Origin: Balneolaceae bacterium
GTDB taxonomy: Bacteria; Bacteroidota; Rhodothermia; Balneolales; Balneolaceae
Length of the DNA: 47,208 nt
Assembly: GCA_020832285.1 (NCBI GenBank)
Contig: JAFIFB010000039.1
Span: forward strand, 1-47,208
Direction: 5' to 3'
Numbering within the stretch: position 1 is the first letter of the stretch; every line of letters starts with the position of its first letter. Position numbers and translations under genes: made by a program. The notes beneath the pieces were generated by a model. That model saw only the letters and a list, made by a program, of their open reading frames with translations. It did no database searches and was not told the DNA's origin. Shown in pieces: positions 1 to 47,208 of the stretch.

Positions 1-422
1 TGGAACTTCTCTCTGCCATACACAAATTCGGAACAAAAAAGACAGCACCTGCTGATCACACGGTTCATGGGGGTATTGGGGCTACAATAGAACCGGAGAC
101 CGGAGTTCTTTTAAAAACCAGAATTTATGTCAATGGCAAAGATGAGTATTTGTGTGAACATCCGGACACCGGAGTGAAGATTGAAGGGCTGAAAATTCCA
201 AATTGGAATCGTTCCATTAACCGTTTTCTTGAACTCCTCAATAAACAAGTTTGGATAAGGTACACAGGAGTTGATGCGATACTTACTGAAACAGGATTTA
301 AAATTCTTGAATTAAACTCACTGCCCGGCATTGAACTTTTACAGGATGAGATTCCGATTTTAAGACACTCTGTTACAAAATCATTTTTCAAAGAAGCTGG
401 ACATAAACGAATAAAACCTTAA
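1..422 (+). CDS. Sugar-transfer-associated ATP-grasp protein, C-terminal part (copy 1 of 4)
   Basis: The reading frame is open from base 3 and runs off the left edge, so only the C-terminal 139 residues are present. They align by eye with the last third of the three complete paralogues that follow: an HKFGTKK-like strand, the EHPDTG block, the WIRYTGVDAILTE segment and the terminal ILELNSLPG motif. In ATP-grasp enzymes the Glu and Asn of the E-x-N motif bind magnesium-ATP, and both are kept. The family (sugar-transfer-associated ATP-grasp, Pfam ATPgrasp_ST) is predicted to act in cell-surface polysaccharide synthesis; the substrate is unknown. This copy is more diverged than copies 2 and 3. 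The array may continue to the left of the window. Confidence 0.85.
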   Translation, partial: ELLSAIHKFGTKKTAPADHTVHGGIGATIEPETGVLLKTRIYVNGKDEYLCEHPDTGVKIEGLKIPNWNRSINRFLELLNKQVWIRYTGVDAILTETGFKILELNSLPGIELLQDEIPILRHSVTKSFFKEAGHKRIKP

Positions 423-656
423 GCCTCTTTTATTAACAGCATTAGAATTATTTTTACTCTTATTTCGATTTTTTTCTGATTAAATTCGTCAGTTTGAGCG
501 CAGGCATCCGGAGTCAAAAAGCTGTATATCAACTTTTCCCCTAAACTCACACTTGGGATTGTTTAGTAAGGGGTGCGCAAGGTAGGCTCTTTGTGACGTA
601 TTCAAAAAATTTGATCAATTCATATGTTGAATTAAGATTCTAAATTCTTGACCAGG

Positions 657-703
657 CTGTTTTGCTATTCCTGTAAAAATAAACTCACATAATTGCTCAA
701 TAC
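657..703 (+). promoter_or_regulatory. Conserved upstream block of ATP-grasp copy 2
   Basis: These 47 bases directly before the start codon at 704 match, with a few substitutions and no gaps, the 47 bases before the start codon at 1967. Both begin CTGTTTTGCTATTCCTGT and continue into an A-rich stretch containing AATAAACT. Non-coding conservation of this kind suggests a duplicated promoter and leader. The promoter elements themselves were not resolved. Confidence 0.5.
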
Positions 704-1756
704 ATGAAATCTTTATTTTCATTAATCAATGCGTTAAAACAGAACTACAAAACCTTTCAATACTTCTGGCAAAATGAAAAGACAAACAGCGATGAAGAGG
801 TTTCTTTAAAAGAGAGAATGTGGCTCTGGAGGAATGGTTTTAATACATTTCACAAAAACCGTTATGGTTTGACGAAAGAAAATTTCCATCTATATCTGGA
901 TACGTGGAGATATAAAAAAAATGCCTCTTCTTTTAATGGAATATTTAATAAAATTATAGATAATAAAGCGATGATTCCATTCCTTTTACCGGAGAAACTG
1001 ACCTGTAAAAACTACATTATTTTTGAAAATGGGAAGTATGCAGGTGCAAATATCGAAATTGAAGGTTCTGTTGAGAATTTTTTAATAGAACAAGTCAGAC
1101 GGAAAGAATATATCTACAAACCAGTCTTTTCTTCTCTTGGATCTGGGGTAATTTTGCTAACTGAAGAGAACCTTAAGCGTGTTTTGGGTTTTACACGATT
1201 AAAGAAAAAAACAGCGATTATATCTGAAAAATTGTATAATCTTCCCTATTCGGACCAGATATTTTCGGGTTGTACGAATACAATTCGCATCAATGTTATG
1301 AGAGATCCAAATACCAACATACTATTTTTGCTGGATGCAAAACATAAAATTGGTACAAATAAATCAGTGCCAGTAGATAACTGGAGCAAGGGAGGAATAC
1401 TTTTCTATATAGACATTGAAAATGGCAAGTTTATACAAGGGTTTCAGAAAAACGCAAAAGGACAAACCGAAACCATATCACATCACCCCGATACGAACTC
1501 ACCGATCACAGGGGTGCAAATCCCCGGCTGGAACGATGCGGTGATTGAGCTGCTTGATGAACTGAATAAATTAGCCTGGCTACGATACACGGGAATCGAC
1601 GCTGTTTTAACCGGTGATGGGTTTAAAATTATCGAACTGAATTCAGTGCCTGATATCGAAGGGGTGCAATCCAGAATACCCCTTTATAAAGATACCCGGA
1701 CCCGGGCTTTTTTAGAAAATGTGGGAGTTAAACCTAGAAGAAAAATTGAAAATTAA
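704..1756 (+). CDS. Sugar-transfer-associated ATP-grasp protein (copy 2 of 4)
   Basis: Complete 350-residue soluble protein with no signal peptide. The N-terminal part (about 1-110) carries a conserved DTWRYKKN / NGIFNK-IDNK-PFLLP block shared by all complete copies. The ATP-grasp part follows: Lys139 in YIYKP with the SSLGSGV glycine loop is the expected ATP-binding lysine, ISEKL is the next strand, and E311-x-N313 in IIELNSVP is the expected magnesium site. The family is linked to synthesis of cell-surface polysaccharides; the ligated substrates are not known. Copy 3 is the closest relative, about four-fifths identical by eye, and a 47-base stretch (1241-1287 against 2504-2550) differs at one base. 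The ATG at 704 is supported by the identical start context of copy 3. Confidence 0.9.
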   Translation: MKSLFSLINALKQNYKTFQYFWQNEKTNSDEEVSLKERMWLWRNGFNTFHKNRYGLTKENFHLYLDTWRYKKNASSFNGIFNKIIDNKAMIPFLLPEKLTCKNYIIFENGKYAGANIEIEGSVENFLIEQVRRKEYIYKPVFSSLGSGVILLTEENLKRVLGFTRLKKKTAIISEKLYNLPYSDQIFSGCTNTIRINVMRDPNTNILFLLDAKHKIGTNKSVPVDNWSKGGILFYIDIENGKFIQGFQKNAKGQTETISHHPDTNSPITGVQIPGWNDAVIELLDELNKLAWLRYTGIDAVLTGDGFKIIELNSVPDIEGVQSRIPLYKDTRTRAFLENVGVKPRRKIEN

Positions 1757-1804
1757 ATAGAATAAACTTGCAATTACTTCGGATGGCTTTGAATAAGACA
1801 TTTT

Positions 1805-1850
1805 CCAGACGAGACCCTGATATCGTCTGGCTGCCCATGCGGCCAGCCAG
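1805..1850 (+). other. Two overlapping, mutually exclusive stem-loops
   Basis: Between copies 2 and 3, CCAGACGA (1805-1812) pairs with TCGTCTGG (1823-1830), and CTGGCTG (1827-1833) pairs with CAGCCAG (1844-1850). The two stems share 1827-1830, so only one can form at a time. No T-run follows, so this is not a standard terminator. It could be an attenuator-like switch or a decayed repeat. Confidence 0.4.
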
Positions 1851-1919
1851 TCGAACTTTATAATGGAAGTTTAAAACCTGAAAATTTATACAATCTGTGC
1901 GTAACTAAAGTTTATAAGA

Positions 1920-1966
1920 CTGTTTTGCTATTCCTGTTAAAATAAACTTATATAATCGCCCAAAAC
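1920..1966 (+). promoter_or_regulatory. Conserved upstream block of ATP-grasp copy 3
   Basis: Counterpart of 657-703. It starts with the same CTGTTTTGCTATTCCTGT and ends at the ATG at 1967, with the same length and no gap. The similarity stops upstream of this block, so the duplicated unit appears to have been the gene plus about 47 bases of leader. Confidence 0.5.
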
Positions 1967-3028
1967 ATGAGATCTTTTTTTTCATTAATCAATGCCTTAG
2001 ATAAAAACTACAAAACCTTGCTTTTTTTCTGGAATAATGAAAAGAGGAAAAGCGAAGAAGAGGTCTCTTTAAAAGAGAGGCTGTGGCTCTGGAAAAATGG
2101 TTTTAATACTTTTCAAAAAAGCCGTTATGGTTTGACTAAAGAAAATATTCATCTTTATCTGGATACATGGAGATATAAAAAAAATGCAGAAGCTTACAAT
2201 GGAATCTTTAATAAAGTAATAGATAACAAAGCAATGATTCCATTCCTGTTGCCAAAGAACCTCACTTGTGAAAACTATATTATTTTTGAAAAAGGGAAAT
2301 ATGCAGGGGCAAATTTTGATATTGATGGTTCTGTTGAAAATTTTTTAATGGAACAAGTCAAACAAAAAGAATATATCTACAAACCAGTCTATTCTTCACT
2401 TGGATCTGGGGTTATTTTGCTAACTGAAGAAAATATCAAGCGTGTATTGGGTTTTGCACGATTAAAGAAAAAAACAGCAATCATATCTGAAAAGTTGTAC
2501 AATCTTCCCTATTCGGACCAGATTTTTTCGGGTTGTACGAATACAATTCGAATCAATGTTATCAGAGATCCTAAAACGAATCAACTTTATTTACTGGATG
2601 CAAATCAAAAATTCGGCACAAATAAATCTGCCCCTGTAGATAACTTTGGCAAGGGCGCACTTCTTTTTAATATAGATATAGAGAATGGCACCCTTCTGGA
2701 GGGATATCAGAAAAACGAAGAGGGATATACCAAGACTATATCACATCATCCCGATACCAACTTGCCAATAACCGGGATACAAATTCCAGGCTGGAAAGAT
2801 GCTGTGAATAATCTGCTTCAGGAACTGAATAAATTAGTCTGGCTCCGTTATTCGGGTATCGATGCAGTTTTAACCAGGGATGGTTTTAAAATTATTGAAC
2901 TGAATTCAATACCGGGCCTTGAAGGGGTGCAATCCAGAATACCGCTATTTAAAGATCCGCGAACCCGTGCTTTTTTGAATAGTGTAGGTATTCAGCCAAG
3001 AAAAAAAATTGAAAATTCACCTGAATGA
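1967..3028 (+). CDS. Sugar-transfer-associated ATP-grasp protein (copy 3 of 4)
   Basis: Complete 353-residue paralogue of the preceding gene with the same domain order: N-terminal RYKKN/NGIFNK/PFLLP region, YIYKPVYSSLGSGV with the ATP-binding lysine, the NTIRIN strand, and the ATP-grasp IIELNSIPG motif near the C terminus. No membrane segment or signal peptide is visible, so it should act in the cytoplasm on a precursor. Differences from copy 2 are spread over the protein but cluster around residues 210-260 (after the VDN motif), where substrate-specificity loops may lie. It has its own conserved leader rather than a tight operon spacing. Function in surface glycan synthesis is family-level inference. 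Confidence 0.9.
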   Translation: MRSFFSLINALDKNYKTLLFFWNNEKRKSEEEVSLKERLWLWKNGFNTFQKSRYGLTKENIHLYLDTWRYKKNAEAYNGIFNKVIDNKAMIPFLLPKNLTCENYIIFEKGKYAGANFDIDGSVENFLMEQVKQKEYIYKPVYSSLGSGVILLTEENIKRVLGFARLKKKTAIISEKLYNLPYSDQIFSGCTNTIRINVIRDPKTNQLYLLDANQKFGTNKSAPVDNFGKGALLFNIDIENGTLLEGYQKNEEGYTKTISHHPDTNLPITGIQIPGWKDAVNNLLQELNKLVWLRYSGIDAVLTRDGFKIIELNSIPGLEGVQSRIPLFKDPRTRAFLNSVGIQPRKKIENSPE

Positions 3029-3166
3029 AGGTACTTTTTTCAGCGATTATTTTGGCCTGGTCTGTTGCTCCAAGAGGTCATTCAACCTTTTTAAAAGAAA
3101 CTTGTTATTGTAAGACCGAAACCGGATTATTTTTAATGGATAATTCAAAAATATGCTTTGAAGTAA

Positions 3167-4240
3167 ATGATGCTGTTCTCATATTTTAATAAACTGCGAT
3201 GGCATATTACGGTGTATAAATACTTTTTGGGGAAAGAAAAATCATACCAAAGCCAGGAAGTGCCTCTAAGAGACAAGATTTGGCTTTGGCAAAATGGTTT
3301 CAATTCTTTTAGCAAGAGACAAGACGGAGTCACTAGAAGTAACAGTCATTTATATCTTGATACTTTACGATACAAAAAATATCACCGCAGATATAACGGA
3401 CTTTTTCATAAAGCAATTGATAATAAGGCTCTGTTGCCATTTCTGTTACCCGAAAACCTGATTCCTGAAGATTATTGTATTTTTAAAAATGGTAAATTTA
3501 TCGGCAGTAATGTTGAAATTGAAGGCCCGGCAGAAGGTTATCTGAAAAAGAAAATGGCTCTAAAGCCATTTATTTATAAACCTGTTTATTCTTCACTTGG
3601 TATTGGTATTATTGAATTAAACCAGGAGAATTTTAATCGTGTACTGGGTTTTGCGAAGGCGAAAAACAGAACCTTCATTATTAGTGAGAAGGTGCAAAAT
3701 CAAGCGTATTCCGCAAAATTTTTTAATGGTTCAACAAATACGATTCGCTTTCATTTGATGAGAGACCCGGCAACCCATAAGTTATTCATTTATGATACTA
3801 TACATAAAATTGGCACTCAAAAATCTACTCCGGTGGATAACTGGAGTAAAGGCGGGTGCTATTTTCATATCGATAAAGAATCTGGCAAAATTGGAAGTGG
3901 CCTTTTAAAAACTGATGACAATAAAATAAAAGTAATTACGCACCATCCTGATACCGGCATTCAAATAACGGGAATACAAATTCCGGGGTGGAAACATAAA
4001 GTGAATAATCTTCTGAATGAGCTTAATAAACATATTTGGCTTCGATATACAGGTATAGATGCAGTATTAACCGAACAGGGTTTTAAAATTTTAGAATTGA
4101 ATTCCCTGCCTGATTTGGATGGGCTGCAAGCAAAAAAACCAATCTTCAGTGATCCTCAGGCAGCAGCCTTTTTCGAAAATGCAGGGGTATATCCCAAGCA
4201 GAAAAGAGAATCAGTAAAGTTTTTCAGCTTTTTCGGCTGA
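3167..4240 (+). CDS. Sugar-transfer-associated ATP-grasp protein (copy 4 of 4)
   Basis: Complete 357-residue paralogue, more distant from copies 2 and 3 than those are from each other. The family core is intact: RYKKYHRRYNGLFHKAIDNK, then FIYKPVYSSLGIGI with the ATP lysine, NTIRFHLMRDP, and ILELNSLPD at the C-terminal end. Two adjacent ATG codons (3167 and 3170) could start it. The upstream 47-bp block of copies 2 and 3 is absent. The last 30 bases overlap the 3' end of proC on the opposite strand, and the final residues (SVKFFSFFG) are unlike the other copies, so the tail has probably drifted into the neighbouring gene. Confidence 0.88.
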   Translation: MMLFSYFNKLRWHITVYKYFLGKEKSYQSQEVPLRDKIWLWQNGFNSFSKRQDGVTRSNSHLYLDTLRYKKYHRRYNGLFHKAIDNKALLPFLLPENLIPEDYCIFKNGKFIGSNVEIEGPAEGYLKKKMALKPFIYKPVYSSLGIGIIELNQENFNRVLGFAKAKNRTFIISEKVQNQAYSAKFFNGSTNTIRFHLMRDPATHKLFIYDTIHKIGTQKSTPVDNWSKGGCYFHIDKESGKIGSGLLKTDDNKIKVITHHPDTGIQITGIQIPGWKHKVNNLLNELNKHIWLRYTGIDAVLTEQGFKILELNSLPDLDGLQAKKPIFSDPQAAAFFENAGVYPKQKRESVKFFSFFG

Positions 4241-5032
4241 AGTCAAAATCCCTTTGATCATTGCTGAGCTGAAGCCACCGTGTTCCATCTGATTAAGTCC
4301 AGAAATCGTGCAGCCTTTTGGTGTAGTTACACGGTCAATTTCATACTCGGGGTGATTATGCATCGCAGCAAGCAGACTGGCCGCTCCCTTTGCGGTTTGC
4401 GTTGACATAGCCAGAGATTCCTGCGAATTAAAACCGATTTCAATTCCACCCTGTGATGCAGCCCGGATAGCCCTCAGGAAAAAGGCAATTCCACATGCAC
4501 AAAGAGCTGTAGCTGATGTCATCTGCTCTTCGCGGATAACCTGGGTTTCGCCTACGGTATCAAATATCGCTTTGGTTACTTCGATCGATTTTGGATCGGT
4601 AGATTCCGAACAGATACAAGTCATCGATTCCCGGATAGCAATGGCCGTGTTTGGCATAGCACGGGTTACAGGCAGGTTTTTTGGCATTTTCTCAATAATA
4701 TCAGCAATACGTGCACCCGATACCACTGAGATCAAAATATGTTTTTCAGGGTTTACGGCTGGTGCTATTTCAGCCAGAAGTCCGTCCAGTTGATGAGGCT
4801 CTACGCAGACTATCAGAATGTCAGCCTTATTCACGGTTTCAATATTGTCTGAACTGACCTGAAACCCTTTTTCCTTATAACCGTTCAATTGCTCCACACG
4901 CCTTCGTGTAAGGTAGATCTTTTCAGTTTTGAAAATTCCCGAAGCATTCAAACCATTTGCAATGGAACAACCTATATTACCTGCTCCCAATATAGCAGCA
5001 CTTTTTTTACTGAAATCCATGTTATTACTCAT
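4211..5032 (-). CDS. proC: Pyrroline-5-carboxylate reductase
   Basis: Reduces 1-pyrroline-5-carboxylate to L-proline with NAD(P)H, the last step of proline synthesis. The 273-residue length is typical. The N-terminal Rossmann motif GAGNIG follows a short lead (about residues 14-20), and the C-terminal dimerisation domain has the family signature VTTPKGCTISGL. The ALCACGIAFF helix before it also fits. The start could be the first ATG (5032) or the one four codons inside; both sit behind an A/T-rich leader without a clear Shine-Dalgarno site. It converges on ATP-grasp copy 4 with a 30-base 3' overlap and is probably transcribed alone. Confidence 0.93.
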   Translation of the reverse strand: MSNNMDFSKKSAAILGAGNIGCSIANGLNASGIFKTEKIYLTRRRVEQLNGYKEKGFQVSSDNIETVNKADILIVCVEPHQLDGLLAEIAPAVNPEKHILISVVSGARIADIIEKMPKNLPVTRAMPNTAIAIRESMTCICSESTDPKSIEVTKAIFDTVGETQVIREEQMTSATALCACGIAFFLRAIRAASQGGIEIGFNSQESLAMSTQTAKGAASLLAAMHNHPEYEIDRVTTPKGCTISGLNQMEHGGFSSAMIKGILTSAEKAEKLY

Positions 5033-5448
5033 ATTTTTTTAAAAGTTGTGAAATAGATGCCGAAACAGAAAACAATGACTCTGTATGATTCACATTGGCC
5101 GACAATATGTTGAAAAATATTTTAATATTTGTTTGATGGTGCTTATTGGCAGACATAGTGATAATAACAATCAACATATATTTGTGAAAAATGCAGGTCA
5201 AATTATCTTCCGCACAAGGAACTAACTAAACAAATACAGGTTCAATAACCAACCTTTTTGGCATAAAAATTACTTAAAAAAAGAAAAGCGCTTCCATTAT
5301 TTTCTTGGAAGAATAGCAAAAATAACTTGTAGGGCGTGTTTAGTTTGGCTAAAATTAAGGTTGTTTTGAATTGGGGTTTGATTGGAGCTTGTTAAAAAGA
5401 TAGTTTAAATAAATCTCCCCATTGTAAGGTTGTAACCGAATAATATAC
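5033..5448. other. Divergent intergenic region between proC and thrA
   Basis: About 416 bases that must hold promoters for proC (leftward) and thrA (rightward). One small hairpin is visible, CTTCCA (5291-5296) with TGGAAG (5306-5311). I looked for a threonine-rich leader peptide with terminator, as in enteric thr operons, and saw none. No gene is evident. Confidence 0.5.
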
Positions 5449-7923
5449 ATGAGAATTTTAAAATTTGGCGGGAGCTCAGTAGGCACGCCTGATGCACTGC
5501 AAAAAGTTGTTAACATTATTGAGACCAGGCAGAAAAAGGACCGGCTTGTGGTTGTGGTTTCTGCATTCAGAGGTGTAACAGATCAATTAATTGACATGGC
5601 CGCACTGGCTGCAAAAGGGGATCAGTCATACCTTTCCATCCTCAATGGAATTGAAGAGCGACATTATAAAACCATTAATGAACTGTTCCCGGCAAGCAAA
5701 AGGAGTGAAGTTATCACATCCTTTAAAATGATGCTGAATGAGCTGGATGATGTGCTGCAGGGGGTGTACCTGATTCGTGAACTTACCAAAAAAACTCTCG
5801 ACTTTATTGTGGGCTTCGGCGAGCGGTTTTCTGCATTGATACTATCGCGGTTACTCGTCTCTAAAGGAATTTCTGCTGTTTTTTCTGATACAAGAAAATT
5901 GATCAAGACAGATAACAATTTCGGTTCGGCCAGAATTATTACTGCAATTACATTTCAAAATATTCGTGAATTTATTGAAGAAACCGATTCGGATATTATC
6001 GTTGCAACCGGATTTATCTCTTCCACAATGGATGATGAGTCTACCACTCTGGGACGCGGCGGATCGGATTATACCGCCTCAATATTCGGGGCTGCATTAC
6101 TGGCTGAGGTGATCGAAATCTGGACCGATGTAGACGGGCTGATGACAGCTGATCCCCGTAAAGTGAAGAACGCTTTTTCAGTTGATTTTGCATCATACGA
6201 AGAGGCGATGGAACTCTCACACTTTGGGGCCAAGGTGATCTATCCGCCAACCATTCAACCCGCACTGAAATCGGCCATTCCGATTCTCATCAAAAACACG
6301 TTTAAACCTGAGCATCCCGGAACGTGGATAAAAAGAGAGGTGAAGGAGAAAAACGGAATAATCCGTGGGATGTCGTCTATCGAACACGTATCTTTGATAA
6401 CTATCAAAGGAAGCGGAATGATTGGTGTATCAGGTGTTTCTGCGAGGATGTTTGGTGCGCTTGCAAAAGAAAACATTAATATCATTCTCATTACACAATC
6501 CTCATCGGAGCATACAATTACCGTGGCTATTTTGCCGGGCGATGCAGCGACAGCCAAAAAGACCATAGCAGAAGAGTTCAGTGAAGAAATCAGTGCAGAT
6601 ATTATTGATGAAATTCGCGTTGAACGAGATCTTTCAGTTATCGCCGTTGTGGGAGACAACATGCGGCAAATTCCGGGAATTGCCGGACGTGTTTTTAATG
6701 CACTGGGCAGAAACGGTATAAATATTGTTGCAATAGCACAGGGGTCATCCGAAAGAAATATCTCTTTTGTTGTAGACAGGAAAAATGAAAAAAAAGCAAT
6801 GAATACACTGCACGACGCCTTTTTCTTGTCGGGCGTTAAAACGATGAATCTCTTCCTGGTGGGAACCGGTTTAATCGGAAGTACACTCCTCAAAATTATC
6901 AGTGAACAGGAAAAAGAGCTCTACAAAGAGTACCAGATTGATCTGAATCTGAAAGGGGTAGCTAACAGTAAACAAATGCTTTTGAGTGATGAAGCCATTC
7001 CTCTGGATGACTGGAACTCCAGGCTTTCTGACAAAGGGAAAGCAACCGATCTGAAAGATTTTGTAGCTGAAATGAGATCGATGAATCTGCCAAACTCCGT
7101 ATTTATTGACTGTACGGCCAGTGCCGATATTTACCCGTTTTATGATGAAATATTAACGGCCAGTATCTCTGTGGTTACTCCGAACAAAAAAGCCAATTCT
7201 ACAACTCAGAAAATTTTTACCCGGCTCCATCAAACTGCCAGAAAACATAACTGTGCGTACCGGTATGAGACGAATGTGGGAGCAGGCCTGCCGATTATCG
7301 GCACCATTAATGAAATGGTAACCACGGGCGACAGTATAGAGAAAATTGAAGGTGTCCTTTCCGGTACTCTCAGCTATCTCTTTAATACTTACGATGGTTC
7401 GGTGCCGTTTAGTGAACTGGTAAAACAAGCACGTGATAAAGGCTATACAGAACCCGATCCCCGTGAAGATCTCAACGGACACGATGTTGGACGAAAACTG
7501 CTGATTCTGGCCAGGGTATCTGGTTATGAACTGGAATTTGATGATATTGACATCCAGAATCTGGTTCCTGAAAATGCAAGAGATGCCGATAATATCGAAC
7601 AGTTTTTTGAACTTTTGGAAGAATCAGACAATGAATTCGCTGCACTTGCAAAAAAAGCAACTGATGCAGAAAAAAAACTGTGCTACATCGCCCGGTTTGA
7701 AGACAACAAAGCCGTGGTAAAGCTCGAACAGGTCGATATCAGGCATCCGTTTTATAACCTCTCGGGAACTGACAATATTCTGGCCATCTATTCCTCTCAT
7801 TACGATGAAAATCCGCTGGTGGTTAAAGGGCCGGGAGCCGGAGCTTATGTTACATCAGCGGGAATTATTTCCGATATTTTACGAGTAGCCAATACCAAAG
7901 CTTACAGTAACGCCGGATATTAA
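5449..7923 (+). CDS. thrA: Bifunctional aspartokinase / homoserine dehydrogenase
   Basis: Catalyses the first and third steps of the aspartate pathway to threonine and methionine: phosphorylation of aspartate, and reduction of aspartate semialdehyde to homoserine. The 824 residues match the length of fused ThrA proteins. Order: aspartokinase domain with KFGGSS at residues 4-9 and the TLGRGGSDYTA segment, two ACT regulatory repeats (about 310-460), then homoserine dehydrogenase starting at LFLVGTGLIGSTLL with the GVLSGTLSYLFN and YTEPDPREDLNGHDVGRK signatures. ACT domains imply feedback control by an end product, most likely threonine. thrB starts 10 bases after the stop, so the two are surely co-transcribed. 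Confidence 0.96.
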   Translation: MRILKFGGSSVGTPDALQKVVNIIETRQKKDRLVVVVSAFRGVTDQLIDMAALAAKGDQSYLSILNGIEERHYKTINELFPASKRSEVITSFKMMLNELDDVLQGVYLIRELTKKTLDFIVGFGERFSALILSRLLVSKGISAVFSDTRKLIKTDNNFGSARIITAITFQNIREFIEETDSDIIVATGFISSTMDDESTTLGRGGSDYTASIFGAALLAEVIEIWTDVDGLMTADPRKVKNAFSVDFASYEEAMELSHFGAKVIYPPTIQPALKSAIPILIKNTFKPEHPGTWIKREVKEKNGIIRGMSSIEHVSLITIKGSGMIGVSGVSARMFGALAKENINIILITQSSSEHTITVAILPGDAATAKKTIAEEFSEEISADIIDEIRVERDLSVIAVVGDNMRQIPGIAGRVFNALGRNGINIVAIAQGSSERNISFVVDRKNEKKAMNTLHDAFFLSGVKTMNLFLVGTGLIGSTLLKIISEQEKELYKEYQIDLNLKGVANSKQMLLSDEAIPLDDWNSRLSDKGKATDLKDFVAEMRSMNLPNSVFIDCTASADIYPFYDEILTASISVVTPNKKANSTTQKIFTRLHQTARKHNCAYRYETNVGAGLPIIGTINEMVTTGDSIEKIEGVLSGTLSYLFNTYDGSVPFSELVKQARDKGYTEPDPREDLNGHDVGRKLLILARVSGYELEFDDIDIQNLVPENARDADNIEQFFELLEESDNEFAALAKKATDAEKKLCYIARFEDNKAVVKLEQVDIRHPFYNLSGTDNILAIYSSHYDENPLVVKGPGAGAYVTSAGIISDILRVANTKAYSNAGY

Positions 7924-7933
7924 AAAAAGACCC

Positions 7934-8893
7934 ATGCCCAATCACTCAATAGAAGTTAAAGCCTTCGCACCTGCAACGGTGGCCAATGTGGGGTGCGGAT
8001 TTGATGTGCTCGGATTTGCCATACACGATCTGGGAGATACGGTTACTGCTGTTCTTTCGGATAAACCGGGTGTAAGAATCATAAAGATAACCGGTGATGG
8101 CGGACGTCTGCCTGTCGAAACAGAAAAAAATACGGCCGGTCTTGCCGTGCAGGCACTGTTGAAAAAGACCGGCAAATTGGATGAAACCGGGATTGAACTC
8201 TCCATCGAAAAAAAGATGCCTCTTGGTAGCGGTCTGGGTTCAAGTGCGGCCAGTTCTGTAGCTGCTGTAGTGGCTGTAAACGCTCTACTTGGAGAGCCTT
8301 TTTCAAAAAATGAATTACTTCCCTTTGCTGTTGAAGGTGAATTGGCTGCCAGCGGAACCGCCCATGCCGATAATGTTGCGGCTGCACTTTTCGGCGGGTT
8401 TATCCTGGTCAAAAACCATCAGCCTCCCGATGTGATCTCCCTGCACACTCCCGACAAACTGCACTGCACGCTGATTCATCCCGGGATAGAAATTCAGACA
8501 AAAAACAGCCGGATGATTCTAAAAAAACAGGTTTCTCTGGAGAAGGCTGTTACCCAGTGGGGAAATGTCGGAGCACTCATTGCCGGCCTGTACACAGAGG
8601 ATTATGACCTGATTGGCCGCTCCCTCCACGATGAAATAATTGAGCCTGTGCGCTCGCTTCTGATACCTGGTTTCGGTCGAATGAAAGCCGCTGCAATGGA
8701 TGCCGGTGCCCTTGGATGCAGCATATCCGGATCTGGTCCTTCTGTATTTGCTCTCAGTACATCCAAATCTGAAGCAGAAACCATCGGCCGAAAAATGGGG
8801 GATGTTCTCGATGAAATAGGATTGGAATTTGATATTCATATTTCCAAAATCAACACTCAAGGTGCAGCTGTTGAGGTAAAAAGAAATGTATAA
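7934..8893 (+). CDS. thrB: Homoserine kinase
   Basis: Phosphorylates homoserine to O-phosphohomoserine, the substrate of threonine synthase. It is a 319-residue GHMP kinase. The N-terminal FAPATVANVGCGFDVLGFA segment is typical of ThrB, and the ATP-binding loop PLGSGLGSSAAS lies near residues 93-105. A C-terminal GCSISGSGPSVFAL motif completes the GHMP signature. It follows thrA by 10 bases and precedes thrC by 169 bases. Confidence 0.95.
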   Translation: MPNHSIEVKAFAPATVANVGCGFDVLGFAIHDLGDTVTAVLSDKPGVRIIKITGDGGRLPVETEKNTAGLAVQALLKKTGKLDETGIELSIEKKMPLGSGLGSSAASSVAAVVAVNALLGEPFSKNELLPFAVEGELAASGTAHADNVAAALFGGFILVKNHQPPDVISLHTPDKLHCTLIHPGIEIQTKNSRMILKKQVSLEKAVTQWGNVGALIAGLYTEDYDLIGRSLHDEIIEPVRSLLIPGFGRMKAAAMDAGALGCSISGSGPSVFALSTSKSEAETIGRKMGDVLDEIGLEFDIHISKINTQGAAVEVKRNV

Positions 8894-8897
8894 TCTT

Positions 8898-8941
8898 CTG
8901 TAAAATACCATGTAAATCACTTCACATCAATCATTTTACAG
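8898..8941 (+). repeat. Inverted repeat between thrB and thrC
   Basis: CTGTAAAAT (8898-8906) is the perfect reverse complement of ATTTTACAG (8933-8941), with a 26-base spacer. It starts just after the thrB stop. There is no T-run, so termination is doubtful; mRNA processing or stabilisation between thrB and thrC is possible. Confidence 0.35.
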
Positions 8942-9062
8942 ATCGACTTAAAAAACTTCTACATGTTGTGAATATTATTTCCATAAATTACTTCTCACAA
9001 AACATAGCACATGCATCTCGCTTGTGCTTCTCTGATTTCCAGATCGAAAAATTGATCAATCC

Positions 9063-10370
9063 GTGAAATATATTTCAACAAATCACTCCTCGCCAGCAGT
9101 CTCTTTTTTTGAGGCTATGCGAAATGGCCTTGCACCAGATGGCGGACTATACATGCCCGCTGAAATCCCGGTTTTGCCCGATGAATTTTGGTCTTCGCTG
9201 CATGAACTGAGTTTTCAGGAAATCGCCTTCAGAATGGCCCGGCCTTTTTTTGAGGGAGAACTGACCGATTTTGAACTCCGGTCAGTGGCTGAAGATGCAT
9301 TCAATTTTCCTTTGGAGTTGGTTTCGGTTTCTGATGATCACTCTGTTCTTGAACTCTTTCATGGTCCCACACTTGCATTTAAAGATTTTGGCGCACGCTT
9401 TATGGCAAGGCTTTTCTCTGAACAGGCTCAAAAAGAGCAGAGGGAGGTTACGATTCTTGTAGCAACCTCTGGTGATACAGGTAGTGCAGTGGCACATGGA
9501 TTTTACAAAGTTCCGGGTGTAAAAGTCTGTCTTCTTTTTCCAAAAGGAAAAGTTAGCAAGCTGCAGGAGCAGCAGATGGCCACGCTTGGCGAAAACGTTA
9601 CAGCTCTTGAAGTGGAAGGTGTTTTTGATGATTGTCAGCGGCTGGTAAAACAGGCATTTACCGATGACGATCTTTCCAGTCAATTACAGCTCAGTTCAGC
9701 CAATTCCATCAACATAGCACGTTTGCTGCCACAGTCGTTTTATTATGCGTATGCACTGGGTGAACTGAAAAAGGAGGGAGCAAAAAATCCGGTTTTCTCA
9801 GTTCCGAGCGGCAATTTTGGAAACCTGACAGGAGGCCTTTTTGCCATGAAAATGGGAATGCCTGTTAAAACTTTTCTTGCTGCAACAAATGTAAATGATG
9901 TGGTACCAGAATTTTTAGCCGGGACTTCATTCACACCGAAAGATTCTATACAAACCATTTCGAACGCAATGGATGTAGGAAATCCAAGTAATTTTGCACG
10001 CATACAGCACCTGTTCGGACATTCCGATGAAGCGATTCGCCAACATTTGAAAGGTTATTCATTTACAGATGGTGAGACTCGCGAGACCATCCGGGAGACT
10101 CTTGAAATTCATAAATATCTGCTCTGTCCGCATACAGCCATTGGTTTTCGGGCTGGGGAGAGTTATCGGGCTGGCAGATCCGGGGAGACTTCGGTTGTGA
10201 CCCTTGCTACAGCTCATCCTGTGAAATTCCGTGATGTGATTGAATCTGAAACCGGCCATAAAATCGAAATCCCTGCACGATTGGAAAAGTGGCTCAACAG
10301 AGAAAAAGAGTCAGTGCTTATCGGAAAATCTTTTGATGAGTTTAAATCGTTTTTGATGGAAACTGCTTAA
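9063..10370 (+). CDS. thrC: Threonine synthase
   Basis: Converts O-phosphohomoserine to threonine with pyridoxal phosphate. The 435 residues fit the bacterial enzyme. The protein opens MKYISTNHSSP from a GTG codon at 9063, the usual ThrC N terminus. HGPTLAFKDFGARFMARLF carries the PLP-binding lysine, VATSGDTGSAVAHGF the phosphate-binding region, and SVPSGNFGNLTGG a further family motif. It ends the thrA-thrB-thrC run. Its last four bases overlap the 3' end of the convergent GNAT gene. Confidence 0.95.
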   Translation: MKYISTNHSSPAVSFFEAMRNGLAPDGGLYMPAEIPVLPDEFWSSLHELSFQEIAFRMARPFFEGELTDFELRSVAEDAFNFPLELVSVSDDHSVLELFHGPTLAFKDFGARFMARLFSEQAQKEQREVTILVATSGDTGSAVAHGFYKVPGVKVCLLFPKGKVSKLQEQQMATLGENVTALEVEGVFDDCQRLVKQAFTDDDLSSQLQLSSANSINIARLLPQSFYYAYALGELKKEGAKNPVFSVPSGNFGNLTGGLFAMKMGMPVKTFLAATNVNDVVPEFLAGTSFTPKDSIQTISNAMDVGNPSNFARIQHLFGHSDEAIRQHLKGYSFTDGETRETIRETLEIHKYLLCPHTAIGFRAGESYRAGRSGETSVVTLATAHPVKFRDVIESETGHKIEIPARLEKWLNREKESVLIGKSFDEFKSFLMETA

Positions 10371-10981
10371 TCGAGTTGTTTCAGCCAGAACACCATCTTT
10401 TTGGCCGTTTCTTCGGGCTGATCGATATCTTTCCACACATATTTGGCGGTAAGGCCCGGGTTCTTTTTATAACCGTATTTTTGCCAGATTGCATCCAGCG
10501 GCTGGTAACCGGGCGGTCGGAGCGGATGGTCATCAGGCCGGACTACTGCACAGAAACAGATCGTATCAAACCGGTTCATTTTTCGGGCGTGCTCTTCTCT
10601 TTCGTGCATAAGAGTGGAATAAATTCCCTGTCCTCTGTAATTGGCCTTTAATATCGATTCCCCGCAGTAAAATACTTTTTCAATGTCTGTTCCCCGGGCG
10701 GCAAATGGCTCTTTAAAATCATCGGTTTCATCTGTCATCGGCAGACCCGTGGATGCACCCACAATATCCTCTCCATCAAAAACCATCACTACAATACTTT
10801 CTTCAGACGTAAGGTAGGTGTTCAGGTATTTTTGTTCGTATTCAAGCGTTCCGTCATAGAGATAAGGAAACTCCCGGAACACTTCAATCCGCAATTTGGC
10901 AAGTTTGGGTATATATTTTTGAAGATCATTACCGGAGCGGGCTACTATCTTGAAATTCCTGTTCATAATTTTATTTTTCAC
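10367..10981 (-). CDS. GNAT-family N-acetyltransferase
   Basis: A 204-residue protein with the GNAT acetyl-CoA-binding motif A in ESILKANYRGQGIYSTLM (about residues 110-127), preceded by the strand IVVMVFDGEDIVGAS. Motif A R/Q-x-x-G-x-G/A is met by YRGQGI. The acceptor substrate cannot be told. A second in-frame ATG five codons in (10966) may be the real start; there is no clear Shine-Dalgarno site before either. It converges on thrC with a four-base overlap. Confidence 0.85.
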   Translation of the reverse strand: MKNKIMNRNFKIVARSGNDLQKYIPKLAKLRIEVFREFPYLYDGTLEYEQKYLNTYLTSEESIVVMVFDGEDIVGASTGLPMTDETDDFKEPFAARGTDIEKVFYCGESILKANYRGQGIYSTLMHEREEHARKMNRFDTICFCAVVRPDDHPLRPPGYQPLDAIWQKYGYKKNPGLTAKYVWKDIDQPEETAKKMVFWLKQLD

Positions 10982-11105
10982 TGAGTTAAATAGCTATGTT
11001 TTTAATTTTGAGTAAATTAAAAAAACTTCAAATACTATTGATTGACTAAGGAACAAAATTCTGATTTATCCGTTAACACTCGATTGAATAAAGGTTGTGC
11101 TTTTT

Positions 11106-13475
11106 ATGAATTATCTTAAGAAAAATCGATTACCTTCCTGGTTTCCTTACCTGATGGGCGGAGTGATTCTGCTTTCACTGTTGCCGGTCATATTTTTTGT
11201 GATGATCTGGCACGGCTCATTCGGCCCGGTCCCCGGTACGGATGAGCTATCTGAAATACGGAATTATCGCGCTTCCCAGGTATACTCTGCTGATCAGGAA
11301 CTGCTCGGAACTTACTACATTCAGAACCGTACTGAGATTTCTATCGATCAGGTGGACCCGGTAGTAGTGGATGCCCTTCTTGCTATTGAAGACATACGAT
11401 TTTATAATCACAACGGCATCGATTACCGGGCGCTGGCACGCGTGGGCATTCGTACACTGTTACTGGGTCAGAATAGCGGTGGCGGAAGTACCATCACCCA
11501 GCAGCTTGCCAAAAATCTCTATCCGAGAGAGCGAAACGGACCTTTTTATATTGTGGCTGATAAAATCCGTGAGATGATCATTGCCCGCCGGATGGAAAGT
11601 GTCTATGATAAAGATGAGATTCTGGCGCTCTATCTCAACAGTGTTTCATTTGGGGAGGAGATCTACGGAATCGATATGGCTTCACGCCGCTTTTTTAACA
11701 AACGACCATCCGATCTTGAACTTCATGAGGCTGCAACTCTGACCGGAATGCTCAGGGCAACATCGTGGTATAATCCTCACCGTAATCCGGATAGTGCCCG
11801 GCAGCGGCGTAATGTGGTGATACGCCAGATGGAAAAGTATGATATGATTACAGCAGAGGAAGCCGACCGGTACGTCGAAAAACCTATGGAAACCCGATAC
11901 AGCCGCATTACAGAAAGTGATGGCCCTGCACCCTATTTTCGGGAACATGTGCGAGGTGAAGTGCTCCGTATTCTGGAAAACGAAGAGGCACTGGACGGAG
12001 AAACCTATAATTTGTACACCGATGGTCTGATTATTCAAACAACGGTGGATTCTCGGATTCAGAAAGCCGCGGAAGATGCCGTGGCCACACAACTCAAGAA
12101 CCTTCAAAACCGGTTTGACGGTGAGCGGGCCGCTGGTTCGGTTTTTGCAGACAGAGACGATCCTGCCGTTCTTTGGGCCTGGCGGCAGTCCGATCATTAC
12201 CGGCAGCTCCGGGAAGATGGTTTTTCTGATGAAGAGATCGAAGATGTCCTTTACACTCCGGCAATTACGAGGATTTATACATGGAATGGCTATGAAGAGC
12301 GTGAACTTTCTCCCTACGATCTGAATCGGCATTATATCTCATTTCTAAATACCGGGTTTCTGGCAATGCATCCCGAAAACGGCCATATTTTGGCATGGGT
12401 GGGAGGTATCAATCATCGCTATTTTAAATACGATCATGTGAAATCGAGACGACAACCCGGTTCAGCATTCAAGCCAATTGTCTATAGCGCCGCACTCGAA
12501 TCGGGTATGCAGCCTTGTGATTATCAGCGAAATATTTTGTCAATTTATGAAGATTATGAGGAGTGGATGCCCCGCAATGTGCGTGACGAGTATGGCGGAA
12601 GATATTCCATACAGGGTGCACTGGCGCAATCGATCAACACGATTGCAGTGGAAGTTCTTATGGAAACCGGAATCCGGAATGTGCAGCATACTGCGGCCGG
12701 TATGGGCATTCAGTCTGTCATTCCCCCTGAGCCGTCTGTAGCCCTTGGAACGGCTGAAGTTTCCCTGCTTGAATTAACCACTGCCTACACAACATTTTTG
12801 AACGGTGGGAAACCGGCAACTCCAAAAACCATCAAAGCTATTTATAATTCAGAAGGAGAATTAATTTATGATTTTTCGGGTGAAGAATCTGGGCAAAGCG
12901 GTTCTCTTACTGATGCAATCAGGCAAAGTTTCCCGGGAAGCAGGCCGGATGGAAATGCCATATCTGAAGAAACAGCCGGTGCAATGGTGCAGATGCTCTC
13001 CAAAGTAGTGAATGAGGGAACCGGCCATAATCTGAGATCTCAGTTTGGAATCCGGCATGCCGTAGCAGGCAAAACCGGAACGACACAAAACTTCTCGGAC
13101 GGATGGTTTGTGGGAATGACACCCGATATGGTCTTTGGAAGCTGGGTGGGCGGGTCCAGTCCGCGTGTTCGTTTCAGCAGTAACATGGGATACGCTTCAC
13201 AAACAGCCTTGCCAGTTGCAGGATATTTTTTGAATAATCTTCGTGGACAGAATGGTCTTGAAGCCCAGCGAAATCAATTTACAGCCGAACAAACCCATAC
13301 AAGTTTTGATATGTCGTGCCCCGATTTTCAGGATGACAGGTTCAGGGACAGGCTTCGTGATTTTTTCAGCGGAAGAGATTCAGAGGACCCAAGGGTGGTT
13401 GAAGAAAAGGAAGAAGAGCGGAGTCGTAATGTTTTTCGCCGACTTGGCGGAATCTTTTCAAGAGACAGGAACTGA
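11106..13475 (+). CDS. Class A penicillin-binding protein (PBP1A/1C type)
   Basis: Bifunctional peptidoglycan glycosyltransferase/transpeptidase anchored in the inner membrane. An N-terminal membrane helix (about residues 10-35) is followed by a GT51 domain with EDIRFYNHNGIDY (catalytic Glu) and GGGSTITQQLAKNLYP. The transpeptidase domain has the nucleophile Ser453 in SAFK, the SIN triad at 509-511 and KTGTT at 656-660, so all catalytic motifs are present. The tail after about 720 is charged and may be disordered. I chose the ATG at 11106 over the in-frame GTG at 11097 because an AAAGG lies about 11 bases before it. It appears monocistronic or linked to the CIA30 gene 45 bases downstream. Confidence 0.93.
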   Translation: MNYLKKNRLPSWFPYLMGGVILLSLLPVIFFVMIWHGSFGPVPGTDELSEIRNYRASQVYSADQELLGTYYIQNRTEISIDQVDPVVVDALLAIEDIRFYNHNGIDYRALARVGIRTLLLGQNSGGGSTITQQLAKNLYPRERNGPFYIVADKIREMIIARRMESVYDKDEILALYLNSVSFGEEIYGIDMASRRFFNKRPSDLELHEAATLTGMLRATSWYNPHRNPDSARQRRNVVIRQMEKYDMITAEEADRYVEKPMETRYSRITESDGPAPYFREHVRGEVLRILENEEALDGETYNLYTDGLIIQTTVDSRIQKAAEDAVATQLKNLQNRFDGERAAGSVFADRDDPAVLWAWRQSDHYRQLREDGFSDEEIEDVLYTPAITRIYTWNGYEERELSPYDLNRHYISFLNTGFLAMHPENGHILAWVGGINHRYFKYDHVKSRRQPGSAFKPIVYSAALESGMQPCDYQRNILSIYEDYEEWMPRNVRDEYGGRYSIQGALAQSINTIAVEVLMETGIRNVQHTAAGMGIQSVIPPEPSVALGTAEVSLLELTTAYTTFLNGGKPATPKTIKAIYNSEGELIYDFSGEESGQSGSLTDAIRQSFPGSRPDGNAISEETAGAMVQMLSKVVNEGTGHNLRSQFGIRHAVAGKTGTTQNFSDGWFVGMTPDMVFGSWVGGSSPRVRFSSNMGYASQTALPVAGYFLNNLRGQNGLEAQRNQFTAEQTHTSFDMSCPDFQDDRFRDRLRDFFSGRDSEDPRVVEEKEEERSRNVFRRLGGIFSRDRN

Positions 13476-13520
13476 ATCGTTATTTTGAAATGATTTTACA
13501 GTGACAGATGTTTCATTGTC

Positions 13521-14048
13521 ATGAATAATTACAAACACTCGGTACTGATTACGGATTTTACAAACCTTGCCTCTCAAAAATGGAAAATTGTAAATGATGG
13601 AGTGATGGGTGGTATTTCACAAAGCCAATTTCAGATCAATGATGCGGGTAATGGAGTTTTCATCGGACGTGTTTCTCTGGAAAATAATGGCGGGTTCGCA
13701 TCCGTGAAAAACATCATACCAATGAATATGGAGAATTACCATTACATCTTGTTGAAAGTGAAAGGCGATGGAAAGAGCTATAGCTTTCGTTTCAAAACCG
13801 GTACCGGAAATGCACTCCATAATTGGGTGTACCATTCCCGCTTTAAGACAAAAAAAGATGAATGGATTACAGTAGAGTTACCATTTAATAGTTTTATTCC
13901 TAAACATCGCGGAAAAACTCTTGAGAATGTTCCGGCCCCATCACTTTCAAAAATAAAAGAGTATGGATTTTTGATCAGTGAAAAGCAGGAGGGTGATTTT
14001 CGGCTGGAGATCGATTTTGTAAAAGCTTTAAGCTCAGATTCCAGCTGA
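13521..14048 (+). CDS. CIA30-family protein
   Basis: A 175-residue protein resembling the CIA30 (complex I intermediate-associated protein 30) beta-sandwich family. Supporting blocks are the N-terminal W-x-I-V-N-D-G-V-M-G-G-I-S segment (about residues 20-32), GFASVKNI, the KGDGKSYSFRFKTG strand, and the ITVELPFNSFIPKHRG stretch that ends in a predicted carbohydrate-binding-like fold. Bacterial CIA30 proteins have no settled function despite the mitochondrial name. No signal peptide is visible. It follows the penicillin-binding protein by 45 bases. Confidence 0.82.
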   Translation: MNNYKHSVLITDFTNLASQKWKIVNDGVMGGISQSQFQINDAGNGVFIGRVSLENNGGFASVKNIIPMNMENYHYILLKVKGDGKSYSFRFKTGTGNALHNWVYHSRFKTKKDEWITVELPFNSFIPKHRGKTLENVPAPSLSKIKEYGFLISEKQEGDFRLEIDFVKALSSDSS

Positions 14049-14304
14049 TTATAAATCGGAATATTAAAGTGTGCCTCTAACTCATGTTTCGCAAAATGGC
14101 GATGCAGTGGCAAAAAATAAATGGAAATATGTATATATATTATACCCGGCCTTCAATCAGTTGGCGGGAACAGGTTGTTTTCAGCGACGCTTTGGCAGCA
14201 TTTTATACCGGCCGGATCTTTGACTACGGTCAATGAGTGTAATGGACCATTACCCCACGGGGATCCCTTTGGGAAAAGGGTGCCGCGTCGATGAAAAGCC
14301 CGCC

Positions 14305-14372
14305 GTCAAGTGATTCACAGCCTTGACTTTTTGGTCCTTTTGGGTCAAGCCAAAAGGACAGTATAAGTCAAG
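14305..14372 (+). repeat. Compound inverted repeat with four GTCAAG/CTTGAC units
   Basis: GTCCTTTTGG (14334-14343) and CCAAAAGGAC (14350-14359) form a perfect 10-bp stem around the loop GTCAAG. The hexamer GTCAAG also occurs at 14305-14310 and 14367-14372, and its complement CTTGAC at 14322-14327. This lies in the 470-base gap 14049-14518, between the 3' ends of two convergent genes, in which I see no gene. A short dispersed repeat is the likely explanation. Confidence 0.55.
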
Positions 14373-14518
14373 CCGATAAAATTGATTTCTAAATCAAAAA
14401 TTGGGTCAACTTCTCAAAAGTAAGATTTATTAGAATTTTTGGAAATAATGGATTTAACACTACAAATCGTTCTTTAAAAGCCATTGAAAAAGATTTTTAT
14501 GATTTTTCGAAAGTTGAG

Positions 14519-15226
14519 CTAAATAATATTCATATCATCATCCCACTCGGCAATACGGTTGCGATCTTCCTCTTTGATGCATTCCTCGAGCGTTTTCTGA
14601 TCATATTCAAGCCCATGCTTTTCCAGTACCTCCTGGGGGACTCCATCCCAGAAACCGGGCCGGTTTCCTTGATAACCGAGATATTCCACACCCATCTGTG
14701 AAGTGAAAAATCCGGTTGCGGTTAAATCACGCATCCGGTTGAAAAAGCGCACACCATACTGCATGTCCGGTTCGGCTTCATCGGGCCAGGCAATTTTATC
14801 GATGATTTCAAGCCTCTCTTCTTCACTGCATTCCAGAAAAGGTTTTTCAAAATGCCGGTTGCACTGATTATTGAGCCACATCAGCCCGCCGCGTGTTACT
14901 AACTGAAAGGGGGGGTAATCTTTCATCATAAATTCGATAAAGTCAGGAACACCCGCATCGGTTGCACTGCCCGATTCATCATCGGCAGGAATTATGATAT
15001 CGGCCAGTACTTTCACCATCTCAAATTCGGTTTCGGTAAAAAATTGCTCAGCGTGAAGTCGACTGTCGATCTCTTTTTCGTAATCGGTTCGCCCATAGCC
15101 ATGGCCATTTTCCCGTATTATATTTTCACTGATACGCTGATCTTCTTCAGTGCAGCCGGTAGCCATAAAAAGACCGGCTCCTACACCTCCGGCAAGTAAC
15201 AATTTCAGGTGTTCACGTCTGTCCAT
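14519..15226 (-). CDS. Gluconate 2-dehydrogenase subunit 3-like lipoprotein
   Basis: A 235-residue partner protein of periplasmic GMC dehydrogenases. The N terminus DRREHLKLLLAGG resembles a twin-arginine signal and ends in a lipobox-like MATGC (Cys at about residue 25), so it may be Tat-exported and lipidated. The mature part contains EFEMVKVLADIIIPAD, the usual subunit 3 opening. In this family the small subunit carries the flavoprotein, which has no signal of its own, through the Tat system. It lies downstream of the GMC gene on the same strand, 150 bases apart. The real substrate is unknown; gluconate is only the family label. Confidence 0.87.
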   Translation of the reverse strand: MDRREHLKLLLAGGVGAGLFMATGCTEEDQRISENIIRENGHGYGRTDYEKEIDSRLHAEQFFTETEFEMVKVLADIIIPADDESGSATDAGVPDFIEFMMKDYPPFQLVTRGGLMWLNNQCNRHFEKPFLECSEEERLEIIDKIAWPDEAEPDMQYGVRFFNRMRDLTATGFFTSQMGVEYLGYQGNRPGFWDGVPQEVLEKHGLEYDQKTLEECIKEEDRNRIAEWDDDMNII

Positions 15227-15269
15227 AATAATCGGTTTTATTGATACTTGTGCGTCTACAAAGTTCGGA

Positions 15270-15302
15270 TTCGACAGACGAGAAAAGCACTCGTCAGTCG
15301 AA
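15270..15302 (-). other. Long stem-loop between the GMC and subunit 3 genes
   Basis: TTCGACAGACGAG (15270-15282) pairs with CTCGTCAGTCGAA (15290-15302), 12 of 13 positions, with a seven-base loop. It lies in the intercistronic gap. No T-run follows on the minus strand, so mRNA stability or processing is more likely than termination. Confidence 0.45.
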
Positions 15303-15331
15303 GGTTAGATTTAATAATAATGAAAAAGTAC

Positions 15332-15350
15332 AACGGGTCGCTGACCCGTT
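15332..15350 (-). terminator. Terminator-like hairpin after the GMC gene
   Basis: AACGGGTC (15332-15339) and GACCCGTT (15343-15350) form a perfect 8-bp stem with a three-base loop, 26 bases past the GMC stop codon. On the minus strand it is followed by GTACTTTTTC, a short T-run. It may act as a partial terminator that lowers expression of the small-subunit gene relative to the GMC gene. Confidence 0.45.
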
Positions 15351-15376
15351 CCGGTTCCGAGCTGCGGCTGAGAACG

Positions 15377-17116
15377 TTACAAATTTCCCTTTCTCATCTC
15401 TTCCGCGATATAGTCCGATGTTCGCCAGGATAGGGCCATAATAGTCCATGTCGGGTTTTTATCGGCCTGGGAAACAAATTGTCCGGCATCCACCACAAAA
15501 AGGTTTTTGCACTCATGGGCCTGGGCATACTCGTTGAGCACGGAAGTAGTCGGGTCAGTTCCCATTCTCGTGGTACCCACTTCGTGAATAATGCGGCCTG
15601 GTGTATGGAGGCCGTAATTCGCCTCCGGGCCGGGCCTGTTACCGACAAGGGTGCCGCCCATTGCTGTCAGGATATCCTCGAAAGTGTCATGCATGTGCTG
15701 CGCCTGTTTCAGTTCATGTTCACTCCAGGAGTAGTTGAATCGCAGAACGGGAATTCCGAATTTGTCAACAGTGTCCGGATCGATTTCACAGTAATTATCA
15801 TAACGGGCTACACACTCACCCCGACCCGATATACCCACGGTTGAACCGAACATTTTACGTATATCTTTTTTGAGTCCTTCACCATAACCACCATTGGGAG
15901 AGGGATTCCCGAATTCATCTTTTACATGATGGCGCATGGTATGCATGTTGAAGCCGGTTCCGTACATCGGCATTGACATTCCGCCCCAGTATTCAAGATG
16001 GTAGCCGCGGGGAAAATCCATTTGGGCATTATCGAGCCACCAGGGAGTGTATACATGCATTCCGCCCACCCCATCTTCATTAAAACGGTCGCGGTCAATC
16101 AACTCAGGCAGAACAGCCATCCGGTCAGCCCCGGTCGAATCGTGCAGGTATCTGCCCACAACCCCGCTTCCGTTGGCCAGCCCGTCGGGGTGCTGTGCGG
16201 ATTTAGAATTGAGCAGTATTCGGGCTGTTTCGCAGGCTGATGCCCCAAGCACAACTGTACGTGCTTTTACGTGATACTCCTGCATATCTTCCTTGCTGAT
16301 GTAGATTACACCTGTGGCAAGACCGTCGCCATCAGTGGTCACTTCCCGTACCATCGCATTGGTGTATAACTCTACGTTCCCGCGCCTCATGGCAGGCTGA
16401 ACCAGGCAAGTTCCCGAAGAAAAATCGGCATAAATATTACAGGCGCGGTTGCACTGCCTGCAGTAAAAGCAGGCTCCGCGTTCATCATTTACACGGCGTG
16501 TCAGAACTGATAAACGGGAGGGAATCACTGGGATATCTACACTTTCAGCCGCTTTTTTGATGTAGAGTTCATGAAGGCGCGGTTTGGGAGGAGGAAGAAA
16601 ATAGCCGTCAGGGTCATCTTCCAGTCCTTCGTTAGTGCCAAATACACCGATCAGTTTATCCACTTTGTCATAATAGGGACTGATATCCTCATACCCGATG
16701 GGCCAGTCTTCCCCAAGCCCGTCAATACTTTTTCGTTTAAAATCTTTCGGGCCGAAACGAAGGGAAATTCTGCCCCAATGATTGGTTCTTCCGCCCAGCA
16801 TTCGCGAACGAAACCAGTCGAATGAAGTGCCGTTTTTTCGGTTATAGGGCTCGCCATCAATTTCCCAGCCGCCCCAGGCTGCATCAAAATCACCAAAGGG
16901 GCGAATGGTACTTGCTCCTCTCCGCGGGGATTCCCATGGCCATCTGAGCTGGGTGCGATACTCTTCCTGTGCAGGATCGTAAAAACCACCCGCTTCCAAA
17001 ACTGCTACTGAAAGCCCGGCTTCAGCAAGAACTTTAGCCGCCATACCACCGCCTGCACCGGAACCCACAATTGCCACATCATATTGATTATCTGAAGACT
17101 GGATTTCAAAACTCAT
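15377..17116 (-). CDS. GMC-family oxidoreductase (dehydrogenase large subunit)
   Basis: A 579-residue FAD-dependent alcohol or sugar dehydrogenase. The dinucleotide-binding motif [13 protein letters not shown] lies at residues 17-29, the adjacent VAVLEAGG strand follows, and the [14 protein letters not shown] block near residue 110 fits the FAD attachment region of this subgroup. A Cys-rich segment, [12 protein letters not shown], occurs at about 217-228, as in other large subunits of the gluconate-dehydrogenase type. The C-terminal [14 protein letters not shown] and [17 protein letters not shown] blocks are typical. It has no signal peptide, so export would depend on the Tat-type partner encoded downstream. 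No cytochrome c subunit gene is next to it. Confidence 0.92.
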
Positions 17117-17313
17117 AAAATTTCGTAATCATTTATTTGGGATAGCTGGATCTGATTTGTCAAATAGATTACAATTTTTTTGTCAGAATCTGAAACCGGA
17201 ATCTGATTCTGGAAGCGGTTCCGTTCAATGCGTTTTATTTTATTCAGACAACTGCCGGATATTCAACCCTGAAACCAGAAAATTTAACTTGACAAGTAAG
17301 GGGTATTGAAGTA

Positions 17314-17341
17314 TTATTTATCGTATAATTACGATAAATAA
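17314..17341 (+). promoter_or_regulatory. 12-4-12 palindromic operator overlapping a TATAAT box before arsM
   Basis: Bases 17314-17325 are the perfect reverse complement of 17330-17341, with a four-base spacer. The core reads ATCGTATAATTACGAT. A TATAAT hexamer (17324-17329) lies in the centre, so a bound repressor would block the promoter. Dyads of this size before arsenic genes are usually bound by ArsR-family repressors; the regulator itself is not in the window. A TTGACA at 17289 is 29 bases from the TATAAT, too far for a normal -35. Confidence 0.6.
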
Positions 17342-17342
17342 A

Positions 17343-18254
17343 TTGGAGGCACCCATTACCATCGAAAATACCAAAACAAAATGTACCGCAGAAAGCGTAA
17401 AAAAGTGGGAATTTTCAGGGTTATTGTTTCCGGACTATAAAAAAATTACTGCTGATATGATAAAACTGAATGATCAAAAAACAACAAAAAAACTGGTTCT
17501 GGAGAAATACGATTCAATAGGCAGGGCTGCTCAGTCAAGAGATTCGAAAGGTTGTTGTGGCTCGGCTGAATATGAAATTTTTGCCGATGACTATACAGAA
17601 CTGCATGGATATAATTCTGAAGCAGACCTGGGTCTTGGCTGTGGCTTACCGACAGAGTTTGCTCATATCAAGCCGGGTGATACCGTAGTGGATCTGGGTT
17701 CGGGCGCAGGTAATGACTGCTTTGTAGCCAGGCAACTGACCGGAGCAGAGGGCAGGGTGATCGGACTGGATTTTTCCCCTGCAATGATAGCTCGTGCGAA
17801 AGAAAATGCATTGAAATTGGATTATAATAATGTAGAGTTTCTTCAGGGTGATATCGAACAGAATCCGATTAGAAATGACAAAGCTGATGTGGTGGTCAGT
17901 AACTGTGTGATGAACCTCGTACCCGATAAACAGAAAGCGTTTCGGGAAACATACCGAATCCTAAAATCAGGCGGGCATTTCAGCATTTCTGATATTGTAA
18001 CAGAGGGAGAACTCCCTGAAGAAATCAGAAAAGATGCTGAACTATACGCCGGCTGTGTGGCAGGAGCCATCGACCGGAAAGAATATCTCCGGATTGTTGA
18101 AAACGCAGGTTTTAAAAACCTGAAGGTTCAGAAAATTAAAAAAATTGAACTTCCTGATAACATTCTTCTCAAAACAATATCGCAGATTGAACTGACCGCA
18201 TTTCGCGATTCGGGAGCGGGAATTTTCAGCATTACACTCTATGCAGAGAAATAA
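17343..18254 (+). CDS. arsM: Arsenite S-adenosylmethionine methyltransferase
   Basis: Methylates arsenite to methylated arsenicals using S-adenosylmethionine, a detoxification step in the cytoplasm. The SAM site VVDLGSGAGNDCFVA and following GLDFSPAMIARAKE are clear. Cysteines expected to bind arsenic are present: GCCGS near residue 60, the Cys of GLGCGLP, the NCVMNL motif and YAGCVAGAI. The start is uncertain. The frame opens at a TTG (17343) overlapping a strong GGAGG; an in-frame ATT (17355) is well spaced from that GGAGG; and the ATG at 17457 would give the N terminus most like the family (MIKLNDQKTTKKLVLEKY). No arsR, arsB or arsC is adjacent, so it stands alone behind a palindromic operator. 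Confidence 0.9.
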   Translation: MEAPITIENTKTKCTAESVKKWEFSGLLFPDYKKITADMIKLNDQKTTKKLVLEKYDSIGRAAQSRDSKGCCGSAEYEIFADDYTELHGYNSEADLGLGCGLPTEFAHIKPGDTVVDLGSGAGNDCFVARQLTGAEGRVIGLDFSPAMIARAKENALKLDYNNVEFLQGDIEQNPIRNDKADVVVSNCVMNLVPDKQKAFRETYRILKSGGHFSISDIVTEGELPEEIRKDAELYAGCVAGAIDRKEYLRIVENAGFKNLKVQKIKKIELPDNILLKTISQIELTAFRDSGAGIFSITLYAEK

Positions 18255-18264
18255 AACCGGTATT

Positions 18265-18389
18265 GTCGTGTCAAACATATAATCTCGGGTGAGACCTGAC
18301 AGGTATCGTTCGATATTTCATTCATAAGTTAGTATTCTTTGTTGAAACCTGTCAGGTCTTTAATCGGCAAATTAGGGTTGATACGACAC
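18265..18389. repeat. Dispersed MITE-like repeat, copy A
   Basis: About 125 bases with imperfect terminal inverted repeats (GTGTCAA near the left end, TTGATACGACAC at the right) and a strong internal pair, AGACCTGACAGGT (18292-18304) with ACCTGTCAGGTCT (18347-18359). A second copy lies at 32590-32705 in the same orientation. It encodes nothing. Here it sits between the 3' ends of two convergent genes and could fold into a long hairpin in either transcript. Confidence 0.75.
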
Positions 18390-18436
18390 TATGATACTTT
18401 CAGCTTATTCGTAATATTTTCTCAATTAAACTGGAA

Positions 18437-19477
18437 TCAGAACGGAACCGGAACCCAGGCGCTTGATTCAAAAATATCGATCATGTAAAAAAAGGCTATC
18501 AGGATGGTTCCCATTACAATGGCTGCTGCAGGGGGATCGAAATGGGTATCGGCATGGGCGTAAAAAATACGCTGGATGATTTCTCCGAAAATTGCAGCAA
18601 TACCCCCAAAAAATGCACCCAGGATCAGCATGGCTGAAAGCGCAAAGGTTGTGGGCTCCCCTATAGATGCGGCTGCCACTGAGGTACTCGAAACCAGTGA
18701 GATGTGATGTGTAACCGGTATTTTTTCGACGCCAAGATTCAGGAAAATCAAGATTGCTGCACTGATTCCGAATGGCAGAAACACGCTGCCAGTTTCGTAT
18801 GTAATGAATGCAGCAAGTATTCCCACAATGACTCCTAAAAAAATAACGTGGCTCCATTTGTATTGATGTGGCAGCCAGGGCTCTATCAGCAGTCGGCTGG
18901 AGCCTTTTTCACGGGGCTCCTTTTTTTCGAATGGCACCATATTCATCAGCCCTTTCTTGGCATTTCCGATGATCGGATATTTGAAAAAGATTCGGTGCGC
19001 AAAAGCGGAAAGCACTACGGCCATTGCAATTGGATCCCATGGCATAGAAAAAATAGAGGAGAGCGTAGCAAGCCAATAGCCAAGAATACCAAACAGGCCG
19101 CCAACCAAAAGAACGTCCGGTTTAGGCCCAAAAGCATAAGCAATATTTTTTGCTTCTCCGTAGGGAAATCCGGTATCCATGTATCCTTTTTTAGCTGCAT
19201 AGGCAGATGCTGCTGCTCCTGCTGCAAAACTGATATGAGGGCCAAATACCGGTCCAAAACCGATTTGTCCTGTAATGGCAGCCGAGTTGAGTGTATCGGG
19301 ATCCACACCCATCAAACCCGAATAATCGCCGCTTAATATTCTTACAGCCTCACCGAGCATAACCAGAAAACCGGTGAAGATAAACGCTGGTAATGCCCCG
19401 ATCGCTGCACCAAATGCCCCGCCTGCAAAAGCCGCAATCAGCATTCCTAACAACCACAAATCTGAAAATTCCGCCAT
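18437..19477 (-). CDS. Multi-pass membrane protein of unknown function
   Basis: I do not recognise the family with confidence. The 346 residues hold about eight or nine hydrophobic segments. Features include an N-terminal glycine/alanine-rich stretch (AAFAGGAFGAAIGALPAFIFTG), a conserved-looking GFGPVFGPHISFAAGAAASAYA loop, and a polar central loop (about 190-215) that is probably cytoplasmic. The repeated GAAIGA/GAFFGGIAA pattern suggests two similar halves, as in many transporters, but the symmetry is not proven. No signal peptide is needed. It lies 102 bases downstream of the GIY-YIG gene on the same strand. Confidence 0.8.
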   Translation of the reverse strand: MAEFSDLWLLGMLIAAFAGGAFGAAIGALPAFIFTGFLVMLGEAVRILSGDYSGLMGVDPDTLNSAAITGQIGFGPVFGPHISFAAGAAASAYAAKKGYMDTGFPYGEAKNIAYAFGPKPDVLLVGGLFGILGYWLATLSSIFSMPWDPIAMAVVLSAFAHRIFFKYPIIGNAKKGLMNMVPFEKKEPREKGSSRLLIEPWLPHQYKWSHVIFLGVIVGILAAFITYETGSVFLPFGISAAILIFLNLGVEKIPVTHHISLVSSTSVAAASIGEPTTFALSAMLILGAFFGGIAAIFGEIIQRIFYAHADTHFDPPAAAIVMGTILIAFFYMIDIFESSAWVPVPF

Positions 19478-19579
19478 AAAATGCCCTGTTTAAATCAGTT
19501 AACTTTAATTGAATGAGACTAAAAAAAAAGAAAAAAAGATCAATAGCAAAAGAATCATACACCATAAATTTAATGATTT

Positions 19580-20188
19580 TTACCGGTCTTGAAGCCGGAT
19601 GAACAGATCATCAAGCTGATCCTGACTGATGATGCGGGATGATTCTGTCAAAAACTTTTCTCTTGCCTGCCTGTGTCGTTTGAGAATTTGTTGGTAAAAA
19701 GCCGAAATCAGTGCAATTTCTTTTGTTGATAGTTCTCTGAAAGCAAGAGGTTTATCAGCGGATCTGATTTTACCTGCCGGATTCATCGAAAGGTTAAACC
19801 GAACGGTGTCACCCACTATTTTAATTTTAATAAAGTAGTATGTTTCAGTGGATTTGTTGACGTGATTAAACTCCGGGCGAAATTTCCTGATCCATCGGTT
19901 CTCGGTAAGAAGTGCTTCTTCTTCAGAGTTTGTGAATTCCGTTTCAATTAGATCAATTTTGCTGATCAGTCTGGATACTTTTGTTGATGCCCCGCCGGGA
20001 CGTATACGCTTATAGGTAAAGAGTCTGTACCTCAGATTTTTTGATTTACCAACATAGATCAGATTACCAGAAGCATCATAAAAACGGTATATACCTGGCC
20101 GTTTTGGTACGGAGTTAAACCACTCTTTGCCAATCTTATTCTCAAGAAAGGGGGCGGATTCAAACAATTGTGGTGATTTAATCATCAA
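19580..20188 (-). CDS. GIY-YIG nuclease domain protein (UvrC/Cho-like)
   Basis: A 202-residue protein with a GIY-YIG endonuclease domain at about residues 30-110: GIYRFYDASGNLIYVGKSKNLRYRL gives the GIY and YVG elements and the catalytic arginine, and the ALLTENRWIRKFRPEFN segment supplies the metal-binding Glu and the usual PxxN end. This layout matches the UvrC N-terminal domain and the stand-alone E. coli Cho protein, which makes the 3' incision in nucleotide excision repair. The UvrC C-terminal nuclease and helix-hairpin-helix domains are missing. The role in repair is inferred from the family. Confidence 0.86.
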   Translation of the reverse strand: MMIKSPQLFESAPFLENKIGKEWFNSVPKRPGIYRFYDASGNLIYVGKSKNLRYRLFTYKRIRPGGASTKVSRLISKIDLIETEFTNSEEEALLTENRWIRKFRPEFNHVNKSTETYYFIKIKIVGDTVRFNLSMNPAGKIRSADKPLAFRELSTKEIALISAFYQQILKRHRQAREKFLTESSRIISQDQLDDLFIRLQDR

Positions 20189-20296
20189 AGTCTGGAGGGT
20201 ATGATTAACATTTTTCTAAATGTATCAACCCGTGATGACAACATGATGTCATCTATATTTTACAATCTGGAAAAGTTGCGCGTTAGGGGGATTGAG

Positions 20297-20382
20297 CGAT
20301 TTATGAGATATTCGATATTCGACGTAGCGATTTTAATGCACATCAGATCGAAAATCGTTACGTCGTTACATCTCAAAAATCG
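20297..20382. repeat. Imperfect long inverted repeat (MITE or structured RNA)
   Basis: Inner arms CGACGTAGCGATTTT (20320-20334) and AAAATCGTTACGTCG (20351-20365) match at 14 of 15 positions. Outer arms CGATTTATGAGAT (20297-20309) and ATCTCAAAAATCG (20370-20382) match at 12 of 13, with a six-base length difference between the two sides. The gap 20189-20575 has no credible gene; a 70-codon frame across this structure looks accidental. Confidence 0.6.
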
Positions 20383-20469
20383 GATATCATTGAGGCGGTT
20401 GAAAACAATTTAAGTACTGAATTTTCTGAAGTGAGTTGTGGATAGAGTGCTTGGTTGGCTTTAAGACAT

Positions 20470-20496
20470 TTCAGAGCAGAGCGTCGCGACTCTGAA
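20470..20496. other. Small hairpin near the cyclase gene 3' end
   Basis: TTCAGAG (20470-20476) is the perfect reverse complement of CTCTGAA (20490-20496). It lies about 80 bases past the stop of the minus-strand cyclase gene. No T-run follows on either strand, so its role is unclear. Confidence 0.3.
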
Positions 20497-20575
20497 CAAA
20501 CAATCTTAATCCATTTACCCAAAATTTTCCATAGAACCATATATTTGAAGATAAACGAGTTCTATATTCACATGA

Positions 20576-21373
20576 TTACTCCCTTACGTGTGCCACAATT
20601 CTCAGCGGCGCTCCGCTTCCGTCTTTGATCTTCATCGGCAGGGCGATAACAAAAGCTCCGGTGGCAGGAAGCCTGTCGAGATTGGCAACATTTTCAAATC
20701 CGGGGATATTCTGTTCAGAAAAAATCTGGTGGGTTTCAAAAAGTTCGGAACGACCATAATCCAGGCTTGGGGTATCCAGTCCAACAGCCTTAACAGAACG
20801 GTTCTCTACGAGCCATTGGGCCGTATCGGGGTGGATCCCGGGAAAGCTTAATTCAGCGGCTCCTTCTTCTCCCCGTTTATCGGTACCGAGATACAGTTTT
20901 GCATCGGGCCAGTAAGCACCCATTCCTGTGTGGAACAGAAGGATAGTATCGTCAGGCATCAAGCCGTGAACGGTTTCCCAATCGGTCAGATCAGCAACCT
21001 GGATTTGGTAATCTCTGTTCTCTTCTACCTGTTCGGTTATATCTACCACAACAGCCCGCCCGGCAAGCTGACTGATTTCTATCTGATCCACGGTTTTTCG
21101 GTTTTCATAAAAATGGATAGGTGCATCGAGATGGGTGCCGCCATGTTCGGCAGTGCAGAATTCATACGATTCGTAGTAAAAACCCGCATCGGTTGTTCCA
21201 ACAAAAACCGTATCAAACTGAAAAGTGCTGGATGTGGGCCAGTAGAGTGTTTCATCCGAAAATTCGTAGGTCAGGTCGATCCACATCCCGTCCTCCCATT
21301 CATATTTTTCTACAGTGGTACACATGGAGAGGCAGAAAATGATAATTGTAAAAACAAGATATTTCCTTTTCAT
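20576..21373 (-). CDS. Cyclase-family (kynurenine formamidase-like) lipoprotein
   Basis: A 265-residue metal-dependent hydrolase of the cyclase family (Pfam Cyclase, which includes KynB). The metal-binding motif HGGTHLDAPIHF starts near residue 76 and keeps the H-x-G-T-H-x-D-x-P-x-H pattern. The second half has the LFHTGMGAYWP and GLDTPSLDYG strands normal for the family. The N terminus is a lipoprotein signal, ending in LSMC (Cys18), so the protein should be anchored in the cell envelope, unlike cytoplasmic KynB. The substrate is unknown, and tryptophan catabolism genes are absent nearby. Confidence 0.88.
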   Translation of the reverse strand: MKRKYLVFTIIIFCLSMCTTVEKYEWEDGMWIDLTYEFSDETLYWPTSSTFQFDTVFVGTTDAGFYYESYEFCTAEHGGTHLDAPIHFYENRKTVDQIEISQLAGRAVVVDITEQVEENRDYQIQVADLTDWETVHGLMPDDTILLFHTGMGAYWPDAKLYLGTDKRGEEGAAELSFPGIHPDTAQWLVENRSVKAVGLDTPSLDYGRSELFETHQIFSEQNIPGFENVANLDRLPATGAFVIALPMKIKDGSGAPLRIVAHVRE

Positions 21374-21724
21374 AATTACAATGAGTTGAATTTGGGTGTA
21401 ACGTCTGATTAAACTGAGTAAAGGCCTGTAATAATTTGCAAAGAAGCAACCAGCATAAAAAGATATAATTAAAATACAAAAACAAAACTGTCCAAAACGA
21501 TTAGGGATAATGGAAGAAGTTTACCCGTTAGCAAAGTATTTTTGCCTGCATTGCCCCTCGAATTTTTAACTCAGTGAATTGTTTAGCCCAGTTTTACTGG
21601 GGATAATTTCTTTGTATGATAACCAGAATTGGAAATGTGAGAAAATATGAGTTTATATGAAGGGTTTATTTGCAAAATTGATATATATTTTGTAATAAAA
21701 TAAATATGTTCAAATACAATTATT
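21374..21724. other. Non-coding gap between divergent genes
   Basis: About 350 AT-rich bases between the cyclase gene (leftward) and the small helical-protein gene (rightward); promoters for both are expected here. A CTGTCCAAAACG 12-mer at 21488-21499 equals the tip of the IS ends at 38435 and 39793. No gene is seen. Confidence 0.45.
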
Positions 21725-22228
21725 ATGCCTGATTTGAAACCCATATCCAAAAAGTCCATTCCAGCCGCTTTGGAGAAGGCAAAGCATTACCGTCTTCTCA
21801 ATCAACCCTGGCAGGCAGAAAGCATTTGTCATGATATTCTTAGTACCACCCCGGATAATCAATCGGTAATCTATGTACTTGTTCTTGCAATCACAGATCA
21901 ATTTGAGGGGCCATCCCGTAAGAGCCTGTCTGACGCACTGGAAACTGCAGAAATGTTGACTGACAGTTATCAGAAAGAATATTGTACGGGCCTGATCTAT
22001 GAACGTCAGGCTGCTGCAGCAGTGAAACGCCGGAGTCCGCGTGCAGGCTACATTGCGTTCGAATATTTAGCCCGTGCCCTGAAACATTATGAAAAAGCCG
22101 AGAAAATCCGGCCGGATATTAATGAAGAATCCGTTCTCAGGTGGAACGCCTGTATTCGGTTTATGAATAAACACAAGCTCAAACCGGCCAAAGATGAAGG
22201 TGGCAGTCAGCCTCTTCTGGATGTGTAG
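21725..22228 (+). CDS. Small TPR-like helical protein
   Basis: A 167-residue soluble protein, mostly helical. The pattern AALEKAKHYRLLNQPWQAESICHDILSTTPDN (residues 14-45) fits one tetratricopeptide repeat, and ALKHYEKAEKIRPD (about 118-131) resembles the second helix of another. No catalytic motif is visible, and a scaffold or binding role is likely by analogy. It is an isolated gene; the next gene starts about 250 bases downstream on the same strand. Confidence 0.75.
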   Translation: MPDLKPISKKSIPAALEKAKHYRLLNQPWQAESICHDILSTTPDNQSVIYVLVLAITDQFEGPSRKSLSDALETAEMLTDSYQKEYCTGLIYERQAAAAVKRRSPRAGYIAFEYLARALKHYEKAEKIRPDINEESVLRWNACIRFMNKHKLKPAKDEGGSQPLLDV

Positions 22229-22478
22229 AATTTTCAGCGTTCATTGATTTGCATTTGACGCGCATCATTCACCAAATAATTAGACTGTGAGTAATCCCGG
22301 CAGCGGTAGTAAGTGGTATCGGAAATACAAGAGCACGTTCAGCATGCCATTTTATCTTCGCGTTGCCCACAAAAATTTCGCTCCGTGGGATACTGGAGGA
22401 GCTTGGTGAATAATTCAGGCAAAATATATTACATTTGATACAACATTTAGACTAACCTTGAGCACTGGAGGTTGCATT

Positions 22479-24233
22479 ATGGCTCGTTACGGACCGAATG
22501 TACATGATGTTCTGATTGTTGGAGGAGGAGGAGCGGGACTGCGTGCGGCTATTGCAGTTGCAGAAACCAATCCCAATCTCAGTATTGCCGTGATTTCAAA
22601 GGTTTATCCCATGAGGAGCCACACCGTATCGGCCGAAGGGGGAGCAGCCGCGGTTATTAAACCAGATGACTCTCTGGACGACCACGCCTATGATACGATC
22701 TCGGGCGGAGATTGGCTTTGTGACCAGGATGCCGTTGAAGCATTTGTGAAGGAAGCACCTGAAGCGATGATCCGGCTCGAGCACTGGGGATGTCCCTGGA
22801 GTCGGGAAGAAAATGGTAGCATTGCAGTGCGACCTTTTGGCGGGATGAAAAACAAACGGACCTGGTTCGCTGCCGATAAAACAGGCTTCCATATGCTTCA
22901 CTCGATGTTCCAGACAACGTTGAAGTATGACCCGATACTCCGTTACGATGAATATTTTGTAACCAGTCTTCTTGTAGATGAAGGACGATGTCAGGGAGTG
23001 GTTGCGCTTGAACTGGCTACCGGAAAAATAGAACCCATTGCTGCAAAAAGTGTAATCCTCTGTACAGGCGGATGTGGAAAAGTGTTCCCGTTTACCACAA
23101 ATGCCAATATTAAAACCGGTGACGGAATGGCACTTGCCTACAGAGCAGGGGTTCCGCTTAAAGATATGGAGTTTGTTCAGTATCACCCTACCGGATTGCC
23201 GTTTACGGGAATTTTGATAACCGAAGCCGCCAGGGCAGAAGGAGGCAGGCTGCTGAATAAAGACGGTTATCGATACCTCCAGGATTATGACTTAGGCATA
23301 CCTGAAGATAAGCCGGTGCTTCGATCGATGGAACTGGGACCGCGTGACCGGCTCTCACAGGCATTTGAAAATGAGAAAGAAAAAGGACGGACTCTCGATG
23401 GCCCCTACGGAGCATACGTTCACCTTGATATCCGGCATCTCGGTCAAGAGGTAATCGATGAAAAAATTCCATTTGTTCGGGAGCTGTGCAGGAAATACGA
23501 AAATATCGATCCTGTTCATGAAATGATCCCTGTGCGGCCGGTTGTACATTATATTATGGGAGGCATCCACACAGACATTAACGGAGCAACTTCTTTGGAT
23601 GGACTTTTTGCAGCTGGTGAAACGGCCTGCGTCAGTATTAACGGGGCAAATCGGCTTGGTTCTAACTCTCTGACCGAACTGCTTGTTTTTGGGGCCAGGG
23701 CAGGAAGTGCTGCTGCTGAATATGCTTCCTCTCAGTCCTCGTTTGGAACCCGCCTGGATGCACTTGCAACTGATGAGAAAAAAAGAATTGAAAAAACATT
23801 TTTTAACAGCAATGGTAACCGTTCTGAGCGTGTGGCAGACCTCAGGAAGAAAATGCATAATGCAATGGAACAGGGAGCCGGCATCTATCGTACAGAGGCT
23901 TCTCTGAAAACATCAGGTGAAACCCTTAGTGTGCTTCGCGAACGGTTTAAAAAAATCTCACTTGAAGATAAAAGTTATACCTTTAATACCGAGTTTGTGT
24001 CTGCTATGGAACTATCATACATGTTTGATGTGGCTGAGGCGATAATAGAATCGGCATTGAAGAGAACTGAGTCAAGAGGCTCACACCAGAGGATGGATTT
24101 CCCGGAAAGAGATGATCAAAATTTTTTGACACACAGTCTTGCATACAAAACCGGACAGGAAATAGCCCGGATTGAATATCTGCCGGTAACGATTACCCGG
24201 TGGCCGCCCGGCGAGCGTAAATACGGGCAGTGA
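22479..24233 (+). CDS. frdA: Fumarate reductase / succinate dehydrogenase flavoprotein subunit
   Basis: Catalytic FAD subunit that interconverts fumarate and succinate. It has the Rossmann motif [14 protein letters not shown] at the N terminus, the SHTVSAEGG segment with the histidine that binds FAD covalently, [29 protein letters not shown], and [15 protein letters not shown]. The match in wording to E. coli FrdA (for example [28 protein letters not shown]) is closer than to SdhA. I chose the ATG at 22479 (584 residues) over the in-frame TTG at 22458 because a GGAGG lies seven bases before it. It is first of four genes, frdABCD. Confidence 0.94.
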
Positions 24234-24291
24234 TGACCAAAAGGTATTGTGCGAGTATGGATATACTAAAAACTTGTAACCGCTAAAGATT

Positions 24292-25035
24292 ATGGAAACT
24301 ACTATCAACCTGCAGGTTCTGCGATATATTCCCGAAAAAGATCCCGATCCTTTTTATCAGGAATATGAAGTACCTCTTCGTGAAGAGTGGGTGATTCTTG
24401 ATGCTCTCAACTACATCAAAGACCAAATTGACGGAACATTATCGTACCGATGGTCGTGTCGGATGGGGGTTTGCGGAAGTTGCGGTATGATGGTGAACGA
24501 AAAACCGATTCTCACCTGCGAAACGTTTCTTGAAAAATATATGCCGGGGCCCATTCGTATAGCTCCATTGAATTATTTTGGTGTTATTCGTGATCTTGTG
24601 GTGGAGACTGACGGATTTATGGAAAAAGTAAAACGTGTGAAACCCTGGATTATCCGTGACAAAGAGAAAGCCCCATTGGAAGGGGAGTATCTGCAGACTC
24701 CTGAAGAACTCTCGGAGTATAAACAGTACAGTATGTGTATTAACTGTATGCTCTGCTATTCCGCCTGCCCGGTTGTGGGACTGGAGCCGCAATTCATCGG
24801 GCCTGCCGCAATTGCCCTTGCACAACGATATAATTACGATAATCGGGATGAAGGACAGAACCAGCGAAACGATGTACTGCTTACTGATGATGGTATCTTC
24901 GAATGCACCCTTGTAGGGGAATGTTCCGAGGTTTGTCCAAAAAAAGTTGACCCGGCAGGTGCCATTCAGCGCTATAAAGTGCAAGGTGCAACCGAATGGT
25001 GGACATCTGTACTGCTCCCGTTCGGGAAGAAATAG
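24292..25035 (+). CDS. frdB: Fumarate reductase / succinate dehydrogenase iron-sulfur subunit
   Basis: Carries electrons between the flavin of FrdA and the quinone in the membrane. The 247 residues hold all three cluster motifs: the plant-ferredoxin 2Fe-2S motif CRMGVCGSCGMMVN with a further Cys in LTCETF, the 4Fe-4S motif CINCMLCYSACP, and the 3Fe-4S motif CTLVGECSEVCPKKVDP. It starts 58 bases after frdA and ends 32 bases before frdC. Confidence 0.95.
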   Translation: METTINLQVLRYIPEKDPDPFYQEYEVPLREEWVILDALNYIKDQIDGTLSYRWSCRMGVCGSCGMMVNEKPILTCETFLEKYMPGPIRIAPLNYFGVIRDLVVETDGFMEKVKRVKPWIIRDKEKAPLEGEYLQTPEELSEYKQYSMCINCMLCYSACPVVGLEPQFIGPAAIALAQRYNYDNRDEGQNQRNDVLLTDDGIFECTLVGECSEVCPKKVDPAGAIQRYKVQGATEWWTSVLLPFGKK

Positions 25036-25067
25036 AAACATATATATCCAGAACCATTGAAACAGAT

Positions 25068-25475
25068 ATGAGTACCCGTTACGAACGATACAGACCGACA
25101 TCCTATCACCACAAAATGTCAATTTTCTGGTGGGTGAAAAGAAAACCGTATATGCTGTTCATCATCCGGGAGCTGACAAGCATTTTTGTGGCAGCTTATG
25201 CGATCATTCTGATTGTAAAACTGAATGCTTTAAAACAGGGAGCTGAAGTTTGGGAAGCGTTGCTCGTATCCCTATCGGGGCCGTTCTCTGTTACAGTCCA
25301 TATTGTTGTTTTTATTTTTGTTCTTTTTCACAGCATTACCTGGTTTAAACTTGCCCCTACAGCCATGGTGGTAAAAATTGGCAAAAAGAAAATACCGGGT
25401 TCAATAATTATAGCTGTTAATTTTATGATGTGGATTTTGTTGTCTGGAGGTATTGTTTGGATTTTATTGCAGTAA
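25068..25475 (+). CDS. frdC: Fumarate reductase membrane subunit C
   Basis: Membrane anchor of 135 residues with three hydrophobic helices. The N terminus RYRPTSYHHKMSIFWWVKRKPYMLFIIRELTSIFVA and the WFKLAPTAMVVKIGKKKIPG loop match E. coli FrdC closely in pattern (RPMTSTWWKK...FYMLRE, TWFELAPK). An open frame begins 24 codons upstream at 24996 inside frdB, but the ATG at 25068 gives the FrdC N terminus. In E. coli, FrdC and FrdD bind quinones without heme; that this holds here is inference. Confidence 0.9.
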   Translation: MSTRYERYRPTSYHHKMSIFWWVKRKPYMLFIIRELTSIFVAAYAIILIVKLNALKQGAEVWEALLVSLSGPFSVTVHIVVFIFVLFHSITWFKLAPTAMVVKIGKKKIPGSIIIAVNFMMWILLSGGIVWILLQ

Positions 25476-25593
25476 TCCGTGACAGGAGCAATCCTTTTTA
25501 AATTGTTAATCGTGGGTAATAAAAAAAATATTTCTTACAAATATCATTATGATTTTTTTCACAGGAAAATCCAATTAAAGCAAACATAGAAAC

Positions 25594-25947
25594 ATGCAAA
25601 AAAAGAGATCAAACGATCCTTTCTGGTGGACGCTTTTTGGAGCAGGAGGAACCATTTCGGCTTTCTTTATTCCCGTGCATGTACTGCTGTTCGGAATTGC
25701 CATGCCACTTGGATGGATATCTGTCCCGGATTATGAAACGTTACTTCAACTGGCACAGCATCCGGTCACACGGCTCTACATTTTTGCTCTTGTTTCACTC
25801 TCCTTGTTTCATTGGGCTCACCGGTTCAGATATACTCTTTACGACGGATTAATGCTGAAGCATCTTGAACACTACATTTTTATTTTTTGCTATGGCAGTG
25901 CTTTAGCCGGAACAGTGATTACCGGAGTATTGATCTGGACAATTTAA
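25594..25947 (+). CDS. frdD: Fumarate reductase membrane subunit D
   Basis: Second membrane anchor, 117 residues with three hydrophobic helices. NDPFWWTLFGAGGTISAFFIPVHVLLFGIAMPLG matches the E. coli FrdD opening ([22 protein letters not shown]) well, and a histidine pair in FHWAHRFRYTLYDG occupies the LHRMHHAMHD region. It lies 118 bases after frdC and completes the four-gene set. Confidence 0.88.
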   Translation: MQKKRSNDPFWWTLFGAGGTISAFFIPVHVLLFGIAMPLGWISVPDYETLLQLAQHPVTRLYIFALVSLSLFHWAHRFRYTLYDGLMLKHLEHYIFIFCYGSALAGTVITGVLIWTI

Positions 25948-26654
25948 AAAAAGGTGAAGTCTGATCACTTGTTTTGATTAAAAAACGGAATTGCCAGAAA
26001 CATTGAGGCTAAATATATGAGGTTGATATGTTCAGTAGCAAATTACATGTTCAATAAAACTCAACAGGCTAAATCCATTTCAAAATTGATTACCAAATTC
26101 CTGCTCTAAACTACATGCACAAATCTCAGGTTTTTTACAAGAGAGGGGCAATTCCGGGAGAACACAACCCACGGGTAATTTCACTATGTGGAAATTGCTT
26201 ACGCTCGGAGCACAGCATTTGACAGGGTGTTTTTGCACTATCGCTTAAAATGTATTCTAAGACATTAATAATCATTTTGATAGATTTATTCATAATTTTT
26301 TTCTGTGAGTACCGGGCGAAGCCATTCCAGTGAAACGAGATGTGGGATAGAAGTTAAGGTGCTTTTTTTAAAATCATTGTAACCCTTTGCACACAATGCC
26401 GATGGGTCAACCAGGGGGTGTCTGATTGAAGAGAAATATTGAATGTCTTCCACATTTTCAGAGAAATAAAAAAGAATCTGCTGTTTCTATACGTTAATAA
26501 TTCAGTACAGAACGGAACTTATCCAAGCACCTATTTCCCCGCTTTTCATGAAACGCAGAGAAATGTCTTATCACCTTGTCATATATATCACTGCGGAGAC
26601 GAGACTGTTTTCGCGAGTTTTTTAATCTGAAAATCCATACGAGGTAACAGCATC
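25948..26654. other. Non-coding gap between frdD and prkA
   Basis: About 700 bases. I see no credible gene; a 63-codon frame at 26439-26630 lacks family likeness and a start signal. The prkA promoter should lie toward the right end, where GAGGTAA (26640-26646) is its Shine-Dalgarno site. No repeat or strong hairpin was found. Confidence 0.5.
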
Positions 26655-28754
26655 ATGGATAAAAAACAAAAGTTAAATTTCGATGATATTGTAAAGAAAA
26701 GTAAGGAGGCCCAGCAGGAAAAAGAGTCTGTGATGACTCTGAAAGAGTACCTGGGGATTGTACGAAACGATCCCGGGATTGCTCACTCCTCACCCGCCCG
26801 GATCTGGGAAATGTTTGAACAATCGGGGCGGGAGAAAATTACAGATCTTGATAAGGAGATACTTCAGGCCGATTATCGATATAATCTCATTTGTAAAGAA
26901 CTCTACGGTGTGGAACGTGCCGTGGAAGAAGTAGCAGAGTATTTTAAAGCAGGCGCAAAACGTGCATCCACCGCTAAACAGGTTCTGCTGCTTGTAGGCC
27001 CCCCAGCAAGTGGTAAATCGACTTTTGTTCGAACACTCATCAAGGCACTGGAAAATTATAATGAGCGGCCTGTTTACCGGATTAAGGGGTGCCCGATGAA
27101 TGAAGATCCGCTCCACGCACTGCCACGCTATCTGAGAAAAAACAACTGGGATCCCGTTCGTGCCAGCCGTCTCGGCGTGGAAGAGCCGATAGAAAATGAA
27201 CTTGGAATTCCGGCTATTCAGGGAGACCTGTGTCCTCATTGTCGCATGAGCCTCTTTTCGGAAGAATTTGGTAAATATCACGATAAGGAAACCGGCAGGG
27301 AAATGTGGTGGAATGTGGAAGTAGAACCATTCCGCTTTTCGACACAAACACAGGATGGAATTGGATCCTTTGAACCCTCTGATGAAAAAACACAGGATGT
27401 GGGAGACCTCGTGGGCCACGAAAATATCGGGATTACCAATAATCCGCGTTACGGACGGAATCACCCCAACGCCTTTTGGCTTGATGGCGCCCTGCAAAGA
27501 GGTAACCGCGGCATTACCGAAGGGAGAGAGTTTCTGAAAAAAGGAATTGACGAGCGGCTTCTTTGGGTATTCATCAATGTGGCCGAAGAGCAGGAAATCA
27601 AGGTATATGGCAGCAGTTTTCCGCACATTTCTGTGGATACAGTGGTAATTGGCCACTGTAATCTGACCGGTTATAAAGATTTCAAAGGAAACAGTGCCCA
27701 TGAAGCTCTCCACGACCGCATCTACTCGGTGCCGTTCCCGTATCCGCTGCGGGTGAATGATGAGATTAAAGTTTATGAAAAACTCATTCAGCAGGAGTCG
27801 GAGTTTGATTTTGGTAAAATTCACATCGCCCCCGAGGTGTTCAGGCTTGCCGCGATTTTCGCGATTTTGACGCGTCTGAAAGAATCGGATATGGGTGTGG
27901 ACAAAATGATTAAACTGGAAGCTTACAATGGTGAACTGGCCGATCTGACCGATAAAGACCAGCAGCCGGTGGATCTCAGGCAGATTATTAACGAAGGCCA
28001 GTTATCGGACGATATTGAAGAGCGTGAAGGAATGTTCGGAGTATCCTCAAGAGATATCCTGGCTGCACTCAATCAGGCCCTGGCAAAAATTGATGAAGAG
28101 ACTGGATGTCTTACTCATTTGAATGCGATTAAAGCACTCAAAAACGTATTTCGCCACAGGATGGGATATGAAGCTGAAGAGATCGATTCTTTTATGGACA
28201 GCCTCACTTCAAGCGAAGGTTCAAGTGTGATGGAAAAGTTTGAGGAGATTATCATGGAAGAGGTGTCCAAAGCCTATCTCGAAACCTATGGTGATTTAAT
28301 TGATGACCTGTTTGAGAAATATATCCGGGAAGCCGAGTATGCCCGAAAACTCAAGAGAAAATATGTGAAAAGCTCTGGAGGAAGTTACAAGCGTGATCCC
28401 GTTTCGGGCGAGGTGCTGGAACCGGACTATAAATTTCTGCGATCGGTCGAGAAGTTTATGCAGGTTTCGGAGAAAGAGGCAGATATTTTCAGGGGTGAAA
28501 TCCTGGAACTGAAGACTGCCCGCGAAAATTTCGGACCGGAAAGTTATCGGCCGCTGAGAAAAGCTATTGAAGACAAAGTTCTTGAAGACGCCAAAGATAA
28601 CCTTCACCTGGTGCTTTCTACAGACAGGGCCCGGGAAGATTCGGAAAAGAAAAAAGGCGAACAGATTTACGAGAACCTGATCAACCAGAGAGGTTTCTGC
28701 AAGGTGTGCGCCAAAGAAGCCATTGAAAAAGTGACGGAAATATTAAACAGGTAG
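26655..28754 (+). CDS. prkA: PrkA-family AAA+ protein
   Basis: A 699-residue AAA+ ATPase with the Walker A loop GPPASGKST at residues 115-123, followed by the family's long insertion and the CPHCRMSLFSEEFG zinc-finger-like segment. PrkA was first described as a serine protein kinase; work on the Bacillus subtilis protein has assigned it Lon-like ATP-dependent protease activity instead. The length fits PrkA proteins. It is the first gene of prkA-yeaH-spoVR, an arrangement found in many bacteria and tied to stress and stationary-phase or sporulation responses. Start: ATG after GAGGTAA. Confidence 0.93.
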   Translation: MDKKQKLNFDDIVKKSKEAQQEKESVMTLKEYLGIVRNDPGIAHSSPARIWEMFEQSGREKITDLDKEILQADYRYNLICKELYGVERAVEEVAEYFKAGAKRASTAKQVLLLVGPPASGKSTFVRTLIKALENYNERPVYRIKGCPMNEDPLHALPRYLRKNNWDPVRASRLGVEEPIENELGIPAIQGDLCPHCRMSLFSEEFGKYHDKETGREMWWNVEVEPFRFSTQTQDGIGSFEPSDEKTQDVGDLVGHENIGITNNPRYGRNHPNAFWLDGALQRGNRGITEGREFLKKGIDERLLWVFINVAEEQEIKVYGSSFPHISVDTVVIGHCNLTGYKDFKGNSAHEALHDRIYSVPFPYPLRVNDEIKVYEKLIQQESEFDFGKIHIAPEVFRLAAIFAILTRLKESDMGVDKMIKLEAYNGELADLTDKDQQPVDLRQIINEGQLSDDIEEREGMFGVSSRDILAALNQALAKIDEETGCLTHLNAIKALKNVFRHRMGYEAEEIDSFMDSLTSSEGSSVMEKFEEIIMEEVSKAYLETYGDLIDDLFEKYIREAEYARKLKRKYVKSSGGSYKRDPVSGEVLEPDYKFLRSVEKFMQVSEKEADIFRGEILELKTARENFGPESYRPLRKAIEDKVLEDAKDNLHLVLSTDRAREDSEKKKGEQIYENLINQRGFCKVCAKEAIEKVTEILNR

Positions 28755-28796
28755 CTGGAACGAAAAGTGAAAAGGCAAAAGTGAAAAGAAGAAGAT

Positions 28797-28819
28797 GGCC
28801 CAGGCGTCCCGCTTGTGCC
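28797..28819. repeat. Short palindromic repeat between prkA and yeaH (copy A)
   Basis: GGCCCAGGCG (28797-28806) pairs with CGCTTGTGCC (28810-28819) across a three-base loop: eight Watson-Crick pairs, one G-T wobble and one mismatch. The right arm resembles the arms of the perfect hairpin at 47118-47144. It looks like a REP-type intergenic repeat placed between two co-transcribed genes. Confidence 0.5.
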
Positions 28820-28868
28820 GTCCCCCTCTAATTGCCCGTATTAACTGCCAATCAAAATTAAAACGAAT

Positions 28869-30194
28869 ATGCCCGTACGCAGAGGAAGCGAATATAAAGA
28901 AAAAGGCAAGCGGGATGCGAAACGTCACCGTGAGAAGCAGAAGAGCGCTGTGAAGAAGGAGATTCGAAGAGTGGTTTCCGATAGTTCCATCATCACGAGA
29001 AAAAAAGGGAAAAAAGTAAAAATACCAATCCGGGAGATCGTAATACCCGATTTTAAAGCGGGAAGCCGGCAGGATAACGGGAAGGACACGCGCGGAGGTA
29101 TCGGGCAGGGGAAAGGCAAGCAGGGGGATGAAATCGGGCGGCGTCCCGGATCGGGACAGGAACCCGGCAAGCCCGGTAACGTTCCCGGTGAAGATTACAT
29201 TGAAAGTGAAGTGGATATTGAAGAGATCATCGAAATGATGCTGGAAGATCTGGGCCTGCCGAATCTTCAAAAAAAAGAAGCACTGGCCAAAATGGAGGCG
29301 ATTACCGGCTATAAAATTTCAGGAATCCGTAAATCGGGGCCGAGTGTGCTTCTGGAGAAAAAACGGACCAGTAAACAGGGCATCGGGCGTTTTTACGCCT
29401 ATCTGGAGTCGCTTAAAGATGAAACCGGTGCAGATGATCTGACCTGTTACACTGCCCTCAGGGAATCAGACGGAAGCCTTGGAGAGGCAATTGCCCTGAT
29501 TGAAGAGGGTATCAAACCGAAGTATGACCAGGTTGAACCCTTCCCGATTCTTTCGAATGAAGATCTGCGTTATATGAATGTGAAAGAGGAGAAATCGTAT
29601 CACTCCAATGCGGTGATTTTCGCGATGATGGATGTTTCGGCTTCGATGACCACTGACAAAAAGTACCTTGCCCGTTCCATGCTGTTCTGGATCAATGAAT
29701 TTCTTAAAAAAATATATGAACATGTAGAGGTTCGTTTTATTGTGCATCATGCAAGAGCGTGGCTGGTGGATGAAGATTCATTCTTTAAAACCGGAGAATC
29801 TGGCGGTACACGATGTGCGGAGGCGTACCGGCTGGCCCGAAGCCTCATTGAATCGAACTACCCGACCTCTTCTTGGAACGTTTATCTGTTTCATTTTTCC
29901 GACGGCGAGGACTGGGAGGTAGATGCCACCATGAGGGAAGCCAAAAAACTGATTAACGAGGTTAAAGTGAACATGCTGGGATATGGAGAAATCAGGCTCG
30001 ACGGGCGTCCCTTTTCATCTGGTTTAAAAATCGCTTTTGAGAAGGAGCTGAATGTAAAATCTACAGAGGTGAATGGGCTTAACGTGCTTGCGGGTGTAAA
30101 ATCACACCCGTTTCTGGGAGTGGTGATTAAGGAGAAGGACCACATTTTACCCGCTGTGCAGGAGTTTTTGAAAAAGGAGAGGTGGAAGTCATGA
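28869..30194 (+). CDS. yeaH: YeaH/YhbH family protein (DUF444) with VWA domain
   Basis: A 441-residue protein of the YeaH/YhbH family. The N-terminal third is very basic and low in complexity (KEKGKRDAKRHREKQKSA and a G/K/Q-rich stretch at about 65-105). The C-terminal von Willebrand A domain begins near residue 248 with the MIDAS motif D255-V-S-A-S259 and keeps HFSDGEDW. Between them, residues about 185-214 (TGADDLTCYTALRESDGSLG and onward) look like a UBA-type three-helix motif, a feature I do not recall from E. coli YeaH. The family acts with PrkA and SpoVR; molecular function is unsettled. Its stop overlaps the spoVR start as ATGA. Confidence 0.92.
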   Translation: MPVRRGSEYKEKGKRDAKRHREKQKSAVKKEIRRVVSDSSIITRKKGKKVKIPIREIVIPDFKAGSRQDNGKDTRGGIGQGKGKQGDEIGRRPGSGQEPGKPGNVPGEDYIESEVDIEEIIEMMLEDLGLPNLQKKEALAKMEAITGYKISGIRKSGPSVLLEKKRTSKQGIGRFYAYLESLKDETGADDLTCYTALRESDGSLGEAIALIEEGIKPKYDQVEPFPILSNEDLRYMNVKEEKSYHSNAVIFAMMDVSASMTTDKKYLARSMLFWINEFLKKIYEHVEVRFIVHHARAWLVDEDSFFKTGESGGTRCAEAYRLARSLIESNYPTSSWNVYLFHFSDGEDWEVDATMREAKKLINEVKVNMLGYGEIRLDGRPFSSGLKIAFEKELNVKSTEVNGLNVLAGVKSHPFLGVVIKEKDHILPAVQEFLKKERWKS

Positions 30195-31744
30195 ACAGGC
30201 TGCAAATTGAACGGTTAAACGAAATTGAGCAGGATATTAAACGGATCGCAGATGAGATGGGACTTACCACAACGGAAGTGGAGTTTGAGATTGTCTCATC
30301 CCGGAAGATGATTGAGTCGATGGCTTATCGGTTCACCACCAACTTTTCGCACTGGAGTTTCGGAAGAGATTATGACAAGCAGAAAACCATTTACGAACAT
30401 CTCGGTGCAGGTATTCCCTATGAAACGGTCTGGAATTCCATTCCGCCAAGAGCCTATCTGGTAGAGACTAATCCCGTAATTCTGAACATTCTTGTAATGG
30501 CCCATGTGTACGGCCACGTGGATTTCAACCTCGAAAACAAATATATGCGCAGCGCCTCTGATTATATGGACCTGGCACGGGAAGCACGAAATGCCGAGAA
30601 ACGGTTCAAAGCATACGAGAGAAAGTATGGGCTTGAGGAGTATGAGCAAACGATCGACAGTGCGTTCTCAGTTTGCTGGCATCTGCCGCCCGATCTTTTG
30701 GAAGAGCAGGAGGATGAAGATTTGCTTCGAAACAGACTGATTGAAATAAAGCAGGAGAGGATCAAAGGTATTCAGAAAAGGGAATTTCACCAGGACAAAA
30801 GCGAAATTGAAACGCTTAAAAATGAGATCGAAGAACTTCGACAGAAGACACCACCGCTCCCTGTGTACGATATATTACGATATATTTTAAACAACTCACC
30901 CAAACCGCTGGCCGAATGGCAGAAAGATATTATCACCACTATTCGTGAACAGACCAAGTTTTTCGAGTTTCAAAAGCGATGTAAGCTGTTGAATGAAGGC
31001 TGGGCTACGTATGTACACCTCTATATTATGAGACGCCTCTATGAAGAAGGATTAATATCAGCCCGGGAACACATGGAGTTTTCGCGATACCATGCGAAGG
31101 TAACTCAGCCTTCCCGTAAAACACTAAACTGGTATAATGTGGGGCTGAAACTATACGAGGATCTTGTGTACCGGTGGGATCGCGGCTTGCACGGAAAGGA
31201 GTTTCGCGAAAGTAAAGATCCCTCTAAATGGACGGCTTTTGACAACAAAAATGGAAAAGGACTGGAGAAAATTTTTGAAGTTAGGAAAAATTATACCGAC
31301 CGAATGGCCATCGAAGAGTTTTTTGATGATGACTTTATTCGTGATGCGGAGGTTTACCTATGGAATGAACAGATGGATCCGCGAACCGGGGAGATCAAAC
31401 AGATAATTGCGGAAGATAATCCGACTAAGATCAAACGGATGTTAAAGAGTTTTTTCAGTCTGTATGGAACACCGGTGATTACTATTGAAGATGGAAATTA
31501 TCATGATAACCGGGAGTTGTTTTTGAAACATGAATTTATCGGGCAGGAATTGAATCCGGTCCTGGAATCGGGAGCACTAGAAAACCTGCATTATTTATGG
31601 GGAAAACCGATACATCTCGAAACAGCGGAAATTATCAGGGATGGTTCAGGTCAGCCAAAAGGTGTACGCAAGCTCGTTCACAGTTATGATGGCAAGAGCC
31701 ATAACATCAAAAAAAAGGAAGATTTGGCGTCTTTGGAAAGATGA
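30191..31744 (+). CDS. spoVR: SpoVR family protein
   Basis: A 517-residue SpoVR/YcgB protein, named for a B. subtilis sporulation-cortex gene but common in non-sporulating bacteria. Diagnostic blocks include YRFTTNFSHWSFGRDYDKQKTIYEH, MAHVYGHVDF, LNEGWATYVHLYIMRRLYEEGLI and the HEFIGQELNP segment near the end. The start is the ATG at 30191, which overlaps the yeaH stop codon (ATGA), so translation is coupled; the in-frame GTG at 30182 is less likely. An AGGAG about ten bases before the ATG supports this. Biochemical function is unknown. It converges on the uracil-DNA glycosylase gene, 14 bases away. Confidence 0.94.
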   Translation: MNRLQIERLNEIEQDIKRIADEMGLTTTEVEFEIVSSRKMIESMAYRFTTNFSHWSFGRDYDKQKTIYEHLGAGIPYETVWNSIPPRAYLVETNPVILNILVMAHVYGHVDFNLENKYMRSASDYMDLAREARNAEKRFKAYERKYGLEEYEQTIDSAFSVCWHLPPDLLEEQEDEDLLRNRLIEIKQERIKGIQKREFHQDKSEIETLKNEIEELRQKTPPLPVYDILRYILNNSPKPLAEWQKDIITTIREQTKFFEFQKRCKLLNEGWATYVHLYIMRRLYEEGLISAREHMEFSRYHAKVTQPSRKTLNWYNVGLKLYEDLVYRWDRGLHGKEFRESKDPSKWTAFDNKNGKGLEKIFEVRKNYTDRMAIEEFFDDDFIRDAEVYLWNEQMDPRTGEIKQIIAEDNPTKIKRMLKSFFSLYGTPVITIEDGNYHDNRELFLKHEFIGQELNPVLESGALENLHYLWGKPIHLETAEIIRDGSGQPKGVRKLVHSYDGKSHNIKKKEDLASLER

Positions 31745-31758
31745 GACTTCAGTTTAAA

Positions 31759-32538
31759 TTACGGCTTACAACCCAGCTCATCGTATCGTTTTCTCACCTT
31801 TTGTACATCCTCCCAGGTTGGGCGTTTCCATTGGGGATTTCGCAGCAGTGCCGCAGGATGGTAAGTGACAGTCAGGTCAGCTCCCCGAAACGGATGAAAA
31901 CCGCCTCGCAAGTCTCTGAGCAAATCTTCGCGGTTGAGCAGAGTATTGCCGGAAATAAGTCCGAGACAGAGAATAATTTTGGGTTGAATTAAATCTATTT
32001 GGCGAAACAGGTAAGGGAGGCTCCGTGAGCGTTCGTCCGGATTAGGGTTACGGTTTCCGGGAGGCCTGTGCTTCAGGATGTTGGCGATATAAACATCTTC
32101 CCTGTTAAAATTGACAGCGGCCAGAATTTTGTTTAAAAGCTGGCCAGCTGCACCCACAAAAGGTTCACCCTGCCGGTCTTCTTCGGCTCCCGGGGCTTCA
32201 CCGATCAGCATCAGGTCGGCTTGCGGATTTCCCACACCGAAAACCAGGTTGGTTCCTTTAAGATCAGTGCGGAGCTCTTCGGCTTTTTCGCATAATTCGT
32301 GAAGTTCATCAAGTGTTGAGCACGCTTCGATTTTTTCCCGGGTGGTCATTGAACGGTACTCTTTATTTTCCTCTTCCACCACTGTTTTGATTGTTTCTCC
32401 TGTAGGTTTAGCGGCAGAGACTGACGGCTCAGTGTCTGCATTTATCTCAGTTTCAGCCATGGAAAAAGGTCCGTAAACTTCTCGTTCATTTTCGAGGAAT
32501 TGCGCGATTTCGGAGTAGAGATCTTTGGAGCTGTTCAT
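31759..32538 (-). CDS. Uracil-DNA glycosylase (family 4-like)
   Basis: Removes uracil from DNA to start base excision repair. Within 259 residues it has the motif 1 segment MLIGEAPGAEEDRQGEPFVGAAG (about 110-132), the KHRPPGNRNP block and the motif 2 segment YHPAALLRNP. Family 4 enzymes usually hold a 4Fe-4S cluster with four cysteines. Here only Cys83 remains of the first CxxC pair (C-E-K-A86), and the other two positions appear to be His157 and Ser173. The N-terminal 60 residues are polar, low in complexity and unconserved in look. So the fold is clear but the cluster is probably lost or altered. Confidence 0.88.
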   Translation of the reverse strand: MNSSKDLYSEIAQFLENEREVYGPFSMAETEINADTEPSVSAAKPTGETIKTVVEEENKEYRSMTTREKIEACSTLDELHELCEKAEELRTDLKGTNLVFGVGNPQADLMLIGEAPGAEEDRQGEPFVGAAGQLLNKILAAVNFNREDVYIANILKHRPPGNRNPNPDERSRSLPYLFRQIDLIQPKIILCLGLISGNTLLNREDLLRDLRGGFHPFRGADLTVTYHPAALLRNPQWKRPTWEDVQKVRKRYDELGCKP

Positions 32539-32589
32539 AGTATTTTTGAGTAATCAATAAACAGGGTTAAGGTAATAACTTGATTAAAC

Positions 32590-32705
32590 TGATGTCACAT
32601 TGAGGGTAAGACCTGACGGGTTTTGTTCGATATTTCATACATAATTAGCATGCTTTGTTGAAACCTGTCAGGTCTTTACCCGACAAATTAGTGTTGACAT
32701 GACAC
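32590..32705. repeat. Dispersed MITE-like repeat, copy B
   Basis: Second copy of the element at 18265-18389, about 116 bases. It keeps the internal pair AGACCTGACGGGT (32609-32621) and ACCTGTCAGGTCT (32663-32675), the GTTCGATATTTCAT core and the right end TTGACATGACAC. The left end is a few bases shorter. It lies between the 5' end of the uracil-DNA glycosylase gene and the 3' end of the serine hydrolase gene. Confidence 0.75.
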
Positions 32706-32732
32706 TAAATTCAATTCATCAATTTAAAAAAA

Positions 32733-34280
32733 TCACTCGATACGTTCATATCTGACATCTCTGTAATAATCTGTAGGATAGGCGCCAACCTGTAACAGCA
32801 AAGGACGCAGAGAATAGCGTATTTCAAGCGCATCGATCTCTCCTTCGTAATTCATGTCGAACTTCAGGAACTCTTCCCTTTGAGCCGGGTTCCTCCAGTT
32901 GATCCGGAATGTATTATGGTGCCAGTGTTCCAGATCGGCAGAGAGATTTTCATCATCAAAAACGGTCAGTATAAGAGAGTTACCTTCAAGGTGAATCTTG
33001 GCCTGATCGTAAAGATCATTGTAGAACCGGCCCGTATAATCCTCAAGAGAGTGCGTGAGAGAGGTACCGGAAATCCGCGTGGATTCGAACTCTTCCCGCA
33101 TCGCTTTCACGGTTTCATAGTGGTTGTTATATGAATTATAATAGAGCTGATTCCAGTCACGGTCGGTTACACCCAGCATGTGGTCAATCACGGTGTAGGC
33201 GACAGCATTCATAAAATTATTGAAATTGTTGGACATGATAATAATTCCGAAATTGTGGTCCGGCATCAGAGTGTAACTGGTATTCATTCCGTCAGTGGCA
33301 CCGCCGTGAGAGATCATCCGGTGCCCGTGGTGGTCTGTGATACTATAGCCATAACCATAACTTCTCTGAGCACCGGTTAGACCGTCGCTTCCCTGGGAAA
33401 CTTTAGGTGTCTGAATTGCCGTTACCGACTCTGTTGATATCAATTGCTCTCCCTCAAAGATTCCGAGATCAAGCTGCATCTGCATCCACCTGGCCATGTC
33501 GTTGGCTGTGGAATTAACTCCACCAGCCGGAGAGGCGATATCCCAGTTGCGTCGCTGAATAGCAATCACTTCGCCTTTAATGTACTGGTGAGGCCAGGCA
33601 GCATTCCTGTCTTCGTGAAGATCGTCGATACTGGTATTAGTCCGGCTCATTCTCATCGGCTCAAAAAAGCGTTCGGCCATAAAGGAGTCCCAGCTTTGGC
33701 CGGTAACTGCAGCAACAACTTCACCGGCCAGGGTATACATCACATTGTTGTATACAAATTCAGAGCGGAAGGGCTGCTCAAAATCGTGGTATCGCATTCG
33801 ATAGAGCAGCTCGTCACGGGACCGATTGGTCATAAACTGAAGCCGGTTTCCAAGAATCCGTCCAACTCCCACCTGGTGGGTCAACAGATCATGGATCGTT
33901 ACATTTTCGGTAGCGAAAGGATCGCTTAGCCTGAACCAGGGAATGTGTTTGATGACGGGGTCATTCCAGTCGATAAGCCCCTCGTCTGCAAGAATAGCAA
34001 GGGACGATGCAGTCATATGTTTGCTGACAGATGCAATGCCGAACTGTGTATCTGAATCCACACGTTCAGGTTCATCCAGTTTTCGAATTCCGTATCCCTC
34101 TGCAAGCACTACCTCACCATCTTTTACGATTGCGATGGCTATTCCGGGTATTTCCCACATCTCCATTCCTTCGTAGATCCATTCTTCAAAATTTTCAGGC
34201 AGCAGATCTTGTGCAAAGGAAACAGGCAGAAAGGTAAACAGAAGTAACAATAAGAACAGGAGGGAGCGTATATTCTTCAT
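32733..34280 (-). CDS. Secreted serine hydrolase, beta-lactamase class C family
   Basis: A 515-residue exported hydrolase. The signal peptide is MKNIRSLLFLLLLLFTFLPVSFAQ (cleavage expected after SFA). The serine active site is S-V-S-K in GIASVSKHMTAS, about 75 residues into the protein, the Y-x-N motif is the YNN of FVYNNVMYTLAGE, and HGG occurs in MISHGGATDGMN. A C-terminal region of about 120 residues (DUF3471-like) follows the catalytic domain. An open frame extends 20 codons upstream to 34340, but the ATG at 34280 gives a normal signal peptide and the extension would cover a palindrome. Peptidase, esterase or PBP4-like activities are all possible. Confidence 0.9.
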   Translation of the reverse strand: MKNIRSLLFLLLLLFTFLPVSFAQDLLPENFEEWIYEGMEMWEIPGIAIAIVKDGEVVLAEGYGIRKLDEPERVDSDTQFGIASVSKHMTASSLAILADEGLIDWNDPVIKHIPWFRLSDPFATENVTIHDLLTHQVGVGRILGNRLQFMTNRSRDELLYRMRYHDFEQPFRSEFVYNNVMYTLAGEVVAAVTGQSWDSFMAERFFEPMRMSRTNTSIDDLHEDRNAAWPHQYIKGEVIAIQRRNWDIASPAGGVNSTANDMARWMQMQLDLGIFEGEQLISTESVTAIQTPKVSQGSDGLTGAQRSYGYGYSITDHHGHRMISHGGATDGMNTSYTLMPDHNFGIIIMSNNFNNFMNAVAYTVIDHMLGVTDRDWNQLYYNSYNNHYETVKAMREEFESTRISGTSLTHSLEDYTGRFYNDLYDQAKIHLEGNSLILTVFDDENLSADLEHWHHNTFRINWRNPAQREEFLKFDMNYEGEIDALEIRYSLRPLLLQVGAYPTDYYRDVRYERIE

Positions 34281-34319
34281 AATGAGGGAAATATATTTTG
34301 GTTTCTTGATGCAGGCAAA

Positions 34320-34355
34320 CCGGGCTGCTTGATTAATCAAGACCCGGATTTTTTT
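34320..34355. promoter_or_regulatory. Palindrome with flanking stem and T-run upstream of the serine hydrolase
   Basis: CTTGATTAATCAAG (34328-34341) is a perfect 14-base palindrome, flanked by CCGGG (34320-34324) and CCCGG (34343-34347), then seven Ts on the plus strand. It reads as a plus-strand terminator, yet no plus-strand gene ends here. It lies 40-75 bases before the serine hydrolase start, so it may instead be an operator. Confidence 0.4.
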
Positions 34356-34960
34356 AGCTGAAACTATAATAAAAAGAAATGGTAATGAAAATATATAACT
34401 TTTGAGTAAAAAATATCAGGGGGTTGTACTTGTGTTTAGCAGATAAAATAACCGTCAATTCGAGCGCCTCATCTTGCCCAAAAGCAGGGCAACACCATTT
34501 CAGAAGTGACAGAACACACTTTCTACTAAGAGTTATAATTTCGATCGGTTCGGACCCACCCTAAATCCCTCCCTATCGCGCTGGAAAAGCGCCAGCCCGA
34601 CAAGGGGGGACTTTTTATTTGAAAACTTATTCATAAACATTGCAAAAAGTCACCCCTTCCCTATGCCGTGTCTTTGCGGGATAGGAGCCTGTCCGGCTGC
34701 CGACGGAAAGGGGCAGGGGCATGGATCCGAGTGGATAGGGCTAAAACAATCTGTCAGCGTTGTAAATCAAAAAAAAGAAACAAACTCGAGAGGGTAATGT
34801 TTTTCATAAATGAGATATCTCATAAAGATACACTTTAAGGATATCAATGAATGTTGTATTTTATTGGGCTAAAGAAATATCGGTCAGTTGACCTGATAAG
34901 ATATAATAAACAAGAAAAAAAATTGATAAAGATTTTAACTACCGAAACAATCAAGCAAAT
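34356..34960. other. Non-coding gap before cysD
   Basis: About 600 bases without a credible gene. The part from about 34550 to 34740 is G/C-rich and repeat-like, with CCCCTTCC-type and GGAAAGGGG-type segments that are roughly complementary. The last 160 bases are AT-rich and should hold the cysD promoter. I saw no riboswitch-like fold that I could name. Confidence 0.45.
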
Positions 34961-35854
34961 ATGAATAACCATCTCAAAGTATTAGAAGATGAAGGTATTT
35001 TTATAATGAGAGAAGTGGCCGCTCAATTTGAACGGCCGGTACTATTATTTTCCGGAGGGAAAGATTCCATTTGCATGGTTCAGCTTGCTCTAAAGGCTTT
35101 TTATCCCGGGAAAATACCCTTTCCGCTGATGCATATCGATACCGGCCATAATTTTCCGGAAACGATCGAATTCAGAGATCGTCTGGTGGAAGAGCACGGC
35201 CTTGAATTAATTGTGGGTTCCGTACAAGAGTCGATTAATAATGGAAGGGTGAAAGAGGAGACAGGCCCTGATGCCAGCCGGAATGCACTTCAGACGGTTA
35301 CATTACTCGATACACTGAAAAAACATCAGGTGGATGCTGCACTTGGAGGCGGACGCCGTGATGAGGAAAAAGCACGTGCCAAAGAGCGGTTCTTTTCGCA
35401 CAGGGATGTGTTTGGCCAGTGGGACCCAAAACAGCAGCGTCCCGAACTCTGGAACCTGTTTAATGGCAGAAAAAATCCTGGAGAAAGTTTCCGGGTGTTT
35501 CCGCTAAGCAACTGGACCGAAATGGACGTGTGGCAGTATATTACCCAGGAAAAAATGGATATTCCCTCCATATACTTTGCACACAAGCGGAAAGTGTTCG
35601 AGCGGCGAGGGGTATGGCTGGCTGATACCGAATTTGTTAACCGCCAGGATGATGAAGAGATCGTTGAAAAAACGGTTCGCTTCCGAACCATCGGAGATGC
35701 TACCTGCACAGGTGCAGTTCTTTCCAATGCTTCTACACTGGATGAAATTATCGAAGAAGTGTCGGCCGCACGGCAAACCGAGCGCGGGAACCGCCATGAT
35801 GACAAACGCAGTGAAACCGCCATGGAAGATAGGAAGAGGCAGGGGTACTTTTGA
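34961..35854 (+). CDS. cysD: Sulfate adenylyltransferase subunit 2
   Basis: Catalytic subunit of ATP sulfurylase, which makes adenosine 5'-phosphosulfate from sulfate and ATP. The 297 residues have the PP-loop SGGKDS at 31-36, then HIDTGHNFPETIEFRD, the GGRRDEEKARAKER segment and the C-terminal NRQDDEEIVEKTVRFRTIGDATCTGAV block. The partner GTPase subunit is the N-terminal part of CysNC, but a small gene and 310 further non-coding bases separate them, which is unusual because cysD and cysN normally adjoin. Confidence 0.96.
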   Translation: MNNHLKVLEDEGIFIMREVAAQFERPVLLFSGGKDSICMVQLALKAFYPGKIPFPLMHIDTGHNFPETIEFRDRLVEEHGLELIVGSVQESINNGRVKEETGPDASRNALQTVTLLDTLKKHQVDAALGGGRRDEEKARAKERFFSHRDVFGQWDPKQQRPELWNLFNGRKNPGESFRVFPLSNWTEMDVWQYITQEKMDIPSIYFAHKRKVFERRGVWLADTEFVNRQDDEEIVEKTVRFRTIGDATCTGAVLSNASTLDEIIEEVSAARQTERGNRHDDKRSETAMEDRKRQGYF

Positions 35855-35877
35855 CCATTGGGCTTCGCCCGACGGGT

Positions 35878-36399
35878 GACGAAGGACCGGTGACGGTTGA
35901 CCGGAATGAGAGGGAGAGAATTCCTTGAAGTGTTCACTTGGCAAGTAAAATTTACGTGACCTAAAAATCAATTCTCAGAATAAATTATGAAATATAAGTT
36001 TGAAGATTTAAAGGTTTGGCAACTGTCTTTAGATTTGGGAGATTGTGTCTATGAACTTTCAGAAGATCTGCCGGAGATTGAAAGGTTCAATCTTAAATCA
36101 CAGATTATTCGTGCAATAACATCTGTTTCTCTTAATATTGCTGAAGGCTCAACATCACAATCAGATGCTCAACAATCTAAATTTATTGGTTATGCGATCC
36201 GTTCTTTAATCGAAGTTATTGCATGTATAAGAATCATAGAAAGAAGAAATTATTTGCATGACTCTCAGGTAAAAAACAAAACAGAAGTATTTTGCCATAA
36301 TTTATTTATAAAATTACAAGCATTTAGAAATTCATTGTCTTGAAATGACTGAAAAGGCAAAAGTTTAGTAACCAGTTAAATTCTAACCGGTCTTTCGTC
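35878..36399. repeat. Inverted repeats flanking the small gene between cysD and cysNC
   Basis: GACGAAGGACCGGT (35878-35891) is the reverse complement, with one mismatch, of ACCGGTCTTTCGTC (36386-36399). Related low-complexity GGACCGG/CCGTCC-type text continues at 36459-36485. The pair encloses the four-helix-bundle gene, so the whole block could be an inserted cassette. Confidence 0.5.
35987..36343 (+). CDS. Four-helix bundle protein (23S rRNA intervening-sequence type)
   Basis: A 118-residue helical protein of the S23/IVP family. The N terminus FEDLKVWQLSLDLGDCVYELSEDLP and the core NLKSQIIRAITSVSLNIAEGSTSQSDAQQSKFIGYAIRSLIE are the classic signature. Members are encoded in insertions within 23S rRNA genes of some bacteria, in diversity-generating retroelements (Avd), and as free genes; their role is unknown. 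Here the gene lies between cysD and cysNC, is more AT-rich than both, and is flanked by inverted repeats. Confidence 0.9.
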   Translation: MKYKFEDLKVWQLSLDLGDCVYELSEDLPEIERFNLKSQIIRAITSVSLNIAEGSTSQSDAQQSKFIGYAIRSLIEVIACIRIIERRNYLHDSQVKNKTEVFCHNLFIKLQAFRNSLS

Positions 36400-36521
36400 T
36401 TCGGTCAAAATCAAAAACGAATTACAAAAAAGGATTGAATTGAGGATTGCAAAAAACATCGGTCTCCGGTCCTCCGTCCTCCGTCAAAAAAAATTAAAAT
36501 CTACCAATACAGAATCAATCA

Positions 36522-38459
36522 ATGAGCAACTCCAACGGAACATCGCAAGAAATTAGTAACAACTACCTCGACATGGACCTCCTCCGCTTTACAACAGCCG
36601 GGAGTGTGGATGACGGCAAGAGCACATTGATCGGGCGGCTTTTGTATGATTCGAAATCCATTTTTGAAGACCAGATGGAAGCGATTGAGAAGACCAGCCG
36701 AAGCAGCGGTGAAGAGAAGGTAAACCTGGCACTATTAACGGATGGCCTACGCGCAGAAAGAGAGCAGAAAATCACGATTGATGTAGCCTATCGCTATTTT
36801 GCTACACCCAGAAGAAAGTTTATTATCGCTGATACACCCGGCCATATTCAGTATACTCGAAATATGGTGACCGGGGCATCTACTGCAGAACTGGCTATTA
36901 TACTGGTGGATGCATCCAAAGGGGTGCTCACACAATCAAAAAGGCACGCCTTTATCTCATCGCTGCTGCATATCCCGCATCTCGTGGTTGCAGTAAACAA
37001 GATGGATTTAGTAGACTACGATCAAAATCGATTCGATAAAATTGTATCGGAGTTCCGGACTTTTGCGAAAAAACTGGATGTGGACAACATTTCATACATC
37101 CCGATTTCTGCTTTGAAAGGAGATAATGTTGTGGAGAAAAGTGAGCAAACATCCTGGTATAAAGGTGCTACGCTTCTTCATCATCTCGAAACGGTGAAGG
37201 TCGATTCTTCCCAGAATATTATTGATTTTCGGTTTCCTGTACAGTACGTGATTCGGCCGAACCAAAATTTCAGAGGGTTTTCAGGCCGTGTGGCTTCCGG
37301 GCGGGTAAAACCTGGAGAAGAGGTGCTGGCCCTACCGTCTAAGAAATCGAGCCGCATCAAAGAAATTGTAACCAAAGACGGAAATCTTGAAGAGGCAGTT
37401 CCCGGAGATTCGGTCACGTTTACGCTGGAAGACGAGATTGACATCAGCCGCGGGGATATGATTGTTCGAAAAAACAATGTCCCCAATGTCACAAATGCTT
37501 TTGAGGCATATTTATGCTGGATGAACGAAGAAGAGATGGAGCTTGACAAGTCTTACATCATCATGCACACCTCACGCACTGCCCAAGTGTTTATTACCGA
37601 TTTGATTTACCGTATGAATGTAGATTCCATCAGCCGCGAAGATGCCGATACACTGAAACTGAATGAAATAGGCCGGGTGAAACTGAAAACTTCGCAGCCT
37701 CTTTTCATCGATCCGTATCAGATTAACCAGCGAACCGGCAGTTTTATCATTATCGATCCCGCTTCGAATGTGACTGTAGGTGCCGGAATGATACGCGCTG
37801 GTTCAACAGAGTCGAAAAAGAACGGTAAGAGTGGTTCTGATTCAAAGAAAAAATCACCCAATGTGGTATGGCAGCCCTGGAATATTCCGCGTGAGGAAAG
37901 AGAAAAGAGAAACGGGCACAAGGCGAAAGTGCTCTGGTTTACCGGCATTTCTGGTGCGGGCAAAAGCACCATTGCCAGAGAGCTGGAGAAACGTCTCTGG
38001 AAAGAAGGCAGGCAAACCATGCTGCTCGACGGCGACCAGGTACGCCACGGGCTGAATGGAGACCTTGGCTTCAGTCCGAAAGACCGAACTGAAAATATTC
38101 GCCGGATAGGTGAAGTAGCACGGCTCTTCTTCGAGCACGGAAATATTGTGATCTGTACATTTGTCTCTCCTTACAGAGAAGATCGTGAGGCTGTTCGGGA
38201 ACTGTTTCCGGAAGGAACATTTGAAGAGATTTTTGTGAAATGTGCCCCTGAAACTGCACACTCACGTGATCCAAAAGGATTATATGAAAAGGCAAAAAAG
38301 GGTGAGATTAAAAACCTGACAGGGTTTGACGGGGAGTATCAGGCTCCTAAACATGAAAACGCGGTCGTGATTGATACGGACAGGCAGTCTGTTGAAGAGT
38401 GCGCAGATGAGTTAATTAATAAGTTTTTTCACATCTGTCCAAAACGTTTAAAAAAATAG
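36522..38459 (+). CDS. cysNC: Sulfate adenylyltransferase subunit 1 / adenylylsulfate kinase fusion
   Basis: Two enzymes in 645 residues. The N-terminal CysN part is a translation-factor-like GTPase that drives ATP sulfurylase: P-loop GSVDDGKST at 27-35, then ADTPGHIQYTRNM and NKMD. The C-terminal CysC part phosphorylates APS to PAPS: P-loop GISGAGKST at 475-483, then DGDQVRHGLNGDLGFS. A K/S-rich linker (about 430-455) joins them. PAPS can feed sulfate reduction or sulfation. The last seven residues and the stop codon come from the left end of an IS element (from 38435); the APS kinase fold should be nearly complete before that point. Confidence 0.95.
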   Translation: MSNSNGTSQEISNNYLDMDLLRFTTAGSVDDGKSTLIGRLLYDSKSIFEDQMEAIEKTSRSSGEEKVNLALLTDGLRAEREQKITIDVAYRYFATPRRKFIIADTPGHIQYTRNMVTGASTAELAIILVDASKGVLTQSKRHAFISSLLHIPHLVVAVNKMDLVDYDQNRFDKIVSEFRTFAKKLDVDNISYIPISALKGDNVVEKSEQTSWYKGATLLHHLETVKVDSSQNIIDFRFPVQYVIRPNQNFRGFSGRVASGRVKPGEEVLALPSKKSSRIKEIVTKDGNLEEAVPGDSVTFTLEDEIDISRGDMIVRKNNVPNVTNAFEAYLCWMNEEEMELDKSYIIMHTSRTAQVFITDLIYRMNVDSISREDADTLKLNEIGRVKLKTSQPLFIDPYQINQRTGSFIIIDPASNVTVGAGMIRAGSTESKKNGKSGSDSKKKSPNVVWQPWNIPREEREKRNGHKAKVLWFTGISGAGKSTIARELEKRLWKEGRQTMLLDGDQVRHGLNGDLGFSPKDRTENIRRIGEVARLFFEHGNIVICTFVSPYREDREAVRELFPEGTFEEIFVKCAPETAHSRDPKGLYEKAKKGEIKNLTGFDGEYQAPKHENAVVIDTDRQSVEECADELINKFFHICPKRLKK

Positions 38460-38531
38460 CCAGTGTGAAAGCCCGTTAAGCCGGGCTTTTTTATTTTAGA
38501 GTCCTCTTATAAACCCAAAATCACACTGGCT
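38458..38531 (+). promoter_or_regulatory. Inverted repeat masking the transposase start codon
   Basis: AGCCAGTGTGA (38458-38468) is the perfect reverse complement of TCACACTGGCT (38521-38531), and the transposase ATG follows at once (38532). A transcript reading in from cysNC would fold the two arms together and hide the start. A TATAAA (38508-38513) inside the loop could start a transcript lacking the left arm. The design resembles the read-through protection known for IS10 and IS50; here it is inferred. Confidence 0.6.
38469..38496 (+). terminator. Intrinsic terminator inside the IS left end
   Basis: AAGCCCG (38469-38475) and CGGGCTT (38482-38488) form a 7-bp G/C-rich stem with a six-base loop, followed by a run of Ts broken by one A. 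It lies ten bases after the cysNC stop, so it would end the sulfate transcript and shield the transposase from it. Confidence 0.8.
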
Positions 38532-39716
38532 ATGACAAATGTAACACTATTTGCACAGATTATTCAGACCCTGGATCGTTTTTCGTTTTCTAAACTGGTC
38601 CAAACCCACCAAACTGATAAACATCACAAGGGGATTCACAGTTGGACACATTTGGTAACGATGTTGTTCTGCCAATTTTCCAATCTTAACTCTCTTCGTG
38701 ATGTCTGCAATGGATTAAAATCCGCCTCCGGTAACCTGAACCATCTGGGCGTGGAGCGTGCCCCCTGCAAATCATCGTTGTCCTATCAAAACAAACATCG
38801 TAATTGGCAGTTGTTCCAAGCCTATTATTTCAAGATGTTGGCCAAACTCTCCGGGATGGCCACGTTTCGGCAAACCCGCTTCAAGATCAAAAGCAAGATC
38901 CTTCTGTTGGATTCGACCACCATTAGCTTGTGCCTGAGTTTGTATGACTGGGCCCGGTTTCGCAAGAAAAAGGGAGCCATTAAACTGCATACCCTATTAG
39001 ACTATGACGGATGCCTGCCGGTTTATATGAATATGACCGATGGGAAGGTTCATGACGCCAAAGCTGTCAAAGAGCTTTCCCTGCCTAAAGACGCTGTTGT
39101 GGTGGCCGACCGGGCCTATGTGGATTTCCAGACCCTGTGGCGCTGGCATCAGGGTGGGAGTTATTTTGTCGTACGGCTTAAAACATCCATCAAATTCAAC
39201 CGCCTGAATGAGAAATCCCTGCCCGAAGGGCGACACCAGCACGTTCTTGTGGATGAATATATCGAGTTAAGTGAATCCAAGACCCGTGCCAAGTACCCCA
39301 AAAAGCTACGCCGTGTGGTGATCTATGATCCCGAGAAAAACCAAACCATCGAATTGATCACGAATCATTTTTATTGGACAGCAAACACCATTGGCGAGCT
39401 TTATAAAGCCCGCTGGGATATCGAGATCTTCTTCAAAGAGATCAAGCAACTGCTCAAAATCAAATCATTTCTGGGAACCACCCCGAATGCGGTATTAATT
39501 CAGATTTGGACAGCACTGATTACGATTCTGATCTTAAAATATCTGAGAGCTTGCGCAAGCTACCCTTGGTGTCTATCGAATATGGTCGCCTTTCTGAGGT
39601 TAAACCTGTTTGTCAAATTTGAGCTGAGAAGGCTGCTGGATCACCCATTTAAGCCACCTGGCGGACAAAATAAACCCCAGTCAGTACAAGGGGTGCTGTT
39701 TGATTGGGGGGATTGA
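38532..39716 (+). CDS. IS4-family transposase
   Basis: A 394-residue DDE transposase with an N-terminal DNA-binding region typical of IS4 members with a DUF4372-like opening (FSKLVQTHQTDKHHKGIHSWTHLVTMLFCQFS). The catalytic residues are the Asp of ILLLDSTTIS, the Asp of VVVADRAYVDF, and the Glu of the YREK signature, Y-x2-R-x3-E-x6-K, in YKARWDIEIFFKEIK. The frame is intact with no stop or shift, so the copy may be active. Its start lies directly after an inverted-repeat arm. Confidence 0.93.
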   Translation: MTNVTLFAQIIQTLDRFSFSKLVQTHQTDKHHKGIHSWTHLVTMLFCQFSNLNSLRDVCNGLKSASGNLNHLGVERAPCKSSLSYQNKHRNWQLFQAYYFKMLAKLSGMATFRQTRFKIKSKILLLDSTTISLCLSLYDWARFRKKKGAIKLHTLLDYDGCLPVYMNMTDGKVHDAKAVKELSLPKDAVVVADRAYVDFQTLWRWHQGGSYFVVRLKTSIKFNRLNEKSLPEGRHQHVLVDEYIELSESKTRAKYPKKLRRVVIYDPEKNQTIELITNHFYWTANTIGELYKARWDIEIFFKEIKQLLKIKSFLGTTPNAVLIQIWTALITILILKYLRACASYPWCLSNMVAFLRLNLFVKFELRRLLDHPFKPPGGQNKPQSVQGVLFDWGD

Positions 39717-39793
39717 TTTTCGAATGGCAGAAAAATCTGTCCTAAACAGATTGAATCGAAGTTTTTCTGTAAATTTTAAAACGTTTTGGACAG

Positions 39794-40191
39794 CTATGAA
39801 GTTTTTTAATAAGCTTTAACTTGAATTATTCACCAAGATTTTTTTGTAGCAAGGCACTGCTATGTAATTTATATACTGTGTTGAAACTTCGTGGGCTAGG
39901 AAAGCTTTAGAGGGCAGGCGTATTAAGTAAGGAAGCTTGCTCTACTTTTTAGGTATCAGAGCCATTTTTCAGACAATGCAGCCACTGGTAAATTTCGGTT
40001 TGCGTACAAAAAATGAGCATTTTATGGTCATTGTAAATGACCGGAGAGCAGTACGTGAGAATATGTCGAATAAAATTTTTAATTTTTGTTTGATGTATTT
40101 TGCTGATAGACAGAGAAAAAACAATAAACTATTATTTATGAATAATGCAGTTTAGAAAAAGGGGACAGGGTACATTTATAAATTTTCAAAA
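39794..40191. other. Non-coding gap between the IS and the glycan cluster
   Basis: About 400 AT-rich bases with no credible gene; a 72-codon frame at 39937-40155 shows no family likeness. GGGGACAGGGTACATTTAT at 40161-40179, just before the first glycan gene, resembles a motif often found near REP-associated or other transposon ends. The cluster promoter is expected here. Confidence 0.45.
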
Positions 40192-40899
40192 ATGAATATT
40201 TTATCGGTAGTTATCGCACGAGGAGGTTCGAAAGGCATACCTCGAAAAAATTTGGCTGATGTTGGCGGGATCCCATTGGTTGCACACATCATTAAAAGCG
40301 CTTTAGGTGTAAAAACTTCTACAGATTTGGTATTATCAACTGAAGATGAAGAGATCGCAAAAATAGGTTTGGAATTTGGAGCTGAAGTTCCGTTTATGAG
40401 ACCACAGGAGTTGGCAGGTGATGATGTAACTTCACTTCCTGTAGTTCAGCATGCAGTGATTCAGATGGAAAATATAAAAGGGTACAGATATGATATTATC
40501 AACTATTTACAACCCACCGCGCCACTATGCCGGACGATTGATATTGAGAATTGCCTTCAAAAACTTAAAGATAATAAGGAAGCGGAAAGTGTTGTGACCA
40601 TAATTGAATCTCCCGTACATCCTTTTAAGATGAAAAGAGTTGTAGATGAAGATCGTGTCATCAATTTTATAGATCAGGGATTTGAAGATATGCGTCCGCG
40701 ACAATCGCTGCCCAAGGTTTACAAACGGTCCGGGGCCGTTTACGCAAGCAGGCGCTCTGTTGTAATGAACCAGAACTCACTCGTTGGGGAGCCATGCCTT
40801 GGCGTTATTGTCCCAAAAGAGACTGCCGTTGATATAGATACCCCCGAAGACCTCGAACTTGTACGTTTGTTATATAAAAAAATAAACTTAAATAAATAA
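40192..40899 (+). CDS. neuA: CMP-nonulosonate (acylneuraminate) cytidylyltransferase
   Basis: Activates a nine-carbon sialic-acid-like sugar with CTP to give the CMP-sugar donor. The 235 residues open with the signature ARGGSKGIPRKN (about 9-20) that binds CTP, followed by LPVVQHAV and YDIINYLQPTAPL. The C-terminal VDIDTPEDLELV is also usual. The exact sugar (sialic, legionaminic or pseudaminic) cannot be read from this gene alone. It is the first gene of the cluster, and the next starts ten bases later. Confidence 0.93.
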   Translation: MNILSVVIARGGSKGIPRKNLADVGGIPLVAHIIKSALGVKTSTDLVLSTEDEEIAKIGLEFGAEVPFMRPQELAGDDVTSLPVVQHAVIQMENIKGYRYDIINYLQPTAPLCRTIDIENCLQKLKDNKEAESVVTIIESPVHPFKMKRVVDEDRVINFIDQGFEDMRPRQSLPKVYKRSGAVYASRRSVVMNQNSLVGEPCLGVIVPKETAVDIDTPEDLELVRLLYKKINLNK

Positions 40900-40909
40900 T
40901 TATTACAGA

Positions 40910-41890
40910 ATGTCAGTCACATTAATTGCAGAACTTTGCCAAAATCATTTAGGAGACTTTAAACTTGTTAAAGAGATGGTGGATGAAGCTGTGGAAGCAG
41001 GAGCCACACATATCAAAATTCAACATATCTATACAAAGAATCTAACCTTCAGGCCTCAATTTGAAGAGGGTCTTACTCAAAATGGGGTTACTCAGAGTAT
41101 AAAACGGCCATGGGAACCTGAATTTGAACGGTTAAAACCTCTTGAATTAAGCTCTGAAGACAACCGGAAATTTGTGAAGTATGTGGAGTCTAAAGGAGCT
41201 GTTCCGCTTACAACCTGTTTTGCAAGATGTGATATACCTGCAATAAAAGCGGAGGGTTTTAAAGCAATTAAAGTTGCAAGTTATGACTGTGCATCCTATC
41301 AGTTGTTAAGAGAGCTTGCAGAGCATTTTTCTGAAATTTTTGTATCAACAGGTGCCACTTTTTCAAACGAAATCAAAAAAGCATCACAGGTTTTAAAAGA
41401 TAAAAATGTGAATTACACTTTTCTTCATTGTGTGACGATTTATCCTACTCCATTGGAGGAGATGCATTTATCAAGATTAGACTGGTTAAAAGGATTGTCA
41501 CAGGAAACAGGATTTTCAGATCATTCACTTGTATCGCGTGATGGTGTATTTGCATCAAAAGCGGCAATAGCTGTTGGTGCAAAGGTTGTAGAGCGCCATT
41601 TTACAGTGTTGGAGGAGGATGAATCCAAAGATGGCCCCGTATCTATCAGACCGGAACATTTGCGGGAGTTAAAAAGGTTCTCGGAGCTGAGTAATGAGGA
41701 ACAGTTCGATGAGCTTAATAATGAAATGCCCCAATGGAAAGAAATACTTTTGGGAAATGCAGGCCGGAAACTAAGTCATGAAGAACTCTTAAATCGAGAC
41801 TATTACAGAGGCAGATTCGCTTCGCCAAGAGAATCCGGTAAGCACCAATCAGCATCAATGATCTACAACTGGGAGGAGACAGGGGTATGA
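40910..41890 (+). CDS. neuB: Nonulosonate synthase (NeuB/LegI type), apparently without SAF domain
   Basis: Condenses phosphoenolpyruvate with an acyl-hexosamine to form a nine-carbon acid. The TIM-barrel part is clear: LIAELCQNHLGDFKLVKEMVDEA at the start, KVASYDCASYQLLRELA, the VSTGATFSNEI segment, GFSDHSLVSRDG and GAKVVERHF. At 326 residues it is a little short. The region after LGNAGRKLSHEELLNRDYYRGRF, where the antifreeze-like SAF domain should begin, ends within about 25 residues. The SAF domain normally helps close the active site. The frame is otherwise intact and overlaps the next gene by ATGA. Confidence 0.9.
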   Translation: MSVTLIAELCQNHLGDFKLVKEMVDEAVEAGATHIKIQHIYTKNLTFRPQFEEGLTQNGVTQSIKRPWEPEFERLKPLELSSEDNRKFVKYVESKGAVPLTTCFARCDIPAIKAEGFKAIKVASYDCASYQLLRELAEHFSEIFVSTGATFSNEIKKASQVLKDKNVNYTFLHCVTIYPTPLEEMHLSRLDWLKGLSQETGFSDHSLVSRDGVFASKAAIAVGAKVVERHFTVLEEDESKDGPVSIRPEHLRELKRFSELSNEEQFDELNNEMPQWKEILLGNAGRKLSHEELLNRDYYRGRFASPRESGKHQSASMIYNWEETGV

Positions 41891-43608
41891 GCCGCGAACA
41901 TATTAGACAACTTGTTACGTTGGTAGGGCCGCGAGAGAGTATCATTGATACTATTCAAAAAATGGCAAAGAAAGAAGCCCTTCATACTGAAATTGCTGTT
42001 ATAGCAGACTCGGAGTTTAGAGTCCTGGGTGTTTTTAATGATGGAGATGTTTTAAGGCTTATCAGTACAGGGGTAGATCTGGATCAACCTATTAGCAATG
42101 TTATGGTGAAAGATCCAGTAGTTGTAAAGGAAGGGTTGAGCCACGAAGAGATCATTACCGAAGTCCGTGAGCAGTTGAGGAAAAGGGGAGTTTCGGGCAA
42201 AAAACATGTCAGGAGTGTGTTAATAGTTGATGAAAGTAAGATTCTTGTAAATGTAATCAATTATATAGATCTCCTTTCGGCCTATAAAAAGTTTGAAGAA
42301 GAGGTGGCCATCTATGGCCAGGGTTTTGTGGGATTAACACTTGCAGCAAGCCTTGCAAGTATTGGCCATACCGTAGTAGGGGTAGACAAGGATGAAAGTT
42401 TGATATCTAAGCTGCAACGTGGGGAAGTACACGTTTATGAACCACGTCTATCCGATATGGTAAAAGCATCTCTTGATAAAGGTACCTTAACATTTTCCGC
42501 ATCTGCAGAATCCAACCGGCCTGAAATTCATATCATTTCTGTGGGTACTCCTGTGAATGATTCTGGAGAAGCTGATCTTGATGCACTCACCTCAGTATGT
42601 GAAACTATAGGCGGAATAATGAAACGTGGTGATTTGGTAATGTTGCGTTCCACAGTACCTGTAGGAACCACAAGAAACGTTGTAAAGCCTTTGCTTGAAA
42701 AGGTTTCTGACTATAAAGCAGGTCAGGATTTTTATCTTGCGTTCACTCCTGAACGTACTGCTGAAGGCAAAGCAATGGCAGAGTTGAGGGAACTCCCTCA
42801 AATTGTGGGTGGGCTTACACCGATCTGCACACAGAAAGCGGCAAGTTTTTGGTCATCACTGACCGATACAGTTGTTCAGGTGAAAGGAGTTGAAGCTTCA
42901 GAACTGGTTAAACTTATAAATAACAGTTTTCGAGATTTGTCTTTTTCATTTTCAAATGCTATCTCTGCTCTATCTGACAAATATAATATCGATTCATTTA
43001 AACTCATTAATGCAGCTAATGAAGGTTATCCGCGCAATAAAATTCCAACTCCAAGCCCCGGAGTTGGTGGGTACTGTCTTACAAAAGATCCCTATTTATT
43101 TGCTGCTGTTAACCCGGAGTTAGGACATGCACGTTTGGCAAAAGAGGGACGTAAAATTAATCAACAGGCGGCAGATTATCCTGTTGAGATACTGAAAAGA
43201 TACTCTAAACAACGGAATCTGAAACTTTCGGACTTAACTGTATTTATTGTAGGGCTTGCATTTAAAGGCTGGCCAGCAACCAATGATATGCGTGGATCTT
43301 CAGCACTTCACGTAGCACGGAAACTTAAGAATGAGAAAGTATCAGTAAAAGGCTGGGATGCTGTGGTAAAACCAGATGAAATTCGATTTTATAATATAGA
43401 ACCTGTTGATTTTTATGACGGATGCAATGAAGCGGACGCTATACTGATTATGAATAATCATCCGGATAATGTACCTTCAGGTTTTCTGTCTAAATTAAAA
43501 AATAAAAAAATGTTGATTTTCGACGGATGGTCTATGCTATCATCAAATGAAATAGAAAGAATACCTGGGCTAACCTATTCCACAATGGGATATTTATCTA
43601 ATAATTGA
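41887..43608 (+). CDS. CBS-domain / nucleotide-sugar dehydrogenase fusion
   Basis: One 573-residue frame with two parts. Residues about 5-132 form a pair of CBS motifs (VLGVFNDGDVLRLISTG and VLIVDESKILVNVINYIDLLSAYK) that would bind an adenosyl ligand. Residues 139-573 are a UDP-sugar C6-dehydrogenase: NAD motif GQGFVG at 144-149, the STVPVGTTR and FTPERTAEGKA blocks, the catalytic Cys397 in PGVGGYCLTKDP, and the C-terminal VGLAFKGWPATNDMRGS. The enzyme oxidises a UDP- or GDP-hexose(amine) to the uronic acid. CBS domains are known in the legionaminate-pathway nucleotidyltransferase PtmE, but I do not know this fusion. The start overlaps the neuB stop (ATGA), so translation is coupled. Confidence 0.92.
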   Translation: MSREHIRQLVTLVGPRESIIDTIQKMAKKEALHTEIAVIADSEFRVLGVFNDGDVLRLISTGVDLDQPISNVMVKDPVVVKEGLSHEEIITEVREQLRKRGVSGKKHVRSVLIVDESKILVNVINYIDLLSAYKKFEEEVAIYGQGFVGLTLAASLASIGHTVVGVDKDESLISKLQRGEVHVYEPRLSDMVKASLDKGTLTFSASAESNRPEIHIISVGTPVNDSGEADLDALTSVCETIGGIMKRGDLVMLRSTVPVGTTRNVVKPLLEKVSDYKAGQDFYLAFTPERTAEGKAMAELRELPQIVGGLTPICTQKAASFWSSLTDTVVQVKGVEASELVKLINNSFRDLSFSFSNAISALSDKYNIDSFKLINAANEGYPRNKIPTPSPGVGGYCLTKDPYLFAAVNPELGHARLAKEGRKINQQAADYPVEILKRYSKQRNLKLSDLTVFIVGLAFKGWPATNDMRGSSALHVARKLKNEKVSVKGWDAVVKPDEIRFYNIEPVDFYDGCNEADAILIMNNHPDNVPSGFLSKLKNKKMLIFDGWSMLSSNEIERIPGLTYSTMGYLSNN

Positions 43609-43619
43609 TAATATTACTG

Positions 43620-44630
43620 ATGGCTTCATGTCTTATTATTGCCTGTGATAATGGATTTGGACATACAAGAAGAGCCCTTCTTTTAGCCAATAAGCTGGCC
43701 AATAAAAACTGGGATGTATATCTGCTTGCACCCCAGATTGCAGCCCAAAAACTGATCGGACTATTTGGGATTGAAAAAGGAGTTCATTTTGAAGATTTTA
43801 ATACAATGACGAATGCTGAAGCATATCGGGAGGGGAAACTTTACAACTGGCTTGATGATTTACCAAAATTGGATGAGTTTGACGTTGTGGTGAGTGATAA
43901 CCTGCCAGAAATCTTGAAGATCAGGCCGGATACAGTTTTGAGTGGAAGTTTTTTATGGCATTATGCTGTAAAAAACGCTGACAGATTACTTTATAAAAAA
44001 ATCGAAAGTTTGTTGAAAGAATACAAACCTGCCATGATTGCTTCTGAACTACTTGCGGGGCCTGAACTCTATAAATACACTAACCTCATAACAGTTGGAT
44101 TGTTCGTTCCGGATAAAAAAAAATATAATACTCGGACAGGAAAAGATCTTTTAATTGCTTGTGGAAGAGGTGGTGAATATGAAAGCGAGTTTAAACGGCT
44201 TGTTGAAAAAATTGCGAGCCAAAAGCGAGAACCACTTTTTCATACATTCTGGATTGAACCAAAAATTTTACCTGAAAATGCACCCGGCTGGATGAAACCT
44301 GCGACGTTTGATGAGAAAATGTACAGCGGACTTATCGCTTCAATTTGTCGTCCGGGTGTAGGTACTTTAACTGATTCACTTTGGAATGAGGCGAAGGTTT
44401 TTTGCACTTTTGAAAAACAAAACCAAGAAATGATGCAAAATGCTAAAATGATGAAAAAGAAAAATATAGGAAATTATTTCAGGGACCCAATGGATGCATA
44501 TAAAGCCGCGAGTTTATATGTTTCTAATTTAAGTGATCAGAAAAATTTTTATCAATCTTTAAAAAAGATTAGCTTTAATGGGGTAGAAAAGTCTATACAA
44601 GCAATTGAAGAGTATAAATTTGGGGTTTAA
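43620..44630 (+). CDS. GT-B glycosyltransferase (MurG/UDP-glycosyltransferase-like)
   Basis: A 337-residue protein. The N terminus LIIACDNGFGHTRRALLLANKLA has the glycine-histidine-x-x-arginine pattern of GT-B acceptor-binding domains, and the C-terminal CRPGVGTLTDSLWNEAKVFCTF with KQNQEMMQNA resembles the donor-binding half of MurG-like enzymes. No membrane helix is visible, so it should work at the cytoplasmic face. The start is the ATG at 43620, 11 bases after the dehydrogenase stop; the in-frame TTG at 43605 is less likely. Donor and acceptor are unknown, though a uronic-acid donor from the dehydrogenase is plausible. Confidence 0.8.
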   Translation: MASCLIIACDNGFGHTRRALLLANKLANKNWDVYLLAPQIAAQKLIGLFGIEKGVHFEDFNTMTNAEAYREGKLYNWLDDLPKLDEFDVVVSDNLPEILKIRPDTVLSGSFLWHYAVKNADRLLYKKIESLLKEYKPAMIASELLAGPELYKYTNLITVGLFVPDKKKYNTRTGKDLLIACGRGGEYESEFKRLVEKIASQKREPLFHTFWIEPKILPENAPGWMKPATFDEKMYSGLIASICRPGVGTLTDSLWNEAKVFCTFEKQNQEMMQNAKMMKKKNIGNYFRDPMDAYKAASLYVSNLSDQKNFYQSLKKISFNGVEKSIQAIEEYKFGV

Positions 44631-44885
44631 TTTCTTTTGTATCGTTAATGGTTCATTGGTATTATCGTTATTCGTATAAGTGCAAGTTTGTTTTTCACTC
44701 ATTTTTGTAATAACAAATAACCATTAACCTAAAAGGAATAATATTCAATATTAAATCCCCTCTTAATACAAAACTTACCATATAGTACCTACATTAGAGT
44801 ATCTCTATTATTATAATTCACTAAATATATTACTGGAGTAAGTAAATAATTGCTAATCCATTTTAATATTATAATAGTGTTAAAA

Positions 44886-46067
44886 ATGAAAAAAGCTGCT
44901 TTTATAGTAAAAGATCATAAAACGTATCCCCATGCTGAGGAGGCGTGGTATAAATTTTACGGAAAAAAAGTTGGAGCAGTACTGTTTATAGTATATCCAA
45001 AGGGAGATCCAAATAATGTTGTAGAGACATTGGAAGAAGTTGTCGATCACTCAAAGTGGGAAGAAATAGTATGGGTAAAAACATGGAGTAATTTTAGACC
45101 CAGGGCACTTAAAGTAAAAAGAAAAAAGAATATATTTTTAGACTATTATCTTCGCTATGTTGAATATTTTTATAACAGGCTGGATACATTAATGATCAAT
45201 AAGATTGCTAAGAAATATAAAGATATTGACTTGGTTTTTTCCGGGCACAAAAACACACAAGAACACCTTGCAGCAAAACTCGAACCAAAAGAACTTTTTT
45301 TACTTGATTCCGGAAATTTTAATAATAAAATTGGTAGATCAGGTTATATAGATTATAGCAATGGTAGAAAATATAAACGCTCTCGTAAAGGTAAACTCTT
45401 GTTTTATTTAACAGGGCTTAAAATTTATGATCGAAAAAAGACCAAAATTTTCACTATTTACGCTGATGCAATTAAAACCAAACATGATACCGTTAAAAAC
45501 AACCAAGAGTATAAGAAGCTTCTTTTAAGTAAAAAAAAGGTTGGTGACGAAGTACTTTTTATCAGTTCCCCCGTTTATAAATTGGCAAAAGGAGTCCAAC
45601 TTACTCGGTTTATTGAATATTTAAGAAAAACTTTTGAAGCTTTAGATGTTGATCCTTTAAAAGTCATTTATATTCCTAACCCTATAAGAGAAAATAAAAG
45701 TGATGTTATTAAGATAACGGAGGCGTTGGGTTGTAGTTATGATGATCGTTCAATACCGGTAGAAATCAAGATTACCAAATATAAAAAATTACCCAGGCTA
45801 ATTATCTCTCCTTATTCCACTGCACTACTCAATATCAAAGTAATTTTATTGGATAAAATACCAATCTGTTGTGCGTGGCACCCGGAGTTTAAATATTTTA
45901 AACATATAGCCAAGTTGAGAAATACCTTATTGGATGTAGAAGAAAATGGAATTAAATTTTTGGTCGTGAAAGATGCTCCGAAGTTTTTTGATGTTAATGC
46001 GAATCAATATAAAGGAAGTCCACTATTTTCTAATTTCACTGACTGGAATCAACAGTACACGAAGTAA
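44886..46067 (+). CDS. Putative nonulosonic-acid glycosyltransferase (polysialyltransferase-like)
   Basis: A 393-residue, very AT-rich and lysine-rich gene. I recognise it only loosely. The RLIISPYSTALLNIKVILLDKIPI stretch near residue 310, the CCAWHP motif after it, and the early KNTQEHLAAKLEPKELFLLDSGNF segment resemble the layout of GT52/polysialyltransferase-type enzymes, in which a conserved serine/tyrosine-rich loop and a His-Pro bind the CMP donor. The position downstream of neuA and neuB supports such a role, but this is inference. I chose the ATG at 44886 over a TTG at 44850. The 255 bases before it are AT-rich, so it may have its own promoter. Confidence 0.65.
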   Translation: MKKAAFIVKDHKTYPHAEEAWYKFYGKKVGAVLFIVYPKGDPNNVVETLEEVVDHSKWEEIVWVKTWSNFRPRALKVKRKKNIFLDYYLRYVEYFYNRLDTLMINKIAKKYKDIDLVFSGHKNTQEHLAAKLEPKELFLLDSGNFNNKIGRSGYIDYSNGRKYKRSRKGKLLFYLTGLKIYDRKKTKIFTIYADAIKTKHDTVKNNQEYKKLLLSKKKVGDEVLFISSPVYKLAKGVQLTRFIEYLRKTFEALDVDPLKVIYIPNPIRENKSDVIKITEALGCSYDDRSIPVEIKITKYKKLPRLIISPYSTALLNIKVILLDKIPICCAWHPEFKYFKHIAKLRNTLLDVEENGIKFLVVKDAPKFFDVNANQYKGSPLFSNFTDWNQQYTK

Positions 46068-46182
46068 AATATGGAATATTAATACGCCGGGTGATGAATA
46101 CTCATAAACCTCGATACCTTGAAATATGACTATTTAGTCAGATGTCAGACATGCAGGGCTATTGAAATAAACTAAGGGATGA

Positions 46183-46719
46183 TCATCCTGACATCTGGCT
46201 GAGCACTTCTTCATGGATATCGTAATCTTCTGAGTCCCATAGAACAAATCGAACCAGCTTTACAGCTCTGAGTTTGTCGGAAACATCATCAATGGTCTCG
46301 AATGCAACTTGAGCTGCTTCCCGAACAGGATATCCGAAAGCACCGGTTGAAAGTGCCGGAAAAGCAATGGATCGGATTTTATGATCATCTGCGAGCCACA
46401 AAGCATTTTCATAACAGTCCCGCAGAATTTTATCGGAAGGATTGTCCTTGCCATACACAGGCCCCAGGCAGTGAATGATATATTTGTTAGGGAGATTCGG
46501 AGCGGATGTGATCACCGCTTGTCCCGGTAATATCGGTGTCAGTTTTTTTGTTTCATTGGCGAGCTCCGGGTCGCCAATAGTGTGAATGGCTCCGGCCACT
46601 CCGCCACCCGTTCTGAGCCCGGCATTAGCCGCATTTACGATCGCTTCGCAATCGGGCTGCTGAACAATATTTCCCTGAATAATTTCCAGGTCGATATTAT
46701 TTAGTTCAACTTTCTTCAT
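46183..46719 (-). CDS. Macro-domain protein (O-acetyl-ADP-ribose deacetylase type)
   Basis: A 178-residue single macro domain. The ADP-ribose-binding signature is complete: AIVNAANAGLRTGGGVAGAIH (about 25-45), the catalytic-region GPVYGKDNP, and the phosphate loop ALSTGAFGYPV. Homologues remove ADP-ribose or its acetyl ester, in RNA, protein or DNA modification turnover. The gene stands alone, with no toxin partner visible. A 10-bp inverted repeat (46139-46148 with 46188-46197) reaches into its last codons and may fold near the transcript end. Confidence 0.93.
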   Translation of the reverse strand: MKKVELNNIDLEIIQGNIVQQPDCEAIVNAANAGLRTGGGVAGAIHTIGDPELANETKKLTPILPGQAVITSAPNLPNKYIIHCLGPVYGKDNPSDKILRDCYENALWLADDHKIRSIAFPALSTGAFGYPVREAAQVAFETIDDVSDKLRAVKLVRFVLWDSEDYDIHEEVLSQMSG

Positions 46720-47208
46720 CTCTTTTACCTGTTAAGAAGTCAAAGTTCGTTTTGCAAACTAACTCAAATAAATTTTTTCCGCATAAAAGTGATCACATTT
46801 TTAAGGGCTCCTTTGTGAACTCTGCAAAAAACGAAAATTCGAAGTGCTTTTCAATGGCAGAGTAGCTCAATATAAAAATCAGATGCAGACCAACGCTTCG
46901 GGGAAGGGGTAACCGCGAAGGGCACAGGGAGACACAAAGGGACCTTTTTATGTTCTCAACTACTGGGTTGATTCAGGGAGATCTCTCCATTCACTCACTC
47001 CGTTCGTTCAGTCAAGATGACAGGGGTATTTTTTTAATGTTTCCGGCGTATCAATTTTCCTGCTTTGCCTGGTTGGGAGTTACGCCGGCAGGAGTAGTAT
47101 CAAGTATTGAGCGACAAATGGAACAAGCGGAACGCTTGTTCCATAACATTTTTTTAAAACCCGCAACCCGCAACACAAACCAAGACCACACCTCACAACT
47201 CCAGACAC
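46720..47208. other. Non-coding repeat-rich end of the window
   Basis: About 490 bases without a gene. It contains GGAGATCTCTCC and a following CCGTTCGTTCAGTCAAG-type tract of the kind often dispersed in genomes of this group, plus the hairpin at 47118. The promoter of the macro-domain gene should lie at the left end. Confidence 0.45.
47118..47144. repeat. Perfect hairpin repeat (copy B)
   Basis: ATGGAACAAGCG (47118-47129) and CGCTTGTTCCAT (47133-47144) form a 12-bp perfect stem with loop GAA, followed after five bases by seven Ts. It resembles the palindrome at 28797. It could act as a rightward terminator, but no rightward gene ends nearby, so a dispersed palindromic repeat is more likely. 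Confidence 0.55.

Follow-up and report, generated by a model that had tools for sequence, protein, structure and literature searches.

A CBS-domain pair fused to a nucleotide-sugar dehydrogenase next to a gene for a NeuB-type ulosonate synthase

Arabinose-5-phosphate isomerase (KdsD/GutQ/KpsF), an early enzyme of the CMP-ulosonate (Kdo) pathway, consists of a sugar-isomerizing SIS domain followed by a C-terminal CBS pair, and such pairs are represented in the PDB by 3k2v, 4o9k, and 3fna. The CBS-nucleotidyltransferases of nonulosonate clusters are called PtmE-type here. In IMP dehydrogenase, a CBS pair is inserted into the TIM barrel of the enzyme. To our knowledge, no nucleotide-sugar dehydrogenase with a sensor domain of its own fused to it was known before, and no description of a CBS-nucleotide-sugar dehydrogenase was found in the literature searched (titles and the beginnings of abstracts, with few subscription papers covered). 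Such a protein (CBS-DH) is encoded in the stretch of DNA analyzed here (the window; 47,208 nucleotides of a contig from a Balneolaceae bacterium; Table 1). It is real, a combination of known parts that is itself new.

Table 1. Features of the cassette and its borders in the window.
Feature	Position	Strand	Basis
IS4-family transposase, upstream border of cassette	38532..39716	+	NF033592 260 bits, cut-off 115
CMP-ulosonate-type cytidylyltransferase (CTP_transf_3, PseF-like)	40192..40899	+	PF02348 73.1 bits
NeuB-type ulosonate synthase, distinct clade, 326 aa; Pfam match is the NeuB domain only	40910..41890	+	PF03102
CBS-CBS-nucleotide-sugar dehydrogenase fusion (CBS-DH), 573 aa	41887..43608	+	ORF, Pfam, NCBIfam, model
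CBS pair of CBS-DH, residues about 10-132	41914..42282	+	Pfam, CBS-only model, CBS profile
Dehydrogenase (DH) part of CBS-DH, residues 139-573	42301..43605	+	Pfam, structure comparison
GT28-like GT-B protein (GxGHxxR...RPGxGTxTD), glycosyltransferase or hydrolase	43620..44630	+	Glyco_tran_28_C 15.9 bits, below cut-off
Protein of unassigned family, 393 aa, after cassette	44886..46067	+	GC3

An earlier note on this DNA had described an uninterrupted frame with a CBS pair and a complete dehydrogenase, a GQGFVG motif, a catalytic Cys397, and an ATGA overlap with neuB, all of which was confirmed. The frame is open over 573 residues plus a stop, overlaps neuB at 41887–41890, and joins the CBS pair to the complete DH part without a linker. 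The CBS region (residues about 10–132) matched Pfam CBS in two stretches with 36.9 bits (cut-off 24); the single motifs scored separately are weak (23.1 and 23.4 bits), but the pair passes. When modeled alone, this region adopted a confident CBS pair fold (pLDDT 91.2), with 3k2v as the top Foldseek match (E 1.4e-9) and Z up to 14.0 against CBS structures. For the DH part, all three domains of the UDP-glucose/GDP-mannose dehydrogenase family (N-terminal NAD, central, and C-terminal UDP-binding) were found above their cut-offs (UDPG_MGDP_dh_N, 167.5; central, 60.3; C-terminal, 55.4 bits), as was TIGR03026 (347.5 bits versus 189.8). The equivalog cut-offs for UDP-ManNAc dehydrogenase were missed (NF040825, 235.8 versus 750; NF008286, 233.3 versus 459). 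GQGFVG occupies residues 144–149, and E289, K342, N346, C397, K400, D401, and K460 are kept; E289, K342, N346, C397, and D401 are invariant across the 32 fused sequences aligned, save one X at 397. Residues of these kinds (Cys, Lys, Asn, Asp, and Glu) have catalytic roles in the family, and by analogy, CBS-DH is assumed to oxidize a nucleotide sugar at C6.

The NeuB-type protein matched the NeuB domain (PF03102) with 160.9 bits (cut-off 22.1) and missed the cut-offs for Neu5Ac/pseudaminate synthases (TIGR03569, 160.1 versus 399.65; TIGR03586, 122.2 versus 340.25), and the cytidylyltransferase missed that for PseF (TIGR03584, 152.2 versus 205.7). A profile of the GT28-like family, for which ATG (43620) is favored as the start over TTG at 43605, retrieved 12 PDB sequences (E up to 1); these include GT-B transferases, and no entry bears the name PseG. 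The protein may be a transferase or a PseG-type hydrolase. The protein encoded after the cassette had no significant match in Pfam, NCBIfam, or the PDB; its gene has a cassette-like GC3 (0.266), and its product is possibly an ulosonate transferase, a guess made by eye. A relationship of this protein to polysialyltransferases was dropped, as BLASTP with a Halorussus protein gave nothing significant. The surroundings of the cassette show signs of horizontal transfer.

The architecture recurs elsewhere, and a view of it as peculiar to this case is not supported. A hand-made DNA pattern across the CBS-DH junction (in which the first Asp of DGD had to be encoded by GAT, with a gap of 234–264 bases and GxG[FY]VGL as further requirements) was scanned against 84,980 genomes, and 35 of the 86 matched loci carried the fusion, which rules out that it is unique to the window. 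The loci, a few near-copies included, belong to 35 other genomes from at least nine phyla, one of them archaeal; because the pattern is restrictive, their number sets a minimum and does not tell how often the fusion occurs. In a sample of 394 genomes from the window's phylum, the window's genome was the only one in which CBS-DH (three candidates scored per genome) or the NeuB clade (up to five candidates scored; not seen in 393) was seen. A protein scan of genome contigs with the window CBS-DH gave no match, and neither did scans of viral sequences with CBS-DH and with query A1; query A2 retrieved one viral dehydrogenase, which is unfused. Another 14 viral loci fitting a similar DNA pattern were discarded as chance matches, the translated stretches being without the fusion. 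In a quick tree, the 32 fused sequences fell together on one side of a branch with support 89, and a more careful tree of 50 sequences (32 fused and 18 hand-picked from 69 unfused) had the same split with lower support (68/74). Judged from these trees, a single origin of the fusion is likely.

Linkage of the dehydrogenase fusion to nonulosonate-type genes, which the earlier note had seen in one cluster, was found to extend across phyla. The NeuB clade (more than 300 bits; the other NeuB matches listed reach at most 143) was present in 33 of the 35 CBS-DH genomes and not seen in two, and in 31 it was located on the CBS-DH contig within 3 kb (gaps of 9–2,857 bases). The high scores are by construction, because 19 of the 20 sequences in the NeuB alignment were drawn from these same loci; the gene positions are independent of this. 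The reverse linkage, that is, the NeuB clade without CBS-DH, was tested weakly, in two phylum samples (the one above and an archaeal phylum, where the clade was not seen in 299 of 300 genomes). Nothing but the traces of horizontal transfer in the surroundings of the cassette speaks for CBS-DH as a fusion artifact or a chance neighbor of neuB. Either is hardly credible considering 35 loci in as many genomes (a few of them near-copies), the placement of the fused sequences on one side of a tree branch, and a NeuB gene at most 3 kb away in 31 of the 35. The recurrence of this two-part protein, mostly next to a NeuB-type synthase of one clade, suggests a product-controlled surface-sugar pathway, one for which no description was found in the literature searched.

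Within loci of up to 8 kb, NeuB was encoded in 23 of 35, cytidylyltransferase homologs in 20, and GT28-like homologs in 13. CBS-DH could supply an ordinary UDP-uronic acid that ends up as a different residue in the same glycan, so that linkage to NeuB would reflect a conserved uronate–ulosonate sugar pair and not a shared route. The nearest solved relatives, UDP-ManNAc and TDP/UDP-glucose dehydrogenases, are consistent with this, as is the GT28-like gene, which directly follows CBS-DH in the window; however, this gene is less frequent in the loci than NeuB, which occurs in nearly all of the genomes. A separate uronate, which is compatible with feedback through the CBS pair, is kept as a tentative alternative, somewhat less probable than the main model given below.

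Kinship of the CBS pair was addressed with a profile built from 29 CBS regions of CBS-DH, the window sequence being left out. The window CBS-DH scored 95.6 bits, six PtmE-type proteins 51.7–79.4, one CBS-cytidylyltransferase 65.0, and two KdsD-type proteins 57.3 and 67.4 bits, whereas the 14 other CBS proteins listed ranged between 13.6 and 29.6 bits. Eight of the nine positives had been preselected by their match to the CBS part of the window CBS-DH, and a genome survey is the fairer test. A search of 198 genomes from the window's phylum with the CBS alignment had as its 30 top matches 16 PtmE-type proteins, 13 KdsD-type proteins (12 displaying the TDGD[ILV]RR motif), and the window CBS-DH. 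At 14 of the 16 PtmE-type loci, NeuB-, NeuC-, CMP-synthetase-, or LegB-like genes were present within about 1.5 kb; the CBS pair of these proteins is indeed located on the nucleotidyltransferase, as the earlier note had it. By sequence, the window CBS pair belongs together with the pairs of KdsD, of PtmE-type proteins, and of a CBS-CMP-sugar synthetase and is set off from those of other CBS proteins. When PDB sequences were searched with the CBS alignment, KdsD came after hypothetical CBS proteins, and by structure comparison alone the KdsD/PtmE-kind is not separable, AMP/ATP-binding pairs being equally close (Z 12.6–14.0 among the matches shown, mostly ties). Kinship with KdsD via TIGR00393, matched by 32 of 32 fused sequences, was dropped, as generic CBS proteins match it as well or better.

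Because of this grouping, sensing of a CMP-ulosonate is favored over that of adenosine nucleotides. CBS-DH would be a nucleotide-sugar dehydrogenase serving a CMP-ulosonate (nonulosonate-type) pathway, its N-terminal CBS pair would be the regulatory module, a family-wide sensor of the CMP-activated ulosonate end product, and binding of the latter would tune the dehydrogenase by feedback. The ligand, its allosteric action, the sugar oxidized, and the final product of the pathway are inferred, and we assign this model a probability of roughly 0.5. The structural tie with AMP/ATP-binding pairs, the rank of hypothetical CBS proteins in the PDB search, the loss of two family residues from the CBS1 motif in the window copy (see below), and the two genomes without the NeuB clade count against it. 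CMP-Kdo is presumably the ligand in 4o9k and 3k2v; in 3ETN, it presumably sits in the isomerase active site, not in the CBS pair, which counts against CBS sensing as well. In favor of the model, the arabinose-5-phosphate isomerase structure 3ETN is described with CMP-Kdo as inhibitor (PMC9587256). An adenosyl ligand, as the earlier note had proposed, would make the CBS pair a sensor of AMP, ATP, or a related compound and tie uronate supply to the energy state of the cell. Of the CBS structures close to the model that have a ligand, many indeed carry AMP, ADP, ATP, or adenosyl compounds, and the general Gxx(T)xxD form is retained in CBS1 of the family. However, CBS2 of the family does not have the T/SxxD form (by eye), CBS1 of the window copy has no Thr, one of two conserved motif residues changed there, and a general energy sensor leaves unexplained why the best 30 classified matches of the CBS clade reside on ulosonate-linked enzymes, which renders energy sensing unlikely.

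The window copy deviates from its family, which the earlier note had overlooked. Its CBS1 motif reads NDGDVLR (residues 51–57), that is, NDGDVL for the family form TDGDIR, and does not match the [TS]DGD[ILV]R motif of the KdsD/PtmE-kind. Thr and Arg of this motif are found in all 31 fused relatives, the window copy being the sole exception among 32 sequences; T51N, R56L, and G35E replace residues conserved in 31, 31, and 29 of the 32, respectively. Because Thr and Arg are replaced (Asn51 and Leu56), regulation of this copy may be altered or lost, and judged from these residues it may bind another ligand or none. Whether its CBS pair has been reduced to a role in folding or oligomer assembly, as the three replacements could indicate, is doubtful: the motif Asp is retained, and the structure model is confident. 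Nor has the CBS region as a whole decayed; compared with the DH part, its identity is as expected from the family trend (mean residual −0.009; fit sd 0.052). A non-binding pair in this copy can coexist with ulosonate sensing elsewhere in the family.

Sensing of CMP-ulosonates by the CBS pair, if true, would give a single testable explanation for a regulatory part recurring in sialic-acid-like and Kdo pathways, and the NeuB–CBS-DH pair would mark an unassigned surface sugar in Nitrososphaerota archaea, Prochlorococcus, Patescibacteria, and others. In a bolder version, which we consider improbable, one CBS-pair lineage would be a dedicated CMP-3-deoxy-ulosonate sensor that became attached in evolution to no fewer than four enzymes of unrelated kinds (an isomerase, a nucleotidyltransferase, a CMP-sugar synthetase, and a nucleotide-sugar dehydrogenase). 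On the dehydrogenase, it would control a horizontally spread, undescribed bacterial and archaeal pathway, in which an oxidized uronic sugar would itself be the NeuB substrate and yield a dicarboxylic nonulosonic (nonulosaric) acid.

Compared with known systems, CBS-DH thus shares its CBS clade with KdsD/GutQ/KpsF but carries the pair at the N-terminus and on a dehydrogenase. PtmE-type proteins resemble it in clade, N-terminal position of the pair, and nonulosonate-type neighbors, but their catalytic part is an NTP_transferase. The CBS-CTP_transf_3 fusion found in this analysis (L182), again of the same clade and encoded next to a NeuC-like gene and a piece of NeuB, differs in that the CMP-sugar synthetase itself forms the catalytic part. 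Pyrococcus horikoshii UDP-ManNAc dehydrogenase (4r16) and CalS8 (4xr9) share the dehydrogenase fold and all three domains (Z 45.9 and 44.7; 31–32% identity), yet their alignments start at model residues 133–138, past the CBS pair. IMP dehydrogenase also combines a CBS pair with a dehydrogenase, but putative representatives, assigned by length and motif, score only 18–22 bits with the CBS-DH profile.

The earlier note had described an uninterrupted CBS-dehydrogenase (CBS-DH) frame of 573 residues overlapping neuB by ATGA, and both points were confirmed: the frame is open, its start shares ATGA with the neuB stop, and a Pfam domain search, the check proposed there, assigned CBS above cut-off (two stretches; 36.9 bits, cut-off 24) together with all three UDP-glucose/GDP-mannose dehydrogenase family domains. 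TIGR03026 matched with 347.5 bits (cut-off 189.8). In an AlphaFold2 model (mean pLDDT 91.0, pTM 0.75; input including 32 family sequences), the DH part resembled UDP-ManNAc dehydrogenase (4r16; Z 45.9) and CalS8 (Z 44.7). For the CBS part modelled by itself (pLDDT 91.2), the top Foldseek match was 3k2v, a CBS pair from Klebsiella KdsD (arabinose-5-phosphate isomerase), which is not set apart from many other CBS pairs tied by Z. The DH residues E289, K342, N346, C397, K400, D401, K460, and R469 are retained; catalysis is thus probably intact.

No other fused protein was found among 57 relatives, in another 393 genomes from the phylum (E 1e-45; three candidates scored per genome), or by protein-based scans of viral sequences and of the collection of 84,980 genomes; two more dehydrogenases in the window's own genome both lack CBS. 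A DNA pattern (CBS1 motif and GxG[FY]VGL motif, 234–264 bases apart) matched 86 stretches in that collection, 35 of which encode the same CBS-DH. Among these, 31 align to near the C-terminus (two without the first residues, at the locus end) and four are truncated by locus or contig ends. According to record titles and the origins of tree rows, the hosts belong to Pseudomonadota, Cyanobacteriota (Prochlorococcus, Pseudanabaenaceae), Nitrososphaerota, Chloroflexota, Bacteroidota, Spirochaetota, Armatimonadota, Campylobacterota, and Patescibacteria groups. All 32 aligned proteins (window plus 31 of the 35) carry CBS and three DH domains in Pfam. The architecture is therefore not peculiar to this case, contrary to the novelty suggested in the earlier note, being encoded at 35 loci across many phyla; titles and abstract beginnings of the literature searched do not treat it. 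For marine Thaumarchaeota, one paper records NeuA and NeuB genes and does not mention CBS (PMC8397731).

When 101 DH parts were placed in a quick tree, a single branch (support 89) set off the 32 fused rows, with unfused dehydrogenases from plasmids of Azospirillum and Ensifer as neighbors; in a careful tree of 50 rows, they again grouped together, with support of only 68/74. There, the window copy formed a cluster (100/100) with two copies from Alphaproteobacteria, one from Gammaproteobacteria, and one from Prochlorococcus, and Saprospiraceae copies were placed apart from it. In the window, CBS-DH sits in a row of four, possibly five genes, the fifth, past a gap, encoding a 393-residue protein that matched no known family. 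GC3 of these five ranges between 0.27 and 0.34, that of 18 other measured genes between 0.37 and 0.55, except for three at the window start (0.31–0.35). The low GC3 of 40192–46067, together with the adjoining transposase, suggests an island acquired by horizontal transfer.

Features of the CBS-DH cassette and of other parts of the window
Positions	Feature	Remark
704–4240	Three genes	GC3 0.31–0.35; two scanned
704–1756	Sugar-transfer associated ATP-grasp protein	ATPgrasp_ST
1967–3028	Sugar-transfer associated ATP-grasp protein	ATPgrasp_ST
34961–38459	CysD and CysN-APS-kinase bifunctional pair	Sulfate activation
35987–36343	Four-helix 23S_rRNA_IVP protein	Between CysD and CysN-APS-kinase genes
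38532–39716	IS4-family transposase	Directly upstream of cassette
40192–40899	CMP-sugar cytidylyltransferase	
40910–41890	NeuB-type synthase	Stop overlapped by CBS-DH start
41887–43608 (+)	CBS-DH	573 residues
43620–44630	GT28-like protein	
46183–46719	Macro-domain protein	After cassette; O-acetyl-ADP-ribose deacetylase models match best in NCBIfam, under cut-off

Of the 35 loci (at most 8 kb each), 23 contained a homologue of the window NeuB, 20 one of the cytidylyltransferase, and 13 one of the GT28-like gene. Members of a D-2-hydroxyacid dehydrogenase family occurred in 12 and those of a HAD phosphatase family in six (one member of each scanned with Pfam). A family of 225–307 aa lies beside CBS-DH in six loci (e.g. 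L072, 3418–4185; L113, 4422–5294), and no GT28-like gene appears in the stretch covered by any of the six; the L072 member (255 aa) had no Pfam match over cut-off. When whole genomes were searched with a NeuB alignment, 33 of 35 gave a match above 300 bits; the remaining NeuB hits in the E 1e-30 listing all stayed at or below 143 bits. Nineteen of the 20 alignment rows came from these loci, and for those 19 the high scores are by construction. NeuB and CBS-DH share a contig, with gaps of 9–2857 bases, in 31 of 35 genomes (G462 counted via an N-terminal NeuB fragment where a contig ends) and lie on different contigs in two (G442, G464); G448 gave no NeuB match in this search, and the sole match in G455 was to an ordinary NeuB (125 bits). 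The proposed link to nonulosonate-type genes is supported. Among 394 sampled genomes of the phylum (up to five candidates scored per genome), this NeuB clade was seen solely in the window's own. The 19 other aligned NeuBs are 43–56% identical to that of the window, which scores under the curated thresholds for synthases of Neu5Ac and of Pse. NeuB relatives are also encoded by 17 viral contigs, 16 with 31–36% identity to the window NeuB over most of its length and one (L166) aligned over a short piece only. In four Nitrososphaerota loci (L100, L069, L134, L084), the cytidylyltransferase lies within a frame of 654–655 aa (in L084 cut at 420 aa). Between CBS-DH and NeuB, these loci have a gene whose family carries a xylose-isomerase-like TIM barrel, according to the one member scanned.

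The near-constant linkage favours close coupling of DH and NeuB and is compatible with two roles: either DH makes a UDP-uronate destined for a companion sugar in the same glycan, or NeuB takes up the DH product, in which case a dicarboxylic ulosonic acid would result.

Built from 29 CBS regions of the family, the window row left out, a profile scored the window protein at 95.6 bits, six PtmE-type CBS-nucleotidyltransferases (typed by Pfam, which bears out that PtmE-type proteins carry their CBS pair on a nucleotidyltransferase) at 51.7–79.4, a CBS-CTP_transf_3 fusion (L182) at 65.0, and two KdsD-type proteins at 57.3 and 67.4 (L168 passes the KpsF cut-off; L045 was called from its layout by eye); all these positives but L168 had been preselected by similarity to the window CBS part. 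At E 0.01, the 14 other CBS proteins in the list scored 13.6–29.6 bits. A fairer check was the CBS alignment against 198 genomes of the phylum, which gave matches in 125; the best 30, for which alone enzyme types were assigned, comprised 16 PtmE-type and 13 KdsD-type proteins and the window gene, and open frames past these were mostly 320–370 aa. Nonulosonate-type genes lay within ∼1.5 kb at 14 of the 16 PtmE-type loci, where NeuC- and LegB-like matches may be other epimerases. In L182 (320–1468), the same-clade CBS pair is on a CMP-sugar synthetase, with a NeuC-like gene and part of a NeuB next to it. Profile and survey thus place one CBS lineage on four enzyme families, so far found in CMP-ulosonate settings.

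In the window copy, G35, T51, and R56, kept in 29, 31, and 31 of 32 rows, are replaced by E, N, and L, respectively, and ligand binding may therefore be changed; otherwise, its CBS part is as conserved as the DH part predicts (residual −0.009). For the family, the CBS pair would bind a CMP-ulosonate and thereby tune DH. For 3ETN, an arabinose-5-phosphate isomerase structure, CMP-Kdo is named as inhibitor (PMC9587256). It probably occupies the isomerase active site there rather than a CBS pair. In 4o9k and 3k2v, CMP-Kdo is presumably bound by the CBS pair itself, although the structure titles do not prove this. KdsD of the Kdo pathway, PtmE of the legionaminate pathway, and the cytidylyltransferase each lead to or produce a CMP-ulosonate. 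Feedback by this product via the CBS pair is the simplest reading for DH.
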